64,000 nt of DNA. Origin: a bacterium. Lineage in GTDB: Bacteria; Actinomycetota; Acidimicrobiia; Spongiisociales; Spongiisociaceae. How positions within the stretch are numbered: position 1 is the stretch's first letter; each line of letters opens with the position of its first letter. The translations under genes and the position numbers were made by a program. The DNA is taken from contig JAPPGV010000017.1 in assembly GCA_028821235.1 (NCBI GenBank), positions 1 through 64,000 on the forward strand, read 5' to 3'. Below are positions 1 through 64,000 of the stretch, piece after piece. The notes beneath the pieces were generated by a model that ran no database searches, had not been told where the DNA came from, and saw only the letters and a list, made by a program, of their open reading frames with translations.

Positions 1-322
1 CGCGGTTGATCAGGACGCGGATACGCGTGTGCTCGGGAGGCTCCAGCATCAGCAACGAGTGGCGTTCCGTCTGGTAGTAAGGCTCCCAACCTTCGAGCCC
101 CAACTCCCGGATGGGGCGAAGGTCGAGCGGGCCGGCATGGCCGTCCTTCACCCGGCCCAACCGGCGGTCGAGCTGGACCGTCCGGACATCCTGGTGCCGG
201 GTGACCAGCCAGATGTCGAACCCGTCGTCGTAGTGCAGGGGTCCTCGCTCCCGCAGTGCGTTCAGGGTCGGGTAGGGGTCAGCGATGAAGTCGGGATCGG
301 CGGGGTCGAAGAACCGGGACAT
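1..322 (-). CDS. Cytochrome P450, N-terminal part (runs off the left edge)
   Basis: The first 107 residues of a minus-strand protein are visible; the gene continues beyond base 1. The start MSRFFDPADPDFIADPYPTL followed by an LVTRHQDVRTV strand and the LMLEPPEHTRIRVLIN segment matches the N-terminal half of bacterial class I cytochrome P450s, where the D/EPPEHTR stretch is the conserved C-helix entry. The heme-binding Cys loop and the I-helix lie outside the window, so the substrate cannot be judged. The start ATG (322-320) overlaps the stop of the upstream zinc-ribbon protein by one base (TGATG), which suggests translational coupling. Family call is firm; activity unknown. Confidence 0.85.
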   Translation of the reverse strand, partial: MSRFFDPADPDFIADPYPTLNALRERGPLHYDDGFDIWLVTRHQDVRTVQLDRRLGRVKDGHAGPLDLRPIRELGLEGWEPYYQTERHSLLMLEPPEHTRIRVLINR

Positions 323-1236
323 CACCCGGATGAGGCGCCGACAAGCTCCGTGGCACTGGTGTCCTGTACCCGGCCCCAGAACTTGATCTCCTGGATGGCC
401 AGTTCGTCGAAGGCTTCGCCGCCCAGGGCCTCCGAAGGCCAGGTGGACGTGACCCGTATCTCCAGAACGGTGGTGTGGTTGGTGGTCGTGGGGATGCCGT
501 GGGGCCGGTCGTTGGCGTCCGGTATCTCGTCCACGAACGGCACCCCGGGGAAGTCATCGGCGAAGATCTCCACGCCTCGGACCCGGTAGTTGCGCCGGAA
601 CTTCTCGAGGTTGTCGACGTTGATGATCTGGACCTGCTCCAGCGCCACGGGGTTCACGAAGGTCACCGTTATGCGGGCGTCCTCACCCCTCCGGCTCGCA
701 TCGTTCCAGTAGGCCTCGTCGCCGTCGATCAGGTTCTCGCATGCCAGGCCGGCGTTGTACTCGCTCGAACAGGTGATGGAGATCGGGGTTATCTCCTCCA
801 GCGGGCCCAGGACCATGGTGGGCTCGGTGGCCTCGGTGGAGGTTGTGGTCCCGTCGACCGAGGTGTCCGGTTCATCGCCACCCCTCATCGCCTGAATGAT
901 CAGGGCGAAGATCACGACGAATGCCACGCCGGTGATGATCACCCGGACCGCCCGGTTACCGGCTGTCACCGACCGTATCGGCATGGGCGCCACCGCGATC
1001 CGACGCCTTCCGAGGCGAGCGCCGCACTCCTGGCAATGACGGTTGGCCGGGGACTGCTGGGAGAAGCAGGAGGGGCACGTCAAGTGCGCCTCGGGTTCGA
1101 TGCTCGGCTGGTGCTCGGCCTCCTCCCAACTCGATGGCTCTCTGAGTTGGAACTCCTCAAAGCTGATATTGCCGAGCGGATCGCCCTCGTCCGGAGGAAA
1201 ACCCCGGGATCCGCTCCGATCGCGGTCGCTCAACAC
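322..1236 (-). CDS. Zinc-ribbon, single-pass membrane protein with discoidin-like (NADase-type glycan-binding) C-domain
   Basis: A 304-residue protein with a GTG start. Residues 54-71 form a zinc ribbon (CPSC, then CQEC). Residues about 97-117 are one strongly hydrophobic transmembrane segment. A short Thr/Ser linker follows. Residues about 150-295 (SEYNAGLACENLIDGDEAYW, later ITVTF and IQEIKFWG) have the look of a discoidin/F5-F8-like domain, as in zinc-ribbon proteins annotated with an NADase-type glycan-binding domain. The topology would place the zinc ribbon in the cytoplasm and the beta-sandwich outside. The gene is translationally coupled to the P450 downstream. Biological role unknown; the domain name is by resemblance. 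Confidence 0.7.
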   Translation of the reverse strand: MLSDRDRSGSRGFPPDEGDPLGNISFEEFQLREPSSWEEAEHQPSIEPEAHLTCPSCFSQQSPANRHCQECGARLGRRRIAVAPMPIRSVTAGNRAVRVIITGVAFVVIFALIIQAMRGGDEPDTSVDGTTTSTEATEPTMVLGPLEEITPISITCSSEYNAGLACENLIDGDEAYWNDASRRGEDARITVTFVNPVALEQVQIINVDNLEKFRRNYRVRGVEIFADDFPGVPFVDEIPDANDRPHGIPTTTNHTTVLEIRVTSTWPSEALGGEAFDELAIQEIKFWGRVQDTSATELVGASSG

Positions 1237-1271
1237 GGACCTTTCTGGTTATGTAACTACACTCCCGCACG

Positions 1272-1421
1272 ATGATAGTTGCCGCGCGCGGGATCCTGGT
1301 CCAGTTTGCCATCCGCGAGGTCGAGCCATGGACGATCGGTTCGGAACTGGCCGGATCAGTGCTGGCGGGTCTGGTCGTGATCGGACTCTGGAGGATCTTC
1401 CGTACCGGAGATCGCCGGTGA
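1272..1421 (+). CDS. Small single-pass membrane protein (49 aa), hypothetical
   Basis: An ATG-TGA reading frame of 49 codons in the gap between the divergent zinc-ribbon gene and disA. Residues about 22-42 (IGSELAGSVLAGLVVIGLW) make a plausible transmembrane helix, followed by a basic tail RIFRTGDRR, which fits an inside-positive C-terminus. No clear Shine-Dalgarno sequence precedes the ATG. It is not a family I recognise. It could be a chance ORF in GC-rich DNA, but a hydrophobic helix with a basic tail is more than random sequence usually gives. Confidence 0.35.
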   Translation: MIVAARGILVQFAIREVEPWTIGSELAGSVLAGLVVIGLWRIFRTGDRR

Positions 1422-1481
1422 TCGCGAGCCTCCTTCCCTGGACGTGCCACAGCGTGTCGTATCCCTGTAACCTGCGGGTAG

Positions 1482-2390
1482 ATGGTTTCCATGCTTGACC
1501 GCCGATCCCCCAGGAGGTGGGAGACCGAGGATCAGGAATTCCTCGAGGTGCTGTCGCGGATGGCGCCCGGCACCGGCATCCGCACCGCGGTAGAACGGAT
1601 CATCCAGCAAGGCAACGGAGCGCTGGTCGTGGTCGGATCGGGTCCCCATATCGAGAAGATCGCCGCCGGAGGAATCGATCTCCGAGACGCCGACTTCACG
1701 CCGGCGATGCTCGCCGAGCTCGCCAAGATGGACGGGGCGATCATCGTGGACACTGACGTGCGGAAGATACTGCGAGCCAACGTCCACATGCTGCCCGATC
1801 CCGCCATCGCGACCGAAGAGACGGGTGCCCGGTTCCGCACGGCCGAGCGCCTGGCCCGGTCCACAGGGTGCCCCGTGATCGCCATCAGCGAGGAGCGGCG
1901 CCAGGGTTTCGTCTTCTACGGGCACCGGAAGCAACCACTACGGAGCGCCACCGAACTCATGGTGCGCATCAACCAGGAGCTCCAGACGCTCGAGCGCTTC
2001 AGGGGCCGCCTCGCCGAGGCGGAGGAGTATCTGGACAAGCTGGAGGCTTCGGGTCAGGTCACCCTCGGGGCCGCGCTCACGGTGCTGCAGCGAGCCGAGT
2101 TGCTGCGACGGATCGGCATGAGGGTGGAGAACCTCGCAGTCGGGCTGGGTGATGAACGGCACATGGTGGAGCTACAGCTCTCCGACATCATGGAAGGGGT
2201 TCAGGAGCTCGGTGCGAAGGTCGGCCGCGAGTACTTCTGGGACCGGGGTGATCTCGCCTCCGAAGGGATGGAAGTGCTCCAGGACCGGCCCCTGCAGGAT
2301 CTCTACGACACCGAGCGGTTGTGCCTCATCCTCGGCGTGGGTCCCGCGGACACGAGGGTCAACCCGGCCGGGCAGCGGCTGGCCGGTTGA
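1482..2390 (+). CDS. disA: DisA-type diadenylate cyclase, lacking the C-terminal HhH domain
   Basis: Makes cyclic di-AMP from two ATP; DisA proteins are DNA-scanning octamers. The N-terminal DAC domain (about residues 15-150) has the DGA motif at 84-86 (DGAIIVD) and the second ATP-contacting motif as GARFRTAER at 115-123. The middle helical spine (about 160-270) follows. Family members are about 355-360 residues and end in a tandem helix-hairpin-helix DNA-binding domain; here the protein stops at 302, at the point where that domain would begin, and neither other frame downstream encodes it. The canonical RHR motif reads RFR. The start may be ATG 1482 or ATG 1491; neither has a strong ribosome site. 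carD follows 8 bases later, as is common in actinobacteria, where disA is usually near radA and carD. Confidence 0.88.
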   Translation: MVSMLDRRSPRRWETEDQEFLEVLSRMAPGTGIRTAVERIIQQGNGALVVVGSGPHIEKIAAGGIDLRDADFTPAMLAELAKMDGAIIVDTDVRKILRANVHMLPDPAIATEETGARFRTAERLARSTGCPVIAISEERRQGFVFYGHRKQPLRSATELMVRINQELQTLERFRGRLAEAEEYLDKLEASGQVTLGAALTVLQRAELLRRIGMRVENLAVGLGDERHMVELQLSDIMEGVQELGAKVGREYFWDRGDLASEGMEVLQDRPLQDLYDTERLCLILGVGPADTRVNPAGQRLAG

Positions 2391-2398
2391 TTGCGCAG

Positions 2399-3259
2399 AT
2401 GACCGAGACCGAATCCGGCACCCTCTCCGAGGCGGCATCGCTGACGGACAGCACGGGAGACAGCTCTGCGGCTTCCGAAGCGCGGACCGACCCGTCGCCC
2501 GCGAAGGAGGAGGCCGGGTCCGGCAAGACGCCCGCCGGCAAGGGGACGGGGCCCGAGGAGCCGACGGCGTCCGTCTCCGCGGACGACTCCGCCCCGAGCG
2601 GGACTGATCCGGGCGCGCCGAAGGTCGAGGTCAAGCCGAAGAAGGTTCCCGCCAAGAAGGCCCCGGCCAAGGCGCGGAGCCGGAAGGTTCCCGCCAAGCG
2701 GGTGCGGGCGCGCAGGCGCGCCGGTGCCGCCAAGTCCGCGGCGGGGAAGAAGAAGCAGACTTCCTTCCGGGTCGGGGACAAGGTGGTCCATCCCCATCAC
2801 GGCGCGGCTGAGATCGTCAAGCGTTCCAAGCTGGACCTGGCAGGCGAACCTCGCTACTACTTCGAGCTCGAGATCGCTACGGAGTCTTCGCTCAAGGTTC
2901 TGATTCCGGTGGACACCATTGACGAGACCATCCGTCCGGTGATCACGAAGACGGCAGCCGCGAAGGTGCTGCTCAAGTTCAAGGAGGATCCCCAGGACTC
3001 CGGCGCCAACTGGAGCCGGTGGTACAAGGTGCTCAACGAGAAGATGACCTCCGGCGACATTTTCCAGGTCGCGGAGGTGGTTCGTGATCTGACCCACGCC
3101 CAGCAGGCCAAGGGCATTTCTCCGGCGCTGAAACGGATGCTCTCCAAGGCCCGTACCACGCTGTCCAGCGAGTTGGCGTTCGCGCTTCGCATCACCCCGG
3201 ATCAGGCCCTCGAACGGATCGACCTGGCCCTTCCCAAGCCGGAGACGCCGGAGGAGTGA
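2399..3259 (+). CDS. carD: CarD-family RNA polymerase-binding regulator with long N-terminal extension
   Basis: CarD binds the RNA polymerase beta subunit and stabilises open complexes at promoters. With the ATG at 2399 the protein is 286 residues. Residues about 121-180 are the Tudor-like RNAP-interaction domain (TSFRVGDKVVHPHHG). The helical DNA-binding domain follows, including NWSRWYK, which contains the conserved tryptophan that wedges at the upstream edge of the bubble, then the VAEVVRDL helix and KRMLSKAR. Actinobacterial CarD is normally about 160 residues. The first 120 residues here are an extra disordered tail: acidic and Ser/Thr-rich, then Lys/Ala/Pro-rich with KKVPAKKAPAK, like histone H1 tails. 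It sits 8 bases after disA and is probably co-transcribed. Confidence 0.9.
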   Translation: MTETESGTLSEAASLTDSTGDSSAASEARTDPSPAKEEAGSGKTPAGKGTGPEEPTASVSADDSAPSGTDPGAPKVEVKPKKVPAKKAPAKARSRKVPAKRVRARRRAGAAKSAAGKKKQTSFRVGDKVVHPHHGAAEIVKRSKLDLAGEPRYYFELEIATESSLKVLIPVDTIDETIRPVITKTAAAKVLLKFKEDPQDSGANWSRWYKVLNEKMTSGDIFQVAEVVRDLTHAQQAKGISPALKRMLSKARTTLSSELAFALRITPDQALERIDLALPKPETPEE

Positions 3260-3339
3260 GCGGACGCAGCCTCGCCGGGGCCTATCGCCGATCCTGGCGC
3301 TCTCCCGGCACCGGTGCCTGAGCCTTGGCCCCGAACCGG

Positions 3340-3984
3340 ATGGAGATCTGGGGCGTAGTGGTCGCGGCGGGGCAAGGTGTTCGTTTCGGGGCCCGCAAGC
3401 ATGCCACGCGACTTGCCGGCAAGCCCCTCTGGCAATGGGCACGGGACGCGCTTCTCGAGAGCGGCGCTCGCGAAGTGGTGGTTGTCGGGGATGTGCCCGG
3501 CGGTGTTACAGGAGGGACGGAGCGCCACCTGTCGGTGGCCCGAGGGATCGCGGAGGTGGACGCGGAGGCCTCTGTGATCGCGGTTCACGATGCTGCCCGC
3601 CCCCTGGCCTCGGCGGCCCTGATGAAGCGGATGTACCGTTTGCTGGCGGAGAGCGGCGCCGACGGGGTGGTGCCGGTGGTTCCCATCGCCGATTCCCTGA
3701 AGCGGGTCGACTCCGGTCGGGTCCGCATCCTGGACTCGATCGACCGCAGGGATGTCGCCTGCGCCCAGACTCCCCAGGTGTTCCGGGCCGAGGTGCTGCG
3801 CCGGGCTCACGCCCACCATGCCTCGGGGGATGCCCCTCACGACGATGCCGGCATGGTGGAGGCGCTGGGAGGTCGGGTACTGGCCGTTACCGGGGAACGA
3901 TCCGCCATGAAGATCACGTATCCCGAGGATCTGGTGCTCGCGGAGGCACTTCTCCGTCATGGGTCGCGTCCCGGAGGGCCATGA
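3340..3984 (+). CDS. ispD: 2-C-methyl-D-erythritol 4-phosphate cytidylyltransferase
   Basis: Third step of the non-mevalonate (MEP) isoprenoid pathway: transfers CMP from CTP to MEP. The N-terminal CTP loop is VVVAAGQGVRFG, followed by RKHATRLAGKPLW, where the usual KQ pair is KH. Other family motifs are ERHLSVARG, VHDAARPL, CAQTPQVFR and the C-terminal ITYPEDL. About 214 residues with ATG 3340, which is preferred over the upstream in-frame TTG 3325 because it places the Rossmann-like strand right at the N-terminus. The last four bases overlap ispF (ATGA), so the two are translationally coupled. Confidence 0.93.
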   Translation: MEIWGVVVAAGQGVRFGARKHATRLAGKPLWQWARDALLESGAREVVVVGDVPGGVTGGTERHLSVARGIAEVDAEASVIAVHDAARPLASAALMKRMYRLLAESGADGVVPVVPIADSLKRVDSGRVRILDSIDRRDVACAQTPQVFRAEVLRRAHAHHASGDAPHDDAGMVEALGGRVLAVTGERSAMKITYPEDLVLAEALLRHGSRPGGP

Positions 3985-4490
3985 CCGCCGGCCCGTTCCG
4001 TACCGGTCTCGGCTTCGACGCCCACCGCTTCGGCGGTAGCCCTCCCCTGAGGCTGGCCGGTGTGGTGGTCGACTCCGGTCGCGGGCTCATCGCCACGTCG
4101 GACGGGGATGTGGCTGCGCACGCGGTCATCGACGCCATGCTCGGAGCGGCGGGGAAGGGCGACATCGGTACTCATTTCCCATCCTCGGATCCGCGCTGGC
4201 AGGATGCCGACAGCATGGAGATGCTGCGCTCGGTGGTGCGATCGGTGGTATCGGACGGCCTGGCCGCATCGAACCTGGACATCACCATCGTGGCGGAGAC
4301 GGTGCGGATCGGTCCCTATCGTGCCGAGATGCGAACCCGGCTCGCGGCGGCGCTGGGGCTCGGCCGCGACCGGGTGTCCGTCAAGGCCACCACCACTGAC
4401 GGGATGGGCTTCACCGGTCGGGACGAAGGCGTGGCGGCTTGGGCGTCGGTGCTCCTGGTCGAGCCTGCGTCTTCCGGTGGATCGGGCTGA
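3981..4490 (+). CDS. ispF: 2-C-methyl-D-erythritol 2,4-cyclodiphosphate synthase
   Basis: Fifth step of the MEP pathway: cyclises CDP-ME 2-phosphate with loss of CMP, as a zinc-dependent homotrimer. The 169-residue protein has the metal ligands in GFDAHRFG (Asp and His near the N-terminus) and SDGDVAAHAVIDAMLGA (His), the DIGTHFPSSDPRW loop, and the C-terminal substrate motif KATTTDGMGFTGRDEG. Length matches the family. Starts at the ATG inside the ispD stop overlap. Pairing with ispD is typical. Confidence 0.95.
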   Translation: MTAGPFRTGLGFDAHRFGGSPPLRLAGVVVDSGRGLIATSDGDVAAHAVIDAMLGAAGKGDIGTHFPSSDPRWQDADSMEMLRSVVRSVVSDGLAASNLDITIVAETVRIGPYRAEMRTRLAAALGLGRDRVSVKATTTDGMGFTGRDEGVAAWASVLLVEPASSGGSG

Positions 4491-4557
4491 CGGGGTACTC
4501 TTGCCCGCGGTTCCCGGTCCGGCCGGGATACAGAACGCTGTCGGGTAGGAGTCTCCG

Positions 4558-5958
4558 GTGTTAACGGTCTACAACACGCTCGGCAGGGTGCGCCAGAGCT
4601 TCGAGCCGCTGGAAGAGGGCCGCGTCCGCATGTACGTGTGCGGACCGACGGTGCAGTCGGCGCCCCATATAGGGCACGGAAGGTGCGCGGTCGCCTTCGA
4701 TGTGATCCGCCGCTACCTGATGTGGAGAGGGTGGGAGGTCCTCTTCGTTCAGAACATCACCGATGTGGACGACAAGATCATCAACCGGGCAGCCGAGTTG
4801 GGCGTGACCACCGAGGCCCTGGTGGCGGAGATGACGGAGCGGTTCCTCACCTCGTACCGCGGGCTCGGGGTGCTCGATCCGGACAGAACCCCGGCCGCCA
4901 CCCGCCACATCCCGGAGATGATCGAGCTGATCGCCCGCCTGGTGAGCCGCGGTCTGGCATACCCGAGCGGGGGCGACGTCTACTTCAGGGTGCGAGCACT
5001 GGAGGGCTACGGCAAGCTGTCGGGCCGCGACGTGGACGAGCTGCGGATCGGCGCCAGGGTGGAGCCGGGGATCGACAAGGAGGACCCGCTCGACTTCGCG
5101 CTGTGGAAGGGCGCCAAGCCCGGGGAGCCATCGTGGCCGTCCCCATGGGGAGATGGAAGGCCCGGGTGGCATATCGAATGCTCCGCCATGTCCGCCAAGT
5201 ATCTGGGCCTGCCGTTCGACATCCACGCAGGGGGCGCCGACCTGATCTTCCCCCACCATGAGAACGAGATCGCGCAATCCGAGGGTGCTACGGACGGGCT
5301 GTTCGCACGGTACTGGCTCCACAACGGCATGGTGAACCTGGGCGGGGAGAAGCTCTCGAAGTCCACCGGGCACATTGTCGACCTGGCCGAGGCGATCGAG
5401 ACCTACGGTGGCCCGGTAATCCGCCTCTTCCTTCTCAGGGCTTCTTACCGGTCTCCGATCGAGTACTCGGAGGACTCCCTCCATGACGCGCGGGCGAGCC
5501 TTGATCGGTTGCGCTCCTTCGTCAGGCGAGCTCCGTCGGCCGGCCGGCCGGACGTGGCCACCATCGAGCGCTTCGTTGCCTCCATGGAGGACGACTTCAA
5601 CACGGCGGAGGCTCTGGCGGCGGTATTCGAGACAGTCCGCCAGGGCAACGCCAGACTGGATCGCGGCGAGGATGCCGGCCCGCTCATCACGGCCGTGCGG
5701 GAAGTCGCCGGCGTGCTCGGAATCGACCTGGAAAGCGCCGGGCTGGAAGGCCTGGTGGACCCGCTCACCGGGTTGGCGACCCGTTACGAGGTGGAGGCCG
5801 GGAGCGCCGAGGACATGGTCCGCCGGCTCGTGGACGCCCGCGCCGGGGCTCGCGAGTCCCGCGATTGGTCCCGGGCCGATGCCATCCGGGATGACCTGGC
5901 GGGAGCGGGAATCGTGATCGAGGACTCGGCCGATGGCGTCCGCTGGTATCGGCGGTAG
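4558..5958 (+). CDS. cysS: Cysteinyl-tRNA synthetase
   Basis: Charges tRNA-Cys. The 466-residue protein shows the class I signature PHIGHGR (HIGH) near residue 38, the zinc/cysteine-binding pieces CGPTVQ, WHIECSAM and FPHHENE, and KLSKS as the KMSKS loop. The C-terminal anticodon-binding region ends with the RADAIRDDLAGAGI helix and a typical ED..DG..W tail. The GTG start at 4558 follows TAGGAG. The ispD-ispF-cysS-rlmB order is a widespread actinobacterial arrangement. The stop overlaps the start of rlmB. Confidence 0.97.
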   Translation: MLTVYNTLGRVRQSFEPLEEGRVRMYVCGPTVQSAPHIGHGRCAVAFDVIRRYLMWRGWEVLFVQNITDVDDKIINRAAELGVTTEALVAEMTERFLTSYRGLGVLDPDRTPAATRHIPEMIELIARLVSRGLAYPSGGDVYFRVRALEGYGKLSGRDVDELRIGARVEPGIDKEDPLDFALWKGAKPGEPSWPSPWGDGRPGWHIECSAMSAKYLGLPFDIHAGGADLIFPHHENEIAQSEGATDGLFARYWLHNGMVNLGGEKLSKSTGHIVDLAEAIETYGGPVIRLFLLRASYRSPIEYSEDSLHDARASLDRLRSFVRRAPSAGRPDVATIERFVASMEDDFNTAEALAAVFETVRQGNARLDRGEDAGPLITAVREVAGVLGIDLESAGLEGLVDPLTGLATRYEVEAGSAEDMVRRLVDARAGARESRDWSRADAIRDDLAGAGIVIEDSADGVRWYRR

Positions 5959-6682
5959 GGTCGAGGGCCTCCATCCGGTTCGGGCCGCCCTGGCCGCGGG
6001 CCGTGTCAGGGTTGTCACCGTCGAGCGTTCCCGCCGCGATCTCGATGAACTGGTGTCGGAGGCTCGGGCGGCGGGCGCCTTGGTGGAGACGGTGGACGAT
6101 GTCCGGCCCCTGGCGCAGACCGAGTCGCCGCAGGGCGTGGTGGCGAGGGCCCGTCCCATTCCTCTCGCACCCTTGGAGGGTCTCCTAGAGCCTCCGGAAG
6201 ATCTACTGACACCTGCGCTGATGGTGCTCGACCATCTCGAGGATCCTCGCAACGTGGGTGCTATCGCTCGTTCCGCCCTGGCCGCCGGGATGACGGGGAT
6301 GGTCGTCCCGCGCCGCCGCGCCGCCCCGCTGTCGGCTCTTGCCTTCAAGGCGGCCGCCGGTGCGCTCGAGCACCTCCCCGTGGCTTCCGTGTCCTCGATA
6401 GCTGACTGTGCCGCCCGGGCGGCCCGGGCTGGTGTGTGGTCGGTGGGCTTGGAGGCACAAGGGGAGCGGCCGATCTTCGGCCTGGAACTACTCGCCGAGC
6501 CGGTGGCCCTGTTCGTGGGTTCCGAGAGGTCAGGTCTGTCTCGCCTGGTCAGGGCGCGCCTGGATGTCACGGCGTTCATCCCCATGGACGGCCGGGCCGA
6601 CAGCCTGAGCGCCGCCACGGCATCAGCCTTGGCCTGCTTCGAGACAAGTCGCCTGCGGGCCTCCGGTGGTAGTCTGCAGTGA
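5933..6682 (+). CDS. rlmB: TrmH/SpoU-family RNA 2'-O-methyltransferase (RlmB-like)
   Basis: Predicted to methylate a ribose 2'-OH in 23S rRNA using SAM through a trefoil-knot fold. The N-terminal substrate-binding domain starts GRVEGLHPVRAAL. SPOUT motif 1 is DHLEDPRNVGAIARSA and motif 2 is FVGSERSGLSRL. Motif 3 reads IPMDGRADSLSAATA, where most RlmB proteins have SLNVSVA, so the usual Asn is replaced by Ser. Length 249 is normal. The start lies inside the 3' end of cysS (26-base overlap). The exact target nucleotide is not determinable from sequence. Confidence 0.85.
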   Translation: MASAGIGGRVEGLHPVRAALAAGRVRVVTVERSRRDLDELVSEARAAGALVETVDDVRPLAQTESPQGVVARARPIPLAPLEGLLEPPEDLLTPALMVLDHLEDPRNVGAIARSALAAGMTGMVVPRRRAAPLSALAFKAAAGALEHLPVASVSSIADCAARAARAGVWSVGLEAQGERPIFGLELLAEPVALFVGSERSGLSRLVRARLDVTAFIPMDGRADSLSAATASALACFETSRLRASGGSLQ

Positions 6683-6707
6683 TGGGTCGCCGGGCCAGGC
6701 GGCGAGA

Positions 6708-6737
6708 GGGACAGCCGGGTCGCGCCGGCCCTGTCCC
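6708..6737 (+). other. Strong inverted repeat between rlmB and the liv cluster
   Basis: GGGACAG at 6708-6714 pairs with CTGTCCC at 6731-6737, with an inner CCGG/CCGG extension. It sits 25 bases after rlmB and 35 bases before the first binding-protein gene. There is no T-run, so it is either a GC-rich terminator-like hairpin or a 5' leader structure of the transporter mRNA. Confidence 0.4.
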
Positions 6738-6772
6738 GTATCATGACGATAGAGAAGAGAGAGGGGGCATCA

Positions 6773-8017
6773 ATGCGTAGAGCAGGTACTGCAGCGCTCC
6801 TCGCAGCAATGTTGACGCTGGTGGCGGCATGTGGCGAATCCTTCGATGCGGGCGAGTTGGGCGCCGTGGAAGTCGCGGAGGACGAGGAGATACAGATACG
6901 TTCGATCGGCCCGATCACCGGTGATGTGGCGTTCCTCGGCGTACCCAACCTGCGGGGGGTCGAGTTGGCGGTCGCCGACTACGGAGCCATCGAGGGCTGG
7001 ACTGTCAGCATCGGTACGCCCGCGGACGGCTTGTGCTCACCTGACGGTGGTCAGGCGGCCGGACAAGCCATCGTGGCCGACCCGCAGGTGGTTGGCGTGA
7101 TCGGTACGGCCTGTTCCGGTGAGGCGGTGGCGGCTTCCCCGCTCATCTCCGACGCCGGCATGGTGATGATCTCCCCGTCCAACACCTCGCCTGCTCTCAC
7201 TTCGGACATGGCCGGCACCGCGGGCACCGACTACCACGTGGGCTACTACCGGACGGCCCACAACGACCTCATCCAGGGCAGGGCGGTGGCCTTGTTCGTT
7301 CGCAACGAACTGGGCTTGGACGTGGCAGCGGCCATCCATGATGGCGACCCCTACACGAACGGACTTGCCACGGCCTTCAAGGACGCCTTCGAGGAACTCG
7401 GGGGTACCGTGCCGGTCTTCACCGCGGTCAACAAGGGTGACACGGATATGTCGGCGGTGCTGACCGAGGTAGCGGCCGGCAACCCGCAGGCGATCTTCTT
7501 CCCGATCTTCATGCCGGAGGGAGGATTCGTGGTCCAGCAGATCGGTGGCATCGCCGGGTTGGAGGACGTCGTCCTGCTCTCGGCCGACGCCCTGTTGGTG
7601 GACAACTTCATGGAGTTGCCGGAGTCGGAGGGGATATACCTGTCAGGCCCGGACGTACGGTACGGAGACAACACGAACTCGGTGACCGGCCGGTCGGCCA
7701 GCGACGTTCTGGCCGCCTACAGCCAGAGGTACGGGGAGGAGCCGTCAGCCGCTTTCTGGGCCCACGCCTACGACGCCACGGCCATGTTGCTGCAGGCGAT
7801 CGCGAACGTGGCCGTCGTGGACGGTGACACGATGTACATCGACCGTCAAGCCCTCCGGGATGACCTGAACGCCCTCGAGTTCGACGGGCTCATAGGTTCC
7901 GTCGGATGCGACGAGTTCGGTGACTGCAGTCCGGGGTTGGTGACGCTGGTGCACCACACCGACTCCTCGGACATCGAGTCCGGCAAGAGCAACGTAGTGT
8001 TCAGCTTCGCGCCTTGA
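6773..8017 (+). CDS. Branched-chain amino acid-type ABC transporter binding lipoprotein, copy 1
   Basis: Extracytoplasmic solute-binding protein of the LivJ/LivK (Peripla_BP_6) class. From ATG 6773 it is 414 residues, preceded by a GAGAGGGGG ribosome site; the ATG at 6743 would put extra charged residues before the signal. The lipoprotein signal ends LTLVAAC (Cys 20). The mature N-terminus IQIRSIGPITGDVAFLGVPN is the characteristic first strand and ligand loop, and PLISDAGMVMISPSNTSPAL is the second half of the ligand site. Copy 1 is the most divergent of three tandem copies. The ligand may be amino acids, amides or short carboxylates. Confidence 0.88.
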   Translation: MRRAGTAALLAAMLTLVAACGESFDAGELGAVEVAEDEEIQIRSIGPITGDVAFLGVPNLRGVELAVADYGAIEGWTVSIGTPADGLCSPDGGQAAGQAIVADPQVVGVIGTACSGEAVAASPLISDAGMVMISPSNTSPALTSDMAGTAGTDYHVGYYRTAHNDLIQGRAVALFVRNELGLDVAAAIHDGDPYTNGLATAFKDAFEELGGTVPVFTAVNKGDTDMSAVLTEVAAGNPQAIFFPIFMPEGGFVVQQIGGIAGLEDVVLLSADALLVDNFMELPESEGIYLSGPDVRYGDNTNSVTGRSASDVLAAYSQRYGEEPSAAFWAHAYDATAMLLQAIANVAVVDGDTMYIDRQALRDDLNALEFDGLIGSVGCDEFGDCSPGLVTLVHHTDSSDIESGKSNVVFSFAP

Positions 8018-8053
8018 GCGTGATCGCCGCTGACCGCGGTCACCGGTGACAGT

Positions 8054-9340
8054 ATGAAGGGGCTTTTGCGGGCAGGACGGCTGCTCGCGGTCTCGGTCCT
8101 GCTGGTGGCGGCCTGTGGCGGGTCCGCGTCGTCGACAGACTCGGGCGAGACCGATGCGGTCGAGTTCGAGCCGGGTCCGCTGGGCGCCGTAGTGGTTGCG
8201 CCCGGCGAGTTGATCCAGATCCGATCACTGAACTCCATCTCCGGCGACATCGCGTTCCTAGGTATTCCGAACCAGCGCGGGGTGGAGATGGCGATCGCAG
8301 ACTACGGCCCGGTCGCCGGGCGGGAGGTGTCGATGGGTACGCCTCTGGACGATCTGTGCTCGCCGGACGGCGGTCAGTCGGCCGCGCAGGCGACGGTGGC
8401 CGACCCGAGCGTGATCGGAGTGATCGGGACCACCTGCTCGTCCGCCGCGACCGCCGCGTCACCGCTGATCTCCGACGCCGGGATGGTGATGATCGCCCCT
8501 TCCAACACTTCGCCGGCGTTGACGTCGGACCTGGCCGGGAATCCCAGTCCTTCGTACCATCCCGGCTACTACCGGACGGCGCACAACGACCTTTTCCAAG
8601 GCAAGGCGGTAGCCCTGTTCGTGCGCGACCATCTCGGGTTCGACACGGCGGCCGCTATCCATGACGGCGACCCGTACACGCAGGGCCTAGCGGAGGCCTT
8701 CAAGGATGCGTTCGAGGAACTGGGTGGCATGGTCACGGCCTTCACGGCGGTGAACAAGGGCGACACCGACATGATCGCGGTGCTGACCGAGGTAGCGGCC
8801 GGCCGCCCCCAGGCCTTGTTCTTCCCGGTCTTCATGCCAGAGGGGGCGTTCATCGTCCAGCAGGTGGACGGCGTAGTCGGTCTCGAGGACGTCACCCTGA
8901 TCGTCTCGGCGGCGCTGCTGGTGGACAACTTCATGGAGTTGCCCGAGTCCGAGGGTGTCTACATCTCCGGACCGGATCTACGGTTCGGGGACAACCGCAA
9001 CAGCATCACGGGCCGTTCGGCGGTCGAACTCCTGGACTCTTACGAGGCCGCCTACGGGGAGGCGCCGTCGGGAGGTTATCTGGCGCATGCGTACGACGCC
9101 ACGACCATGCTGCTCAGGGCGATCGACCGGGTGGCCGTGGACATAGACGGGACGCTCCACATCGACCGCGGGCAGGTCCGTGACGAGCTGACCCGGACGA
9201 GTATGGACGGGATAATCGGCCCGATCGATTGCGACCGGTTCGGCGACTGCGGCACCCAGCGGCTGACCGTGCTCTACAACACCGACCCGAGCAACATCGA
9301 GACCGGTAAGAACAATGTCGTGTTCGAATACGCGCCCTAG
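8054..9340 (+). CDS. Branched-chain amino acid-type ABC transporter binding lipoprotein, copy 2
   Basis: Second of three tandem Peripla_BP_6 lipoproteins, 428 residues, starting 36 bases after copy 1. The signal peptide ends VLLVAAC (Cys 21), followed by a Ser/Gly-rich linker and the shared EPGPLGAV element before the IQIRSLNSISGDIAFLGIPN strand. The cysteine pairs in DDLCSPDGGQ, GTTCSS and DCDRFGDC are shared across the copies and could form disulfides. It is closer to copy 3 than to copy 1. It presumably delivers a related ligand to the same LivHM permease. Confidence 0.87.
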   Translation: MKGLLRAGRLLAVSVLLVAACGGSASSTDSGETDAVEFEPGPLGAVVVAPGELIQIRSLNSISGDIAFLGIPNQRGVEMAIADYGPVAGREVSMGTPLDDLCSPDGGQSAAQATVADPSVIGVIGTTCSSAATAASPLISDAGMVMIAPSNTSPALTSDLAGNPSPSYHPGYYRTAHNDLFQGKAVALFVRDHLGFDTAAAIHDGDPYTQGLAEAFKDAFEELGGMVTAFTAVNKGDTDMIAVLTEVAAGRPQALFFPVFMPEGAFIVQQVDGVVGLEDVTLIVSAALLVDNFMELPESEGVYISGPDLRFGDNRNSITGRSAVELLDSYEAAYGEAPSGGYLAHAYDATTMLLRAIDRVAVDIDGTLHIDRGQVRDELTRTSMDGIIGPIDCDRFGDCGTQRLTVLYNTDPSNIETGKNNVVFEYAP

Positions 9341-9348
9341 GTTTGGTC

Positions 9349-9361
9349 GTTAGTTCCTAGT
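9349..9361 (+). repeat. Stop-proximal GTTAGTTCCTAGT repeat
   Basis: Short element 8 bases after the stop of the second binding-protein gene. Near-identical TAGTT-type strings recur just after other stop codons at about 32393, 41551, 51857 and 57853. Confidence 0.45.
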
Positions 9362-9392
9362 CAGTACAGCTATTTGGTCTTCGGTGATTGGG

Positions 9393-10721
9393 ATGCATAG
9401 GATCGGTGTCGTCTCGTTGTGCCTGTCTCTGCTTGCCCTCGGTTGCGGAGGGGAGGCAACGCGGTCCGGGTCGGAGGAACCTCCGCCGGCGACCTCGCCG
9501 ACGGATGGGCTCGACACCGCTACGACCGTACCGGAGGCTGTCGAGTTCGTGCCGGGGCCGCTGGGGGCGGTCGAGGTAGCTCCCGGCGCGGAGATCCAGA
9601 TCCGCTCACTCAACACGATCACCGGTGTAACGGCCTTCGCGGGCATCCCGAATCAGCGTGGTGTGGAGTTGGCGATCGCCGACTACGGGCCGATTGCGGG
9701 TCGTTCGGTGTCGTTGGGTACGCCGCTCGATGACTTCTGCTCGCCCGACGGGGGTCAGGCGGCTGCGCAGACGATCGTGGCCGACCCGAGCGTGGTGGGG
9801 GTGATCGGGACCACATGCTCCTCCTCGGCGGCAGCAGCGATGCCGTTGATCTCGGCCGCGGGGATGGTGATGATCTCGCCGTCGAATGCGTCCCCGTGGT
9901 TGACCTCGGATTTGGCGGGAAATGTGGGGAGCGCCTACCTGCCGGGCTACTACCGCACTTGCTACAACGGCCTGGTGCAGGGGAGGGCGGTGGCTTCCTT
10001 CGTCCGTGACTATCTCGGCTTCGACCGGGCGGCGACGATCCATGACGGCGATGCGTTCACCCAGGGTCTGGCGCAGTCGTTCGCGGATGCGTTCGAGGAG
10101 TTGGGAGGCGTGTCAACTGCGATAGCGGCGGTGAACAAGAGCGACACGGACATGATCGGGGTGCTGACCGGAGTGGGACCAGGATCGCCCCAGGCGGTGT
10201 TCTTGCCCGTCTTCATGCCGGAGGGCGGTTTCATCGCTCAGCAGATCGGTGGTGTGTCGGGCCTCGAGAGGGTCACCCTGGTGGGCGCCGCGCCCCTGTT
10301 GGTGGACAATTTCATGGAATTGCCGGAGTCGGAGGGTGTGTTCCTGTCCGGTCCTGATCTGCGATACGGATCCAACCGGAACAGCATTACGGGCGCGTCG
10401 GCGGATGACTTCCGGGCGGCGTACGATGCGGCGTACGGGGAAGCGCCCTCCACGGGCTTCTGGGCGCATGCGTACGACGCCACCATCATGTTGCTTCGGG
10501 CCATCGATCGGGTGGCGATCGATGTCGAAGGGACGCTGTACGTCGATCGTCAGGCCTTGCGCGAGGAACTCCACAGGACCAGCTTCGACGGTATCACCGG
10601 TTCTATCAAGTGCGACGAATACGGTGACTGCGGGGCTCAGAGGATTGCGGTGGTCGAGCACACCGACCCCCAGGACGTCGAGGCGGGCAAGGACAACGTC
10701 GTCTTCGAATACGCGCCGTGA
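9393..10721 (+). CDS. Branched-chain amino acid-type ABC transporter binding lipoprotein, copy 3
   Basis: Third tandem Peripla_BP_6 lipoprotein, about 442 residues from ATG 9393 (GTG 9384 is also possible; neither has a good ribosome site). The lipobox is LLALGC (Cys 18), followed by a longer Thr/Pro/Ser linker, then EFVPGPLGAVEVAPG and the IQIRSLNTITG strand. The ligand-site region PLISAAGMVMISPSNASPWL differs from the other two at the residues after SPSN, so ligand preference may differ. The permease gene follows 24 bases later. Confidence 0.87.
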   Translation: MHRIGVVSLCLSLLALGCGGEATRSGSEEPPPATSPTDGLDTATTVPEAVEFVPGPLGAVEVAPGAEIQIRSLNTITGVTAFAGIPNQRGVELAIADYGPIAGRSVSLGTPLDDFCSPDGGQAAAQTIVADPSVVGVIGTTCSSSAAAAMPLISAAGMVMISPSNASPWLTSDLAGNVGSAYLPGYYRTCYNGLVQGRAVASFVRDYLGFDRAATIHDGDAFTQGLAQSFADAFEELGGVSTAIAAVNKSDTDMIGVLTGVGPGSPQAVFLPVFMPEGGFIAQQIGGVSGLERVTLVGAAPLLVDNFMELPESEGVFLSGPDLRYGSNRNSITGASADDFRAAYDAAYGEAPSTGFWAHAYDATIMLLRAIDRVAIDVEGTLYVDRQALREELHRTSFDGITGSIKCDEYGDCGAQRIAVVEHTDPQDVEAGKDNVVFEYAP

Positions 10722-10745
10722 ACTGAGAAGTGTCCTTGCGCTGGG

Positions 10746-11876
10746 ATGCGTGACGAACAGCTAGAGTCGGAAACCGTGACTTCCGCGGCGTCCTCTGCTC
10801 CCTCTTCGCGAAGACGGCGGCCGGGATGGGTGGACACCTTTCTATGGATTGTCCGGGTCGGCGCCATCATCCTGCTCATCTGGGGGGTGGCGGGGACCGT
10901 CGTTCAGGGCCTGAGCGGACGGGGCCCGACCGGCGAGGCGTGGCGCGACCTGGTGGTGGCCGGGATCGCCCAGGGCGCCATGTACGGTCTGATTGCCCTC
11001 GGATACTCCATGGTCTACGGCGTGCTGGGGTTCATCAACTTCGCCCACGGCGAGGTGTTCATGTCGGGGGGAATGGTGGGTTTCTTCGTGGCCAACTACC
11101 TGTGGGAGGTCGGGCTCTGGGAGACCAACTTCGTCCTGGCGATCCTGCTGGTGCTCCTGTCCTCCATCCTCACCTCGACCCTGGTGGCGGTGATAGTGGA
11201 GCGGATCGCCTACCGGCCGCTGCGCGCCTCGCCCCGCCTGATCCCGCTGATCACATCCATCGGGATCTCCTTCTTCCTCCAGTACACGTTCGCGGGACTG
11301 TTCGGTGTCGCCGTCAAGAACTATCCGCCGCCCCCCGATTCCCTCCGGTCCCGGATCAGCCTGCTCGGCCTCGAGATCGAGGGTTCCAAGCTGCTGGTCA
11401 TCGTGGTGGCGGTCGCGACCATGGTCGGCCTGTACCTGTTCGTGGAGAAGACCCGGACCGGACGCTCGATCCGGGCGGTGGCCGAGGACAAGGAGATCGC
11501 GGCCTTGATGGGAATCGACGTGAACCGCACCATCGTGGCCACGTTCGCCGTCGGGGGAGCGATGGCGGGTGTGGCGGGCACGTTGTGGGCACTCCTGTTC
11601 CGCGGGGTGTCCTTCATCACCGGGTTTCTCCCAGGCATAAAGGCTTTCACCGCCGCGGTGCTCGGTGGGATCGGCAACCTCCCGGGGGCGATGGCGGGCG
11701 GCGTCCTGTTGGGTCTGTTCGAAGGAGTGGGCCCGCAGCTGGTGCTGGCCGGCTTCGGCATCCCGGGTGTGTCGCAACTCAAGGACGTGGTGGCCTTCAC
11801 GGCCCTGGTGCTGGTCTTGATCTTCAAGCCGACGGGACTGTTCGGTGAGCGTCTCTCGGCCGAGGATCGGGTGTGA
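10746..11876 (+). CDS. livH: Branched-chain amino acid ABC transporter permease LivH
   Basis: Inner-membrane permease, 376 residues. A basic cytoplasmic N-terminus (SSRRRRPGW) and one extra helix precede the core GIAQGAMYGLIALGYSMVYG, which is the typical LivH start, followed by GFINFAHGEVFMSG. The ABC-coupling region ends with AVLGGIGNLPGAMAGG. About 8 hydrophobic segments are visible. The last four bases (GTGA) overlap livM, showing coupling of the two permease subunits. Confidence 0.93.
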   Translation: MRDEQLESETVTSAASSAPSSRRRRPGWVDTFLWIVRVGAIILLIWGVAGTVVQGLSGRGPTGEAWRDLVVAGIAQGAMYGLIALGYSMVYGVLGFINFAHGEVFMSGGMVGFFVANYLWEVGLWETNFVLAILLVLLSSILTSTLVAVIVERIAYRPLRASPRLIPLITSIGISFFLQYTFAGLFGVAVKNYPPPPDSLRSRISLLGLEIEGSKLLVIVVAVATMVGLYLFVEKTRTGRSIRAVAEDKEIAALMGIDVNRTIVATFAVGGAMAGVAGTLWALLFRGVSFITGFLPGIKAFTAAVLGGIGNLPGAMAGGVLLGLFEGVGPQLVLAGFGIPGVSQLKDVVAFTALVLVLIFKPTGLFGERLSAEDRV

Positions 11877-13630
11877 CCCCGGTGGACCTTCGCCGGACGT
11901 TGCGGTGGGGTTCGCTAGCCGGGGCCGTCATGGTGTTCACCTGCGCGGTCGGATTGTTCGAGGCGTTCGAGGATCGCCTGCTCGTATACCCGTTCCTCAG
12001 CCTCGGTCACGTCCTGCTGCTCTGGTTCCTCCCTCTGGCCGGGTACCAGGCCACGAACGAGCCCGTGCTCGAGGGTATGGAGGCGCCGTCGAAGGGCCTC
12101 CACAACGTGATGGCCGGGCTGGCGGCCGGGCTAGCGGGCGGGGTCTTGATGGGGGTGTTCACCGTCGTGGTAGATGCCTTCGACGTGCGCGACGTGTTCG
12201 TCCGCCTGTCGGTTCGCCTGGTCGACCTTCTCACCCACGGATGGGGCGTTCCCGGAGGCTTGGTGTTGATTGTGGGGGTGCCAGCCCTGCTGGGGATGGC
12301 GGGGGGAATGTTGCACCTCGTGTCCGCGTCGGTCCGGCGCCGGATGATCCTGGCGCTCGAATGGGCGCTGGTGGTGGCTCTTCTCGAGCAGGTGTTCTCT
12401 CAGGTCCTCAGGCAGCTCCGGTTGGGTGCGGTCGGGAACATCATCTTCACCCGCCGGGCGCTCGAATGGTGGGCGGCGCTGGCGATCGCGGTGCTGGTTG
12501 CCTTCCTGGCCGAGCGAGCCCGCGGAGGGGTGGGAAGGCTCAGGGGGTACCTGTTCGCGGCCGACGCGGTGCGGCGTACCCGCAACTCGATCTGGTCGGC
12601 TCTGGCTGTCCTGGCTTTCCTCGTCATCCTCCCGCAGCTGCTGGGCAGCCTGCTGTCGGAGCTGCTGGCCAACGTGGGCTTGTTCCTGCTGATGGGCCTC
12701 GGTCTGAACATCGTGGTGGGTCTGGCCGGGATGCTGGACCTGGGTTACGTGGCTTTTTTCGCGGTGGGCGCCTACACGGTCGGCGTGCTCACGTCGCCCA
12801 TCTCGCCCCGATTCGACCTGGAGTGGTCCTGGTGGGCGGCCCTGCCGGTCGCCATCCTCATGTCGGTGGTGGCCGGGGTCCTGGTCGGCACGCCGGTCAT
12901 CCGCATGCGAGGCGACTATCTGGCCATCGTCACGCTCGGCTTCGGGGAGATCGTCCGCATCCTGTTCCTGTCCGATTGGCTGGCGCCCGTCTTCGGCGGC
13001 GCCCAGGGGGTCCGCAACGTGCCCGGTATACCCGTGGGCGTGGTTGAGGTCCGGGGCAGCCAGCCGGTGGGGGTGCTCTACTTCGCGTTCGGGCTCGTGC
13101 TGGTGGCGGCGTGGGTCTCGTGGGCACTCCAGGAGTCGCGCCTCGGCCGGGCCTGGACTGCGATACGGGAAGACGAGACCGTTGCTGCGGCGATGGGTAT
13201 CAACGTGGTGAGGGCCAAGCTGAACGCCTTCATCGTCGGCGCCATCCTGGCCGGCCTGGGTGGTGCGCTGTTCGCCGCCAAGGTGGGGTCGATATTCCCG
13301 AGTTCGTTCGAGTTGCTGGTCTCGATCATCGTCCTCGTGGTGGTGATCGTCGGAGGCATGGGCAACATTCCCGGCGTGGCGGTGGGAGCAGTCCTGCTGA
13401 TAGGGGTCCTGGGAGGTCCCACCCAGCCCGGATTGCTGGCGGAGTTCGCCGAGTTCAAGCTCCTCATCTACGGGGCCCTGCTGGTCTTCATGATGCTCCG
13501 CAAACCCGAGGGGCTCCTGCCCAGCGTCCGGCGGTCCCGGGAACTCCGCGGCGAGGAACTGTCCCAGGACGCCTGGCTTGACCGCCCGAGCGGGGACGTT
13601 GAGGTCGATGCCCGGCTGGCGGGGGGCTGA
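11873..13630 (+). CDS. livM: Branched-chain amino acid ABC transporter permease LivM, with large N-terminal membrane extension
   Basis: 585 residues with a GTG start, whereas LivM proteins are usually about 300-420. The canonical permease begins around residue 235 (NVGLFLLMGLGLNIVVGLAG) and includes VAFFAVGAYT, RMRGDYLAIVTLGFGEI, the EAA-like coupling helix ESRLGRAWTAIREDETVAAA, and IVGGMGNIPG near the end. The first 230 residues contain several extra hydrophobic segments and two basic loops; I do not recognise a named domain there. The C-terminal tail is hydrophilic. livG follows 4 bases after the stop. Confidence 0.9.
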   Translation: MTPVDLRRTLRWGSLAGAVMVFTCAVGLFEAFEDRLLVYPFLSLGHVLLLWFLPLAGYQATNEPVLEGMEAPSKGLHNVMAGLAAGLAGGVLMGVFTVVVDAFDVRDVFVRLSVRLVDLLTHGWGVPGGLVLIVGVPALLGMAGGMLHLVSASVRRRMILALEWALVVALLEQVFSQVLRQLRLGAVGNIIFTRRALEWWAALAIAVLVAFLAERARGGVGRLRGYLFAADAVRRTRNSIWSALAVLAFLVILPQLLGSLLSELLANVGLFLLMGLGLNIVVGLAGMLDLGYVAFFAVGAYTVGVLTSPISPRFDLEWSWWAALPVAILMSVVAGVLVGTPVIRMRGDYLAIVTLGFGEIVRILFLSDWLAPVFGGAQGVRNVPGIPVGVVEVRGSQPVGVLYFAFGLVLVAAWVSWALQESRLGRAWTAIREDETVAAAMGINVVRAKLNAFIVGAILAGLGGALFAAKVGSIFPSSFELLVSIIVLVVVIVGGMGNIPGVAVGAVLLIGVLGGPTQPGLLAEFAEFKLLIYGALLVFMMLRKPEGLLPSVRRSRELRGEELSQDAWLDRPSGDVEVDARLAGG

Positions 13631-13634
13631 GGCC

Positions 13635-14411
13635 ATGCTGGAGATCGGGGGCTTGCACAAGTCGTTCGGCGGGGTGCACGCCCTGGCCGGCGTTGATCTG
13701 CGGGTTGATGAGGGGGAGATCGTGTCGGTGATCGGGCCGAACGGTGCGGGCAAGACCTCGTTCTTCAACGTCGTGACCGGTCTCTACCCGCCCGACGGAG
13801 GAGACATCATGTTTGAGGGGAGGAGCATCGTCGGCCTCGAGTCGAGCGAGATCACCGAGGCAGGCATCGCCCGGACCTTCCAGAACGTCCGGCTGTTCCT
13901 CAACATGACGGTGCTGGAGAACGTCATGGTGGCCCAGCATTGCCGGACCCGGGCGGGCGCCTTCCGCGCGGTGTTGCGCACCCCGTTCCTGCGGAGGGAG
14001 GAGGCGGAGATCGAGACCCGCGCCAAGGAGACCCTCGCGTTCTTCGGGACCAGGTTGGTGGGGTACCGGTTCGACCAGCCCGCCCTGTCGCTGTCCTACG
14101 CCAACCGGAGGCGTCTGGAGATAGCGCGCGCGATGGCGACCCGACCCAAGCTCCTGCTGCTTGACGAGCCGGTGGCCGGGATGAACCCGCGCGAGACCGC
14201 CGAGCTGACAGGGTTGATCCGCACGCTCCGTGACGAGAGGGGCCTCACCGTGGTCGTGATCGAGCATGACATGCGGGTGGTGCGGGACGTGAGCGACCGG
14301 GTGATCGTGCTCGACCACGGCACCAAGATCGCCGAGGGTTCCTATGACGAGGTGTCCTCCAACGAGGCGGTCATCGAGGCATATCTCGGGCGCCCGGCAG
14401 AGGTTGGCTGA
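13635..14411 (+). CDS. livG: Branched-chain amino acid ABC transporter ATPase LivG
   Basis: ATP-binding subunit, 258 residues from ATG 13635. Walker A is GPNGAGKTS, the Q-loop region is RTFQNVRLF, and Walker B is LLLLDEPVAGMNP, followed by an H-loop in VIEHDM. The ABC signature reads LSYANRRRLEIARA; LivG proteins usually have LSYGQQR, so the signature Gly-Gln is Ala-Asn here. The long helical insert after ENVMVAQH is typical of LivG. The start was chosen because the upstream in-frame codons lie in livM and the protein then begins MLEIGGLHKSFGG. The stop overlaps livF (TGATG). Confidence 0.92.
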   Translation: MLEIGGLHKSFGGVHALAGVDLRVDEGEIVSVIGPNGAGKTSFFNVVTGLYPPDGGDIMFEGRSIVGLESSEITEAGIARTFQNVRLFLNMTVLENVMVAQHCRTRAGAFRAVLRTPFLRREEAEIETRAKETLAFFGTRLVGYRFDQPALSLSYANRRRLEIARAMATRPKLLLLDEPVAGMNPRETAELTGLIRTLRDERGLTVVVIEHDMRVVRDVSDRVIVLDHGTKIAEGSYDEVSSNEAVIEAYLGRPAEVG

Positions 14412-15133
14412 TGGCGCCCGGCCGGCCTGTGCTCGAGTTTCGCAACGTCCACACCCACTACGGGCCGGTCCACATCCTGAAGGGCGTCAGCCTGTCGATC
14501 TACGAGGGACAGGTCGTCTGCCTGTTGGGAGGCAACGCCTCCGGCAAGACGACAACCCTCAAGACCGTCCTCGGCATGGTCGCGCCGACGGCGGGAGAGG
14601 TGCTGGTCGAAGGGGAGGTGGTCAACGGATGGCCCACAGCCCGGATCGTGGCGCGGGGCGTGTCGATGGTCCCCGAGAATCGCCGGCTCTTCAAACGCAT
14701 GACGGTCAGGGAGAACCTAGAGATCGGCGCCTACCTCCGCACGGACGACACTTCGGCCGACTACCAGCGGATACTCGACATGTTCCCGAGGCTCAAGGAA
14801 CGGCTGGGTCAGAGAGCCGGCACTCTTTCAGGCGGTGAGCAGCAGATGGTGGCCGTGGGCCGGGCGCTGATGGCCCGCCCCAGGGTCCTGCTGATGGACG
14901 AGCCGTCGATGGGTCTGGCTCCGGTGCTCGTGGCCCAGAACTTCGACATCATCCGTCAGATAAACGAGGCAGGTACCACGGTGTTCGTGGTGGAGCAGAA
15001 CGCCAACATGGCGCTGTCGATCGCCGACTACGGCTACGTGCTCCAGACGGGAAAGATCGTCCTGGCCGACACCGCTCGCAACCTGCTGGCCAACCCTGAG
15101 ATGCGACAGGCCTACCTGGGTGAAGTCGGGTAG
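14411..15133 (+). CDS. livF: Branched-chain amino acid ABC transporter ATPase LivF
   Basis: Second ATPase of the importer, 240 residues. Walker A is GGNASGKTT (Ala-Ser instead of the common Gly-Ala), the Q-loop area is SMVPENRRLFKRMTV (the PEnR..F pattern is LivF-specific), the signature is LSGGEQQMVAVGRAL, Walker B is VLLMDEPSMGLAP, and the His is represented by VVEQNA, as is usual in LivF. Ends the three-binding-protein liv operon. A tRNA gene follows 19 bases later. Confidence 0.93.
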   Translation: MAPGRPVLEFRNVHTHYGPVHILKGVSLSIYEGQVVCLLGGNASGKTTTLKTVLGMVAPTAGEVLVEGEVVNGWPTARIVARGVSMVPENRRLFKRMTVRENLEIGAYLRTDDTSADYQRILDMFPRLKERLGQRAGTLSGGEQQMVAVGRALMARPRVLLMDEPSMGLAPVLVAQNFDIIRQINEAGTTVFVVEQNANMALSIADYGYVLQTGKIVLADTARNLLANPEMRQAYLGEVG

Positions 15134-15152
15134 GCTTCCAGGGCATATCTCG

Positions 15153-15225
15153 GCCGGGTTAGCTCAGTCGGTAGAGCACTTCTCTTGTAAAGAAGATGTC
15201 ACCGGTTCGATTCCGGTACCCGGCT
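15153..15225 (+). tRNA. tRNA-Thr (anticodon UGU)
   Basis: A 73-nt cloverleaf. The acceptor arm GCCGGGT pairs with ACCCGGC at 15218-15224, with T as the discriminator base. The D-arm is GCTC...GAGC, the anticodon stem CTTCT/AGAAG encloses the loop CTTGTAA (anticodon TGT), and the T-arm is ACCGG-TTCGATT-CCGGT. The CCA is not encoded. Confidence 0.97.
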
Positions 15226-15293
15226 CCGCCCCTCGGCGGTGGCTGCATCAAATCCACCGTTATGTACCGCTTGGTCGATACGCTGGGCGCGAA

Positions 15294-15536
15294 ATGCTCA
15301 CGTCCCTCGAGAGGAACATCCTCGACTTCGAGCGTTGCTGGTGGCAACTGCCCGGTCCCAAGGACCGCGACATTCGGGTCGCCTTCGGGTTCGGTCCGGC
15401 CCGTTACTACCGATTGCTGAAGGCTCTCATGGACGATCCGGCTGCGCTGGCGTACGACCCGCTGACGGTGCACCGGCTCCGCCGCATCCGGGCCCGCGCC
15501 ATGGACGCGACCGGATACCGGGTGGGTACGGTGTGA
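15294..15536 (+). CDS. DUF3263 domain protein
   Basis: An 80-residue actinobacterial protein of unknown function. The pattern ILDFERCWWQLPGPKDRDIR, then RYYRLLKALMDDPAALAYDP and LRRIRARA is the DUF3263 signature; family members look like small helix-turn-helix proteins. Starting at ATG 15294 (MLTSLERNILDFE) fits the family length; the longer frame upstream would run through the tRNA-Thr gene. In many actinobacteria this gene precedes a LytR_C-domain protein, as it does here. Confidence 0.85.
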   Translation: MLTSLERNILDFERCWWQLPGPKDRDIRVAFGFGPARYYRLLKALMDDPAALAYDPLTVHRLRRIRARAMDATGYRVGTV

Positions 15537-15599
15537 CCGGTCTTAGAGCCCCTCGGATGTACCCCCGCGTCCCCGGGCAGGGACCGGCTGGACGGATTG

Positions 15600-16178
15600 A
15601 TGCCAGGCCGCCACGCTTCCGACGATAGGCGCCGCCTCCAGCGCGATCTGCGCCGCTTCGGCCTGTTCGCCCTAGGCGTTCTGGTGGTCCTGATCGGCGT
15701 CGGCTTCGCGGCTCGGACGCTGATCGGAGGTTCCGCGGACGGCGATCCTGCGGAGGACGGTACCGCCGCGGCGGCCCAGACCGTGGCTACGACCAGCGCC
15801 CCTCCCGCCACCGACCCTCCGACCACCACCGCCCCGACGACCACGACGACAGCCGTTCCGACCACCACGACCACCGAGGCTCCTCGCCCGCCCGTCCGGC
15901 CACCCTCGCAAGTGGGAGTGCTCGTTCTCAACGCCACCTCGGTAGCCGGACTGGCTGGTCGCTTCACCGATGAACTGGCCGGCTTGGGCTACCGGACCGT
16001 TCCTCCGGACAACCATTCCGAGAATCTCGACTCCTCCCTGATCTGGTACGTGGAGGGATACGACCGGGAGGCGGCAGTCCTGGCCGAACAGGCACCGGAT
16101 GCCGAACTCGTGCTGTTCCCGGGCGACGCCCCGCGGGCGCCGATCACCGTAGTGCTGGGCGCGAGCTACCGAGAGTGA
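15600..16178 (+). CDS. LytR C-terminal-domain membrane protein
   Basis: 192 residues. A basic N-terminus is followed by one transmembrane helix at about 22-44 and a Thr/Pro-rich extracytoplasmic linker at about 55-105 (runs of TTTT and TTTTT). The C-terminal LytR_C-type domain starts at QVGVLVLNATSVAGLAGRF and ends APITVVLG. Stand-alone LytR_C proteins lack the LCP phosphotransferase domain and probably act at the envelope; no enzymatic role is shown. ATG 15600 is preferred over TTG 15597. The last four bases overlap the next gene (GTGA). Confidence 0.82.
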   Translation: MPGRHASDDRRRLQRDLRRFGLFALGVLVVLIGVGFAARTLIGGSADGDPAEDGTAAAAQTVATTSAPPATDPPTTTAPTTTTTAVPTTTTTEAPRPPVRPPSQVGVLVLNATSVAGLAGRFTDELAGLGYRTVPPDNHSENLDSSLIWYVEGYDREAAVLAEQAPDAELVLFPGDAPRAPITVVLGASYRE

Positions 16179-17101
16179 GCGCCGGCGGGGGAGCGCCGGG
16201 CTTCCACCCGTCGATGCGGGGTCCTCATACTCGAGCCCGGAGGCGGCGGGCGCGGATCGCATGGCTCGTCCTGGCAGGCTCCGTCGCGCTGCTAGGGGCC
16301 GTAGTTGCCGCCGGGGGACTGCTGAGGCGCTCGGTGGTCCTGGACCTGGTCTCGTTCTGGCCGGGCTGGATCTTCACAGCGGGCGTGTTCCTCATCCACC
16401 GGCGGGCATCGGGAGTCCGCCAGCGTTTTCCCGGCTACGGACTCGGGCCGGTGTTGCCGTACTCGCTGGCGGGATGGCTGGTTGCCGTGTTGGTCCTTCA
16501 CATGGCCGGTTGGGAGATGCTGCCGTCGTCGGCCGACCGGCTGGAGGGTCCGGCCGTCACCGATCGGATCGCCACGGTCTCCATGGATGTCCGGCTTGAA
16601 GGCGCGGTGATGGTTGAGGCGGGTGCTGATCTTCTCTACGAGGTGTCCAGCCTGGCTTCCGCAGGCGCGGTGGCGCCTCCCCGGGGCGAGGAGCTTCTCA
16701 CCGGGGAAGATCTGGAGGTGCGGCTCCGGGAAGGGCCGGAGGCAGGGTGGTTCGGATCCGCCGGCTGGAACCTGGCGCTCAACCCGGGCCGCGACTGGGC
16801 TGTGACGGTTTCGGCGGCCGAGGTCCAGGCGGATCTCAGGGGCCTGTCGCTCAGGTCGCTTCGAGTGGAGGCGGACGGTGCGATCCGACTCGGCCCGGCC
16901 CGGGGCGACGTACCGGCGTTGCTGGCCGGCGCCCTGGTCGTCGAAGTCCCCGCCGGGGTGTCCGTGGAAGTCTCCGGACCGGTCACGGTCGGGTCGGGCT
17001 GGGAGGCGACCGGCGAGGGAGCGAATTACCGAGGTGACGGAGCGGGGCGTTACCTGATCGAGGTCTCCCCGGATTCGGATGTGGTGGTGAACCAGGCATG
17101 A
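16175..17101 (+). CDS. Hypothetical membrane protein with C-terminal beta-rich domain
   Basis: 308 residues, GTG start overlapping the LytR_C gene. A basic stretch (RARRRRARIAW) leads into hydrophobic helices at about 27-50, 55-75 and 92-112. The rest is extracytoplasmic, with repeated strand-like stretches (LRGLSLRSLRVEADGAI, LVVEVPAGVSVEVSGPVTVG) that resemble the toast-rack beta-solenoid of LiaF/DUF2154-like cell-envelope stress proteins. That resemblance is weak and by eye only. Likely part of the same envelope-related run of genes. Confidence 0.6.
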   Translation: MSAGGGAPGFHPSMRGPHTRARRRRARIAWLVLAGSVALLGAVVAAGGLLRRSVVLDLVSFWPGWIFTAGVFLIHRRASGVRQRFPGYGLGPVLPYSLAGWLVAVLVLHMAGWEMLPSSADRLEGPAVTDRIATVSMDVRLEGAVMVEAGADLLYEVSSLASAGAVAPPRGEELLTGEDLEVRLREGPEAGWFGSAGWNLALNPGRDWAVTVSAAEVQADLRGLSLRSLRVEADGAIRLGPARGDVPALLAGALVVEVPAGVSVEVSGPVTVGSGWEATGEGANYRGDGAGRYLIEVSPDSDVVVNQA

Positions 17102-17162
17102 GGAACCCCGGGCACCGGCCGCGGGCCGGTAACCTGACCGGCGGCGAAGGGTCAGGCGAGAA

Positions 17163-18452
17163 GTGAACCAGCAGGATCGCGAAAGGCTTACCAGGCACGA
17201 CTGGCTACGGGGCGTAGGCGTGGCGGCCTGGAGCATCGTGGGCATCTTCGTTGTGATCGCACTAGTGGCCTGGGCCGTCTACCAGGTGCGGATCATCTGG
17301 GCGCCGCTGATATTCGCGGTACTCCTCGTTTACCTGGTCAAACCACTGATCGACATCCTGGAGCGCTACAGGATCCCGAGGGTGGGCGGGGGGTGCCTCG
17401 TCTACCTGGTGCTCGGCGGCATACTCGTGCTGATCGGAGTGTTGATCGTGCCGATCATCAGCCGGCAGACCGTCGAGCTGGTGGACCGAGTCCCCGACGT
17501 GATCGACAGCACCTTCAACGTGGTGGCCGATCTGGCCGCGTCTCTCAACCTCCCGGTCGAGTTGGCCGGCGTCGACTCGTTATCCGACGAGTTGGTGGGC
17601 TGGTTCTCGGATCCGTCCAACCGCGAGGTGATCCTGGAGGGCCTCTCCCGGGCTGGAGAGCTCGCCAGGGGGCTCGTCGAGGGGGTGGTGGTCGTGCTGC
17701 TCGCTCCTGTTCTGGCCTTCTACATGGTCGTGGATGCGCACAATCTCCGGAGGGCGGCGGAGCGCCTGGTTCCGGCGGCCGATCGGGCCGAGGTGATCCA
17801 TCTGGCCCGGCAGGTGGGCAAGGCCCTGGGAGGTTTCGTCCGGGGCCAGCTGGTGGTGGCGGCCATCGTCGGAGTCCTGTCCAGCACGGTGCTGTGGATC
17901 CTCGACCTGCCGTTCTGGTTGATAGTCGGCCTGCTGGCCGGGTTGCTCAACGTCGTGCCCTTCATCGGTCCGTGGGTGGGAGGTGCGCTCGGCGTGGCGA
18001 CCGCGCTGATCGTGGGAGATCCGATCCGGGCGGTCTGGGTCGTCATCGCCTTTCTCATCATCCAGCAGTTCGACAATCATCTCGTGAGCCCCATGGTGCT
18101 ACGGGTGGCCGTCCATCTGAGCCCCGTCACCATCATCCTGGCGTTGCTGGCCGGTGGGTCCATCGGGGGACTGCTGGGCGTGCTCATCGCCGTACCGACC
18201 ACCGCGGTCTTCAAGATCATCATCGGCCATCTCTGGCGCACCCGGGTGCTCGGAGAGTCCTGGGAGCAGGCCGCCTCGGCCGTGGTGGTGGAGTACGAGG
18301 TGGAGCCCTTGCGGGAGCGTTTCCGTCGTGGTGGGGCGGAGGCGAGCAGGGCTGATGAGGAGGATGGGGGAGGACCGGCCGCCGCTGATGGTGACATCGC
18401 CGACCCGGACCGGACAGGATCCGGCGATACCGATTCTTTGACGGATAGCTGA
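17163..18452 (+). CDS. AI-2E family (PerM-like) transporter
   Basis: 429 residues, GTG start. Hydrophobic helices near the N-terminus lead into IIWAPLIFAVLLVYLVKPLIDILE, which is the family signature. A large extracytoplasmic loop follows, then LLAPVLAFYMVVDA. The C-terminal core contains FIGPWVGGALGVATAL, FLIIQQFDNHLVSP and GGSIGGLLGVLIAVPTTAV. The acidic, low-complexity tail after about residue 390 is not part of the family. Substrates of most members are unknown; the family name does not prove autoinducer export. Confidence 0.85.
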   Translation: MNQQDRERLTRHDWLRGVGVAAWSIVGIFVVIALVAWAVYQVRIIWAPLIFAVLLVYLVKPLIDILERYRIPRVGGGCLVYLVLGGILVLIGVLIVPIISRQTVELVDRVPDVIDSTFNVVADLAASLNLPVELAGVDSLSDELVGWFSDPSNREVILEGLSRAGELARGLVEGVVVVLLAPVLAFYMVVDAHNLRRAAERLVPAADRAEVIHLARQVGKALGGFVRGQLVVAAIVGVLSSTVLWILDLPFWLIVGLLAGLLNVVPFIGPWVGGALGVATALIVGDPIRAVWVVIAFLIIQQFDNHLVSPMVLRVAVHLSPVTIILALLAGGSIGGLLGVLIAVPTTAVFKIIIGHLWRTRVLGESWEQAASAVVVEYEVEPLRERFRRGGAEASRADEEDGGGPAAADGDIADPDRTGSGDTDSLTDS

Positions 18453-18456
18453 CCCC

Positions 18457-19521
18457 ATGCTGGACATCCTCGTGCTGTCCGGCCTGGGCTTGGCTGTCGT
18501 TCTCGGGTACCGGCGGGGATTGCTGAGCGCGGCCGCCGGTCTGGTGTTTCTGTCGGTCGGGATCGTGGTGGGATACCGCGTCGGACCCGTCGGGCAAGGC
18601 GTGGTCGAGTCGTGGACCGGCGCCAGCCCCCTGACGTCGCGGTTCATCGCGTCAGCAGTGGTGTTCCTGGTCGTCTTCCTGGTAGGCCGCCTGCTGATCC
18701 GCCGGATTCTGGTCCTGTCCGGACCGGTGCGGTTGGTGGATCAGTTCGGTGGAGCGCTCGTTGCGGCGGCGGCGTTCGTGGTGGTGGCCGGTCTGCTGAT
18801 CCTGGCTGTCGCTAGCGCGCCCTACCTTCCGTCGGCGGTGGTCCAGGCGCTCGATCAGTCGAGGGCTGTCGCCCTGGTCACATCCGAGGGACCGCGCTTC
18901 ACCCCGGGCATCAGCCGGCTTCTGGGCGACCGGGTCCTCGAGTCCTACCTGAACCTCAGGAGGTTGTCGGAGGAGAGTCCGGTACTGCTCGATGGCGTTG
19001 GCGACGGCGGTGCGGATGTCTCTGCGGTTGGAGATGCGGTGGAGGACATCGCCGTCCCGGTCATCCAGCTGCTGGACAGGTTGGTGGTAATCGAGGGCGA
19101 TGAGCGGGTGGAGATAACGCCGGCTGAGGAGCCGGTGCAGGCTCGTCCCGATCTGGCCACCGAGTTGTTGGACCGGCTGAACCTGTTCCGGGTCGAAGCC
19201 GGCGAAGAACCGCTGGCATGGTCGGCGGCCCTGGCGGAGATCGCCGCCGGGCACGGCGTAGAGATGTACGAGGAAGGCTATTTCTCCCACGTCTCGCCGG
19301 GTACCGGGTCGGTGGCGGATCGTCTTGTCGCGCAAGGGATACCGTTCCGGATCGCCGGGGAGAACCTGGCCCTGAACCCGACCGTCGACGGTGTCCACGG
19401 CGGCCTGGCCGCATCGCCCAGTCATCGAGCGACCATGCTGGAGACACGATTCACCCGCGTGGGGATCTCGGTGCATGACGGTCCGCTCGGGCTGATGGTG
19501 GTGCAGGTGTTCACGGGATGA
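18457..19521 (+). CDS. CvpA-like membrane domain fused to a CAP (SCP/PR-1) domain
   Basis: 354 residues. Residues about 1-170 are a four-helix CvpA/colicin V-production-like membrane domain (GYRRGLLSAAAGLVFLSVGI). Residues about 230-354 are a CAP domain: LNLFRVEAGEEPLAWSAALA, a His in AAGHGVEMYEEGYFSH, IAGENLAL and SPSHRATML, which are the CAP1/CAP2-type signatures including the cavity His and Glu residues. This places the CAP domain outside the cell. The stop overlaps the next start by four bases (ATGA). Confidence 0.85.
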   Translation: MLDILVLSGLGLAVVLGYRRGLLSAAAGLVFLSVGIVVGYRVGPVGQGVVESWTGASPLTSRFIASAVVFLVVFLVGRLLIRRILVLSGPVRLVDQFGGALVAAAAFVVVAGLLILAVASAPYLPSAVVQALDQSRAVALVTSEGPRFTPGISRLLGDRVLESYLNLRRLSEESPVLLDGVGDGGADVSAVGDAVEDIAVPVIQLLDRLVVIEGDERVEITPAEEPVQARPDLATELLDRLNLFRVEAGEEPLAWSAALAEIAAGHGVEMYEEGYFSHVSPGTGSVADRLVAQGIPFRIAGENLALNPTVDGVHGGLAASPSHRATMLETRFTRVGISVHDGPLGLMVVQVFTG

Positions 19522-19940
19522 CCGGCGGGCTGACCCCCATCGCCGCCGAACTGGCCTCTGTCCTCGTGACCGCCTACGCGCCATACGTCCGGGACAGGGT
19601 CGCCCGCCTCGGCCTGGATGTTCCGCCCGGTATGGACGGCGCCATCGAGGAAGGCCGTCGATGGCTGGAGACGGCTCTCCCCGACCTGCTCGGACGACCC
19701 TTCGCGAGCCAGGATCGAGGCCCTCTGGAGCTGTTCCAGGAGGCCCTCAGGTTCCCGACCGCGGCTCTGGAGCGGGCCGGACACCAGCCCGTGCCCCGCG
19801 ACGAGTTGGTTACCAACGCCTTGCCCGGAGACCTGTTCGACCTGGCACCCGCATCATCGAACGACCTTGGGGAAGCAGCCTGGAAGTCCCACCTGGCCTG
19901 GGGTGCGTCCAAGGCGGCCGCAATGACGAGACCGGAGTGA
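19518..19940 (+). CDS. Hypothetical protein coupled to the CvpA-CAP gene
   Basis: 140 residues, soluble and acidic, no signal or membrane helix. N-terminal helices (LASVLVTAYAPYVRDRVARL) and a Pro-rich middle. I do not recognise the family. The ATGA overlap with the CvpA-CAP gene and normal codon use argue for a real gene co-translated with it. It is the last gene before the accessory stretch. Confidence 0.6.
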   Translation: MTGGLTPIAAELASVLVTAYAPYVRDRVARLGLDVPPGMDGAIEEGRRWLETALPDLLGRPFASQDRGPLELFQEALRFPTAALERAGHQPVPRDELVTNALPGDLFDLAPASSNDLGEAAWKSHLAWGASKAAAMTRPE

Positions 19941-20100
19941 CGCGCCCGATCGCAGGGTCTTCCCAGCGAAGCCCGAAGGGCGGACGTGGTCGGGGATTCA
20001 ACGGTCGAGTTTCGGGGTTCGCTGAATCGGCCGGGACCCATTTGGCCGTATTTGTCTATTTGGTGAATGTTTGGGCGGTGTTTTGTCACAGGGGTGCGTT

Positions 20101-21342
20101 ATGTTGATTGTTATGTACGAAGCACCAGCGTTTCATGACGCCGACTCCATACTGGTCGCCGAGAACAACCTCAAAGACGCCCAGCGGGAGATCGACCGGC
20201 TCCGTGGTCGCCAACTCTCCTGGCTCAAGATGGTGATTCGCCATCGGGGGATCGTACGGGACGGGTACCGCTCCCTCATCGACTGGACAGCATCGAGGCT
20301 GGACATACCCCACACTGTCGCCCGTGACGTCGCCTACCTGGCCCGCCGCCTAGACGACGACACCATCGACCTCATAGGACGCGGCCACCTGCCGTTCGAC
20401 CGCACCGTCTCCCAACAACGCCTCCTCCAAGCCGGAGCAACCCCCGCCGACGTAGCCGCGTCAGAGGACCTGGACCTAGCGGGGGTCACGAAGCTGGCGA
20501 CCAGGTTCCGGAAACTCAGCCGAGGCGACGAACGGAGCGCCTTCGACCGACAGTACGTCACCCTCAGCGTGTCCGACGACGGCGCGGTATGGCACCTGTC
20601 CGGGCGGCTTTCCGCCACCGACGGACAGATCGTGCGCCAAGCCCTGGACCGCCGCGCCGACCACATACCACCCATCACCTCTCAACCGGATACTGAGTTG
20701 ACACCCGCTCAGAAACAGGCCATAGGCCTGACCACCATGGCCCAAGACGACCTGGACCAACACCTCCAACCAGGCGACCCCGCCGGCCGGGAACCCGTCA
20801 TCATGCTGATCAAAGACCAAACCCTCGCCGACCAGTCCGCCAACACCCAAGGCGTTGAGGTGTTCAACGGACCCCGCGTCGGTCCTCAGGCAGTGGAGAC
20901 GGTCGAGTGCGAAGGACGGGTCGAACCCGTCATCATCCAAGACGACCAAGTGGTGGACACCGGTCCACCCCAGCGTCAGACTCCCAAACGGCTCCGCCGG
21001 GCCGTGCTCGCACGGGACCGCAAATGCGTCATCGACTCATGCCAAAGCGGCTACCGGCTCCAGACCCACCACGTCATCCCCAGACGCAACGGCGGTCCCG
21101 ACACGGCCGACAACCTGGCGACGCTGTGCTGGTACCACCACCACATCGCCATTCACCGAAGGGGACACCGCATCGACCCCCAAACACCACCACACCGCCG
21201 CCGCCTTCTACCACCCCGAACCTGGGTCCACTACCGGCACCCCACCAACGTCGAATACTTCAGCCCCCACCAACAGCAACAGCGCGCTTACCAGGCCTTC
21301 CTCGATAAGTACCACCCCCAACAACCCCACCCCGGCGGATAG
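20101..21342 (+). CDS. DUF222/13E12-type HNH endonuclease
   Basis: 413 residues. The N-terminal DUF222-like helical region (ENNLKDAQREIDRLRGRQLS, with VARDVAYLARRLDD and FRKLSRGDERSAFDRQYV) is followed by a C-terminal HNH domain at about residues 300-355: AVLARDRKCVI, then THHVIPRRNGGPDTADN and HHHIAIHRRG, which carries the HH-N-H metal/catalytic set. These nucleases are repeated in actinobacterial genomes and often sit in variable regions. Codon use is richer in CAA, CCA and ACC than neighbouring genes. The start is uncertain (ATG 20101 or 20113). An AT-rich stretch at about 20041-20100 probably holds the promoter. Confidence 0.88.
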   Translation: MLIVMYEAPAFHDADSILVAENNLKDAQREIDRLRGRQLSWLKMVIRHRGIVRDGYRSLIDWTASRLDIPHTVARDVAYLARRLDDDTIDLIGRGHLPFDRTVSQQRLLQAGATPADVAASEDLDLAGVTKLATRFRKLSRGDERSAFDRQYVTLSVSDDGAVWHLSGRLSATDGQIVRQALDRRADHIPPITSQPDTELTPAQKQAIGLTTMAQDDLDQHLQPGDPAGREPVIMLIKDQTLADQSANTQGVEVFNGPRVGPQAVETVECEGRVEPVIIQDDQVVDTGPPQRQTPKRLRRAVLARDRKCVIDSCQSGYRLQTHHVIPRRNGGPDTADNLATLCWYHHHIAIHRRGHRIDPQTPPHRRRLLPPRTWVHYRHPTNVEYFSPHQQQQRAYQAFLDKYHPQQPHPGG

Positions 21343-21364
21343 CCATAGGTTTTATCCAGCAGAT

Positions 21365-22137
21365 CTAAGCCGGTACTTTGCGCGCTTCGACAAGGGCGAA
21401 CTCCCTGTCGCGATAACTGCGCGTGGCAATGGTGGGCCGGTGGAATCCGGCCTCGACGAAGAGAGATCGGAGTCTCGACAGGTTGAGCGCCGTGTTTCTT
21501 TCTTGCTTCCTACGAACACGGAGATGCGGCGGAGCAACTCCTCGAACGGCAAGTCGCACAAGTCGGGCCACCACGGACGAGCATCGTTGGCTATCTGGAT
21601 CCAGCGGTCCAGTCTGCCGGTTCTGTCGGACCTCGAGTCGCGTTTCGTCCCGGGTAGGCGGACCGTGGTGTGGGCGATCCCCTTGGGCGACAGCGACGCA
21701 CACCATGCGGCCAGGAGCTTCCTCAGCTCGTCGGTGGGAAACCGGGGCAAGAACGAGTCGCTCACGATGATGTCATAGAAGCCCGGCCTCAGGTGGTCGA
21801 TGGCGTCTCCTACCAACAACTCCGGGACTGGCGCCTCGATGTGCTCTGCGTACTCGGCGGTGCCCAATAGTGGTGTCGGACAGAGGTCGATCGCGGTGAC
21901 CTTGGCAGAATCAGCCAGTTGGCTGTAGACCAACTCGTACATCGCGTGATCCGCACAGCCACTAATGAGGACTCGGGGGTCGCCTCGTCTGGCGCCCACT
22001 TCGGCCATCGACCTGCGAAAGAAGGGAGCATGCCACGACGGGGTGGAAACGAGGTCGAGCAGCCGAAGATGCTTCCAGGTGCCGTGATACCAATCGCACG
22101 AAGATGCCCCGCTCTGGATGCAGCTCCCATTGGACAT
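21365..22137 (-). pseudogene. SAM-dependent methyltransferase, frame-shifted near its C-terminus
   Basis: ATG at 22137 follows AAGGAAG. The first frame encodes a Rossmann-type methyltransferase: VLISGCADHAMYELVYS (motif I), VTAIDLCPTPL (motif II), LLVGDAIDHLRPGFYDIIVSDS (motif IV). It stays sensible up to SVFVGSKKE, then becomes a low-complexity run and stops at 21352. The overlapping frame ending at 21365 instead gives RNTALNLSRLRSLFVEAG, then an FALVEARK ending, a natural methyltransferase C-terminus. Joining the two needs a one-base re-read near 21507-21520, in an A/G-rich stretch. This is either a real disabling deletion or an assembly error. Substrate unknown. Confidence 0.7.
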
Positions 22138-22220
22138 AGCTTCCTTGATCGTAGGTCATGCGCCCGCAAAGCAAGGGCGACTTCCAAACCACCGCCGAGT
22201 GATCGATCTGTCTGAGTGGC

Positions 22221-23018
22221 CTACGCGCCCACTACAGGTAGTCCAACCCAGCGACAGGTCAGGTGGGTGTGTTGGCCGAGTGACGCGAAGGGTTCGGACC
22301 GACAAACCGCCTTCTCCATCTCGATGAGCTGAGCGAGCCGATGCGGTCCGACTAGTTCATCGACCACATGATCGTGGAAGATACGGATGCCCGCCTTAGC
22401 AGTCACCTCCAGGTCGTGGTCTTCGAGCCACGAAACCACCACCTCGTTGTCCAGGGCGGTCGCGCCTTCCCCCCACCCCCGCCTGATCGGGCCGGTCCGG
22501 TAGTCCTCGAGGGCGGCTTCGAAGTCACCGGCGAGGGCTCGCTTGAGGAGCGAAGCGAAGCGGTTGTAGAACATCACAGACAGGTGACCTCCTCGCTTCA
22601 TCAGCCGCGCCAGGTCTCCAACGACAGACTTCGGATCGTCCAGCCACTCGAGGACTGCGTGACACAGAACGAGGTCGAACCTCTCGTCTGCGATACTCGC
22701 GTACCCCTGAATCGATGCATGGCGGATGTCGATCACGTCGGCGACTCCGGTTTCTGCGGCTCTCATGGCCGCCTTGGCAAGCATCTCCTCAGAGACGTCG
22801 CACAGGACCACCGAATGGCCCAGGCCGGCCAGCCGTACTGCCATATGCCCTGATCCGCCACCGGCATCAAGGATGCGCATCGGCTTACCAATCAATGCCG
22901 GCACATCGTCGTTCAGGACGCTCCAGAGGACGGCAAGTCTTACGGCGCCCTTGGTGGAGCCGTAGATACCGGACTCGAACTCGTTCGCGATCCCATCGAA
23001 GCTGACGTCACCCGACAC
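22221..23018 (-). CDS. CmoM-like SAM methyltransferase
   Basis: 265 residues, GTG start. The opening FDGIANEFESGIYGSTKG, then RILDAGGGSGHMAVRLAGLG, SVVLCDVSEEM, LVLCHAVLEWLDDPKSV, GGHLSVMFYNR and IRIFHDHV follow enterobacterial CmoM (SmtA) closely along its length, from memory of that sequence. CmoM methylates 5-carboxymethoxyuridine at tRNA position 34. Neither cmoA nor cmoB is in this window. It sits between the damaged methyltransferase and tRNA-Arg. If the organism lacks the cmo5U pathway, the substrate must differ. Confidence 0.75.
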   Translation of the reverse strand: MSGDVSFDGIANEFESGIYGSTKGAVRLAVLWSVLNDDVPALIGKPMRILDAGGGSGHMAVRLAGLGHSVVLCDVSEEMLAKAAMRAAETGVADVIDIRHASIQGYASIADERFDLVLCHAVLEWLDDPKSVVGDLARLMKRGGHLSVMFYNRFASLLKRALAGDFEAALEDYRTGPIRRGWGEGATALDNEVVVSWLEDHDLEVTAKAGIRIFHDHVVDELVGPHRLAQLIEMEKAVCRSEPFASLGQHTHLTCRWVGLPVVGA

Positions 23019-23102
23019 GGTTCGCCTCTGTTCCCCACGGTTCCTATTCGATGCGTTCGCACACCAGCGTATCGCGGTTGTTGTGCTCCGGCGGCAGTAG
23101 TG

Positions 23103-23175
23103 CGCCCGCGGCAGGATTCGAACCTGCGACCTACCGCTTAGGAGGCGGTTGCTCTATCCCCTGAGCTACGCGGGC
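23103..23175 (-). tRNA. tRNA-Arg (anticodon CCU)
   Basis: A 73-nt cloverleaf on the minus strand. Acceptor arm GCCCGCG/CGCGGGC with discriminator G, D-arm GCTC...GAGC, anticodon stem ACCGC/GCGGT enclosing CTCCTAA (anticodon CCT, reads AGG), and T-arm GCAGG-TTCGAAT-CCTGC. The CCA is not encoded. Its 3' end faces the accessory stretch at 20.1-23.0 kb. Confidence 0.97.
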
Positions 23176-23321
23176 GGGATCGGTGACGGGCCGGATGGGG
23201 ACCGCAAATGGTAGCGGCGCGCATGGACCAGATCGGGGAGGGGCGATGCATCGCGTCCGGATCCCGTACCGCAGTCCTCGCTTATATGATTCAGTGACAC
23301 CGTTAGCGGATGGAAGTAACC

Positions 23322-23903
23322 ATGGACCGCGACGCATCCGGGGTCGGGACCGGACTCGATCAGGCCGATGTCGCCGACCTGCTCACGCTGGCGCGCCTGT
23401 TGAGCGCCCCGATCATGCTCTGGCTGGTGTCGAATCGCAGCATGGACGCCGCGGTTCTGGTGGTTGTTATTGCCTGGTGGACGGACTTCCTGGACGGCCG
23501 CCTGGCCCGCAGAGCTCATCGTGAGACCCGCTTGAAGGACTGGGACCTGCGCGCTGATGCCTGGTTGGCCAGCGCGGCGGGCCTGGGTCTGGGATTGGCA
23601 GGCTACTTCTCGTGGTGGGCGGCCGTGCCCCTCGCCGCAGTGGTTCTGGTCATGTCGGTCCTGGTGTCCAATCCCGCCGCGGTCATGGTGGGCGTCGCCG
23701 CGCAGTACGGGATGTTCATCATGGCGTTGTACCTCTGGGCCGACCTTTGGTGGTTGGTCGTCCTGCATGTGATCGTCTTCCTGTTGGCGGGCTGGAGGAG
23801 GTTCTGGGATGTGGTGTGGCGGGCTTTCTGGGCGGGCCTCGCCGGCTTGGTGACGGGGCGCCGCCGGCATCGTCGCTTGGTCCTTGACGACTGGGCGGAG
23901 TGA
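23322..23903 (+). CDS. CDP-alcohol phosphatidyltransferase-like membrane protein
   Basis: 193 residues from ATG 23322, which has GGAAG five bases upstream (ATG 23310 is the alternative). Several transmembrane helices. The first cytoplasmic-side motif is WTDFLDGRLARRAHRETRLK followed by DWDLRADAW. The family motif is D-x2-D-G-x2-A-R-x8-G-x3-D-x3-D; here the first half is perfect, but the spacing after AR is one short and the Gly is Leu. The protein would be expected in phospholipid or related head-group transfer, with altered geometry or a divergent role. The basic tail (GRRRHRR) is cytoplasmic. Confidence 0.7.
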   Translation: MDRDASGVGTGLDQADVADLLTLARLLSAPIMLWLVSNRSMDAAVLVVVIAWWTDFLDGRLARRAHRETRLKDWDLRADAWLASAAGLGLGLAGYFSWWAAVPLAAVVLVMSVLVSNPAAVMVGVAAQYGMFIMALYLWADLWWLVVLHVIVFLLAGWRRFWDVVWRAFWAGLAGLVTGRRRHRRLVLDDWAE

Positions 23904-24011
23904 GGATCCCCGGCGAGCGGAGGGAAGGCCGGGAATCGTGATAGTCTCGAATCCGCTCTCCCCAGGAGCTCCCGCTCCGTGCCATTTACCGACCGATATG
24001 GAGGAGACCCC

Positions 24012-24491
24012 ATGACCGACGACCGCAAGGAAACCGACGCTCCGGCATCGGCCGGCGGCCTCATGGTGGTGGAGACCTCCACCGAAGAGGAAGACATTCC
24101 GGACCGGATCGAGGAGCCCGCCAAGCTACTCCGGATCGCGTCCATGACCCGCTCCATGCTGGAGGAGGTCAGGACCGCCACGCTCGATGAAGAAGGGCGA
24201 GCGCGGTTGAAGGCGGTCTTCGACGCCACTCTGGAGCAGCTCCACACGGTGCTGACCGATGATCTACGGGAGGAATTGTCCGAGGTGTTCGTCCCTCTCG
24301 ACGAGGGAGTTCCGACCCAGGCAGAGATCCGGGTGGCCCAGGCCCAGCTGATCGGCTGGTTGGAGGGCCTGTTCAACGGTATCCAGGCGGCCATCATGAC
24401 CCAGCAGATGGCCGCTCGCGCCCAACTAAAGCAGATCAGGGGCGGCCCCCCACCCGACGAGGACCACGGCGGAGGCGGCCTCTATCTGTAG
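24012..24491 (+). CDS. bpa: Bacterial proteasome activator (Bpa/PafE)
   Basis: 159 residues from ATG 24012, with GGAGGAGA as ribosome site; the upstream in-frame ATG adds 11 residues without a ribosome site. The core EEPAKLLRIASMTRSMLEEV, then LDEEGRARLKAV, LREELSEVFVPL and EIRVAQAQLIGWLEGLFNGI matches mycobacterial Bpa (DUF2587), an ATP-independent ring that opens the 20S proteasome. The C-terminus GGGLYL matches the GQYL tail that docks into the proteasome alpha-ring pockets. The 20S genes are not in the window. This predicts a functional proteasome in the organism. Confidence 0.92.
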   Translation: MTDDRKETDAPASAGGLMVVETSTEEEDIPDRIEEPAKLLRIASMTRSMLEEVRTATLDEEGRARLKAVFDATLEQLHTVLTDDLREELSEVFVPLDEGVPTQAEIRVAQAQLIGWLEGLFNGIQAAIMTQQMAARAQLKQIRGGPPPDEDHGGGGLYL

Positions 24492-24497
24492 CCGTAC

Positions 24498-25232
24498 GTG
24501 ACCCTGGAGCTGGTCCTACTCCTGGTGGCAGGGTTCGCCACCGGCTTCATCAACGCGGTGGCCGGTGGGGGATCGGCCCTGACCATCCCGCTGCTCACGC
24601 TCATGTCCGACGCCAACATCGCCAACGGCACCAACCGGGTGCCGGTCCTGTTCGCCAACCTGGCCGGCATCGCCGCGTACCAGCGGGGCGACTCGGTCCC
24701 CTGGAGCCGGATATCGGTGCTGATACCGCCGGTGCTGGCCGGCGCCGGCCTGGGAGCCTGGATCGCCACTCTGATCCCGCCGGACGGGATGCAGCGGGTC
24801 TTCGCGGTGGTATTGCTGCTGGTGGCCGTCTCTGCGGTGGTCAACACCAAGCAGTGGCTGGAGGAGGCGCCGTCCCGGCTGGGCCCCGTCGGCCGGACCG
24901 TGGCCTTCTTCTTCATCGGCTTCTACGGCGGGTTCGTCCAGATCGGGGTGGGGATACTCCTGCTGACGGCTCTGGTGCTCGGCTCCGGGTTCAGCATGCT
25001 CAGGGGCAACGGCGCCAAGGTCGTCATAATCGCCGCCTATTCGCTGATCACCCTGCCGTTCTACTTCTGGGCCGGACACGTGAACCTGTGGCTAGGGGTG
25101 ATCCTGGCCTTCGGCTTCTCGTCGGGCGCCTACCTGGCGGCGAGGCTGGCGGTGCACAAGGGGTCGGCCTGGGCGAGGTGGGTGCTGGTGGTCGCGGCGG
25201 TGGGGGCGGCTATCAGGATGATGTTCTGGTGA
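24498..25232 (+). CDS. TauE/SafE-family sulfite exporter-like permease
   Basis: 244 residues, GTG start, 6 bases after bpa. About 7-8 transmembrane helices. The N-terminal repeat starts LVAGFATGFINAVAGGGSALTIP, the classic TauE/SafE signature. The second repeat starts FFIGFYGGFVQIGVGILLLTAL. TauE members export sulfite, sulfoacetate or other small organic anions; the substrate here is not inferable. The stop is 33 bases from the convergent infA stop. Confidence 0.88.
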   Translation: MTLELVLLLVAGFATGFINAVAGGGSALTIPLLTLMSDANIANGTNRVPVLFANLAGIAAYQRGDSVPWSRISVLIPPVLAGAGLGAWIATLIPPDGMQRVFAVVLLLVAVSAVVNTKQWLEEAPSRLGPVGRTVAFFFIGFYGGFVQIGVGILLLTALVLGSGFSMLRGNGAKVVIIAAYSLITLPFYFWAGHVNLWLGVILAFGFSSGAYLAARLAVHKGSAWARWVLVVAAVGAAIRMMFW

Positions 25233-25265
25233 CCGGAACGTCCGGGCCACCGCAAAGACCGGTTG

Positions 25266-25487
25266 CTACTTGTATCGCCAGACGATGCGTCCGCGGCTGG
25301 GGTCGTAGGCGGATAGCTCGACGTCGACTCGGTCGCCCGGGAGGATACGGATGAACCGCCCCCGTCTCATCTTGCCGGAGGCTCGGGCAAGCACCTCGAG
25401 GCCACCGTCGATCTTCACGTTGAACATGGCGTTGGGCAGGGTCTCGACAACGCTGCCCTGAACCCGCAGCACGTCATCCTTGGGCAA
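25266..25487 (-). CDS. infA: Translation initiation factor IF-1 (TTG start)
   Basis: 73 residues: [20 protein letters not shown], then [29 protein letters not shown] and a C-terminal GRIVWRYK. This is the single-OB-fold IF-1, which binds the 30S A-site. The start is TTG at 25487, with GAGAGG about 8 bases before it; the longer in-frame start at 25553 would add 22 residues unlike any IF-1. In most actinobacteria infA is just ahead of rpmJ-rpsM in the ribosomal cluster. Here it stands alone between a TauE-type permease and an MFS transporter. Confidence 0.95.
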
Positions 25488-25604
25488 GAAGGGTCCTCTC
25501 TGTATCGGAAATGTGGCCGGGCTCCGGGCGATGCTGAGGCCCTGACCGACCAAGGCTAATGCATGGCGGGCGCTGCCGGAGGGCCTGGTTAGCCGGATGT
25601 TTCA

Positions 25605-27035
25605 TCAACCGGGTCCGGAATCCGGCCGAGCCCGGCGGCCCCGCTCGGCCAGCACGGCCCGGGCCCGGGCGATGTCGCCCGGACAAGTTCGGGACGCCAT
25701 CCAGTAGCACAGGCCCGTCGGTATGAAGAAGACCTGGAAGAGGGCCAGGCCGATGGCGTAGTTCAATGGCGCCGCGAAGCTGGCGGCGAGCGCCGCGGCC
25801 ACCGGAACCGTGAGTCCGTTCCCTGCTGCCCGCGACACCCCGTTGGAAAGGTTGGCGATCCCGAACATGGTCCCCCGATGCTCGGGCAGGTTCACGTCGG
25901 AGATCAGGGCGAACCAGTTGGGGGAGTCGGCCGAACTGAGGACGACCGCCACCAGGATCAGCAGGAAGGCGCTCGCCGCGTACGGGTTGGTGACAACGCT
26001 GCGGAGAGTGGCCAGGACGATTGCCATACTTCCCTGGTCCGTGGGGATTTCGAGGCCGCGCAACGGGATGAAGAAGAACGCCACGAAGAAGGGGATGGCG
26101 CCCAGGATGCCGGCTGCTGAGATGGCGGCTCGGGCCCGGGCGGTCCTGCGCTGGAGGCGGTCGCCCAGATGCCCCGCCAGGATGGAGGCAATCCCACCCA
26201 GCTGGAACATGGCGCCGAAGACAGCTCCTACCGCCGTAGCGGTGGCAAGGTCGTACCCGTCAGCCTCGACCTTGCCCTGGTACAGGAGGGGCACCCAGAC
26301 CAACGATCCGTACGCCAATTGGGCGGTCAGGCCCTGGAGAACCAGCCACGGGTTGGTGCGGATCTTCCAGAGCTTCCTCATGTCGGATCGCTCGATGCGG
26401 TAGTCGTAGGTTCCTCCGGCGGCCAGCGCCTCGGCCAGCTCCGGCTCCGCCCGGCCCCGGTGTGCTTCGGCCGTGGTCAGGTACAAAAGGGCCACCGCGG
26501 CGCCGACCAGTGCCAAGCCGATAAACGGGCGCCTCCAGTCGGACGCGCCCAGGACGCCGCCCACCAGGATGCCCAGGAAGCCGCCCGCACCCTGGGAGAG
26601 CCCCCAGAAGCTCATCGCCAGACCTCGACGCCGTGGGGGGATGAAGTCGGAGATCACCGAGAATCCCACGGAGGCTATGGCGCCCAGGCCGGCACCGACC
26701 AGGACCGACCACAGCGCCAGTTCGGTGAGGGATCCCGATCTCGCCGCCAGCAGCAGGCCACCGCTCCATGCCAGCGTGGCCCAGAAGAGTAGGGGCTTGC
26801 GTCGTGACCGATCGCCTATGTATCCCCAGCCCACCGCGCTCAGAGCGGTTACGAGGATGATCAAGGCGGTGACCGCCGCCACGCCGGCCTGGCTCTCTCC
26901 GAGGTCGGCGGCTATTACGTTCGTGAGTACCGGATAGAGCGCGATTGCAGCGTTGTCCAGTGACGCCAGGACCACGAAGATCGTTATCGTGTAGACCACA
27001 CGAGCCTTGTCGTGAGCCTTAAAGAGCCTGGTCAT
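25605..27035 (-). CDS. MFS transporter
   Basis: 476 residues from ATG 27035, with GGAAATG just upstream; the 27095 start adds a hydrophilic stretch. Twelve hydrophobic segments are visible. The loop 2-3 signature is GYIGDRSRRKPLL and the equivalent in the second half is GHLGDRLQRRTARAR. The helix 5 region is GLSQGAGGFLGILVGGVLG. A cytoplasmic loop of about 55 residues separates the halves. The first helix carries SLDNAAIALYPVL, as in Spinster-like MFS proteins. Substrate unknown. Divergent from the HTH gene, with an inverted repeat between them. Confidence 0.85.
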   Translation of the reverse strand: MTRLFKAHDKARVVYTITIFVVLASLDNAAIALYPVLTNVIAADLGESQAGVAAVTALIILVTALSAVGWGYIGDRSRRKPLLFWATLAWSGGLLLAARSGSLTELALWSVLVGAGLGAIASVGFSVISDFIPPRRRGLAMSFWGLSQGAGGFLGILVGGVLGASDWRRPFIGLALVGAAVALLYLTTAEAHRGRAEPELAEALAAGGTYDYRIERSDMRKLWKIRTNPWLVLQGLTAQLAYGSLVWVPLLYQGKVEADGYDLATATAVGAVFGAMFQLGGIASILAGHLGDRLQRRTARARAAISAAGILGAIPFFVAFFFIPLRGLEIPTDQGSMAIVLATLRSVVTNPYAASAFLLILVAVVLSSADSPNWFALISDVNLPEHRGTMFGIANLSNGVSRAAGNGLTVPVAAALAASFAAPLNYAIGLALFQVFFIPTGLCYWMASRTCPGDIARARAVLAERGRRARPDSGPG

Positions 27036-27088
27036 TCGTACATTTCCGGTATGGTCGCGCTCCTTGGCGTGCCTCTTCGAGCCTATTG

Positions 27089-27118
27089 TTGGCAATAGTC
27101 ATAGAATTACGCTAAACT
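27089..27118 (+). promoter_or_regulatory. Promoter with overlapping inverted repeat, ahead of the HTH gene
   Basis: TTGGCA (27089-27094), 18-base spacer, TAAACT (27113-27118). CTATTG-TTGG-CAATAG at 27083-27098 is a perfect 6-base inverted repeat covering the -35 box, a plausible operator for the HTH protein itself or for the divergent MFS gene. Confidence 0.5.
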
Positions 27119-27221
27119 ATCCTAGTTACCCACGAGAGAGGCGGGCTTTGGCCGAAGGGTCAGACGCTTCTCCGGGTAGCCACAGGTAACCGTCATGGTA
27201 TCCGACCAAGGAAGCGGGCTG

Positions 27222-27419
27222 ATGCAAAGCGAAGACAAGATTCTCGGCGCCAACGAGGTGGCCGACCTTCTGGGCATGGACGTCCAGATGATCCGGAAGT
27301 ACGCGAGGGAAGGCCGCCTTCCCGCTTATCGCCTTCCGGGAGGTAGGACCTTCAAGTTCTTCCGTAGCGAGGTGCTGGACTTCGTCCGGGCTCATCCGGC
27401 GAGCACCGAAGGCAGCTGA
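27222..27419 (+). CDS. Excisionase-like helix-turn-helix protein
   Basis: 65 residues from ATG 27222, which follows AGGAAG; ATG 27195 gives 74 residues. The segment ILGANEVADLLGMDVQMIRK, then YAREGRLPAYRLPGGRTFKF is the MerR-like winged helix of the HTH_17/excisionase DNA-binding family, ending in FRSEVLDFVRAH. Such small proteins act as DNA-binding regulators or recombination directionality factors; no integrase is nearby, so regulation is more likely. Divergent from the MFS gene. Confidence 0.82.
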   Translation: MQSEDKILGANEVADLLGMDVQMIRKYAREGRLPAYRLPGGRTFKFFRSEVLDFVRAHPASTEGS

Positions 27420-27434
27420 TAACGCTCGTTAGTG

Positions 27435-27468
27435 GATAGGCCAGGCAGTGATCGTGTCCTGGCCTATC
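27435..27468. terminator. Inverted repeat between convergent HTH and GNAT genes
   Basis: GATAGGCCAGG (27435-27445) and CCTGGCCTATC (27458-27468) form a perfect 11-base stem with a 12-base loop. It lies in the 44-base gap and just touches the stop of the acetyltransferase gene. Position suggests a bidirectional terminator; there is no clear T-run. Confidence 0.55.
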
Positions 27469-28099
27469 GACCATTCTGGTCGCCGGAGTCCGGGTCCTCC
27501 ATGCGGGGGTCCGTCCGGATCAGGCGCCGGTACTCGTGGTCGAGGAGGCCCCAGACCGAGTGGTCCATCCAGCGACCGCCCACTTGGATCTCCTCTCGCA
27601 GCACTCCTTCGCGCACGAACCCGAGTTTCGTAGCTACTCTCTCGCTCGCCTTGTTGCCCACCGCTACGCGGAGCACCATACGGTGCATGGACAGCTCTTC
27701 GAACCCGATCCGGAGGGCCGCGCGGGTGGCTTCGGTGGCGATGCCTCGTCCCGTGTCCTCCGTTCTGATCCAGTAACCGATCTCGCCGGATCGCGAGCTG
27801 CGGGAGACATGCCAGATGCTGATGTTGCCTACGTGGCGATCGGGCCTGTCGTGGAGCCGGATCGAGAAGTCGTAGGCCTTGCCTTCGCGCCACGAGCGCA
27901 TGCTTTCCCGGACGAAGCCGGCCGCTCCAGCCCTCGTAAAGGTCCTGGTAGCCCAGGGTAGGAATTCGGCCAACTCCGTCTGGGAGTCGCGTACTGCGGC
28001 GTACAGGGCTTCGATGTCACGCCGCCTGAATGGCCGGAGCATCAAACGCTGCGTGTAGTGCTCGAGCGGGGGTAACACGTCTCGGGAAGGGATTCGCAT
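27464..28099 (-). CDS. GNAT N-acetyltransferase (RimJ/RimL type)
   Basis: 211 residues from ATG 28099. The N-terminal LEHYTQRLMLRPFRRRDIEALY, the central GNISIWHVSRSSRSGEIGYW strands, the acetyl-CoA loop EDTGRGIATEATRAAL (R/Q-x-x-G-x-G/A pattern), and VGNKASERVATKLGFVREGVLR are those of the RimL/ribosomal protein acetyltransferase branch. A hydrophilic tail of about 20 residues extends past the family end. Target unknown; could be a protein N-terminus or a small amine. Divergent from the Nudix gene. Confidence 0.86.
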   Translation of the reverse strand: MRIPSRDVLPPLEHYTQRLMLRPFRRRDIEALYAAVRDSQTELAEFLPWATRTFTRAGAAGFVRESMRSWREGKAYDFSIRLHDRPDRHVGNISIWHVSRSSRSGEIGYWIRTEDTGRGIATEATRAALRIGFEELSMHRMVLRVAVGNKASERVATKLGFVREGVLREEIQVGGRWMDHSVWGLLDHEYRRLIRTDPRMEDPDSGDQNGR

Positions 28100-28189
28100 G
28101 GCAATCGCGAGCCTATCCGGTATAGGGGGCCCCGGCCACCACTCCAATCCCTTCGCCCGGGCTTCTGGTCGCCCTTCTAGCATCTCCTG

Positions 28190-28729
28190 ATGGACCATCC
28201 CTGGAATCCCGCCCGCCTGCTGCCCGAGCCCCCGACCGGTAACGGAGCCCAGCAGGCGGCGGTGCTGGCCCCTCTGTACGAGGACGGCGACGATCTCAGA
28301 CTGGTCCTGATACGTCGTCCGCTCCACATGCCCACGCACGGCGGTGACATTGCCTTCCCGGGGGGCAAGCCGCAACCGGGGGAGAGGCCGCTCGACACCG
28401 CCCTTCGCGAAGCTCGTGAGGAGGTCGGTATCGAGCCCGCCACGGTGGAGGTGCTCGGCTACCTGCCCGCCATCCACACCGTGAGCTACCCGCTCCTGGT
28501 CGTGCCCGTGGTCGGATGGCTTTCCGGAGTCCCCAGGCTGTGTCCCGACGCGAACGAGGTGGATCGGATACACACTCCGACCGTGGACTCCCTTCTCGAC
28601 GAGACCCGCTGGCGCAGCAAGTCGTGGAAGGGCCACCAGGTGTTCGTGTTCGACCTGGATGGCGACACCCTGTGGGGAGCGACCGCTCGGATGGTGCGGC
28701 GGCTCATCGGCCTGGAGCCGTACTCGTAG
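28190..28729 (+). CDS. Nudix hydrolase, CoA-pyrophosphatase-like
   Basis: 179 residues. The Nudix box is GGKPQPGERPLDTALREAREEVGI, split here only by name: the G-x5-E-x7-REUxEE-x-GU pattern is complete. Before it, LVLIRRPLHMPTHGGDIAFP has the family feature LxxR(x)6HxGxxxFPGG of CoA diphosphatases (NudL/PCD1 type), which cleave CoA to 4'-phosphopantetheine and 3',5'-ADP. The C-terminal WGATARMVRRL also fits. The stop is 13 bases from the convergent phosphatase gene. Confidence 0.85.
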   Translation: MDHPWNPARLLPEPPTGNGAQQAAVLAPLYEDGDDLRLVLIRRPLHMPTHGGDIAFPGGKPQPGERPLDTALREAREEVGIEPATVEVLGYLPAIHTVSYPLLVVPVVGWLSGVPRLCPDANEVDRIHTPTVDSLLDETRWRSKSWKGHQVFVFDLDGDTLWGATARMVRRLIGLEPYS

Positions 28730-28742
28730 AGGTGCTGCTCGG

Positions 28743-29537
28743 TTAGGCGCGACCGGCAGCTGGTCGACCGGTAACGAGTTCGAGGACGGCATCGTGGAGA
28801 TCGCCGTTGGTCGCCAGGCCGGTTCCGGATCGGAACGATGGTTGTCCGGACAGGTCTGTGAACCTGCCACCGGCCTCCGGGAGGATCACCGCCATCGGCG
28901 CCACGTCCCAAGGATTCACGATCGGGTCGAGCATGGCGTCCACCCGGCCCGAAGCCACCAGGCTGTAACCGTAGGCGTCGCCCCATCCCCGCAGGATCAT
29001 CGGCCCCGCGTGGAGGCGTTCGGCCATGTCCTGGGGAAGGAGGTCGAAGCCGCTGGTGCACATCACGGCGCCATCCAGATCGGATCGGCGGCGCACCGAT
29101 ACGGCGCGTTCGTTCAGGTAACAGCCCCGGCCCCGGCCGGCCGCGACGGTCTCGCCGAGCGCGGGGAGGTCTATGACGCCCACCGCGGCGCCGTGCTCGT
29201 CCTCGAGTGCGAGCAGCGTCGCGAAGAGCGGCACGCGCCGGATGAAGGACTGGGTGCCGTCGATGGGGTCGATGAACCAGGTGCGTCCGGATGACCCGGC
29301 GGTGTCGTCGAACTCTTCCCCCACGATGCCGTCTTCGGGGAAGCGCTGGGAGAGTTCGGTGCGGAGGAACTGCTCCGCCGCCCGGTCCGCCTCCGTGACC
29401 GGGCTCCCGTCCCCCTTCACCATCACCTCCGTGGTTCCGTCATACCAGCGCAGGGTGAACTGTCCCGCCTGGCGGGCCAGGTGGACGGCCTGGCTGAGCA
29501 GCGACTCCTCGACCGGAGGTACGCCGGGGCGGATCAT
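28743..29537 (-). CDS. hisN: Inositol monophosphatase-family phosphatase, probably histidinol-phosphatase HisN
   Basis: 264 residues from ATG 29537. Metal- and Li-sensitive phosphatase fold: VMVKGDGSPVTEADRAAEQF, GIVGEEF, WFIDPIDGTQSFIRRVPLFA and the C-terminal VNPWDVAPMAVILPEAGGRF. The GTxxFxRxxPxxATLLAL pattern and YGYSLVASGRVD are as in actinobacterial HisN, the last phosphatase step of histidine synthesis. An inositol- or fructose-phosphatase role cannot be excluded. The start overlaps the cimA stop (ATGA), so it is translated with cimA and would share its leader control. Confidence 0.75.
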   Translation of the reverse strand: MIRPGVPPVEESLLSQAVHLARQAGQFTLRWYDGTTEVMVKGDGSPVTEADRAAEQFLRTELSQRFPEDGIVGEEFDDTAGSSGRTWFIDPIDGTQSFIRRVPLFATLLALEDEHGAAVGVIDLPALGETVAAGRGRGCYLNERAVSVRRRSDLDGAVMCTSGFDLLPQDMAERLHAGPMILRGWGDAYGYSLVASGRVDAMLDPIVNPWDVAPMAVILPEAGGRFTDLSGQPSFRSGTGLATNGDLHDAVLELVTGRPAAGRA

Positions 29538-31135
29538 GATGGGCTGCCGGCCGCTCCGGCCGGCTCCGCTCCAGCGCGTAGCAGGCCGATGACGATCCCG
29601 TCGGCCATCGCCTCCCAGGTGGCTTCTATGACGTTCTCGTGCACCCCGATGGACCCCCAGGTCGAGGGGCCGTCGCTCATCTCGATGAAGACCCTCACGA
29701 CCGCGGCCGTTGAAGCGGTGGCGTCCAGGACTCGTACGTTGTAGTTGGTGAGGCGCAGGGTGTCGAGTTGGGGATAGTGGTGCTTGAGCGCTTCCCGGAG
29801 GGCATGGTCCAGGGCGTTGACCGGCCCGTTGCCCTCGCCGGTTCTTATCACCCGCTCGCCCCGGATCACGATCTTGACCGTGGCCTCCGCCATGACCAGC
29901 GCGTCGGAGCGGTGCTCGGTCGAGACCCGGAACGACTCCAGCTCGAAAAAGTCGTGCGACCATCCTCCGGCCTGCCGCAGCATCAGCTCGAACGAGCCGT
30001 CAGCGGCCTCGAAGTGGTAACCCCGGTTCTCCATGTGCTTGATCTCGTCCAGCACCTCGGTGGCCTGTGCTCCGGTTAACGCGATGCCCAGGTCCCGGGC
30101 CTTGGCGAGTATGGTCGAGCGGCCCGACAGCTCCGAGACCACGGTACGGGTCCGGTTGCCAACGTGAGCCGGGTTCTGGTGCTCGTAGGCGTCGGGGCGC
30201 CGGGCCAGCGCCGAGGTGTGCAGGCCGGCCTTGTGGGTGAAGGCCGACGCGCCCACGAACGGACTGTGAGGGTCGAGGCTGACGTTCACGATCTCTGCGA
30301 TGTGGTGGGCGATGGGCGACAGTATCTCGAGCCGGACCGGATCAAGTACGGGGACTCCCATCTTCAGCACCAGGTCAGGCAGGATGGTGGAGAGGTCGGC
30401 GTTGCCGGTTCTCTCTCCGTAGCCGTTGATGCACCCCTGAACCTGCCGGATCCCCATCTCGACAGCGGTCAGCGACGAGGCCACCGCACAACCGGCGTCG
30501 TTGTGGAAGTGCACGCCCAGTTGTGCGTCGGGAAGAGCCTCCTGGACCCGGTCGATGGCGCCTGCGATGTCCGGCAGCAGGCGTCCTCCGTTGGTATCGC
30601 ACAGGACCAGGCGTTCGGCGCCCTCCTCGAATGCGGCGCGGAGCACTCTGATGGAAAAGTCGGGGTTCGACAGGTACCCGTCGAAGAAGTGCTCCGCATC
30701 GAAGAAGACCCGTCGGTTGTGGCGCCTCAGGTAGGCCACCGACTCGGCCACCATGGCGACGCCGTCGTCCAGGTCCGTCAGGAGGGCCTCGCGCACGTGG
30801 TAGTCCCACGCCTTCCCGACGATGCAGACCACGTCTGTCTCTGCCTCGAGCAGGTTGAGCATCTGTGGATCGCCCTCGACAGACCGGCGGGGCCGGCGCG
30901 TGGCGCCGAAAGCGGTCAGCGACGCGGTACGGAGGCTGAGCTCGGAACGAGCCCGCTTGAAGAACTCGCTGTCCTTCGGGTTGGCCCCGGGCCATCCGCC
31001 CTCGATGTAGCCGACCCCGAGGTCGTCCAGCAGAGCGGCTATCCGCAGCTTGTCGGAGACGGTCAGCGAGATGCCTTCCTGCTGCGCCCCGTCGCGCAGG
31101 GTGGTGTCGTAGATCTCGAGTCGGGGATGTGCCAT
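29534..31135 (-). CDS. cimA: (R)-citramalate synthase
   Basis: 533 residues from ATG 31135 (GAGGGAG upstream). Condenses pyruvate and acetyl-CoA to citramalate, the first step of the threonine-independent route to 2-oxobutyrate and isoleucine. The TIM barrel starts LEIYDTTLRDGAQQEGISLT, with IEGGWPGANPKD, LVLCDTNGGRLLP, GVHFHNDAGCAVA and GCINGYGERTGNADL (metal His and Asp/Asn residues), then SAFTHKAGLHTSAL. The C-terminal LeuA-type regulatory domain (about 400-525) suggests feedback control. The EGGWPG and NGYGERTGNA motifs separate CimA from leucine-pathway LeuA. Upstream lies a leader peptide and attenuator-like hairpin. Confidence 0.95.
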   Translation of the reverse strand: MAHPRLEIYDTTLRDGAQQEGISLTVSDKLRIAALLDDLGVGYIEGGWPGANPKDSEFFKRARSELSLRTASLTAFGATRRPRRSVEGDPQMLNLLEAETDVVCIVGKAWDYHVREALLTDLDDGVAMVAESVAYLRRHNRRVFFDAEHFFDGYLSNPDFSIRVLRAAFEEGAERLVLCDTNGGRLLPDIAGAIDRVQEALPDAQLGVHFHNDAGCAVASSLTAVEMGIRQVQGCINGYGERTGNADLSTILPDLVLKMGVPVLDPVRLEILSPIAHHIAEIVNVSLDPHSPFVGASAFTHKAGLHTSALARRPDAYEHQNPAHVGNRTRTVVSELSGRSTILAKARDLGIALTGAQATEVLDEIKHMENRGYHFEAADGSFELMLRQAGGWSHDFFELESFRVSTEHRSDALVMAEATVKIVIRGERVIRTGEGNGPVNALDHALREALKHHYPQLDTLRLTNYNVRVLDATASTAAVVRVFIEMSDGPSTWGSIGVHENVIEATWEAMADGIVIGLLRAGAEPAGAAGSPS

Positions 31136-31178
31136 GCGAGGCTCCCTCCCTTTGTGAGGCCGGCGGACGGTGGTCGCC

Positions 31179-31210
31179 AAATAAAGAACCCTGCGCCGGG
31201 GCGCAGGGTT
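31179..31210 (-). terminator. Attenuator-like hairpin in the cimA leader
   Basis: On the minus strand AACCCTGCGCC (31210-31200) and GGCGCAGGGTT (31197-31187) form a perfect 11-bp stem with a 2-base loop, followed by the U-rich tail CTTTATTT (31186-31179). It lies about 45 bases ahead of the cimA start and after the Ile leader peptide. Its 5' arm can alternatively pair with 31230-31239. Confidence 0.75.
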
Positions 31211-31238
31211 GCGGACACAGGGGTCGGTTCCCTATGCC

Positions 31239-31271
31239 CTATTCGATAATGATCCCGGTGTGGTTGCTCAT
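31239..31271 (-). CDS. Isoleucine-rich leader peptide of cimA (MSNHTGIIIE)
   Basis: A 10-codon frame whose last residues are three consecutive isoleucines (ATC ATT ATC, bases 31253-31245), then Glu and TAG. It lies between a good promoter and the attenuator-like hairpin of an isoleucine-pathway gene. The ATG is only about 2-4 bases downstream of the likely transcription start, so translation may be leaderless, as is common in actinobacteria. In size and composition it resembles attenuation leader peptides of ilv/leu operons. No protein function beyond ribosome stalling is expected. Confidence 0.65.
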   Translation of the reverse strand: MSNHTGIIIE

Positions 31272-31281
31272 CTCCGGACCG

Positions 31282-31310
31282 AGTGTCGCTGATCCGCTCC
31301 GGTATGTCAA
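31282..31310 (-). promoter_or_regulatory. Promoter for the cimA-hisN transcript
   Basis: Minus strand TTGACA (31310-31305), 17-base spacer, GACACT (31287-31282). The consensus -35 with a near-consensus -10 places the start near 31273-31276, just before the leader-peptide ATG. Confidence 0.6.
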
Positions 31311-31416
31311 CATCCATTTCAGGACGGGCCGGTGGACCGGTGCTGCGCGGACGCACCGTTTAGCGGTCATCGGGCGGTCGGCGTAACCTCTGGATGACTT
31401 GAGCGGAGGTGATGAG

Positions 31417-32397
31417 GTGACCACCAGAAGGGTCTTTTCGGGGATCCAGCCCAGCGGTGACATCCACATCGGCAATTACATGGGGGCGCTCCGCAACTGG
31501 GTGGCCATGCAGGACGAGTACGCCACGGTCTACTGCGTGGTCGATCTCCATGCCCTCACCCTCCCTCAGGATCCCGCCGAATTGGCGCGGGCCCGGGTAC
31601 GGACCGCCAAGATCCTGCTGGCGGCGGGGATCGACCCGCGCCGCTCCATGGTGTACTACCAGAGCCAGGTGCCGCAGCACGCCGAGCTGTCCTGGATCAT
31701 GGGCACCTTCGCCTCGATGGGCCAGTTGGGCCGGATGACCCAGTACAAGGAGAAGGAGGACAAGGGCGGGCAGAACCTGGGCCTGTTCTCCTATCCGGTG
31801 CTGATGGCAGCCGACATCCTGGTCCACCGCGTGCATGCCGTACCGGTCGGTAACGACCAGACCCAGCATCTCGAGTTCACCCGTGATCTCGTTGACCGGT
31901 TCAACTCACGCTATGGAGACTTCTTCCCGGTGCCCGAGCAGATAACCCCGCCGGTGGGAGCACGGGTGATGTCCCTGAAGGATCCCACCTCCAAGATGTC
32001 CAAGTCCGATCCGGATCCGGGCTCGCGGATAATCGTGACCGACGACGCCGACACCATCGTGACCAAGGTTCGGCGGGCGGTTACGGACTCGGGCAACCTG
32101 GTCGCCTACGACGTGGAGCGCAAGCCCGGGATCAGCAACCTACTTGACATCCTGTCCGCGTTCACGGGCCGTAACGTCCACCAACTGGCGGAGGAGTACC
32201 GTTCCGTCGGCTACGGACGGTTCAAGCAAACCGTTGCCGAGGCGGTGATCTCGGGCCTGGCGCCGGTGCGCCGAGCCTATCTCGACCTGGACGACCCCGA
32301 CGTGGAACGGATCATGTCAGAGGGCGCCGAAGCGGCCCGCACCAGGGCCGAGGAGACCATGACCGGCGTGCGCCACCTCATCGGGATCAGTTGTTAG
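31417..32397 (+). CDS. trpS: Tryptophanyl-tRNA synthetase
   Basis: 326 residues from GTG 31417, preceded by GGAGGTGATGAG; the TTG at 31399 would lie upstream of this ribosome site. Class I motifs: HIGN (in GDIHIGNYMGAL) and KMSKS (in SKMSKSDP). Also GVVD-like CVVDLHALT, PVLMAADIL, VPVGNDQTQHLE and the C-terminal helical bundle. Charges tRNA-Trp. Divergent from cimA; the 107 bases between its start and the cimA promoter show no T-box-like specifier/antiterminator. Confidence 0.96.
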   Translation: MTTRRVFSGIQPSGDIHIGNYMGALRNWVAMQDEYATVYCVVDLHALTLPQDPAELARARVRTAKILLAAGIDPRRSMVYYQSQVPQHAELSWIMGTFASMGQLGRMTQYKEKEDKGGQNLGLFSYPVLMAADILVHRVHAVPVGNDQTQHLEFTRDLVDRFNSRYGDFFPVPEQITPPVGARVMSLKDPTSKMSKSDPDPGSRIIVTDDADTIVTKVRRAVTDSGNLVAYDVERKPGISNLLDILSAFTGRNVHQLAEEYRSVGYGRFKQTVAEAVISGLAPVRRAYLDLDDPDVERIMSEGAEAARTRAEETMTGVRHLIGISC

Positions 32398-32406
32398 TTC
32401 CTGGTT
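32393..32406 (+). repeat. Stop-proximal GTTAGTTCCTGGTT repeat
   Basis: Same short element as after the second binding-protein gene (GTTAGTTCCTAGT at 9349). Here it includes the TAG stop of trpS and fills the 19-base gap to the convergent protease gene. Confidence 0.4.
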
Positions 32407-32416
32407 GACAGCACAA

Positions 32417-33145
32417 CTACAAACCAGATGGAGGGGTCGGGAAGAAGAACAGCACCACCAGCGTCGTCAGGTTGAAGCCGCTGTGGGCGAAGATCGTGGG
32501 ACCGAGGGTGCCGGTCCGCGCCCTCAGCGTTCCCAGGAACAACCCGAACGCGAAGAGGACCAGGAGGGTGACAGCGCCGGCGGCGCTGTACAGCGACGGA
32601 TCCACCAGGTGGATGGCGCTGAATAGGACAGAGCTGACGATGACGGCCGTGATCGGCTTGCGGTTGTTTCCCAGGAGCATCCGGAAGACCAGCCCGCGGT
32701 GGATCATCTCCTCCACGACCGGGCCCAGCACCGCCACGCCCACCACTACGGCCGCCATCGTGCTCGTTCCACGAGTCTCGGCAACCGCTTCCACGATCGC
32801 CTGGGGGGTCGCATCCTCGACGCCCAGCAGGAAGCGGAGGCCGGCCGCGAGCCAGGCGAGCGCTATCGACATGGCCGCACCCGCCAGTACCCAGCGGGCG
32901 TGGCGCGGCTCGACCTCGAACGAGAGGGCCTCGGCCAGGTCGGGGAACCCTCGAACCCTGCCTAGCAGGGCGAGCGCGCCGATGTGGCCGAGGTTCTGGA
33001 GGGGAATCAGGACCCAGAAGTAGAAGTGGGGGTCGGCGGTATCCGCGCCGAGCGCGCCGGCGATCAGTCCTGCGACCACCGCCCCAAGGACTCCTGCTCC
33101 GAGGACCGTAAGGGCGTCGTACCAACGCCAGCGAGCTTCCAGCAC
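32417..33145 (-). CDS. CPBP-family intramembrane metalloprotease
   Basis: 242 residues, GTG start. About 7-8 transmembrane helices. The three ABI/CPBP motifs are present: EExxxR in VVEEMIHRG, FxxxH in LFSAIH, and HxxxN in AHSGFN. These form the membrane-embedded metal site of Rce1-like proteases. Prokaryotic members process prenylated, peptide or anti-sigma-like substrates; none is indicated here. Convergent with trpS. Confidence 0.88.
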   Translation of the reverse strand: MLEARWRWYDALTVLGAGVLGAVVAGLIAGALGADTADPHFYFWVLIPLQNLGHIGALALLGRVRGFPDLAEALSFEVEPRHARWVLAGAAMSIALAWLAAGLRFLLGVEDATPQAIVEAVAETRGTSTMAAVVVGVAVLGPVVEEMIHRGLVFRMLLGNNRKPITAVIVSSVLFSAIHLVDPSLYSAAGAVTLLVLFAFGLFLGTLRARTGTLGPTIFAHSGFNLTTLVVLFFFPTPPSGL

Positions 33146-33260
33146 TGACCCGCCAGGCTAGTGCCGTGCTGCGGGAATCCTGCCGCCGTTCTCCCGGCGG
33201 ACCTGCCTCCGCTTGCCGAAATCATGGAGTTTCAGTAGCGGGAGGGGTAGAGTCCGACCC

Positions 33261-34414
33261 ATGCGCGAATCCCGCGGGCTCCGGCGGATGTTCACCGCGG
33301 CCGCGGTTCTGGCCGTGGCGCTGCTAGCCGGGGCCTGTTCGGGCGACTCGGAGTCCGACCCGACCACGACCACCGCGGCGCCTGCGACTACTACCACGAC
33401 TGCGCCTGCGACTACTACCACCACTGCGCTTGCGACTACTACGACTACCGCGGCGCCTGCGACTACTACGACCACCGCGCCCGGAGAGACGGAGCCGGCC
33501 GCGCAGCCACGCGGCACCCGGGCGGATTTCTTCGTGGACGCCTCCACCACCTACCAGGACGTGATGGACAGGATCTCCGGGGACGAGAGGGAGTGCATCA
33601 AGGCGGCTCTCGGGGAGATGGTGTACAACATCTTCGTGTCCAGGCCGGTTCTGAGCGAAGATGGAGAGGACGCAGGCCGGGACCCTCACTCGTCACCAGG
33701 CTGTTCTCGTGCCTGACCCAGGACAACGTGGTGCTGGCCATGATCGTGTTGAGAGACGCTACCGCGGGCCGGATGGACGAGGAGGCCCGCCGGTGCCGCG
33801 TGCCCCTCGCCCTGCGGATCCCGGAGAGCTACCACCAGCAGGCCGGTCTGGAGTGGGAAGGGGAGCGCGTTCCCGCCAAGGAACTGGCCGAGATCAACTC
33901 CCGGATCCTGGAGTGCTTCTCCGACGAAGAGGTGGCGGCGTTGCAGTTCCGCGTCTACCAGCAACTGGTCGAGATGGTTGACATAGAGTTGGCGGACGTA
34001 ATCGGCGCGTTCACGGACGCCGAGCTGGACTGCTTCCGCGAGCGCATCGGCACCGACGAGTTCGAAGCGATCCTGGACTCCCCGCTCAGAGGTGCCGGTG
34101 CTATGTCTGATCACGAATTGCATGAGGCGTGCTTCACGCCGGACACCCCCGGGCGCCTGTACGCCGCCTATGTCGGGATCCTGCTCGGCGAGGACTTGTC
34201 AGAAGGGTCGGCGAGCTGCATGATCGACTTCGCGAGCGAGCACGAGCACTACATCGACTACCTGTTCTTCACGCCGTATGAGGACAAACTGGCGCTCGAC
34301 GCGGAGACCCGCGCCGAGTACCTGAAAGACGGATACCGGCTTCACTCCTGCTTCAGCGACGACGAGTCAAGACGGTGGAACGACCTCTACTTCGAAGCCT
34401 TCCAACAGGGATAG
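33261..34414 (+). pseudogene. Thr-rich lipoprotein gene split by a frameshift
   Basis: From ATG 33261 the first frame gives a signal peptide ending LLAGAC (lipobox Cys 26), a Thr/Ala repeat linker, then a folded-looking part ERECIKAALGEMVYNIFVS, and runs into a stop at 33716. The overlapping frame (open from before 33593 to 34414) continues the same type of sequence from LVTRLFSCLTQDNVVLAMIV, with repeated Cys-containing helical units such as ILECFSDEEV, ELDCFRERIG and LHSCFSDDES. The switch would be near 33680-33700. The joined product would be about 380 residues. A single-base indel, real or from assembly, explains it. Family not recognised; secreted and probably surface-anchored. Confidence 0.6.
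33378..33478 (+). repeat. 24-base tandem repeat coding a Thr/Ala linker
   Basis: About four copies of a GCGCCTGCGACTACTACCAC-type unit (eight codons, A-P-A-T-T-T-T-T), with minor changes and one copy longer by a codon. It encodes the linker after the lipobox. Such repeats are prone to slippage. Confidence 0.75.
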
Positions 34415-34520
34415 AAGCGCGCCGTTGCCGGTCGGCCGCGCCATTTCGAGCGGAAGCTCAAGAGCCGGACGCCCGTGGAGGGTCTGGTATTTTCTTGGAG
34501 CGCACTGGGAGGTTTGCTAG

Positions 34521-35681
34521 GTGGACATTTCGATCGGCATCGGTAAGTCGGGTCGGCGCGGTTTCGGCTTCGACGACATATCAGTCGTCCCCAGCCGCCG
34601 CACCCGCGATCCTGACGACGTCAACCTCTCCTGGGAGTTGGACGGCTACCGGTTCGAGCTACCGATGCTCGGGTCGGCGATGGACTCGGCTGTGTCCCCA
34701 GCGACCGCGGTCGCCATCGGCCGGCTGGGAGGCCTCGGCGTGCTCAACCTGGAGGGTTTGTGGGCGCGCTACCAGGATCCCGAACCGGTGTTCGAGGAGG
34801 TGGCGACGCTGCCGGCCGACCGCGCCACCGCCCGCCTTCAGGAGTTGTACCGGGCGCCCATCGAGCCGGATCTCATGCGACAGCGCATCTCCGACATCAA
34901 GTCGGCGGGGGTGGTCGCCGCGGCGTCCCTCACCCCGCAGAGCGTGGAGCGTTACATCGACGGGGTGGTGGAGGCCGGGCTCGACGTCCTGGTGATCCAG
35001 GGCACGGTGGTGTCGGCCGAGCACGTCTCCAGCCGCGACGATCCTCTCGACCTTTCATCCTTCATCGCCGGCCTGGACCTCCCCGTGATCGTGGGTGGGT
35101 GCGCTTCCTACGCCGGAGCGATCCACCTGATGCGCACCGGCGCCGCCGGAATCCTGGTTGGGGTGGGCCCCGGCGCGGCCTGTACCACCCGCCGGGTGCT
35201 GGGGATGGGGGTGCCGCAAGCCACCGCCATCGCCGACGCCGCCGGCGCGCGGATCCGGTACCTGGCCGAGGCGGGACGGTACGTCCACGTCATAGCGGAC
35301 GGCGGTATGAGCACCGGTGGTGACATCGCCAAGGCGATCGCCTGCGGGGCGGACGCGGTGATGATCGGCTCGCCGCTGGCCTCGGCGATCGAGGCGCCGG
35401 GTCGAGGCGCCCACTGGGGAATGGCTACCTTCCACCCGTCGGTGCCCCGGGGCACGAGGGTGATGACCGGACAACTGGGCACCCTCGAGCAGATCCTGGT
35501 GGGCCCGGCTCGCGAGAACGACGGCCGCCAGAACCTGTTCGGCGCGCTGCGGCTGGCCATGGCGAGCACGGGGTACGCCGACCTCAAGGAGTTCCACAAG
35601 GCGGAGTTGGTGGTGGCGCCGTCGGTCCGGACCGAGGGAAAGGCCCTCCAGCGGAGCCAGCGAGTCGGGATGGGTTTTTGA
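34521..35681 (+). CDS. guaB3: GuaB3-family IMP dehydrogenase-related protein
   Basis: 386 residues, GTG start with GGGAGG upstream. The N-terminal [20 protein letters not shown] is diagnostic of GuaB3. Barrel pieces are [35 protein letters not shown] (the active-site Cys loop), [20 protein letters not shown] and MIGSPLA. There is no CBS pair, as usual for GuaB3. Members have been linked to purine salvage, with GMP reductase-like activity reported for some; the reaction here is not proven. Overlaps guaA by four bases (TTGA). Confidence 0.92.
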
Positions 35682-37240
35682 ATCCTGTTCCGCCTGCCGG
35701 CGGGGAGGCCCGCCATCGCCCGGTGCTCGTGGTCGATCTGGGCGCCCAGTACGCCCAACTGATCGCCCGCCGGATCCGCCAGGCCGGCGTATTCTCCCTG
35801 ATCGTGTCCCGCGATATCAGCGTGGAGGCGGTCCGGCGCCACCACCCGCTCGGTCTCGTGCTGTCCGGCGGCCCGCTGTCCGTCTACTCCGATGACGCCT
35901 ACCTGATCGACCCCGGCCTCCTGGAGATGGGTGTCCCCGTGCTCGGCATCTGCTACGGCCACCAGCTGCTGGCGCGCCTGCTGGGCGGCACGGTGGAGCG
36001 GACCGGCGAGGCCGAGTACGGACGTACCTCGCTCGACGTGACCGGCGACTCGCTGCTGCTGGCCGGAACCCCGGCGCGCCAGGATGTCTGGATGAGCCAC
36101 ATGGATGCCGTCACGGAACCGCCGCACGGGTTTGCCGGCGTAGCCACTACGCCGGGCTCGCCGGTGGCGGCCATGGAGAAGCCGGAGCGCGGTTTCTACG
36201 GCGTCCAGTTCCACCCCGAGGTGATCCACACAGACCACGGGTTCGACATCATGGAGCGGTTCGTGAGGGACGCGTGCGGGGCAGCGCAAGACTGGACCGG
36301 AGGGTCGATCATCACGGAGCAGGTCAGCGCCATCCGGGCCAGGGTGGGCGATGCGCGCGTTGTCTGCGGCCTCTCCGGAGGGGTCGACTCGGCGGTGGCC
36401 GCCGCCCTGGTCCATCGGGCGGTGGGGGACCGCCTCACCTGCGTGTTCGTGGATCACGGGCTGCTGCGAGCCGGGGAGGCGGAGCAGGTCGACGAGACGT
36501 TCCGCCGGAACTTCGAGGTCGACCTGATACGGGTCGATGCCGCCGATCGGTTCCTGGACGCGCTGGCAGGAGTGGCCGATCCCGAGCGTAAGCGCCGGAT
36601 CATCGGCGAGCTCTTCATCCGCACCTTCGAGGAGGCCACCACCGGCATCCCTGATGCCCGGTTCCTGGTCCAGGGCACCCTCTATCCGGATGTCATCGAG
36701 TCCGGCGGCGCCTCCGCCGCCACCATAAAGACCCACCACAACGTGGGCGGGCTCCCCGACAACCTCGATTTCGAGCTCATCGAGCCGCTTCGAGACCTGT
36801 TCAAGGACGAGGTCCGGGCGGTGGGGGAGGAGTTGGGGCTTCCCGAGGAGGTCGTCTGGCGCCAACCCTTCCCCGGCCCCGGCCTGGCGGTGCGCGTGAT
36901 CGGAGGAATCACCCGGGAACGGCTGGAACTCCTCCGGGCAGCCGACGCCATCGTCACCGCGGAGATCCACCGCGCCGGGCTCTACCGGGAGATATGGCAA
37001 TCGTTCGCGGTGCTGCCCGACGTCAGGACGGTGGGGGTTCAGGGCGATGGACGGACCTACGCCCACGCTCTGGTGGTGCGAGCGGTCACCTCCGAGGACG
37101 CCATGACGGCGGACTTCGCCCGGATCCCGTATCCGGTCCTCGAGCGGATCTCCCGCCGGATGATGAACGAGGTTCCGGGAATCAACCGGGTGGCCTACGA
37201 CATTTCCTCCAAGCCACCCGCCACCATCGAGTGGGAGTAG
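35678..37240 (+). CDS. guaA: GMP synthase (glutamine-hydrolysing)
   Basis: 520 residues with a TTG start inside the guaB3 stop. N-terminal class I amidotransferase: [17 protein letters not shown], nucleophile in GICYGHQ, and the His-Glu pair in [10 protein letters not shown]. The ATP-pyrophosphatase domain has the P-loop [16 protein letters not shown]. The C-terminal dimerisation domain ends KPPATIEWE, the family terminus. Converts XMP to GMP. The coupling to guaB3 supports a purine role for that gene. Confidence 0.97.
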
Positions 37241-37312
37241 GGGATCGGCATCTGGAGTGGTGGTCAGACGTGGTGTTCGGCGGCTGCCGCATCCACCCTT
37301 GATGTGCGCGGC

Positions 37313-37600
37313 CTAGCCGACTAGGCGCAGGGGCTTGGTGAAGGGATAGGGTTGTCCCTCGGGCGTGGTTCCCCACATGGACTCGAGAATCGCTGTGTTG
37401 TCTTCCCCAAGTCCGAAGGAGGCCTTTATCTCCTCTAGAGGCCAGTCACGTGCGGGTTGGAGTATTTCTATGCCGACGACTTCGCCGGATGCGTCCAGGT
37501 CGACCATGGTGCCCTCGTCGAATTGCCGGGTACCCGCGACAGGAGAATCCTTGATCTCTATATAGAGGGCATCGGCATCGTTGTCGTAGGAGAAGATCAT
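37313..37600 (-). CDS. DUF2283 protein (antitoxin-like partner)
   Basis: 95 residues. The start MIFSYDNDADALYIEI, then GTMVDLDASGEVVGIEIL is the DUF2283 core found in many bacteria, archaea and cyanobacteria. A tail of about 35 residues (LGEDNTAILESMWG...) extends beyond the usual domain. The start overlaps the stop of the DUF4258 gene (ATGA). DUF4258-DUF2283 pairs are widespread and resemble toxin-antitoxin modules in layout, with this gene as the second member. Confidence 0.85.
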   Translation of the reverse strand: MIFSYDNDADALYIEIKDSPVAGTRQFDEGTMVDLDASGEVVGIEILQPARDWPLEEIKASFGLGEDNTAILESMWGTTPEGQPYPFTKPLRLVG

Positions 37601-37839
37601 CCGATGAAACCTCCTTGCTCATCGGGCCACGCGGCTGTGATCACATGGTATCGGTTCTCAACACTTGCGCACACCCGGAGGATACGCCCACCGGCGGCCA
37701 ATCCACTGATCCAGATCGTACCTGGTGTTCCAGGCTCCGGGTCTCCGAATTGGCGCTTGAGGGCTGTTTCCACATCTAGAGGTGTGACTCCGCGCCGTTT
37801 CATCCGGGCACGCGCGTGGCGCGTGTAGGAGACCTCCAC
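37597..37839 (-). CDS. DUF4258 protein (RelE/BrnT-like toxin candidate)
   Basis: 80 residues, starting MEVSYTRHARARMKRRGVTP. This is the DUF4258 signature, with later strands TIWISG, RILRVCAS and HVITAAWPDE. The fold is thought to be related to small RNase toxins of the RelE/BrnT group, where a basic N-terminal helix and C-terminal strands form the active face. Toxicity is not shown. The palindrome TGTATATATACA lies about 100 bases upstream. Confidence 0.82.
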   Translation of the reverse strand: MEVSYTRHARARMKRRGVTPLDVETALKRQFGDPEPGTPGTIWISGLAAGGRILRVCASVENRYHVITAAWPDEQGGFIG

Positions 37840-37937
37840 AGGGATCTATACCGTCCCCGAGTGATCGGAAACCGACCGGGGCAGCGGATGGACTATGAAT
37901 GGGTTCGTCTTACGATGACTGACGTTTAGCACAATCG

Positions 37938-37949
37938 TGTATATATACA
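37938..37949. promoter_or_regulatory. Palindrome TGTATATATACA upstream of the DUF4258-DUF2283 pair
   Basis: A perfect 12-base palindrome in an unusually AT-rich patch (37910-37960) of this GC-rich genome, in the gap between the DUF4258 start (37839) and the flavin oxidoreductase stop (37995). Possible operator or promoter core. Confidence 0.45.
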
Positions 37950-37994
37950 TGCTGTAGTGTGTGAAGGAAAGAGGGACGCGAGTGAGATCAATCC

Positions 37995-39197
37995 TTATTG
38001 CGGGTTGCGGCGGTTGGTCCAGTAGCGCTTGCGGAGGTGGCGGATGACGTTTGCCGGGGTGTCGCGCCAGCACTGGAGGGGATCCCAGCCGTCGTGGGCC
38101 AGGCACATGTTGCACGACACGCACTCGACCCCGCCCGTACGCCCGGCCTCGAGCTTCCGCACCAGGTCGGGTTCGCGGATGAACGGGCGGGCCATGGCCA
38201 CGAAGTCGGCGTCGCCGGAGGCCAGGACATCGGTCATCGTCCTGGTGGTCCGCACGCCGCCCACCAGGATCGTGGGTACGCCGGCAGCCCGGCGGACCTC
38301 CCGGGCGAAGGGCCGGTAATAGGCCTCAGGACCCTCGGGGGTCCAGCACCGCTGCGCCAGCAACTGCCTCCAGGCCTGACGACGGCCGACCGCCACGTAC
38401 GGGCGGATGTTCTCGGCGTAGCTGCGCATCACGCCGAAGGTGGTCTCGAATCCGTCGATACCCCGCTCCGCCAGCAACCTGGCCCGCTGCAGTGACTCCT
38501 CCCGCTGCAGGCCGCCCGGAACCGAGTCCTCCACGCTGAGCCGCGCGGTTACCGGGAACCCTGCCCCGACGGCCGCGCGCACGGCCTCGTAGACCTCCAT
38601 GAAAAACCGGCCGCGGCGCTCGGCGTCACCACCCCAGCCATCCTCTCTGGTGTTGGCATGGGGCGAGCAGAACTCCGAGATCAGGTAACCGTTGCCGCCG
38701 TGAATGTGGACACCGTCGAAACCCGCCTCTCTGGCTCGCCCGGCAGCCTCACCGAACGCCCGGACCAGCGCCTCGATCCCGGCCTCGGACAACTCCTCGG
38801 GCTGGTGGGCGTACATGGCGTTCGGCACCGGCGAGGGAGCCACAGGGGTGATGGACGACATCATGGTCTGGCTTCCGCAATGGCCGAGTTGGGCGAATAC
38901 CGTCCCGCCGGCCTCGTGAACGGCGTGGGTGGCTCGCCGGAGGTACGGGATCACACCATCGCGGTGTATCCCGGTCTGGTGGCGGCTGGCCTGCCCGCGC
39001 GGATCGACGTACATGTGGCCGGTGAGGATCAGGCCCGCGCCTCCGGTGGCCAGGCGACGGTACAGGTCCACGTACGAGTCCAGTACCTCCCCACCGGGCG
39101 CGGCCATGGTCTCGGACGTGGCGGCGCGCACGATCCGGTTGGCGATGGTGACCGTCCCGATCCGCCCCGGCCGGAGGTAGAGAGGCAGGTTGCTCAT
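37995..39197 (-). CDS. NADH:flavin oxidoreductase (old yellow enzyme-like)
   Basis: 400 residues from ATG 39197, with AGGAG upstream; the 39272 start lacks one. The FMN-binding TIM barrel opens with PLYLRPGRIGTVTIANRIVR, then TGHMYVDPRGQAS, AQLGHCG, the GFDGVHIHGGNGYLISEF strand with the catalytic His pair region, NTREDGWGGDAERRGRF and ILVGGVRT, ending DFVAMARPFIREPDL. Near the end, CVSCNMC and a fourth Cys 11 residues on (WDPLQC) may hold an Fe-S cluster as in dienoyl-CoA reductase-like members, although the spacing differs. No C-terminal NADPH domain is present. Substrate unknown. Confidence 0.87.
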   Translation of the reverse strand: MSNLPLYLRPGRIGTVTIANRIVRAATSETMAAPGGEVLDSYVDLYRRLATGGAGLILTGHMYVDPRGQASRHQTGIHRDGVIPYLRRATHAVHEAGGTVFAQLGHCGSQTMMSSITPVAPSPVPNAMYAHQPEELSEAGIEALVRAFGEAAGRAREAGFDGVHIHGGNGYLISEFCSPHANTREDGWGGDAERRGRFFMEVYEAVRAAVGAGFPVTARLSVEDSVPGGLQREESLQRARLLAERGIDGFETTFGVMRSYAENIRPYVAVGRRQAWRQLLAQRCWTPEGPEAYYRPFAREVRRAAGVPTILVGGVRTTRTMTDVLASGDADFVAMARPFIREPDLVRKLEAGRTGGVECVSCNMCLAHDGWDPLQCWRDTPANVIRHLRKRYWTNRRNPQ

Positions 39198-39270
39198 CGC
39201 GATCTCCTGACGCGTTCGGCGGGGTCGGGTGCGCCATTCTGGCACGCGCCGTGAGGGGGGCGCATCCACC

Positions 39271-39306
39271 ATGTCATCTAATCACAACACTGTGATTACG
39301 TGACAT
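39271..39306. promoter_or_regulatory. 36-base interrupted palindrome between the flavoprotein gene and pcrA
   Basis: Outer arms ATGTCA (39271-39276) and TGACAT (39301-39306), inner arms TAATCACA (39279-39286) and TGTGATTA (39291-39298), centre ACAC. Only the two-base joints fail to match. It lies between divergent genes, close to both starts, and looks like a dimeric-repressor operator. Confidence 0.6.
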
Positions 39307-39320
39307 GGGGCCTGGTTAAC

Positions 39321-41543
39321 ATGACCGGGATGGTCCAGTTGATCGAAACCGATGCTGCTCCGAACGACCCATCGGACTCTCCGCTGTTCGCCGATCTCAA
39401 CCCGACCCAGCGGGAGGCGGTGGCCGCCACCGAGGGTCCTGTGCTGGTGGTGGCCGGTGCCGGCTCGGGCAAGACCAGGGTGCTCACCTACCGGGTTGCC
39501 CACCTGATACGCGACCTCGGGGTGGCGCCGTGGGAGGTCCTGGCCATCACCTTCACCAACAAGGCGGCCGGCGAGATGAAGGAGCGGGTTAGGAGTCTGG
39601 TGGGTCCGAGGGCCAAGGGGATGTGGATATCCACCTTCCACTCCGCGTGCGTGAGGATCCTCCGTAGGGAGGCGCCCCGGCTGGGTTATTCGTCACGGTT
39701 CACGATCTACGACGCCCAGGACTCGCTCCGGGCCATCACCCGTGTGATCCGGGATCTGCGCCTGGACCCGAAGAGCTTCCAGCCCCGGGCGATGCGGGCC
39801 AAGATCTCCAACGCCAAGAACGAGTTGGTGGACTACGAGAGCTTTTCCGAGCAGGGCGGGAACTTCCGTCACGAGATCGAGGCCGACATCTACCGGCTCT
39901 ATCAGGAGCAGCTGTTGAAGAACTCGGCTATAGACTTCGACGATCTCCTCATGGTCGCCACGGAGGTGTTCGACGCCTTCCCGGACGTGCTCGAGTCCTA
40001 CCGCGAGCGGTTCCGGTACCTGCATGTCGACGAGTTCCAGGACACCAACCGCGCCCAGTACGTGCTGGTCCGTCAGCTGGCCGGGGAGAGGGCGAATGTC
40101 TGCGCGGTCGGCGACTCCGATCAGTCGATCTACGCGTTCCGTGGGGCCGATATCCGCAACATCCTCAATTTCGAGCGGGACTATCCCCAGGCTCGGGTGG
40201 TGGTGCTCGACCAGAACTATCGCTCCACCCAGACCATCCTGGAAGCCGCCAACGCGGTGATCTCCCACAACGGTCGCCGCCAGCCCAAGCGGCTGTGGAG
40301 CGACCTCGGCCAGGGTGCTCCAATCGCGCTCTACACCGCAGAGGACGAGGCCGACGAGGGTGGGTTCGTGGCCGAGGAGATCCGCAAGTTGTCGAGAGAG
40401 GGCTTCGACCTGTCGCGAATGGCGGTGTTCTACCGGGTCAACGCCCAGAGCCGGGCCGTGGAGGAGAGCTTTGCCCGCTTCGGTGTGTCCTACCGCGTGA
40501 TCGGCACGGTGCGTTTCTACGAGCGGCGCGAGATCAAGGATGTGCTGGCCTATCTGCGGGTGCTGGTCAACCCGGCCGACGAAGTGTCGGTGCGCCGGAT
40601 CATCAACCTGCCCCGGCGGGGCATCGGCGATGTGACGATCGGCTGGCTGGCCCGGTTCGCCGAGGCGGAGGAGACCACCTTCTTCGAGGCGGCCCGGCGC
40701 CACGCGGAGAACGACTCGCTGGCGAAGCGGGCCCACAGTGCCATCGACTCCTTTCTCTTCGATCTGGAAAAGGTCGCCGGCCATGCCGCGTCCGGTCCGG
40801 CGGCAGCCGTCAGGGCGGTGCTGGAGGAGGTCGGCTACCTCGAGGTGGTCGAGGCCGAGGGCACCGTCGAGGCTCAGGGGAGGGCCGAGAACCTGCGCGA
40901 GCTTCTCTCCGGCGCGGAGGAGTTCGAACTGGCCGCCCTGCCGGATGAGGGGGAAGAACCGGACGGGATGCGCCTGGTGGAGCAGTTCCTCGAGTCGGTC
41001 AGCCTGGTGAGCGATACCGACGAGTTGGATGACAAAGGCGGCGCGGTGACCCTCATGACCCTGCACAACGCCAAGGGCCTCGAGTTCCCGGTGGTGTTCA
41101 TCGTGGGCATGGAGGACGGGATCTTCCCCTACGCCCGGGCCCTTACCGACCACGACGAGCTCGAGGAGGAGCGCCGGCTCTGCTACGTGGGTCTCACCCG
41201 GGCGCAGGAGCGCCTCTACCTGTCAGCCTCCCGGTCCCGCCTGCTGTACGGGATGTCCACCTACAACCCACCCTCCCGGTTCCTGCGAGAGATACCGGTC
41301 GGCCTGGTCAACAAGCTGGGCAGGCGCCTGAGGGACCACCGCCGGGAGTCGATCGGCGGGCGCCGCCGGGCGCGGCTCGGTACCGACCTGGCAGTGGACG
41401 ATCGGGTGCGACATGACGTCTGGGGAATCGGCCGGGTGGTCAGCGTGGAGGGCACCGGTGGCGGCGCCCAGGTCGAGGTGGACTTCCCGACCAAGGGCAC
41501 CAAGCGGCTCCTCGTTCACTGGGCCCCGCTGGAGAAGGTCTAG
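39321..41543 (+). CDS. pcrA: ATP-dependent DNA helicase PcrA/UvrD
   Basis: 740 residues from ATG 39321 (GTG 39300 and ATG 39330 are alternatives). SF1A helicase with 3'-5' polarity. Motifs in order: Q-motif LNPTQREAVAAT, Walker A VVAGAGSGKTRVL, TFTNKAA, STFHSACVRIL, Walker B VDEFQDTN, VGDSDQSIYAFRGAD, QNYRST, LMTLHNAKGLEF and YVGLTRAQERLYLS. The C-terminal tail (VDDRVRHDVWGIGRVVSVEG) is the Tudor-like domain of PcrA that contacts RNA polymerase in other species. Acts in repair and replication-transcription conflicts. Confidence 0.96.
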   Translation: MTGMVQLIETDAAPNDPSDSPLFADLNPTQREAVAATEGPVLVVAGAGSGKTRVLTYRVAHLIRDLGVAPWEVLAITFTNKAAGEMKERVRSLVGPRAKGMWISTFHSACVRILRREAPRLGYSSRFTIYDAQDSLRAITRVIRDLRLDPKSFQPRAMRAKISNAKNELVDYESFSEQGGNFRHEIEADIYRLYQEQLLKNSAIDFDDLLMVATEVFDAFPDVLESYRERFRYLHVDEFQDTNRAQYVLVRQLAGERANVCAVGDSDQSIYAFRGADIRNILNFERDYPQARVVVLDQNYRSTQTILEAANAVISHNGRRQPKRLWSDLGQGAPIALYTAEDEADEGGFVAEEIRKLSREGFDLSRMAVFYRVNAQSRAVEESFARFGVSYRVIGTVRFYERREIKDVLAYLRVLVNPADEVSVRRIINLPRRGIGDVTIGWLARFAEAEETTFFEAARRHAENDSLAKRAHSAIDSFLFDLEKVAGHAASGPAAAVRAVLEEVGYLEVVEAEGTVEAQGRAENLRELLSGAEEFELAALPDEGEEPDGMRLVEQFLESVSLVSDTDELDDKGGAVTLMTLHNAKGLEFPVVFIVGMEDGIFPYARALTDHDELEEERRLCYVGLTRAQERLYLSASRSRLLYGMSTYNPPSRFLREIPVGLVNKLGRRLRDHRRESIGGRRRARLGTDLAVDDRVRHDVWGIGRVVSVEGTGGGAQVEVDFPTKGTKRLLVHWAPLEKV

Positions 41544-41550
41544 ATCTGGT

Positions 41551-41580
41551 TGCTAGTTTATTGTTAGTAGTTGCTAGTTT
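41551..41580 (+). repeat. Repeated TTGCTAGTTT / TTGTTAGTAG element after pcrA
   Basis: Two TTGCTAGTTT copies (about 41560 and 41571) flank TTGTTAGTAG, just after the pcrA stop. Similar strings follow tatA (57853) and hup (51857). The nearby CTGACCACTGACCGC (about 41615) also recurs in related form at about 58022. Confidence 0.5.
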
Positions 41581-41707
41581 GTATTGGAATGGACTGAGCA
41601 CGGGCCACGGGCCTCTGACCACTGACCGCGGCGATCGTATTACCGTTGGGTGGGCATGGTGAGGGAGTCACCTGGGGGTGACCCACACGAGATCGGGGAG
41701 GCAGGAC

Positions 41708-42838
41708 GTGTTCGGCGGGAATGACTCGAGGCTGGCAGCCCTCGGGGTGCTGGGGCAGTCGGTATGGCTCGACTCCATCTCCAGGGAGATGCTGCGGTCC
41801 GGCGAGTTGGAGCGGTACGTAGAAGCGGGGATCAGCGGGGTCACCTCCAACCCCACGATCTTTGCCAAGGCGATCCTGTCCGGCGACTCCTACGACGCCC
41901 AGATCGACGAGTTGGTTGCCCACGACGCCGATGTCGACGAGATCTATACGGCGGTCGTCACCCGCGACATCCGCCGGGCCTGCGACGTGATGGCGCCCAC
42001 CCATCGCCGGTCCGGTGGTCTGGACGGGTTCGTGTCGGTCGAGGTGTCACCTGAGTTGGCTCACGAGGCGGAGGCCACGGTCGCGGAGGCTCGCGACTGG
42101 GTCAAGAGGGTCGACCGGCCCAACCTACTCATCAAGATTCCCGCGACCCGGGCAGGCCTTTCGGCCATCGAGGCGGCCATCGCGGAAGGCATATCGGTGA
42201 ACGTCACCCTGATCTTCTCGCTGGAGCGTTACCTGGCCGTGATCGACGCCTACATGAGCGGCCTGGAGCGGTTCCGGGAGGCGGGAGGCAACCCGGCAGC
42301 CGTCAACTCGGTGGCCTCGTTCTTCGTCTCCCGCTTCGACACCGAGGTGGACAAGCGCCTCGGTGCTATCGGCACGCCGCGGGCGGGCGCGCTGGCCGGC
42401 CGGAGCGCGGTTGCCAACGCCCGTGTCGCCTACCTGGAGTTCCTGCGGGCATTCTCGTCCGACCGGTGGTTGCGGCTCCGCCGGCACGGGGCCAACGTGC
42501 AGAAGCCGCTCTGGGCGTCCACCTCCACCAAGAACCCGGCCTACTCCGACACCCTGTACATCGACACCCTGGTGGCGCCCGAGACGGTCAACACGCTGCC
42601 GGAAACGGCTATCGCCGCCTACCAGGACCATGGTCCGGACAGCCCGGAAGTGCTCGGCATCAACCAGATGGCGGACGGTGTGATGGTGCTGGAGGACCTC
42701 GAGACGGTGGGGGTCGATTACCACGACGTGGCGGCCAAGCTGGAGCGGGACGGCGTGAGCAGTTTCGCGGCTTCCTTCCGTGAGATGGTCGACGACATCG
42801 AGCGGAAACGAGCCCTGTCCGCCGCCTCCGGTAAGTGA
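41708..42838 (+). CDS. tal: Transaldolase
   Basis: 376 residues from GTG 41708 with GGGGAGG upstream. Moves a dihydroxyacetone unit between sugar phosphates in the non-oxidative pentose phosphate pathway. Features: [25 protein letters not shown], the catalytic Lys in [35 protein letters not shown] and [17 protein letters not shown]. Length and order match the actinobacterial Tal type (about 370 residues). The last four bases overlap the next frame (GTGA). Confidence 0.95.
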
Positions 42839-43248
42839 CGGGCGCCGAGTATCGCATGCCCCTACGCATCCTGGTTGCCAAGCCCGGCCTGGACGGCCAT
42901 GACCGGGGCGCCAAGGTGGTGGCCAGGGCGCTTCGAGACGCGGGGAACGAGGTCATCTATTCGGGACTCCACCAGACCCCGGCCCAGATAGTGGAGGCCG
43001 CCATCCAGGAGGATGTGAACGCAATCGGCCTTTCCGCCCTCTCCGGCGCTCACATGACGCTCTTCCCGGCGGTCGTGGAGTTGCTCCGGGAGCGGGATGC
43101 GGGCGACATCGTGGTATTCGGCGGTGGAATAGTTCCCGAACGCGATGCCGAACTGCTCAAGGAACAGGGGATCGCGGCGATCTTCACACCAGGAACCCCG
43201 CTTGCCGATGTGACCGGATGGGTGGAGTCCAACGTCCGTTCCCGTTAG
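42835..43248 (+). CDS. Cobalamin B12-binding protein (methylmalonyl-CoA mutase C-domain type)
   Basis: 137 residues with the GTG start in the tal stop (ATG 42856 is possible). [20 protein letters not shown] carries the DxHxxG cobalamin-ligand motif with its lower-axial His. The [12 protein letters not shown] and [12 protein letters not shown] loops complete the B12-binding Rossmann domain. This is the small-subunit form of acyl-CoA mutases (about 135 residues). No large mutase subunit is in the window, so the partner must be elsewhere. Confidence 0.88.
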
Positions 43249-43268
43249 GACTGGAAGCCGGGACACGC

Positions 43269-43577
43269 ATGAGAGAAGTTGCCTCCAGGGAGTTACGCAA
43301 TCGCACTGGAGCGCTTTTGGAGAGCGTGGCCGAGGGCAAACGAATCACGGTCACCGTTCGGGGACGTCCGGTCGCCGAGTTGGTACCGGTTGCCAGTCGA
43401 CCGGCATGGATGTCGCGTGATCGGTTCCTCCGCGAAGTCTTGCCTTACCAAGCCGATCCCTGCCTGGCTGAGGATATCCGGCTCCTGACGAGCGAGAAGC
43501 CACAGAGACCGGGAGCAGGTTGGGTAGGCGTGACGGCGACCGTCTCCACTGATGGAGGCCGTGTGGCACCAACCTAG
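43269..43577 (+). CDS. Phd/YefM-type antitoxin, without an adjacent toxin
   Basis: 102 residues from ATG 43269. MREVASRELRNRTGALLESV, then ITVTVRGRPVAELVPV is the DNA-binding N-domain of Phd/YefM (VapB-like) antitoxins. The C-terminal part is longer and less typical. A PIN-domain or RelE toxin would be expected just downstream, but the next gene is sucC 12 bases later. It may be an orphan, a leftover of a module, or a stand-alone repressor. Confidence 0.72.
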   Translation: MREVASRELRNRTGALLESVAEGKRITVTVRGRPVAELVPVASRPAWMSRDRFLREVLPYQADPCLAEDIRLLTSEKPQRPGAGWVGVTATVSTDGGRVAPT

Positions 43578-43588
43578 AATCACGCTTC

Positions 43589-44734
43589 GTGGATCTCCTC
43601 GAGTACCAGGGAAAAGAATTCTTCGGTCGCTACGGGCTTCCGATATCGCCTGGTCTCGTAGCTCGACGAGCGCCTGAGGCGCGTGAGATCGTGGACCGGC
43701 TCGGATTTCCGGTCGTGGTGAAGGCCCAGGTACATATCGGAGGTCGGGGCAAGGCCGGCGGGATCAAGTTCGCCGGGGACGGGGAGGAAGTGGCCAGCGC
43801 CGCCGACTCCATCCTCGGCATGGACATCGGGGGCCATACGGTGGGCTGTGTGCTCGTCGAGGAGGCTGCCCGGATCGCCGCCGAGTACTACGCCAGCTTC
43901 ACCCTGGACCGTTCCGCCCGCAGCTATCTGGGCATGCTGTCATCGCGGGGTGGCGTGGACATCGAGGCGGTGGCCGAATCGGATCCCGGCAGCATCGCCA
44001 GGATATGGGTGGATCCTCTCGATGGTCTCGGGGAAGCAGCCGCCCGGACGTGGGTCCGAGACGCCCGGCTTGACGAGTCCGCCGCCGACGAGCTGGTGGA
44101 GGTGCTGCTCAGGCTCTACGAGGCCTTCGTGGAGGGAGACGCCGACCTGGTCGAGATCAATCCCCTGATCCTGACGCCGGAGGGACACGTAAGGGTCCTT
44201 GATGCGAAGGTGACCCTGGACGACAACTCGGTGTTCCGTCATCCCGAGTACCGCGCTTACGACGCCACCCAACCCAGGGATGAGCGCGAGGCGGCTGCCC
44301 ATGCCCGGGGTCTCCAATACGTGGGGCTCGACGGAACGGTGGGCGTGATCGCCAACGGCGCCGGGCTGGCGATGAGCACGGTGGACGTGGTGGCCCAGGC
44401 CGGCGGCGCGGCCGCCAACTTCCTCGACATAGGCGGCGGAGCCGATGTCGAGACCATGGCCGCCGCACTCCGGGTCATCAACAACGACCCGGCGGTCAAG
44501 GCGATATTCATCAACATCTTCGGCGGGATCGTGCAGGGAGAGGTGGTGGCCCAGGGCATCCTCGACGCGCTGGATCGGGTCGAGTTGCGAGCGCCCATTG
44601 TTCTGCGGCTGGACGGCACCAACGCCGACCAGGGCCGGGCGATGGTGGCTCCGCGCCTCTCGGAGATGCTGATGATGGCCGGATCGATGTCCGGCGGCGC
44701 CGCCCGGGCAGTGGAGATAGCGGGGAGCGCATGA
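43589..44734 (+). CDS. sucC: Succinyl-CoA synthetase, beta subunit
   Basis: 381 residues, GTG start. ATP-grasp N-terminus: MDLLEYQGKEFFGRYGLPIS, VVVKAQVHIGGRGKAGGIKF and LVEINPLI (metal-binding). The C-terminal CoA-ligase domain has GTVGVIANGAGLAMSTVD, GGAAANFLDIGGGAD, IFINIFGGI and PIVLRLDGTN. Forms a heterodimer with SucD in the TCA cycle, making succinate with ATP or GTP. Overlaps sucD by four bases. Confidence 0.96.
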   Translation: MDLLEYQGKEFFGRYGLPISPGLVARRAPEAREIVDRLGFPVVVKAQVHIGGRGKAGGIKFAGDGEEVASAADSILGMDIGGHTVGCVLVEEAARIAAEYYASFTLDRSARSYLGMLSSRGGVDIEAVAESDPGSIARIWVDPLDGLGEAAARTWVRDARLDESAADELVEVLLRLYEAFVEGDADLVEINPLILTPEGHVRVLDAKVTLDDNSVFRHPEYRAYDATQPRDEREAAAHARGLQYVGLDGTVGVIANGAGLAMSTVDVVAQAGGAAANFLDIGGGADVETMAAALRVINNDPAVKAIFINIFGGIVQGEVVAQGILDALDRVELRAPIVLRLDGTNADQGRAMVAPRLSEMLMMAGSMSGGAARAVEIAGSA

Positions 44735-45615
44735 GCATCTGGCTGAACGAGCGCAGCCGGGTGGTCTACCAGGGGCTGACCGGCCGGGCCGGCCGCTTCC
44801 ATGCCCTCCGGAACCGCGCCTACGGCACCCGGGTGGTGGCCGGCACGAACCCGTCCAAGGCAGGGACTTCGGTGGAGGGCATCCCGGTGTTCGCCACGGT
44901 CGGCGCCGCCGTCGAGGCCACGGGCGCCGATGTTTCCTGCGTGTTCGTTCCCGCCCCGCATGTGAGGGGCGCCGTGGTGGAGGCAGCCGAGGGAGGGGTG
45001 ACCCTCGTGGTGGTGATAACCGAGGGTGTGCCCGCCAAGGACGAGGCCTGGCTCTACGGCAAGCTCCGACGCGACCACCCCGAGGTCCGGATGATCGGTC
45101 CCAACTGCCCCGGTCTGATCAGCCCCGGCAAGGCCAACGTCGGAATCACCGCCGGCGACATCGCCCTGCCCGGCGGCCCGGTAGGGCTGGTCAGCCGCTC
45201 CGGCACCCTCACCTACCAGGCCCTCTACGAGCTGAAGCAGGCCGGGATCGGGGTTACCACCTGCGTGGGGATCGGCGGTGATCCGGTACCCGGAACCTCC
45301 TTCACCGACTGCCTGGCCGCCTTCGAGGACGATCCCGAGACTGGGGCGGTGATGATGATCGGGGAGATCGGCGGCTCGGCGGAGGAGGAGGCGGCCGCCT
45401 TCATCGCCGAGCACATGGCCAAGCCGGTGGTTGCCTACATCGCCGGGATCACTGCTCCTCCCGGCAAGAAGATGGGCCATGCCGGCGCCATCGTCTCGGG
45501 CGGGAAGGGGACCGCCGCCGCCAAGATCGAGACCCTGAGCGGAGCCGGTGTGCGGGTGGGGGAGAGCCCTTCGGAGGCCGGTCGCCTCATGGTGGAAGTG
45601 GTCGCCGGTCTCTGA
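44731..45615 (+). CDS. sucD: Succinyl-CoA synthetase, alpha subunit
   Basis: 294 residues. Rossmann CoA-binding part with VYQGLTGRAGRFHAL and VVAGTNPSKAG, then IGPNCPGLISPGKA, VGLVSRSGTLTYQAL, and the phosphohistidine loop GKKMGHAGAIVSGG, whose His carries phosphate during turnover. Length matches the family. Starts inside the sucC stop (ATGA). Confidence 0.97.
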   Translation: MSIWLNERSRVVYQGLTGRAGRFHALRNRAYGTRVVAGTNPSKAGTSVEGIPVFATVGAAVEATGADVSCVFVPAPHVRGAVVEAAEGGVTLVVVITEGVPAKDEAWLYGKLRRDHPEVRMIGPNCPGLISPGKANVGITAGDIALPGGPVGLVSRSGTLTYQALYELKQAGIGVTTCVGIGGDPVPGTSFTDCLAAFEDDPETGAVMMIGEIGGSAEEEAAAFIAEHMAKPVVAYIAGITAPPGKKMGHAGAIVSGGKGTAAAKIETLSGAGVRVGESPSEAGRLMVEVVAGL

Positions 45616-45672
45616 TGGTCCGGACGCCGGCTTGCTGAGGCCGATCTCCCGACCACCCTTCCGGCCCGGCGG

Positions 45673-47211
45673 GTGGCGAGCTTGAAACGCCGAGCGCTCC
45701 TGTCGGTGTTCGACAAGTCCGGCCTGGCCGAATTCGCTACCGGCCTGGTCGATGCGGGATGGGAGTTGCTGGCGAGCGGCGGCACCGCTGCTGTCCTGGC
45801 CGGGGAGGGTCTCGATGTCATCGACCTGGCCGACCACACCGGCTCGCCGGTCATGCTGGGCCACCGGGTGGTCACGCTCCACCCGAAGGTTCACGGAGGC
45901 ATCCTGGCCGACCGATCGGACCCGGACCACAGGGCCGATATGGAACGGTACGGGATCGAGCCGATCGACCTGGTGGTGGTCAACCTCTACCCGTTCGAGG
46001 CCGAGCCGGGCGTGGAGAACATCGACATCGGCGGTCCGGCCCTGATCCGGGCGGCGGCCAAGAACCATCGCCATGTCGGGGTGGTGTGCGATCCGTCGGA
46101 CTACCCGGCCGTTCTCGACGAGATCCGCTCCGGGGAGTGGCTGTCTGGACCGACGCGCGAGACGCTTGCCAGGAAGGCCTTCGCCCGCACCGCCGCCTAT
46201 GACGGAACGATCGTGAGCTGGTTAGACGAACTCGACGACGAAGCTCTCCTCCCGCCGACGCTTCACCTCTCGTTGGAGCGGGCCGGGGTGCTCCGCTACG
46301 GAGAGAACCCCGATCAACCGGCCGCGAGCTACCGGCGCATCGGAAGACACGCCTCACCGGATGATGCCGAGGATTGGTGGAACGCCGTGGTCCAGCACGG
46401 TGGCGTGGCGCTGAGCTACCTCAACCTGCTGGATGCCGGAGCGGCCTGGGCCCTGGTCCACGACCTCGGCGATCGGCCGGCGGCCGCGGTCATCAAGCAC
46501 GCCGGGCCGTGCGGCGCCGCCGTCGGGGAGGATCCGGCGGGCGCCTACCGGAGGGCGCTGGCATGCGATGAGCGGGCTGCTTTCGGCGGAGTGGTGGCTC
46601 TGAACCGGCCGGTGGATCTCGAGACGGCGGCGCTGATGGACGGGGCGCCGCAAGCGGATGTCATCATCGCCCCCGCTTACGCCGAGGGGGTGGTCGAGCG
46701 CATCCGGGCCCGGCGAGCCGGCACGCGGGTCCTCGCAGCTCCGACTCCGCGGCGTGCCGGCCGGACGCTGCGGCAGATCGAAGGGGGCTGGCTGGTGCAG
46801 GCTGCATCGCCCGATTCATCGGACAGGTCGGCATGGCGGGTGGTGAGCCGCCGCGATCCGGGCCATCTGGTGGAGGATGCCGCATTCGCGTGGCAGGTGG
46901 CCGCCCACGTCGCCTCCAACGCCGCCGTCCTGGCAAGCAACGGCACCGCCTGGGGGATCGGCGGAGGCCAGCAGGACCGGGTGGGAGCGGTCGAGATGGC
47001 AGTCGCCAGGGCGGGCGGACGCGCCGCGGGCGGAGTGTGCGCCTCGGACGGGTTCTTCCCGTTCCCCGACGGGATAGAGGCGGCCGCGGCCGGGGGCGTA
47101 GAGTTGGTCATCCAGCCCGGCGGCTCGGTCAACGACCGGGCGGTCGTGGAGGCGGCCGACCGCCTCGGGTTGTCGATGATCTTCACCGGCAAGCGACGAT
47201 TCCGGCACTGA
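45673..47211 (+). CDS. purH: Bifunctional AICAR transformylase / IMP cyclohydrolase
   Basis: 512 residues, GTG start. The last two steps of IMP synthesis. IMP cyclohydrolase domain: RRALLSVFDKSGLAEF, ASGGTAAVL, LHPKVHGGILA and VVNLYPFE. AICAR transformylase domain: LRYGENPDQPAA, the IKHAGPCGAA loop (often KHANPCG), DERAAFGGVVALN and SDGFFPFPDGIEAAA. It ends TGKRRFRH, where many members have RHFRH. The gene for GAR transformylase (purN) is not adjacent. Followed by folD, which supplies the formyl-folate pool. Confidence 0.95.
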   Translation: MASLKRRALLSVFDKSGLAEFATGLVDAGWELLASGGTAAVLAGEGLDVIDLADHTGSPVMLGHRVVTLHPKVHGGILADRSDPDHRADMERYGIEPIDLVVVNLYPFEAEPGVENIDIGGPALIRAAAKNHRHVGVVCDPSDYPAVLDEIRSGEWLSGPTRETLARKAFARTAAYDGTIVSWLDELDDEALLPPTLHLSLERAGVLRYGENPDQPAASYRRIGRHASPDDAEDWWNAVVQHGGVALSYLNLLDAGAAWALVHDLGDRPAAAVIKHAGPCGAAVGEDPAGAYRRALACDERAAFGGVVALNRPVDLETAALMDGAPQADVIIAPAYAEGVVERIRARRAGTRVLAAPTPRRAGRTLRQIEGGWLVQAASPDSSDRSAWRVVSRRDPGHLVEDAAFAWQVAAHVASNAAVLASNGTAWGIGGGQQDRVGAVEMAVARAGGRAAGGVCASDGFFPFPDGIEAAAAGGVELVIQPGGSVNDRAVVEAADRLGLSMIFTGKRRFRH

Positions 47212-47224
47212 TGAGGGGAACGAG

Positions 47225-48085
47225 ATGAGCGCACAGATCCTCGATGGCAAAGCAGTGGCGCGAGCGGTGCTGGACGAGACCGCCGAACGGGTGGGCGCCC
47301 TGGGCAACGGGGGCAAGGAGACCACCCTGGCGACTGTCCTGGTGGGGGACGACCCGGCCTCTGCCGCCTACGTTCGTTCCAAGCGCAGGCGCGCAGCGGA
47401 GGTCGGCATCCGCTCCGTCCACCACGAGCTTTCCGATGATGTGTCCCAGGACCGGGTGGTCACCCTCCTCCGGGGCCTGAACGAGGACCCGTCCGTAGAC
47501 GGCATCCTGCTCCAGCTCCCGCTCCCGGCGGGGTTGGACGACCAGAGCGCCACGATCGAGATCGATCCGGCCAAGGATGTGGACGGCCTCCATCCGACCA
47601 ACCTGGGGATGATCGTTCTGGACCGTCCCGTGTTCGCCCCCTGCACGCCGAGCGGATGCCTTCGCATCCTCGAGCACTACGACATCCCGCTCCGGGGAGC
47701 GAACGTGGTGGTGGTGGGACGGTCCTTCCTGGTGGGCCGGCCCCTGGCCCTGCTCATGGCGGCGCGCGGCGCTGACGCCACGGTGACGATCGCCCACTCC
47801 CGCACGAAGGACCTGGCCGGTGTTACCCGCCGGGCCGACATCCTGGTGGTGGCGGTGGGCAGGCCGGAGATGGTTACCGGCGCCCACGTGCGCGAGGGAG
47901 CCGTGGTCATCGACGTCGGCATCAACCGCACCGAGTCGGGCACTCTGGTGGGTGACGTCAAGTTCGACGAGGTGGCGGAGGTGGCGGCTGCCATCACCCC
48001 GGTACCGGGCGGGGTCGGTCCCATGACCGTGGCCATGCTGATGCATAACACCGCCGTAGCCTCCGGGATGCGCGCGCGTAGTTAG
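47225..48085 (+). CDS. folD: Methylenetetrahydrofolate dehydrogenase / cyclohydrolase
   Basis: 286 residues, ATG with AGGGG upstream. Interconverts 5,10-methylene- and 10-formyl-THF. Motifs: TVLVGDDPASAAYVRSKRR with the catalytic Lys, LLQLPLP, PAKDVDGLHPTNLG, FAPCTPSGC, VVVGRSFLVGRPLALLM and ITPVPGGVGPMTVAML. Co-linear with purH, which uses 10-formyl-THF. Its stop overlaps the convergent menC-like gene by four bases. Confidence 0.96.
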   Translation: MSAQILDGKAVARAVLDETAERVGALGNGGKETTLATVLVGDDPASAAYVRSKRRRAAEVGIRSVHHELSDDVSQDRVVTLLRGLNEDPSVDGILLQLPLPAGLDDQSATIEIDPAKDVDGLHPTNLGMIVLDRPVFAPCTPSGCLRILEHYDIPLRGANVVVVGRSFLVGRPLALLMAARGADATVTIAHSRTKDLAGVTRRADILVVAVGRPEMVTGAHVREGAVVIDVGINRTESGTLVGDVKFDEVAEVAAAITPVPGGVGPMTVAMLMHNTAVASGMRARS

Positions 48086-49131
48086 AGGGCGAAGTCGGCC
48101 GTTCGGCTGACACAAGCGGACACCGGCGCCTCGCCGGTACGCACCTCCAGGCCAGGTTCGTCGAGCGGGAACAGGAGCCCATTCACGACCCCCCATTCGT
48201 GAGGGGACGGGTCCGCTGCGAGCAGCCATAGCGGGGGGACCATGTCGGTGTAGGAGACCGAAGGACGGGAGGCCAGGGCCAGGGCGTGGGCCCGTCCCAC
48301 CGAGGTCTCCACCAGGCCACCGATCTTGACGCCCACACCGGCCGAGGAGAGCACCTCGATGGCCCTCAGCGTGGGTACCGGGCCCAGGATGCCCGGCTTG
48401 AGGCTCACCAGGTCGGCCGCGTCGTGCCCGATGATCCGCTCCACGGCCTCCGCGGTCGTGGCCGGCTCGTCCAGGCAGATCGGCGTCCCCATGCGCCGGC
48501 GCAACCCGGCATGGCCGTCCAGGTCGCACGCCGGCAGCGGTTGCTCCAGGTAGGCCAGTCCCAGATCGTCGAGCTCTGCCAGTGACGGGTCGTTCGGCCG
48601 GTAACTGCCGTTGGCGTCCGCGGCGACCGTCAAGCCGGAGAACCGTTCGCGAACCGCCCGCAGGTGATCTACATCCCTCCCGGGCTCGATCTTGATCTTC
48701 ACCTGCCTCGCGCCTGCTTCGACCATCCTTTCGACCCGGGCCACCAGCAGGTGGGGTGACTCCTGGACACCGATCGCTGCGCAAGCCATCGAGGGCCGGC
48801 CCGACCCACCGAGATAGGACCACAGCGGGATACCATCCCGCCGGGCGGCCAGGTCTGTCCGAGCCTGCCCGAGAGCGGCGGAGGCGGTAGCGGGGATCTC
48901 GGTGCGGTCACCGTCGAACACGCCTCCGCCCGTGGCGGTCAGCGCTTCCCAGACATCCTCTACGGTCTCGGGCGTGTAGCCGGGATAAGGCGCCGCCTCC
49001 CCCCAGCCGGTGATCCCGTCCTCTGTGATCCCCACCAGGACGACCCGGCGTTCCGAGATGGCCGCCTGGGAGTTGGAGAACCGGTGGTGGAGGGGGATGC
49101 CCAACTCGACCAGATGCAGTAGGCGGGACAT
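48082..49131 (-). CDS. menC: Enolase-superfamily o-succinylbenzoate synthase-like protein
   Basis: 349 residues. Muconate-lactonizing/OSBS branch of the enolase superfamily: the capping domain FSNSQAAISERRVVLVGI, the catalytic KxK in QVKIKIEPG, and the three metal ligands in ADANGSY, LEQPL and CLDEPA, then SLKPG as the last Lys. OSBS makes o-succinylbenzoate in menaquinone synthesis, which fits a sdhCAB-containing actinobacterium. N-acylamino acid racemase or dipeptide epimerase activity is a real alternative, as no other men genes are nearby. Confidence 0.7.
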   Translation of the reverse strand: MSRLLHLVELGIPLHHRFSNSQAAISERRVVLVGITEDGITGWGEAAPYPGYTPETVEDVWEALTATGGGVFDGDRTEIPATASAALGQARTDLAARRDGIPLWSYLGGSGRPSMACAAIGVQESPHLLVARVERMVEAGARQVKIKIEPGRDVDHLRAVRERFSGLTVAADANGSYRPNDPSLAELDDLGLAYLEQPLPACDLDGHAGLRRRMGTPICLDEPATTAEAVERIIGHDAADLVSLKPGILGPVPTLRAIEVLSSAGVGVKIGGLVETSVGRAHALALASRPSVSYTDMVPPLWLLAADPSPHEWGVVNGLLFPLDEPGLEVRTGEAPVSACVSRTADFAL

Positions 49132-49218
49132 GCGGGCAGGATACCGGCGACCTTCCCTCCCGAGTCACTAGGCTCGCGGCGGTTGGGAATAGGGGACTGA
49201 GCACAGACAGGAGTTGCC

Positions 49219-50490
49219 ATGCCGGACCGCATCACTATGGGAGAAGCGGGGCTGGAGGTTCCAGATGAGCCGATCGTTCCCTTCATCGAGGGCGACGGGA
49301 TCGGACCGGACATCTGGCGAGCCGCCAGGCAGGTGTTCGATGCCGCGGTCGAGCATGTCTACGGTGGAGGCCGCCGGATAGCCTGGCACGAGGTCTACGC
49401 CGGAGAGACATCTTTCAAGAGGAGCGGCGAGTGGCTCCCGGACGAGACGATCGAGACCTTCCAGGAATACCTCGTGGGTATCAAGGGCCCCCTCACCACC
49501 CCGGTCGGAGGCGGTATCCGGTCCTTGAACGTCACGATCCGCCAGACCCTCGACCTGTATGCCTGCCTCCGACCGGTTCGCTGGTACCGGGGTATTCCCT
49601 CTCCGATCCGTACCCCGCACCTCGTGGACATGGTCATCTTCCGCGAGAACACGGAGGACGTGTACGCCGGTATGGAGGTGGAGGAGGCCAGCGCCGAGGC
49701 CGGAAGGCTGATCGGGTTCCTGGCCGATGAGTTCGGCTGGAAGATCAAGCCCGATTCCGGCGTTGGCATCAAGCCCATCTCGGACGGTGGCTCGAAACGC
49801 CTGGTGCGCGCCGCGATCCAGTACGCCGTGACGTTCGGGCGGCGGTCCGTCACCCTCGTCCACAAGGGCAACATCATGAAGTTCACCGAGGGCGCCTTCC
49901 GTAACTGGGGATACGAGGTGGCCAGGGAGGAGTTCCCCGCGGAGACCATCACCTGGGACGAGTGCGGGGGAGAGCCGGGTGACAAGATCCTGGTCCAGGA
50001 CGTGATCGCCGACGCCATGCTGCAGCAGGTGCTGACCCGTCCCGCCAACTACGACGTCATCGCCACCACCAACCTGAACGGCGACTACCTGTCGGACGCG
50101 CTGGCCGCCCAGGTGGGGGGCATCGGCCTGGCGCCGGGCGGGAACATCAACTACGCCACCGGCCATGCCGTGTTCGAGGCCACCCACGGCACCGCCCCCA
50201 AGTACGCCGGTCTGGACAAGGTCAATCCGGGCTCGGTGATCCTGTCAGGCGCCAACATGCTCCGCTACATGGGGTGGAGGGGTGCAGCCGATCTGATCGA
50301 GGCCAGCCTGGAGGCGGTGATAGGGGATCGGGTCGTCACCTACGACCTGGCCCGGCTGATGAAGTACTCCACCGAGGTGCGGACCTCCGAGTTCGCTGCC
50401 GCCCTGGTGGAGCGGATGCCGATCATCGAACGCTACGCCGCCATGAGCGGTACCCGCCGGGCGCCCAGCCATATCCGGGCCTACATGTAG
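49219..50490 (+). CDS. icd: Isocitrate dehydrogenase (NADP+)
   Basis: 423 residues, ATG with AGGAG. Beta-decarboxylating dehydrogenase of the E. coli Icd type: [33 protein letters not shown] (substrate Ser and Arg residues), [38 protein letters not shown] and [20 protein letters not shown]. The Lys-Tyr in APKYAG is the NADP-specific pair. Converts isocitrate to 2-oxoglutarate. mdh starts 23 bases later. Confidence 0.95.
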
Positions 50491-50513
50491 GATCCGATGA
50501 GGGAGAACCGGAC

Positions 50514-51461
50514 GTGACCCGATCGAAGAAGATCACAGTCGTAGGCGCTGGGAAGTACGGCTCCACCACTGCGCAACGGCTGGCGGCCATGGACATCGCC
50601 CACGAGGTGGTGATGACCGACATCGTCGAGGGGCTGCCCCAGGGTCTGGCGCTGGACATGAACCAGTCGCGTCCGGTCGAGGGGTACCGCACCCGGGTGA
50701 TCGGCTCCAACGGATACGAAGAGACGGCGGGGAGCGATGTCGGGATCATCACGGCCGGGCTGGCTCGCAAGCCGGGAATGTCCCGCATGGACCTGCTGGC
50801 GGTCAACGCCAAGATCGTCCGGCAGGTCACCAGGGAGCTGGTCGATCGGTCCCCGGATGTGACCATCATCGTGGTGACCAACCCGCTGGATCAGATGACC
50901 GTCCTGGCCGCCGACGTGAGCGGCCTCCCTCGCCACCGGGTGATGGGACAGGCCGGCGTGCTGGACTCGTCCCGCTTCGCCCATTTCATCGCCGAGCGCC
51001 TCGAGGTGGACATCCTCTCGGTCGAGGCCCTGACCCTCGGTAGCCACGGCGCCACCATGGTCCCCGTGCCGTCCCGGTGCTTCGTGGACGGCCAGCCCCT
51101 CCCGGAGATACTTGCCCAGGAGGAGATCGATGCACTGGTGGAGCGAACCCGGGGTGGCGGCGCGGAGATCGTCGGCTACCTGAAGACCGGAAGCGCGTTC
51201 TATGCCCCTTCGTCTGCGGCGGCGCTCATGGCCCGGGCGATCCTCAACGACGAGGGCAGGGTGACGCCGGTGTGTGCCTGGCTCACGGGGGAATACGGGC
51301 TGTCGGACATCTACCTGGGCGTACCGGCCCGTCTGGGCGCCGCGGGTGTGGAAGAAGTGGTCGAACTCAACCTGACCGCTACCGAACGAGCCGGTCTCCA
51401 CGCCGCAGCTGAGGCGGTGCGCGACAAGATCGAGGAGATGGAAGCGATCCTGGGCGCCTGA
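50514..51461 (+). CDS. mdh: Malate dehydrogenase (LDH-like type)
   Basis: 315 residues from GTG 50514, with GGGAG upstream. KITVVGAGKYGSTTAQRLA is the NAD-binding glycine loop with Asp at the end of strand 2 (MTDIVEGL). VGIITAGLARKPGMSR has the substrate-site Arg residues in the mobile loop (the LARKPGMSR pattern marks malate rather than lactate specificity), followed by VVTNPLDQMT, GQAGVLDSSRF and the catalytic His in LGSHGATMVP. Directly follows icd, so two consecutive NAD(P)H-yielding TCA steps are co-expressed. Confidence 0.94.
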   Translation: MTRSKKITVVGAGKYGSTTAQRLAAMDIAHEVVMTDIVEGLPQGLALDMNQSRPVEGYRTRVIGSNGYEETAGSDVGIITAGLARKPGMSRMDLLAVNAKIVRQVTRELVDRSPDVTIIVVTNPLDQMTVLAADVSGLPRHRVMGQAGVLDSSRFAHFIAERLEVDILSVEALTLGSHGATMVPVPSRCFVDGQPLPEILAQEEIDALVERTRGGGAEIVGYLKTGSAFYAPSSAAALMARAILNDEGRVTPVCAWLTGEYGLSDIYLGVPARLGAAGVEEVVELNLTATERAGLHAAAEAVRDKIEEMEAILGA

Positions 51462-51584
51462 GGGTGCGACGGAACTCCCGGATCGAGCCGTGGCCGCCCA
51501 TGCCGACTCCGTCCTCAGCATCCTCCTATAGTCACGGTCGGCCTTGGTGTCCGACCCGTACTGTCCGGCGATGAGGGAAGCAAG

Positions 51585-51860
51585 ATGAACAAACGCGATC
51601 TGGCAGATGTGGTTGCCTACGAGACCGGAACGTCCCGGAGCCGGGCTATGGCGAGCGTCAACGTGGTGTTCGAGACGATCGCCGGGGCGCTCCGGGAGGG
51701 AGCGGACGTCCGGATCACGGGGTTCGGCACCTTCGCGGTGCGGCAGCGCAAGGCTCGGACCGGTCGCAATCCTCGGACCGGTGAGGCAGTCGAGATCCCA
51801 GCCACCAGATCCCCCGCCTTCAAGCCTTCGAAAGCCCTCAAGGACCGTATCAATAACTAG
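51585..51860 (+). CDS. hup: HU-family DNA-binding protein
   Basis: 91 residues, ATG with AGGGAAGC upstream. MNKRDLADVVAYETGTSRSR, the VNVVFETIAGALREGADVRI saddle, GFGTFAVRQRKAR and the arm GRNPRTGEAVEIPATRSPAF, then FKPSKALKD. The arm's Pro that intercalates in DNA is in the RNPRTGE stretch. No long Lys/Ala C-terminal tail as in mycobacterial HupB. Nucleoid compaction. Confidence 0.95.
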   Translation: MNKRDLADVVAYETGTSRSRAMASVNVVFETIAGALREGADVRITGFGTFAVRQRKARTGRNPRTGEAVEIPATRSPAFKPSKALKDRINN

Positions 51861-51885
51861 TTATAGTTGGTAGTCCCTAGTTACT
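51857..51885 (+). repeat. CTAGTTATAG / CTAGTTACTAG element after hup
   Basis: The hup stop (TAG) is inside a run of CTAGTT, GTAGTC and CTAGTTACTAG strings spanning about 30 bases, of the same kind as those after pcrA and tatA. It fills part of the short gap before the convergent SCP2 gene. Confidence 0.4.
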
Positions 51886-51904
51886 AGTGGGTACGAACTG
51901 GAAA

Positions 51905-52294
51905 CTAATACTCCACTTCGAGTCCGGAGACGGCATCCGCGAGATGATCCAGCGCTCGCTGGTTCAGTAGCAGCTTGGCCACGTTGCCCGAGATGGCCAG
52001 CTTCCCGCTGAAGAAGGCGCTCTGGATCTTCAGCGTACCTTGGGATATGGCAGCAGCCGTGGCGTAGTCCGTCCTAACGGTGAGATCCGCCTGCCCCAGG
52101 GTTCCGATCGCCAGGGAGGCGTCATCGTCGGCCACGTCGAGGTAGTAACGGCCGGCAGCCCCATCGGGGACCTGGTCGATCTCGAACTGGACCGAGAACT
52201 CGATGTCCTCAACGGCGCCACCGAAGCCGGGATGGCCGCGCACGGCCTCCGTCACTTGCTCGGCCCACTCGGCGCTCAGGAACCTAACTGCCAC
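51905..52294 (-). CDS. SCP2 sterol-binding-domain protein
   Basis: 129 residues, GTG start with GGAGGTA upstream. IEFSVQFEIDQVPDG, then YYLDVADDDASLAIGT, ADLTVRTDYATAAAISQG, and GKLAISGNVAKLLLNQRAL is the SCP2 fold (lipid-binding tunnel). The actinobacterial stand-alone type is often near lipid or TCA genes. Probably binds an acyl-CoA or lipid. Immediately downstream of sdhB, 24 bases, and likely in that transcript. Confidence 0.87.
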   Translation of the reverse strand: MAVRFLSAEWAEQVTEAVRGHPGFGGAVEDIEFSVQFEIDQVPDGAAGRYYLDVADDDASLAIGTLGQADLTVRTDYATAAAISQGTLKIQSAFFSGKLAISGNVAKLLLNQRALDHLADAVSGLEVEY

Positions 52295-52318
52295 GGGGGC
52301 TACCTCCGGGATTCGCCA

Positions 52319-53080
52319 TCACCGCTGCCCTCCCAGCTTTCGGTTGCGTATCTTGGACAGCAGGTAGTCACGGTTCATCAGGGCGATGTTATCCAGCGAG
52401 ATCCCCTTGGGACAGGCAGGCTCGCATTCGCCGTGGTTGGAACAGGAGCCGAAGTACTCCTCCATGGTCTCCACCATACGCTCGACTCGCATCCAGCGCT
52501 CCGGTTGGCCCTGCGGCAGCAGGTTGAGGTGGGCGACCTTGGCGGCGGTGAAAAGTTGGCCCGCTCCGTTGGGGCAGGCCGCCACGCAGGCCCCGCATCC
52601 GATACATGCCGCCGCGTCCATGGCGGCGTCGGATGTCTCCTTCGGCACCGGCGTCAGGTTCGCCTCGGGCGCTGATCCGGTCGGGGCGCCGATATAGCCG
52701 CCGGCCTCGATGATCCGGTCGAATGCCCCCCGGTCCACCACCAGGTCGCGGACGATAGGGAAGGAGGTGGCCCGCCAGGGCTCGATGACGATGGTGTCAC
52801 CATCCGAGAACTCCCGCATGTGGAGCTGGCAGGTGGCGGTGCTCCCCTGCGGTCCGTGCGCCCGGCCGTCGATCATCAGACCGCACGATCCGCAGATGCC
52901 CTCCCGGCAGTCGTGGTCGAAGGCGATCGGTTCATGACCTGCGGTTACCAGCCGCTCGTTGACAAGGTCGAGCATCTCCAGGAACGACATGTCCTGGTGG
53001 ATGCCGGCGGCCTCGTACGTCTCGAACCGGCCCTCTACTCCCGGACCGTCCTGCCGCCATACCCGCAACGTCAGATGCAT
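52319..53080 (-). CDS. sdhB: Succinate dehydrogenase / fumarate reductase, iron-sulfur subunit
   Basis: 253 residues. The N-terminal 2Fe-2S ferredoxin domain has [15 protein letters not shown] and a later Cys at STATC. The C-terminal helical domain has [16 protein letters not shown] for the 4Fe-4S cluster and [18 protein letters not shown], supplying further cluster ligands. It passes electrons from SdhA flavin to quinone in the membrane subunit. The long 4Fe-4S spacing and the fused-SdhC type make this the single-membrane-subunit (Bacillus/epsilon-like) family. Confidence 0.94.
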
Positions 53081-53090
53081 CCGGTCCCTC

Positions 53091-55001
<1,911 letters not shown>

Positions 55002-55021
55002 GCGGTAGCTCTCCGACCGTC

Positions 55022-55765
55022 CTACGAGACGATGTCCAGGGCGACGCCGACCGGCACGGCCAGGAAACCGGCCACCACCACCGTGGCGAAGGCGTGGGCG
55101 AAGGTCCGGCGGAAACGGTTGAATCGGGGATTGCTGATGCCCAGGCTCTGGAACAGGCTCCACGCCCCGTGCCAGACGTGGAAGGCCAGAGCCACCTGAG
55201 CCGCCACGTACAGGATCCACACCGGCCAGCGGCTCAGGCTCGCGACCAGGTTGTGGTAGACGGACCCGCGGACGAACTCCGGGTTGACAGCTTCGACCCC
55301 CAGGGTCAGGTCCGCCAGATGCCACGCCAGGAAGAGGAGCACGATTACTCCACTCCAGCGCATCGTCCGGCTGGCGTAGCGGGCGGCCAGGTAGTCCCGC
55401 GGTGACTGGTACTTGGTCTCCCTGGCGTCCCGGTTGCTACGGGTCAGCGCCAAGGCGGCGTGGATGTGGATCAGGAAGGCGGCTGCCAGGGGGATCCGCA
55501 GGAACGCCCACAGCACCATGGTGCGGGGGAAGAGGGGTTCGCCCAGATCGCGCAGGCCCTCGCCGTACTCATCGATGCGGAAGGTGCCTCCATGAGCGCC
55601 CTCGAAGACGTGGAGGTTGCCGATCATGTGGCCCAGCACGAACAACAGGAGGACCACGCCGCTGATCGCCATGGCGTACTTCTTGCCGGTGTCGGTGCGG
55701 TAGATGGACACGATCCAGGGTGCCCGCCGGGCCCGCTCGCGTCCGGCTCGCCTCAGGTTGAGCAT
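55022..55765 (-). CDS. sdhC: Succinate dehydrogenase cytochrome b subunit
   Basis: 247 residues with five transmembrane helices (b558 type, SdhC of the single-subunit family). The heme-ligating His residues are in [33 protein letters not shown] and [15 protein letters not shown]. Preceded by [20 protein letters not shown], the family signature. It anchors SdhAB and reduces menaquinone, and is first in the sdhCAB transcript (minus strand). Confidence 0.93.
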
Positions 55766-55844
55766 GGCGCTACCTTACCGGCTCCCCGCCTCCTCCAATG
55801 TGCGCTCGGCGTGCCGTCGCGAGCTTCGTGAGCCGCGGCCGGGC

Positions 55845-55874
55845 TTGACGTCCGGCGCGGGCACCGGTTATATT
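55845..55874 (+). promoter_or_regulatory. Promoter of the whiB-like gene
   Basis: TTGACG (55845-55850), 18-base spacer, TATATT (55869-55874). ATTAC-N6-GTAAT at 55872-55887 is an inverted repeat overlapping the -10/start region, a candidate regulator site. Confidence 0.6.
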
Positions 55875-55913
55875 ACAATGTCGTAATTGCGCGTGTGTAA
55901 GTCGAGGTAGAGG

Positions 55914-56195
55914 TTGCGGCGCGAACTCATTGACGCTCTGGCCGTCGAGCAGGTTGGATGGAAGGAATACGCCAACTGTCTCGGGGCTCATCACGACCTC
56001 TTCTTCCCGGACCGCGGCGCGTCCACTCGGGCTGCCAAGCAGATCTGTGCCGAATGCCAGGTCCGGGTCGACTGCCTCGAGTATGCCGTGACCAGGGGGG
56101 AGAAGTTCGGCATCTGGGGTGGTCTGTCAGAGCGGGAGCGGAGGAAGATCCGCAAGCAGCGAGCAGCCGAGGCACTGCAGCGCGCCGTTTCGTGA
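55914..56195 (+). CDS. WhiB-like Fe-S transcription factor
   Basis: 93 residues with a TTG start and GAGGTAGAGG before it. Four Cys in the Wbl pattern: NCLG (first), ICAECQVRVDC (C-x2-C-x5-C), forming a 4Fe-4S site. The GIWGG turn is followed by LSERERRKIRKQ, the basic DNA-contacting tail. Wbl proteins bind the main sigma factor and respond to redox or development. Which Wbl class this is cannot be fixed from the motif; the short N-terminus and RAAKQICAEC are similar to WhiB1/WhiB2-type proteins. Confidence 0.93.
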   Translation: MRRELIDALAVEQVGWKEYANCLGAHHDLFFPDRGASTRAAKQICAECQVRVDCLEYAVTRGEKFGIWGGLSERERRKIRKQRAAEALQRAVS

Positions 56196-56229
56196 ATATT
56201 TCCCAATTCCTCGGGCTCGCAGTTACAGT

Positions 56230-57546
56230 ATGAGGATGACACCTTCCCCGATTGCCTCCCTTGCCCGCAACCGCGCGCTCTGGCTCCTCTGTGCCTTCGC
56301 GCTCGCCCTGGCCGCCTGTTCCGACGATCCCGAGGAAGTCGCTCCCGACACCACGGCGCCGGATACGACGACTGCGGTAATCCTGGATACGACCACGACC
56401 GCCGCGGCACCGCAGGTGGATACCACCGCGCCGACCACGACCACCACGGTCCCCGACGAGGAGTTTCCTGGGCCGACCGTTCTCGCCTATCTCGAAGAGA
56501 TCCGGAACATCGCCGTGGCCACCGGCCAGGTGGCGCTCGACATGCGAGCGGCCAACAACGACTGGGACAATCGATCGGTAACGGGCGTCACGTATCCCGA
56601 GACGGAGGCGGCCCTCGTGGCCGTCAGGGACCGGACCCGCCAGTTGCGGGACGCTATCGGGTTGGTGGAGCCGCCCACCGAGTTCGGCCTTCCCGTGGAG
56701 CATCAGACGGCTTGGGAGGCCTCCGGCGAGATGGCTGATGCTGCGGTGGAAGCGCTGGCCGGGCTGAGGTCGCCCGATACCGGGGAGCGGCGCCGGGCCG
56801 CGCTCTCCGACTTCATCGTCGCGTTCGAGCGCTTCAACGGAGCAGTGAGCCGCATTGTCGACATCATCGACGTGGGTGGCCCCATCGATCTTCCGACCAT
56901 CACGGTGGCGACCACGGTGGCTACCACCACGACCACTACGACCGCGGCCGCCGCGACGACTGGCACTACTTCCGCAGCTCCCACTACCACCGACGCCACG
57001 ACGACCACCACCACGACCACCTTGCCGGCGGCTGTCGAACACTCAATCGTGGACATCGGAGGAGAAGATACCGACCCGGTCCAACTCTGGCTGACCGTCT
57101 CCGTAGAGACCGGAACGACCAAGGATCAGTTGGCGCAGTTGGGTATACGGCTGGCCACCGAGTACCGGCTCTCACGCGAGTACCAAGCCCTGGTGATCGA
57201 CTTCGTTCGCTTCCCTGAGGGCCATGGCCAGAGCGTCCCCCCGCTCGGCAGATGGACCGACGCGCCCTATGGCGACTGGAACCGGGCCGGCGAGGTGACC
57301 AGGGGCAATTACGATAACCACGAGGTGGTTGACAGGACCATCGAGAAGGACTGGTCGCTGCTGCCCACGGACGAGCAGATGGAAGTCTTCCGTAGGTACC
57401 AAGACTACCGGCTCGCGTACCAGGTCGAGAACGAAGTGTCACCACCCAACTCGGAGTTGATCCCGCTGGCCGCTGCTGCGCTCGGTCTCGAAGAGACGGC
57501 CATTGAGGAGGCGATCGACGCGTGGAGGGCATGGGTCGGGAATTAG
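56230..57546 (+). CDS. Secreted Thr-rich lipoprotein, hypothetical
   Basis: 438 residues from ATG 56230; earlier in-frame starts would run through the whiB-like gene. The signal peptide ends LALAAC (lipobox Cys 30). Two Thr-rich linkers (about 38-75 and 225-272) separate a helical middle domain (LAYLEEIRNIAVATGQVALD...) and a C-terminal domain with EYRLSREYQALVIDFVRF and WNRAGEVTRGNYDNHEVVD. No known enzyme motif found. Similar linkers occur in the 15.6 and 33.3 kb proteins. Surface location expected. Confidence 0.75.
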   Translation: MRMTPSPIASLARNRALWLLCAFALALAACSDDPEEVAPDTTAPDTTTAVILDTTTTAAAPQVDTTAPTTTTTVPDEEFPGPTVLAYLEEIRNIAVATGQVALDMRAANNDWDNRSVTGVTYPETEAALVAVRDRTRQLRDAIGLVEPPTEFGLPVEHQTAWEASGEMADAAVEALAGLRSPDTGERRRAALSDFIVAFERFNGAVSRIVDIIDVGGPIDLPTITVATTVATTTTTTTAAAATTGTTSAAPTTTDATTTTTTTTLPAAVEHSIVDIGGEDTDPVQLWLTVSVETGTTKDQLAQLGIRLATEYRLSREYQALVIDFVRFPEGHGQSVPPLGRWTDAPYGDWNRAGEVTRGNYDNHEVVDRTIEKDWSLLPTDEQMEVFRRYQDYRLAYQVENEVSPPNSELIPLAAAALGLEETAIEEAIDAWRAWVGN

Positions 57547-57633
57547 CCACCACGTTGGTGTGCCGTCCGGAGTGCCCAAGGTGTTGATCGGGCTTCGCTG
57601 TTATCATGCGGTCCAAGGGAAGGGAGACTACGG

Positions 57634-57855
57634 ATGATTCCCAAGATCCAAGGTGGCGAGATCATCGTTATTCTCGTGGTAATCCTGCTCCTGTTCGGCG
57701 CCAGGAAGCTTCCGGAACTGGCGCGTTCGCTCGGCAGCTCGGCTCGAGAGTTCCGTAAGGGAATCGAAGAGGGCCGCACCGAGGAGCAGGACGAGGCAGC
57801 ACCCACCACGACGATCTCCGACTCCAGCACCACCACTTCCGGCACCGAGACTTAG
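57634..57855 (+). CDS. tatA: Sec-independent translocase subunit TatA
   Basis: 73 residues, ATG with GGGAG upstream. A single N-terminal helix (IIVILVVILLLF) is followed by GARKLPELARSLGSSAREFR, the TatA amphipathic helix after the conserved FG hinge, and an acidic/Ser-Thr tail. TatA forms the pore for folded, twin-arginine-tagged proteins. tatC is not in the window. Confidence 0.93.
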   Translation: MIPKIQGGEIIVILVVILLLFGARKLPELARSLGSSAREFRKGIEEGRTEEQDEAAPTTTISDSSTTTSGTET

Positions 57856-57876
57856 TTGTTAGTTGCTAGTTGCTGT
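57853..57876 (+). repeat. TTAGTTGTTAGTTGCTAGTTGC element after tatA
   Basis: Three to four tandem (G/C)TTAGTTG-type units starting within the tatA stop. Closely resembles the element after pcrA. The rest of the 188-base gap (to 58043) holds CTGGCC...GGCCAG and CCACTGACCGCTGACCACCGG strings but no gene. Confidence 0.5.
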
Positions 57877-58043
57877 TGGATTCCACTGACTAGCAGCTGC
57901 TGACGCCCGCAGAAGGGGCCGCTGGCCGCTTTCCAGTGGCCAGACGGTCACCGGGGCCAATCAGATTTACTGCAGCCGTTGAGCCTGGTGGGTTTCCCGG
58001 GTCATTCCTGAGTTACGACATCCACTGACCGCTGACCACCGGA

Positions 58044-58499
58044 TCAGTTCGAAAGGGCGGTCAGGTAGTCCTCGAATTGGCGGGCGACCAGGATCTCCTC
58101 CGATCGGATCACGTCGGTCACGGTCCCGTGAGCGTTCAGCACGAAGGTGGAGCGCATGGCAGCGCCCAAGGAGTCGCTGAAGACACCGTAGGCCTTGGAA
58201 GTCTCCCCGTGTGGCCAGTAGTCGCTCAGCACCGGGTACTCGATCCCTTCCTGCTTGGCCCACGCGTCGTTGGCGAACCGGGTGTCGCAGGTGATGGCTA
58301 CCACATTGGATCCGAGTTCCTCCAGCTGTCCGAGGCTCTCCTGCAGCTCGCAGAGCTCACCCGTGCACACCGAGGTGAACGGGAACGGGATGAACACCAG
58401 CAGGGTCTTGTTGCCGCGCAGGGACTCCAGGGTGATCTGCTCGTTGTTGGTGTCCGGCAGTGAGAAAGCCGGTGCGGGCTGTCCTATCTCGATGGTCAT
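58044..58499 (-). CDS. Peroxiredoxin (AhpE/BCP type)
   Basis: 151 residues, ATG with AGGAG upstream. Thioredoxin fold: IEIGQPAPAFSLPDTNNEQI, then LLVFIPFPFTSVCTGELCEL, with the peroxidatic Cys in the SVCTGE loop and Pro/Thr before it. The second Cys four residues on (ELC) resembles the atypical AhpE/Bcp arrangement. VVAITCDTRFANDAW and STFVLNAHGTV complete the fold. Reduces H2O2 or organic peroxides. Confidence 0.93.
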   Translation of the reverse strand: MTIEIGQPAPAFSLPDTNNEQITLESLRGNKTLLVFIPFPFTSVCTGELCELQESLGQLEELGSNVVAITCDTRFANDAWAKQEGIEYPVLSDYWPHGETSKAYGVFSDSLGAAMRSTFVLNAHGTVTDVIRSEEILVARQFEDYLTALSN

Positions 58500-58553
58500 G
58501 TCACTCCTCGTTGGGTTGGAATCCGGGCAATACTATCGGCGGCGCACGAGCCC

Positions 58554-59648
58554 TCAGCCGGTGAAGGGGTCGTCCAGCAGGACCCTTGCGGCCCATCCGG
58601 TCACGTCATCGAGTTCCTGCGGAGAGGGCAGGTTGTCAACGCCTTGCCAGATCCTCCGCACTGCTGCCGGGCCCCAGCGCGTAGCCACCTCGGCACAGAA
58701 CTCGGCGCCCCTGCCGTGGACCCCTGCTGACGGGGAGGTCCGGAGGGTTCCGGCGAACTCGGAGCGATCTCCCCGGGTCGCCAGATGTTCTGCCATGGCG
58801 GATCGGATGTTCGTGAGGTCCGGGAGCAACCCGGCCGAGGCTTGTTCGACCAGGTAGGCGCCGTACCCCTCTACCATCGTCATGGCGGTATGAGCCTCCT
58901 CCAGCAGCGTCTCGTTCATCCCCCCTCCGAACAGGGCGCTCATCCCGCCCGGTTGGCCGAAGGCCTCCTCCAGACGGGCCGGGTCGGTGAGGGCCTCCTG
59001 CCAGATGCCGAGCGCGCCGGCGTCGAGCTCCATCGAACTCACCACCGATCCGAACAGATCGATCAGATGAGGCCGCACCCACGGTTGGCCGAGTAGGGCC
59101 TCGTGGACCGACTCGTGGAATGCCACCCACAACCTGACCTGGCGGGGATCGAGTCCGTGCTCCGAGGCGAAGCTTTCGGTGTTCGGGATATGGAAGGTGA
59201 TACCGACCGGCTCGGCTGCCGGCAGCCCGGTATCGAACGATCCGAGCGCCTGCGTGCTGAGCATTCCTGCCAGGGCACCCGCGTTCATGCCCAGTAGCGC
59301 CGGGCCGAGGGGTTTCATCAGCCCGCCGAGCGGGCCGGATCCCATCCCGTCCAGGCGGTCCGCCATAGGATCGACCAGGTAGCGGAAGGAGCGGAGGTGA
59401 AGGCGGGCCCACTCCTTCCGACCGACCAGGACGGGCTCGAGGGTCGGATCGGTGGCCAGGCCGGTGGATGCGGGGACCTTCAACTGGACCAGGCGGGCCA
59501 GCTCCAGGTATTCGTCTGCAATCCAGGGATCGATGGGCTCGGGGTCGCCCGAGACATGGCAGGCGAGTTGCTCTGCCAGCGCCCAGTTGACGGGGCCCGG
59601 CCGGCTGAGCAGCTTCATGAGCTCGTCGAGGAGGTTGCGATCCGTCAT
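58554..59648 (-). CDS. Zinc-dependent metalloprotease-like protein (DUF2342 family)
   Basis: 364 residues, ATG after GGAGGG. LWVAFHESVHEALLGQPWVR contains an HExxH zinc site (HESVH). The N-terminal PVNWALAEQLACHVSG and the later LEEAHTAMTMVEGYGAYLVE, with a Glu as likely third ligand, match the actinobacterial family (TIGR03624/TIGR03883) annotated as putative hydrolase or F420-associated. Substrate unknown. Not obviously secreted. Confidence 0.85.
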   Translation of the reverse strand: MTDRNLLDELMKLLSRPGPVNWALAEQLACHVSGDPEPIDPWIADEYLELARLVQLKVPASTGLATDPTLEPVLVGRKEWARLHLRSFRYLVDPMADRLDGMGSGPLGGLMKPLGPALLGMNAGALAGMLSTQALGSFDTGLPAAEPVGITFHIPNTESFASEHGLDPRQVRLWVAFHESVHEALLGQPWVRPHLIDLFGSVVSSMELDAGALGIWQEALTDPARLEEAFGQPGGMSALFGGGMNETLLEEAHTAMTMVEGYGAYLVEQASAGLLPDLTNIRSAMAEHLATRGDRSEFAGTLRTSPSAGVHGRGAEFCAEVATRWGPAAVRRIWQGVDNLPSPQELDDVTGWAARVLLDDPFTG

Positions 59649-59748
59649 TGCCGCCCTCCTATACGATGGCTCCGCCGCTCTCTCCGAGGCTAGCGGTGTC
59701 CCTGCATAATGGCCTGTCCGCTGTCAAAGCACGGTCGCCCGCCGTTCC

Positions 59749-59775
59749 CATAGAATCCATCCCATGGAATCTATG
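59749..59775 (+). promoter_or_regulatory. Inverted repeat spanning the moaE start codon
   Basis: CATAGAATCCAT (59749-59760) and ATGGAATCTATG (59764-59775), three-base centre CCC, one mismatch. The moaE ATG is the first codon of the right arm, so the hairpin could hide it, or the DNA palindrome could be an operator. Confidence 0.45.
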
Positions 59776-60210
59776 CATCCGCGGGAGCGGGTTCGGTGCC
59801 GCGTGAGGGTCTCCGCCCGACCTATCGATCCGCGTGCCCTGGTCGGCGAGGTGAGCGGCCCGCAGAGCGGGGCCATCGCCCTCTTCCTGGGCACCGTGCG
59901 GGATCATTCCCCAGGCAGGCAGGGGATCACCCACCTGGAATACGAGGCCTACGAGGCCCATGTCGTCGGCCGGATCGAGGAGATCGTGGAAGAGGCCACG
60001 GCTCGCTGGCCCATCAACGGGGTGGTGGTCGAGCACCGGGTCGGTCGAGTGGAGTTGGCCGAGGCATCGGTGGCCGTCGCCGTCGCCTGTGCGCACCGCG
60101 CCGAGGCGTTCGAAGCCGCCCGCTACCTGATCGACGAGCTCAAGTCCCGCGCCCCCATCTGGAAGAAGGAGGTCTGGCCAGGGGGAGAGGCCTGGTCCCC
60201 GGGCTCGTAG
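59764..60210 (+). CDS. moaE: Molybdopterin synthase catalytic subunit
   Basis: 148 residues. GAIALFLGTVRDHSPGRQ, then LEYEAYEAHVV, VVVEHRVGRVELAEASVAVAV, and the active-site KSRAPIWKKEVWPGGEAW. Transfers sulfur from MoaD thiocarboxylate to precursor Z, making molybdopterin. No moaD nearby. ATG 59764 is used (ATG 59773 also in frame); there is no good ribosome site, and a palindrome covers the start. Confidence 0.94.
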   Translation: MESMHPRERVRCRVRVSARPIDPRALVGEVSGPQSGAIALFLGTVRDHSPGRQGITHLEYEAYEAHVVGRIEEIVEEATARWPINGVVVEHRVGRVELAEASVAVAVACAHRAEAFEAARYLIDELKSRAPIWKKEVWPGGEAWSPGS

Positions 60211-60218
60211 TCTAGTTT

Positions 60219-60806
60219 CTAGAGACGTCCCACCAGTTTCCAGGCGATGGGCGTGGCACCGGCGGCTAGCAGGATCTTGATGGTGTCGCCGATGAGGAAC
60301 GGGGCCATCCCCTTCTCGACTCCCTCCACGAGGCCCCACGAGAACGTGTACATGAGCCAGGCTATGCCCAGGGCGTAGATGATGAGGTTGCCGGTCAGGA
60401 AGGTGCCGACCGAGGTGGCCAGGCGGCGATCGTGGTGTTGTTCGGCGAGGTAACCCGTCACGTAGGCCGCCAGAATGAACCCCACCAGGTACCCGCCGGT
60501 AGCTCCGGTGGCCACTTCCCAGCCGCCTGCCCCGCCGGCGTAGAAGGGAAGCCCGATCGCCCCGAGAGCTACGTATAGCAACTGGCTGGCGGCCCCCTCG
60601 CGAGCTCCGAGAACCGCACCGGTCAGGAGCACCGCGAATGTCTGGCCCGTGATCGGAACGGGTGTGAAGCCCAGTTGGATCCGGATCTGGGCACAGGCCG
60701 CGGTCAGCAGGGCGAAGGCCACGACCCGGACGGCGGTGGCGACGCGTGCGTCCATGTTCCCGAGCGGGATGATCCGGGCGGAAAGCACCTCGGGCTGGTA
60801 GCTCAT
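60219..60806 (-). CDS. bioY: Biotin transporter BioY
   Basis: 195 residues, ATG with AAGGAG. Six hydrophobic helices. IRIQLGFTPVPITGQTFAVLLTGAVLG and the GAIGLPFYAGGAGG segment, then TGGYLVGFILAAYVTG are the S-component (ECF-type) biotin-binding signatures. Could work alone or with an ECF ATPase module encoded elsewhere. No biotin-synthesis genes in the window, which suggests uptake. Confidence 0.93.
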   Translation of the reverse strand: MSYQPEVLSARIIPLGNMDARVATAVRVVAFALLTAACAQIRIQLGFTPVPITGQTFAVLLTGAVLGAREGAASQLLYVALGAIGLPFYAGGAGGWEVATGATGGYLVGFILAAYVTGYLAEQHHDRRLATSVGTFLTGNLIIYALGIAWLMYTFSWGLVEGVEKGMAPFLIGDTIKILLAAGATPIAWKLVGRL

Positions 60807-60977
60807 TGATGGGCTCCTTGGTGTTGACTGGGCTTTGGACTCGGTCGGGCCGGGCCGGGTTTCATGACCATCGGAACACGACAGTTGGGTAACCGGTGTG
60901 GACCGGGGCGCGGTGACAGGCTACCGGGTGTGGATGATCCGGTATGCAAGGCCGGTGGGTAATCTCGATCAGGTCCT

Positions 60978-62060
60978 ATGCAAGACCCTCCCGAGACTTC
61001 CCCGAGTCGTGTGGCTCCTGCCGGCCGCGAGGGCTCCCCGCAGCCCCCGGACCGCTTCTGGCCGTTGGCCGCAGCGGTCGGGCTGGTCTGTACGGCCGTG
61101 GCAGCCGGACTCCTGTGGTTCGTCACGGTGCCCTACTACGCGATGTGGCCCGGGCCGATCGGAGAGGTCGTCGACTACGTGACCGTCGAGGACGGTCACG
61201 CAGTCCATCCGTTGAACGGGGATCTCTACCTGTTGACGGTGAGCCTCCAGGAGGTGAACGCGTATGCCCTGATGGAGGGCTGGCTCGATCCCGGTATTGA
61301 CGTGGTACCGCGAGCTCTGATCCGCCCGGAGGGTGTCACGCCCGAGGAGCATCGGGAGCGGAACCTTCAGATGATGGACGACTCCGTGGACAGCGCCATC
61401 CTGGCCGCGCTCGACTACCTGGGGGTTCCGGTGGAGCGCGCCGAGGACGGGGTCCTGGTCGTCTCGGTGTTGGAGAGCGGGCCGGCGGTCGGGATCCTCG
61501 AGGCCGGTGATGTGGTCGTGGGGGTGGAGCACGCGCCGGTGGATACCATCCAGGAGGCCACGGACGCGATCGGCTCCCGGAAGATCGGCGATGCCGTGGT
61601 GCTGAGCATCCTGAGGCAGGGTGAGCGTTACGACCTCGAGGTCACCCTGGGCGAACATCCGGATGAGCCCGGTCGGCCCATGGTGGGGATCGGACTGGGC
61701 GACTACACACCTCGCGCGGAGTTACCCTTCGAGATCGACATCGACCGGGCTACCTCCGGGGGTGGTCCGTCGGCGGGCATGATGTATGCCCTGGGCTTGA
61801 TCGACCTGCTCACGGAAGAGGATCTCGTCCGGGGGAACATCATCGCCGGTACCGGCACCATCTCGTCCGACGGGCATGTGGGGCCGGTAGGAGGCGTCCG
61901 CCAGAAGGTCATCGCCGCCCAGAACGCCGGGGCCCGTTACATCCTGGTGCCGCAGCAGAACTACCCGGATGCGGTGGCGGCCGGGTGGGATGGTGTCGAG
62001 ATTCTGGCTGTCTCCTCGATCGAGGAGGCGGTGGAGGCGGTGAGGGCGCTGCCGGTCTGA
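60978..62060 (+). CDS. YlbL-type Lon protease/PDZ-domain membrane protein
   Basis: 360 residues. One N-terminal transmembrane helix (about 28-50), then an extracytoplasmic DUF-like strand region starting WPGPIGEVVDYV. The PDZ domain contains VSVLESGPAVGILEAGDVVVGVE. The C-terminal S16 (Lon) peptidase core has the catalytic Ser in GGGPSAGMMYALGLI and the Lys in VRQKVIAAQ, with GTISSDGHVGPVGGV between. Secreted/anchored Lon-like proteases of this type are common in Actinobacteria and Firmicutes. Substrate unknown. Confidence 0.92.
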   Translation: MQDPPETSPSRVAPAGREGSPQPPDRFWPLAAAVGLVCTAVAAGLLWFVTVPYYAMWPGPIGEVVDYVTVEDGHAVHPLNGDLYLLTVSLQEVNAYALMEGWLDPGIDVVPRALIRPEGVTPEEHRERNLQMMDDSVDSAILAALDYLGVPVERAEDGVLVVSVLESGPAVGILEAGDVVVGVEHAPVDTIQEATDAIGSRKIGDAVVLSILRQGERYDLEVTLGEHPDEPGRPMVGIGLGDYTPRAELPFEIDIDRATSGGGPSAGMMYALGLIDLLTEEDLVRGNIIAGTGTISSDGHVGPVGGVRQKVIAAQNAGARYILVPQQNYPDAVAAGWDGVEILAVSSIEEAVEAVRALPV

Positions 62061-62082
62061 TTTCACCCCCGCCACGCGGAAC

Positions 62083-62122
62083 TTATCCCCAAGATGCGGA
62101 TCGCGGGGTAGAGTTATCCACA
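62083..62122 (+). promoter_or_regulatory. Two DnaA-box-like sites ahead of the DivIVA-like gene
   Basis: TTATCCCCA (62083-62091, one mismatch) and TTATCCACA (62114-62122, full consensus) in the same orientation, 31 bases apart. The second ends just before the ATG at 62124. Confidence 0.5.
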
Positions 62123-62123
62123 T

Positions 62124-63332
62124 ATGAACAGAGAGTTGACAGGCGCGGACACCGAGCAGCTGACCTTCAGCCGCACGTTCCTCGGCTATGACCCACTCGA
62201 GGTGCGGGCATTCGTCCGGGAGGCGAACCAGCGTATTGCCCGGCTCTCCTCCCCTGGCGCTCGGAGCCCGGACGAGAGTGGGGCCGGGACCGAGCCGGAG
62301 TTGGGTGGCGCCATCGCCTCGGCAGTGCGGGAGATAGACGAGGTACTGGAATCGGCCCGTTTGGCAGCCCAGCGCATCCGTAGCACTGCCGAGATCGATG
62401 TCTCGGACAGCGTGGAATCGGCTCAGGAGCAGGCCCGGCAGATCGTGGCCGAGGCGGAGGACGAAGCCTTCACCCTGCGCCAGGTTGCGTGGGAGGCGGC
62501 CACGGAGATGCTGGAGACAGCTAGTTCGGAGGTGGCCGAACTGCGGGCCGATGCTGAGGGTGATGCCCTCCGCATCATCGATGACGCGGAGCGCCGGGCG
62601 ATACGGAATCTGGCCGCAGCCCGCCGGGACTCCGAGAACGTCCTGCAGACGGCGAGAGTCGAGTACGACCGGCTGGTCGAATTGGCGAGCGCGGCGAGCC
62701 CGGAGGCAGGCGCCGATGGGGGAGTGGACGGGCAGGTGCCGGATGGCGAGGACTCCGAGCCGGCTACCTCGCCGACCAAGCGCCTCGTGGTCGAGGTCCC
62801 GGCGGAGGACGAACATGTCGAGGAGTCGGAATCGCCGGCTCCATCCGAGGTCTATGGCACCATCCGGGTGATCCCGGCCACCTCCACTCCGGCCGAGGCG
62901 CCGACGAAGGGTAAGCCGGCGAAGACCCCCGGCAGCGACCATGACGAGGGAGCGGAGCTCGGCGAGTCCGCCATCCGCCTCGGCTGGGCCGACGGGACGC
63001 GGAGCGTCCGGTTGGTCGGTACCCCCGCAACGCGAGCCCGGGTCGAGGTGGATGCCGTTGAGGTGGCCCGAGAGGTGGCTCGTCTCCGCGCGGGGCCAGA
63101 TACCGGTATCGAGGCGGAGAACGGACGACCCGCGGCCGGGGAACTACCCGACCGCCCTGCTGGGCCTTCGGTCCCGGCCGGGGCCGGATCCCGTCCGGGT
63201 CGTGGCAGGGCGCCCGTCACCGCCCGTGGCAACGGCGCCGATCCTGGCGTCACGGCGCCGCCTGATGACGAACTGTCGGTGCTCTTCTCTCGCCTACGGA
63301 ACCGGGTTGGCCGCTCCAACGCCCCTGTGTGA
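62124..63332 (+). CDS. DivIVA-like coiled-coil protein
   Basis: 402 residues. The N-terminus TFSRTFLGYDPLEVRAFVRE is the DivIVA/Wag31 membrane-associating motif. Residues about 65-200 are a long acidic coiled coil (VESAQEQARQIVAEAEDEAF, VEYDRLVELA). The rest is low-complexity and Pro/Glu/Gly-rich. DivIVA proteins act at poles or the septum; this one is a DivIVA-domain paralogue rather than clear Wag31, which is usually beside ftsZ/sepF. DnaA-box-like sites lie just upstream. Confidence 0.82.
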   Translation: MNRELTGADTEQLTFSRTFLGYDPLEVRAFVREANQRIARLSSPGARSPDESGAGTEPELGGAIASAVREIDEVLESARLAAQRIRSTAEIDVSDSVESAQEQARQIVAEAEDEAFTLRQVAWEAATEMLETASSEVAELRADAEGDALRIIDDAERRAIRNLAAARRDSENVLQTARVEYDRLVELASAASPEAGADGGVDGQVPDGEDSEPATSPTKRLVVEVPAEDEHVEESESPAPSEVYGTIRVIPATSTPAEAPTKGKPAKTPGSDHDEGAELGESAIRLGWADGTRSVRLVGTPATRARVEVDAVEVAREVARLRAGPDTGIEAENGRPAAGELPDRPAGPSVPAGAGSRPGRGRAPVTARGNGADPGVTAPPDDELSVLFSRLRNRVGRSNAPV

Positions 63333-63374
63333 GGTAGTCCGCTACCCTGATTTAGCCCGCTACCCTCCTGGATC

Positions 63375-64000
63375 ATGATCAGAATGGAGCCGGGTTCTTT
63401 CCGGCGGCCTCGCCGCCGTCCCAGTCGCTGGCTGATCCTCGTGGCGGTGGCGGCCTTCCTGCTGCTGATGGCGCTGAGCGGGCTGGCCACCGCATGGACC
63501 GACTATCTCTGGTTCAGTTCGGTCGGTGCCACGTCGGTCTGGGTCACCACCCTGGTGTCGCGGATCCTGCTGGCGCTGATCGGTTTCACGGTTGCCGCCC
63601 TCGTCGTCTGGATCAACCTGGAGGTGGTCTCCCGCTGCAAAGTTGACCCGCTGGTGAGCGGAGGCCCGGATGACGAGGTGATCCGCCGCTTCCGGCAGTG
63701 GATAGGCGCGCGCCGGATCCGCGCCCACCTGGCCGGGGCGACGCTTCTCGGACTCCTGCTCGGCGTGGCCATAGCGTCTTGGTGGCGGGACGTGCTGGTC
63801 TGGCTCAACGAAGTCCCGTTCGGGAAGGCTGACCCGATCTTCGGGGTCGATGTGTCCTTCTACGTGTTCCACCTACCCGTCTACCGGAACATCGTTGGGT
63901 GGGCGATCCAGCTAGTGGTCGCATCCGCGCTGGTCTCGCTGGCATACCACTACTTGAGCGGCGGCATCCAGCGGCTGCCGAACCGGTTTCCGCTCGTCTC
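63375..64000 (+). CDS. UPF0182 family membrane protein, N-terminal part (runs off the right edge)
   Basis: The first 208 residues are visible (ATG 63375; ATG 63384 is also in frame). Transmembrane helices are seen at about 20-40, 57-80, 115-135 and 175-195. TDYLWFSSVGATSVWVTTL, then KADPIFGVDVSFYVFHLPVYR is the UPF0182 signature (large actinobacterial and cyanobacterial proteins of about 900 residues). The basic N-terminus is cytoplasmic. Function unknown; the C-terminus is outside the window. Confidence 0.9.
   Translation, partial: MIRMEPGSFRRPRRRPSRWLILVAVAAFLLLMALSGLATAWTDYLWFSSVGATSVWVTTLVSRILLALIGFTVAALVVWINLEVVSRCKVDPLVSGGPDDEVIRRFRQWIGARRIRAHLAGATLLGLLLGVAIASWWRDVLVWLNEVPFGKADPIFGVDVSFYVFHLPVYRNIVGWAIQLVVASALVSLAYHYLSGGIQRLPNRFPLV

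Follow-up and report, generated by a model that had tools for sequence, protein, structure and literature searches.

Mycobacterial leaders with Cys codons are leaderless attenuators, built around a short ORF with control codons near its stop codon. Attenuators of the trp and ilv type, including the trp leaders of Corynebacterium and Streptomyces, combine control codons for the end product with an intrinsic terminator and sense the position of the ribosome, as outlined in a survey of 2005 (PMC1262725). In the account given there, the mycobacterial Cys-codon ORFs come without conserved terminator hairpins, actinobacterial leuA is preceded by a LEU element in which a run of Leu codons pairs with the leuA Shine–Dalgarno sequence in a pseudoknot, and actinobacterial leaders of branched-chain amino acid (BCAA) genes carry control codons and terminators whose mode of action is called unclear; codon changes in the Streptomyces ilvB leader are cited as having been without effect. 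For two actinobacterial ilvB leaders, the ilvB-II motif of Corynebacterium (PMC10272879) and ilvB1 of Mycobacterium tuberculosis (PMC13236596), the published descriptions include a proposed antiterminator. In ilvB-II, as depicted there, the upstream ORF spans most of a hairpin called P1, and the antiterminator consists of the 3′ shoulder of P2 and the P1 loop (PMC10272879).

The leader described here precedes cimA, the gene for citramalate synthase, and shares BCAA codons and a terminator with both ilvB leaders and the presence of two stem-loops with ilvB-II. It differs from the trp/ilv type in that we found no mutually exclusive antiterminator in it and that a hairpin anchored at the stop codon adjoins the terminator, and from the mycobacterial Cys-codon leaders in that its terminator is conserved. 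The unusual putative switch, a hairpin beside a terminator, appears in none of the descriptions of known attenuators with which we compared it. Searches with Rfam 15 gave four weak matches in positions 28000-34000 of the window at E values up to 5, all below the gathering threshold and none on the leader, and no match at E values up to 1 in eight leader-bearing loci, T-box, ilvB-OMG, and other leaders included. In the open-access literature searched, we found no title or abstract opening that describes leader-peptide attenuation of cimA, and a search there on the class to which the window belongs gave no attenuation paper.

The window, that is, the whole stretch of 64,000 nucleotides that was analysed, carries the leader on the minus strand between trpS (31399-32397, plus strand; TIGR00233) and cimA (29534..31135, minus strand), as a compact succession of promoter, leader ORF, hairpin P1, and terminator hairpin T. 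The gene downstream had been named citramalate synthase in the original prediction, and it matches the TIGR00977 equivalog with 646.6 bits against a cut-off of 450; it begins 43 nt beyond the end of the U-rich tail of T. The predicted promoter is present as well, with a −35 hexamer TTGACA at 31310-31305, a 17-nt spacer, and a −10 hexamer GACACT at 31287-31282, followed after 10 nt by the ATG of the leader ORF at 31271-31269. This ORF (31239..31271) encodes the peptide MSNHTGIIIE and ends with a TAG at 31241-31239; its three Ile control codons, ATC ATT ATC at 31253-31245, are likewise as predicted and are kept in relatives. The window promoter gave 0 sites in a consensus promoter scan, its −10 hexamer being poor compared with the consensus and below the threshold, but it is supported by the recurrence of the same layout in relatives. 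By our script, 71 of the 82 distinct cimA leaders have a recognisable promoter, whose spacer is 17 nt long in 67 and whose −10 hexamer is CATACT in 44. The start codon lies 6-11 nt past the −10 hexamer in 70 of the 71, in line with the predicted proximity of the ATG to the transcription start, and the leader mRNA is therefore probably leaderless or almost leaderless. When the genome itself was searched at the DNA level, the leader sequence was returned once. The closest named relative by cimA is an Acidimicrobiia metagenome-assembled genome (L032), with 95% identity.

A comparison of the upstream regions of cimA in relatives, which had been proposed as a check, revealed that the Ile codons are kept and that the stems of both P1 and T show compensatory changes. 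The leader stands directly upstream of cimA in 99 of 158 loci, some species being present in two collections, and the cimA genes of the leader-bearing loci are down to 53% identical to that of the window. The 99 comprise the 98 loci of our leader table and L033, an exact duplicate of L012 that was left out of it; L059, L065, L072, L088, and L103 were removed from the table by eye as chance hairpins, and in L088 and L103 the element is present farther upstream. In the 82 distinct leaders, Ile occupies codon position −2 in 75, −3 in 72, and −4 in 73, and in the seven leaders without Ile at −2 the Ile run is displaced by one codon. At −2 the codon is ATC in 46 leaders and ATT in 29; this exchange with retention of the residue points to selection on the amino acid. 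In one genome (G005, locus L007), about 100 extra bases separate the terminator from cimA as compared with the sister genomes of its genus.

To the 59 cimA loci without an adjacent leader we applied a covariance model, R1, built from 41 cimA leaders including that of the window. It places the element farther upstream in 28 of them, where by motif reading it precedes leuB in 27 and ilvE in one (L088), and at least two Ile are found among the last six codons in 21 of these 28 leaders. L053 and L068 are among the 27, and the gene order leuB-ilvE-cimA is explicit in L053. Such units belong to other families than that of the window, and in them the Ile leader stands at the apparent start of the cimA transcription unit. 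In the table of these leaders, the 29-nt spacings of L091 and L096 are due to small end hairpins mistaken for T. No R1 match was found in the remaining 31 of the 59 loci, several of which have short flanks.

Two 10-bp hairpins follow the leader ORF. P1 (31213..31239, minus strand) pairs 31239-31230 with 31222-31213, so that its first base is the final one of the stop codon; eight of its eight counted pairs have changed on both sides. T (31187..31210, minus strand), identified by covariation and by a terminator scan, pairs 31210-31201 with 31196-31187, and its U-rich tail (31179..31188) overlaps its last two paired bases. In the window, 2 nt separate the two hairpins. The terminator and its U-rich tail had been predicted with a stem of 11 bp; hairpin and tail exist, and the stem is 10 bp long by both structure and tool scan, as an 11th pair would close a 2-nt loop. 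A second small hairpin, 31236-31230 with 31222-31216, had also been proposed; these bases do pair, as the inner part of the 10-bp P1 and not as a hairpin of their own. Among the 82 cimA leaders, 71 have the last stop-codon base in the first pair of P1 and the other 11 the base after it; P1 and T are 0-7 nt apart in all 82, and the median distance from the end of the stop codon to T is 29 nt. P1 of the cimA leaders thus begins where the ORF ends in 82 of 82, unlike that of ilvB-II.

Both hairpins covary. In a model-guided alignment of 61 of the 82 distinct leaders, P1 and T were paired in 95.0% of their cells, where shuffling gave 82.1%, and the covariation score was 0.423 (shuffled 0.188). Of five measures, four were higher than in any of the 500 shuffles, and the remaining one was equalled by a single shuffle. 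Our model-guided alignments (A4, A5) are fitted to the modelled structure and hence biased towards P1 and T. They replaced a MAFFT alignment of mixed leaders (A2), which placed the P1 3′ arm wrongly; a further alignment (A3), with partly antisense and weak spurious rows, was not used. An alignment-free test, in which the arms were swapped among the 82 leaders, gave a strong preference for the native partner for the arms of P1 (z −22) and of T (z −20). Between the leader ORF and the P1 3′ arm, native preference was weak (z −2.7; z −3.4 for the last 18 nt including the stop codon), a signal that may be due in part to the stop-codon base being shared.

The same architecture precedes other BCAA genes. 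Of 40 further R1 sites that were fetched, 39 were read, and one (L217, E 0.036) was dropped as spurious. Motif reading places 29 of the 39 before ilvB or a gene like it, and four (L199, L205, L222, L224) before leuA. Of the six left open by the script, L200, L206, and L213 show the start of ilvB by eye, and at L195, which runs off its contig, L201, and L203 the downstream gene is not reached. Locus L215, kept among the 39, has a TDPIIIS leader before a second AHAS-like gene. The genome of the window has such a sister element itself (G000:C61:14406-14483; L190, L240), in which the leader MTGRSLVLVLM is followed by ilvB (TIGR00118, 768 bits). In 35 of the 39 sister leaders, P1 again opens with the last base of the stop codon; the P1–T gap is 0-7 nt in all 39, and the median distance from the end of the stop codon to T is 28 nt. 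In 31 ilvB/leuA leaders, 98.9% of the cells were paired as against 87.8% after shuffling, a value that none of 500 shuffles reached.

The control codons match the pathways, being Ile before cimA, Leu, Val, or Ile before ilvB, and runs of Leu before leuA, and an intrinsic terminator lies between leader and gene. Because of this match, we consider it very likely that the cimA leader is a ribosome-mediated transcription attenuator. The opposite extreme, a constitutive promoter followed by a chance ORF and a leaky terminator without any regulation, would leave both the codon–pathway matching and the strong covariation over many genera to coincidence, and is exceedingly improbable.

How the ribosome would act on T is less straightforward. 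The original prediction envisaged a classical switch, in which a ribosome stalled on the Ile codons frees the segment after the stop codon, 31239-31230, to pair with 31208-31199 in the 5′ arm of T as an antiterminator. The complementarity exists in the window, with 9 of 10 pairs and a duplex energy of −9.0 kcal/mol, in the same geometry as in four trpE leaders considered below; as a conserved antiterminator, the pairing found no backing from covariation, swap test, or folding. Among the 61 aligned leaders, 54.0% of its cells were paired as against 53.0% after shuffling, and 34 of 500 shuffles scored as high. It does exceed versions of itself slid by 1-3 columns (24-45% of cells), as a structure drawn from one of the aligned sequences tends to do. 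The swap test on the 82 leaders came out opposite to what an antiterminator would give, native partners binding each other less well than exchanged ones (z +2.7). An energy of −7 kcal/mol or better is reached by 10 of the 14 leaders from the window's own family and by only 2 of the remaining 68, which marks the antiterminator as a local look-alike. Nor did swap tests on the 82 leaders detect native preference between either arm of T and the P1 5′ arm, P1 3′ arm, P1 loop, or ORF. The value for the P1 loop with the T 3′ arm was z +0.2, so that the pairing described for ilvB-II is unconserved here; with the control codons outside P1 and no P1-loop antiterminator, the cimA leader does not belong to the ilvB-II motif.

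Folding calculations agree with this. Equilibrium folding of the full leader lets T win in trp leaders too and does not separate classical from non-classical leaders; since it is uninformative in this respect, we used transcripts cut before arm 4. In the window, before the T 3′ arm is made, the antiterminator reaches its highest predicted probability, 0.052, when a ribosome occupies the first Ile codon, and does not exceed 0.028 in any other ribosome state; for P1, the values are 0.92 with the ribosome on that codon and 0.99 when no ribosome is present. The predicted switching of the window leader by a competing antiterminator is thus not reproduced. The antiterminator exceeds a probability of 0.2 in any ribosome state in only 2 of the 82 leaders (L012 and L030), and exceeds 0.5 in none of the 82 cimA leaders and none of the 39 ilvB/leuA leaders. 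When the ribosome occupies the first Ile codon, the probability that arm 3 is paired with any partner before arm 4 has a median of 0.14 in the cimA leaders (0.37 in the window) and reaches 0.5 in 3 of 82; at the stop codon, the median is 0.36 (0.46 in the window).

As a positive control we used the leaders of trpE, picked by the simple filter of at least two Trp codons. Four of 25 trpE loci, from the same order as the window (L265-L268; G016, G025, G021, G018), have two to three consecutive Trp codons near the stop codon. Like the cimA leader, they carry control codons near the stop codon and a post-stop segment that would be masked by a terminating ribosome. Their post-stop segment, however, pairs with the T 5′ arm, with predicted probabilities of 0.66-0.90 in four of four before the 3′ arm is made, whereas that of the cimA leader pairs with its own partner in P1. 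In the trp leaders, the median probability that arm 3 is paired with any partner falls from 0.71 with the ribosome on the first Trp codon to 0.30 once it has reached the stop codon. For the ilvB/leuA leaders, this any-partner test took in 38, L205 being omitted because the script had mis-chosen its start. The tests can therefore detect the mutually exclusive antiterminator of classical attenuators, and they detected none in the BCAA leaders. Weighing the local complementarity against these results, we hold the classical switch to be very improbable for the cimA leader.

To look for structures that do respond to the ribosome, its footprint was masked from −15 to +15 around the P site. Over the 82 leaders, the median probability of P1 was 0.99 with the first Ile codon in the A site, 0.46 with the last Ile codon, and 0 with the ribosome at the stop codon, making P1 the structure predicted to change most with ribosome position across the family. 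T had a median probability of 0.97 in every ribosome state and stayed at or above 0.8 in 76-78 of the 82 leaders, or 68 of 82 with the ribosome at the stop codon.

We assign a probability of roughly one half to the reading that the cimA leader is an Ile-sensing attenuator of the BCAA leader family, switched by the stop-anchored hairpin P1 beside the terminator. Transcription would start at or a few nucleotides before the leader ATG, and ribosomes would load at the 5′ end of the transcript. With sufficient Ile-tRNA, the ribosome would reach the stop codon, cover the 5′ arm of P1, and melt P1, leaving about 29 nt of single strand before T, upon which T would form and RNA polymerase would stop. 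When Ile-tRNA is short, the ribosome would halt on the Ile codons with its front edge just short of P1. The folded P1, 0-7 nt from T, would then block the full closure of T or its action in the exit channel of the polymerase, and cimA would be read; the stalled ribosome behind P1 possibly helps to hinder T. We infer the direction of this response, a folded P1 meaning read-through, from what would be useful to a gene of biosynthesis. The steric action of P1 on T is likewise putative; given the constant median of T, base pairing alone predicts constant termination. We know of no precedent for inhibition of an adjacent terminator by a hairpin of the P1 type. In an E. coli reporter, the repression of a terminator by a ribosome at the stop codon was lost when the distance exceeded 27 nt (PMC4824070); the median stop-to-T distance of 29 nt lies just above this value, and may simply reflect the size of a 10-bp hairpin.

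The sign could also be the opposite one, with a folded P1 aiding T and a ribosome at the stop codon giving read-through. P1 and T do fold together at equilibrium, and clusters of hairpins are treated as promoting termination in one report (PMC8355165). In the window, moreover, placing the ribosome at the stop codon lowers T to 0.46 and brings the pairing of the P1 3′ arm with the T 3′ arm to 0.43, the reverse of what switching by P1 as proposed above needs; T drops because its 3′ arm is captured by the P1 3′ arm, which in the window's genus is similar to the T 5′ arm, and the alternative hairpin so formed also precedes the U-tract. Over the 82 leaders, however, the corresponding medians at the stop codon are 0.97 and 0, and the opposite sign would mean that the biosynthesis encoded by cimA, ilvB, leuA, and leuB is shut off in every case when the amino acid is short. 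We regard this possibility as improbable.

The main rival to an action of P1 on T is a role of P1 in pausing. In trp leaders, the 1:2 hairpin is a pause hairpin that holds the polymerase for the ribosome, and hairpin pauses have a spacing of about 11 nt. If P1 were such a hairpin, it would hold the polymerase until the ribosome arrives, and antitermination would come from a kinetic step or another structure. In 78 of 81 cimA leaders, the first Y|G of the T 5′ arm follows P1 at a distance of 8-15 nt, with a median of 11 nt, as this would have it. The distance from P1 to Y|G nevertheless varies more (sd 2.05) than the spacing between P1 and T (sd 1.68), there is no sharp Y|G peak in the cimA leaders, and pausing by itself would not settle whether transcription ends or continues. 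On balance we find the pausing role unlikely, though far from negligible.

Carried further, switching of T by a neighbouring P1 leads to a broader proposal, which we put forward tentatively: a class-wide family of attenuators without any antiterminator, in which a hairpin fixed at the stop codon controls T by its closeness, as a retractable spacer, and in which the sensing of Ile, Val, or Leu differs by codon exchange only. Should a terminator prove to be switchable by an adjoining stop-codon hairpin with which it has no bases in common, a whole kind of attenuator would escape searches for antiterminators. The cimA leader family bears on the mode of action of actinobacterial BCAA leaders, and through it citramalate synthase and the leuB-ilvE-cimA operon join the genes apparently run by leader peptides.

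The element is widespread. R1 matches 51 of 59 genomes, that of the window included, with at least two matches in 43 of the 59, and recovers the window leader, one of its training sequences, in its own genome at E 8.6e-14. A second covariance model, R2, built from the 31 ilvB/leuA leaders, matches 36 of 40 genomes, and in the genome of the window it finds the cimA and ilvB sites only, at E values up to 10. In a sample of the class that included the order of the window, R2 matched 102 of 119 genomes, and in a sample of the phylum R1 matched 43 of 149. Six genomes of one family of the order, f8 (G021, G028, G034, G041, G048, G053), showed no element in the class sample and no cimA match at E 1e-100; others of this family (G059, G069) carry both the element and cimA. 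Among these matches, 25 loci were inspected (L288-L312). By eye, the gene downstream was ilvB seven times, cimA four times, leuB three times, and leuA once; at the other ten loci it was not recognised, L288, L292, L303, and L306 of these being without the element by script.
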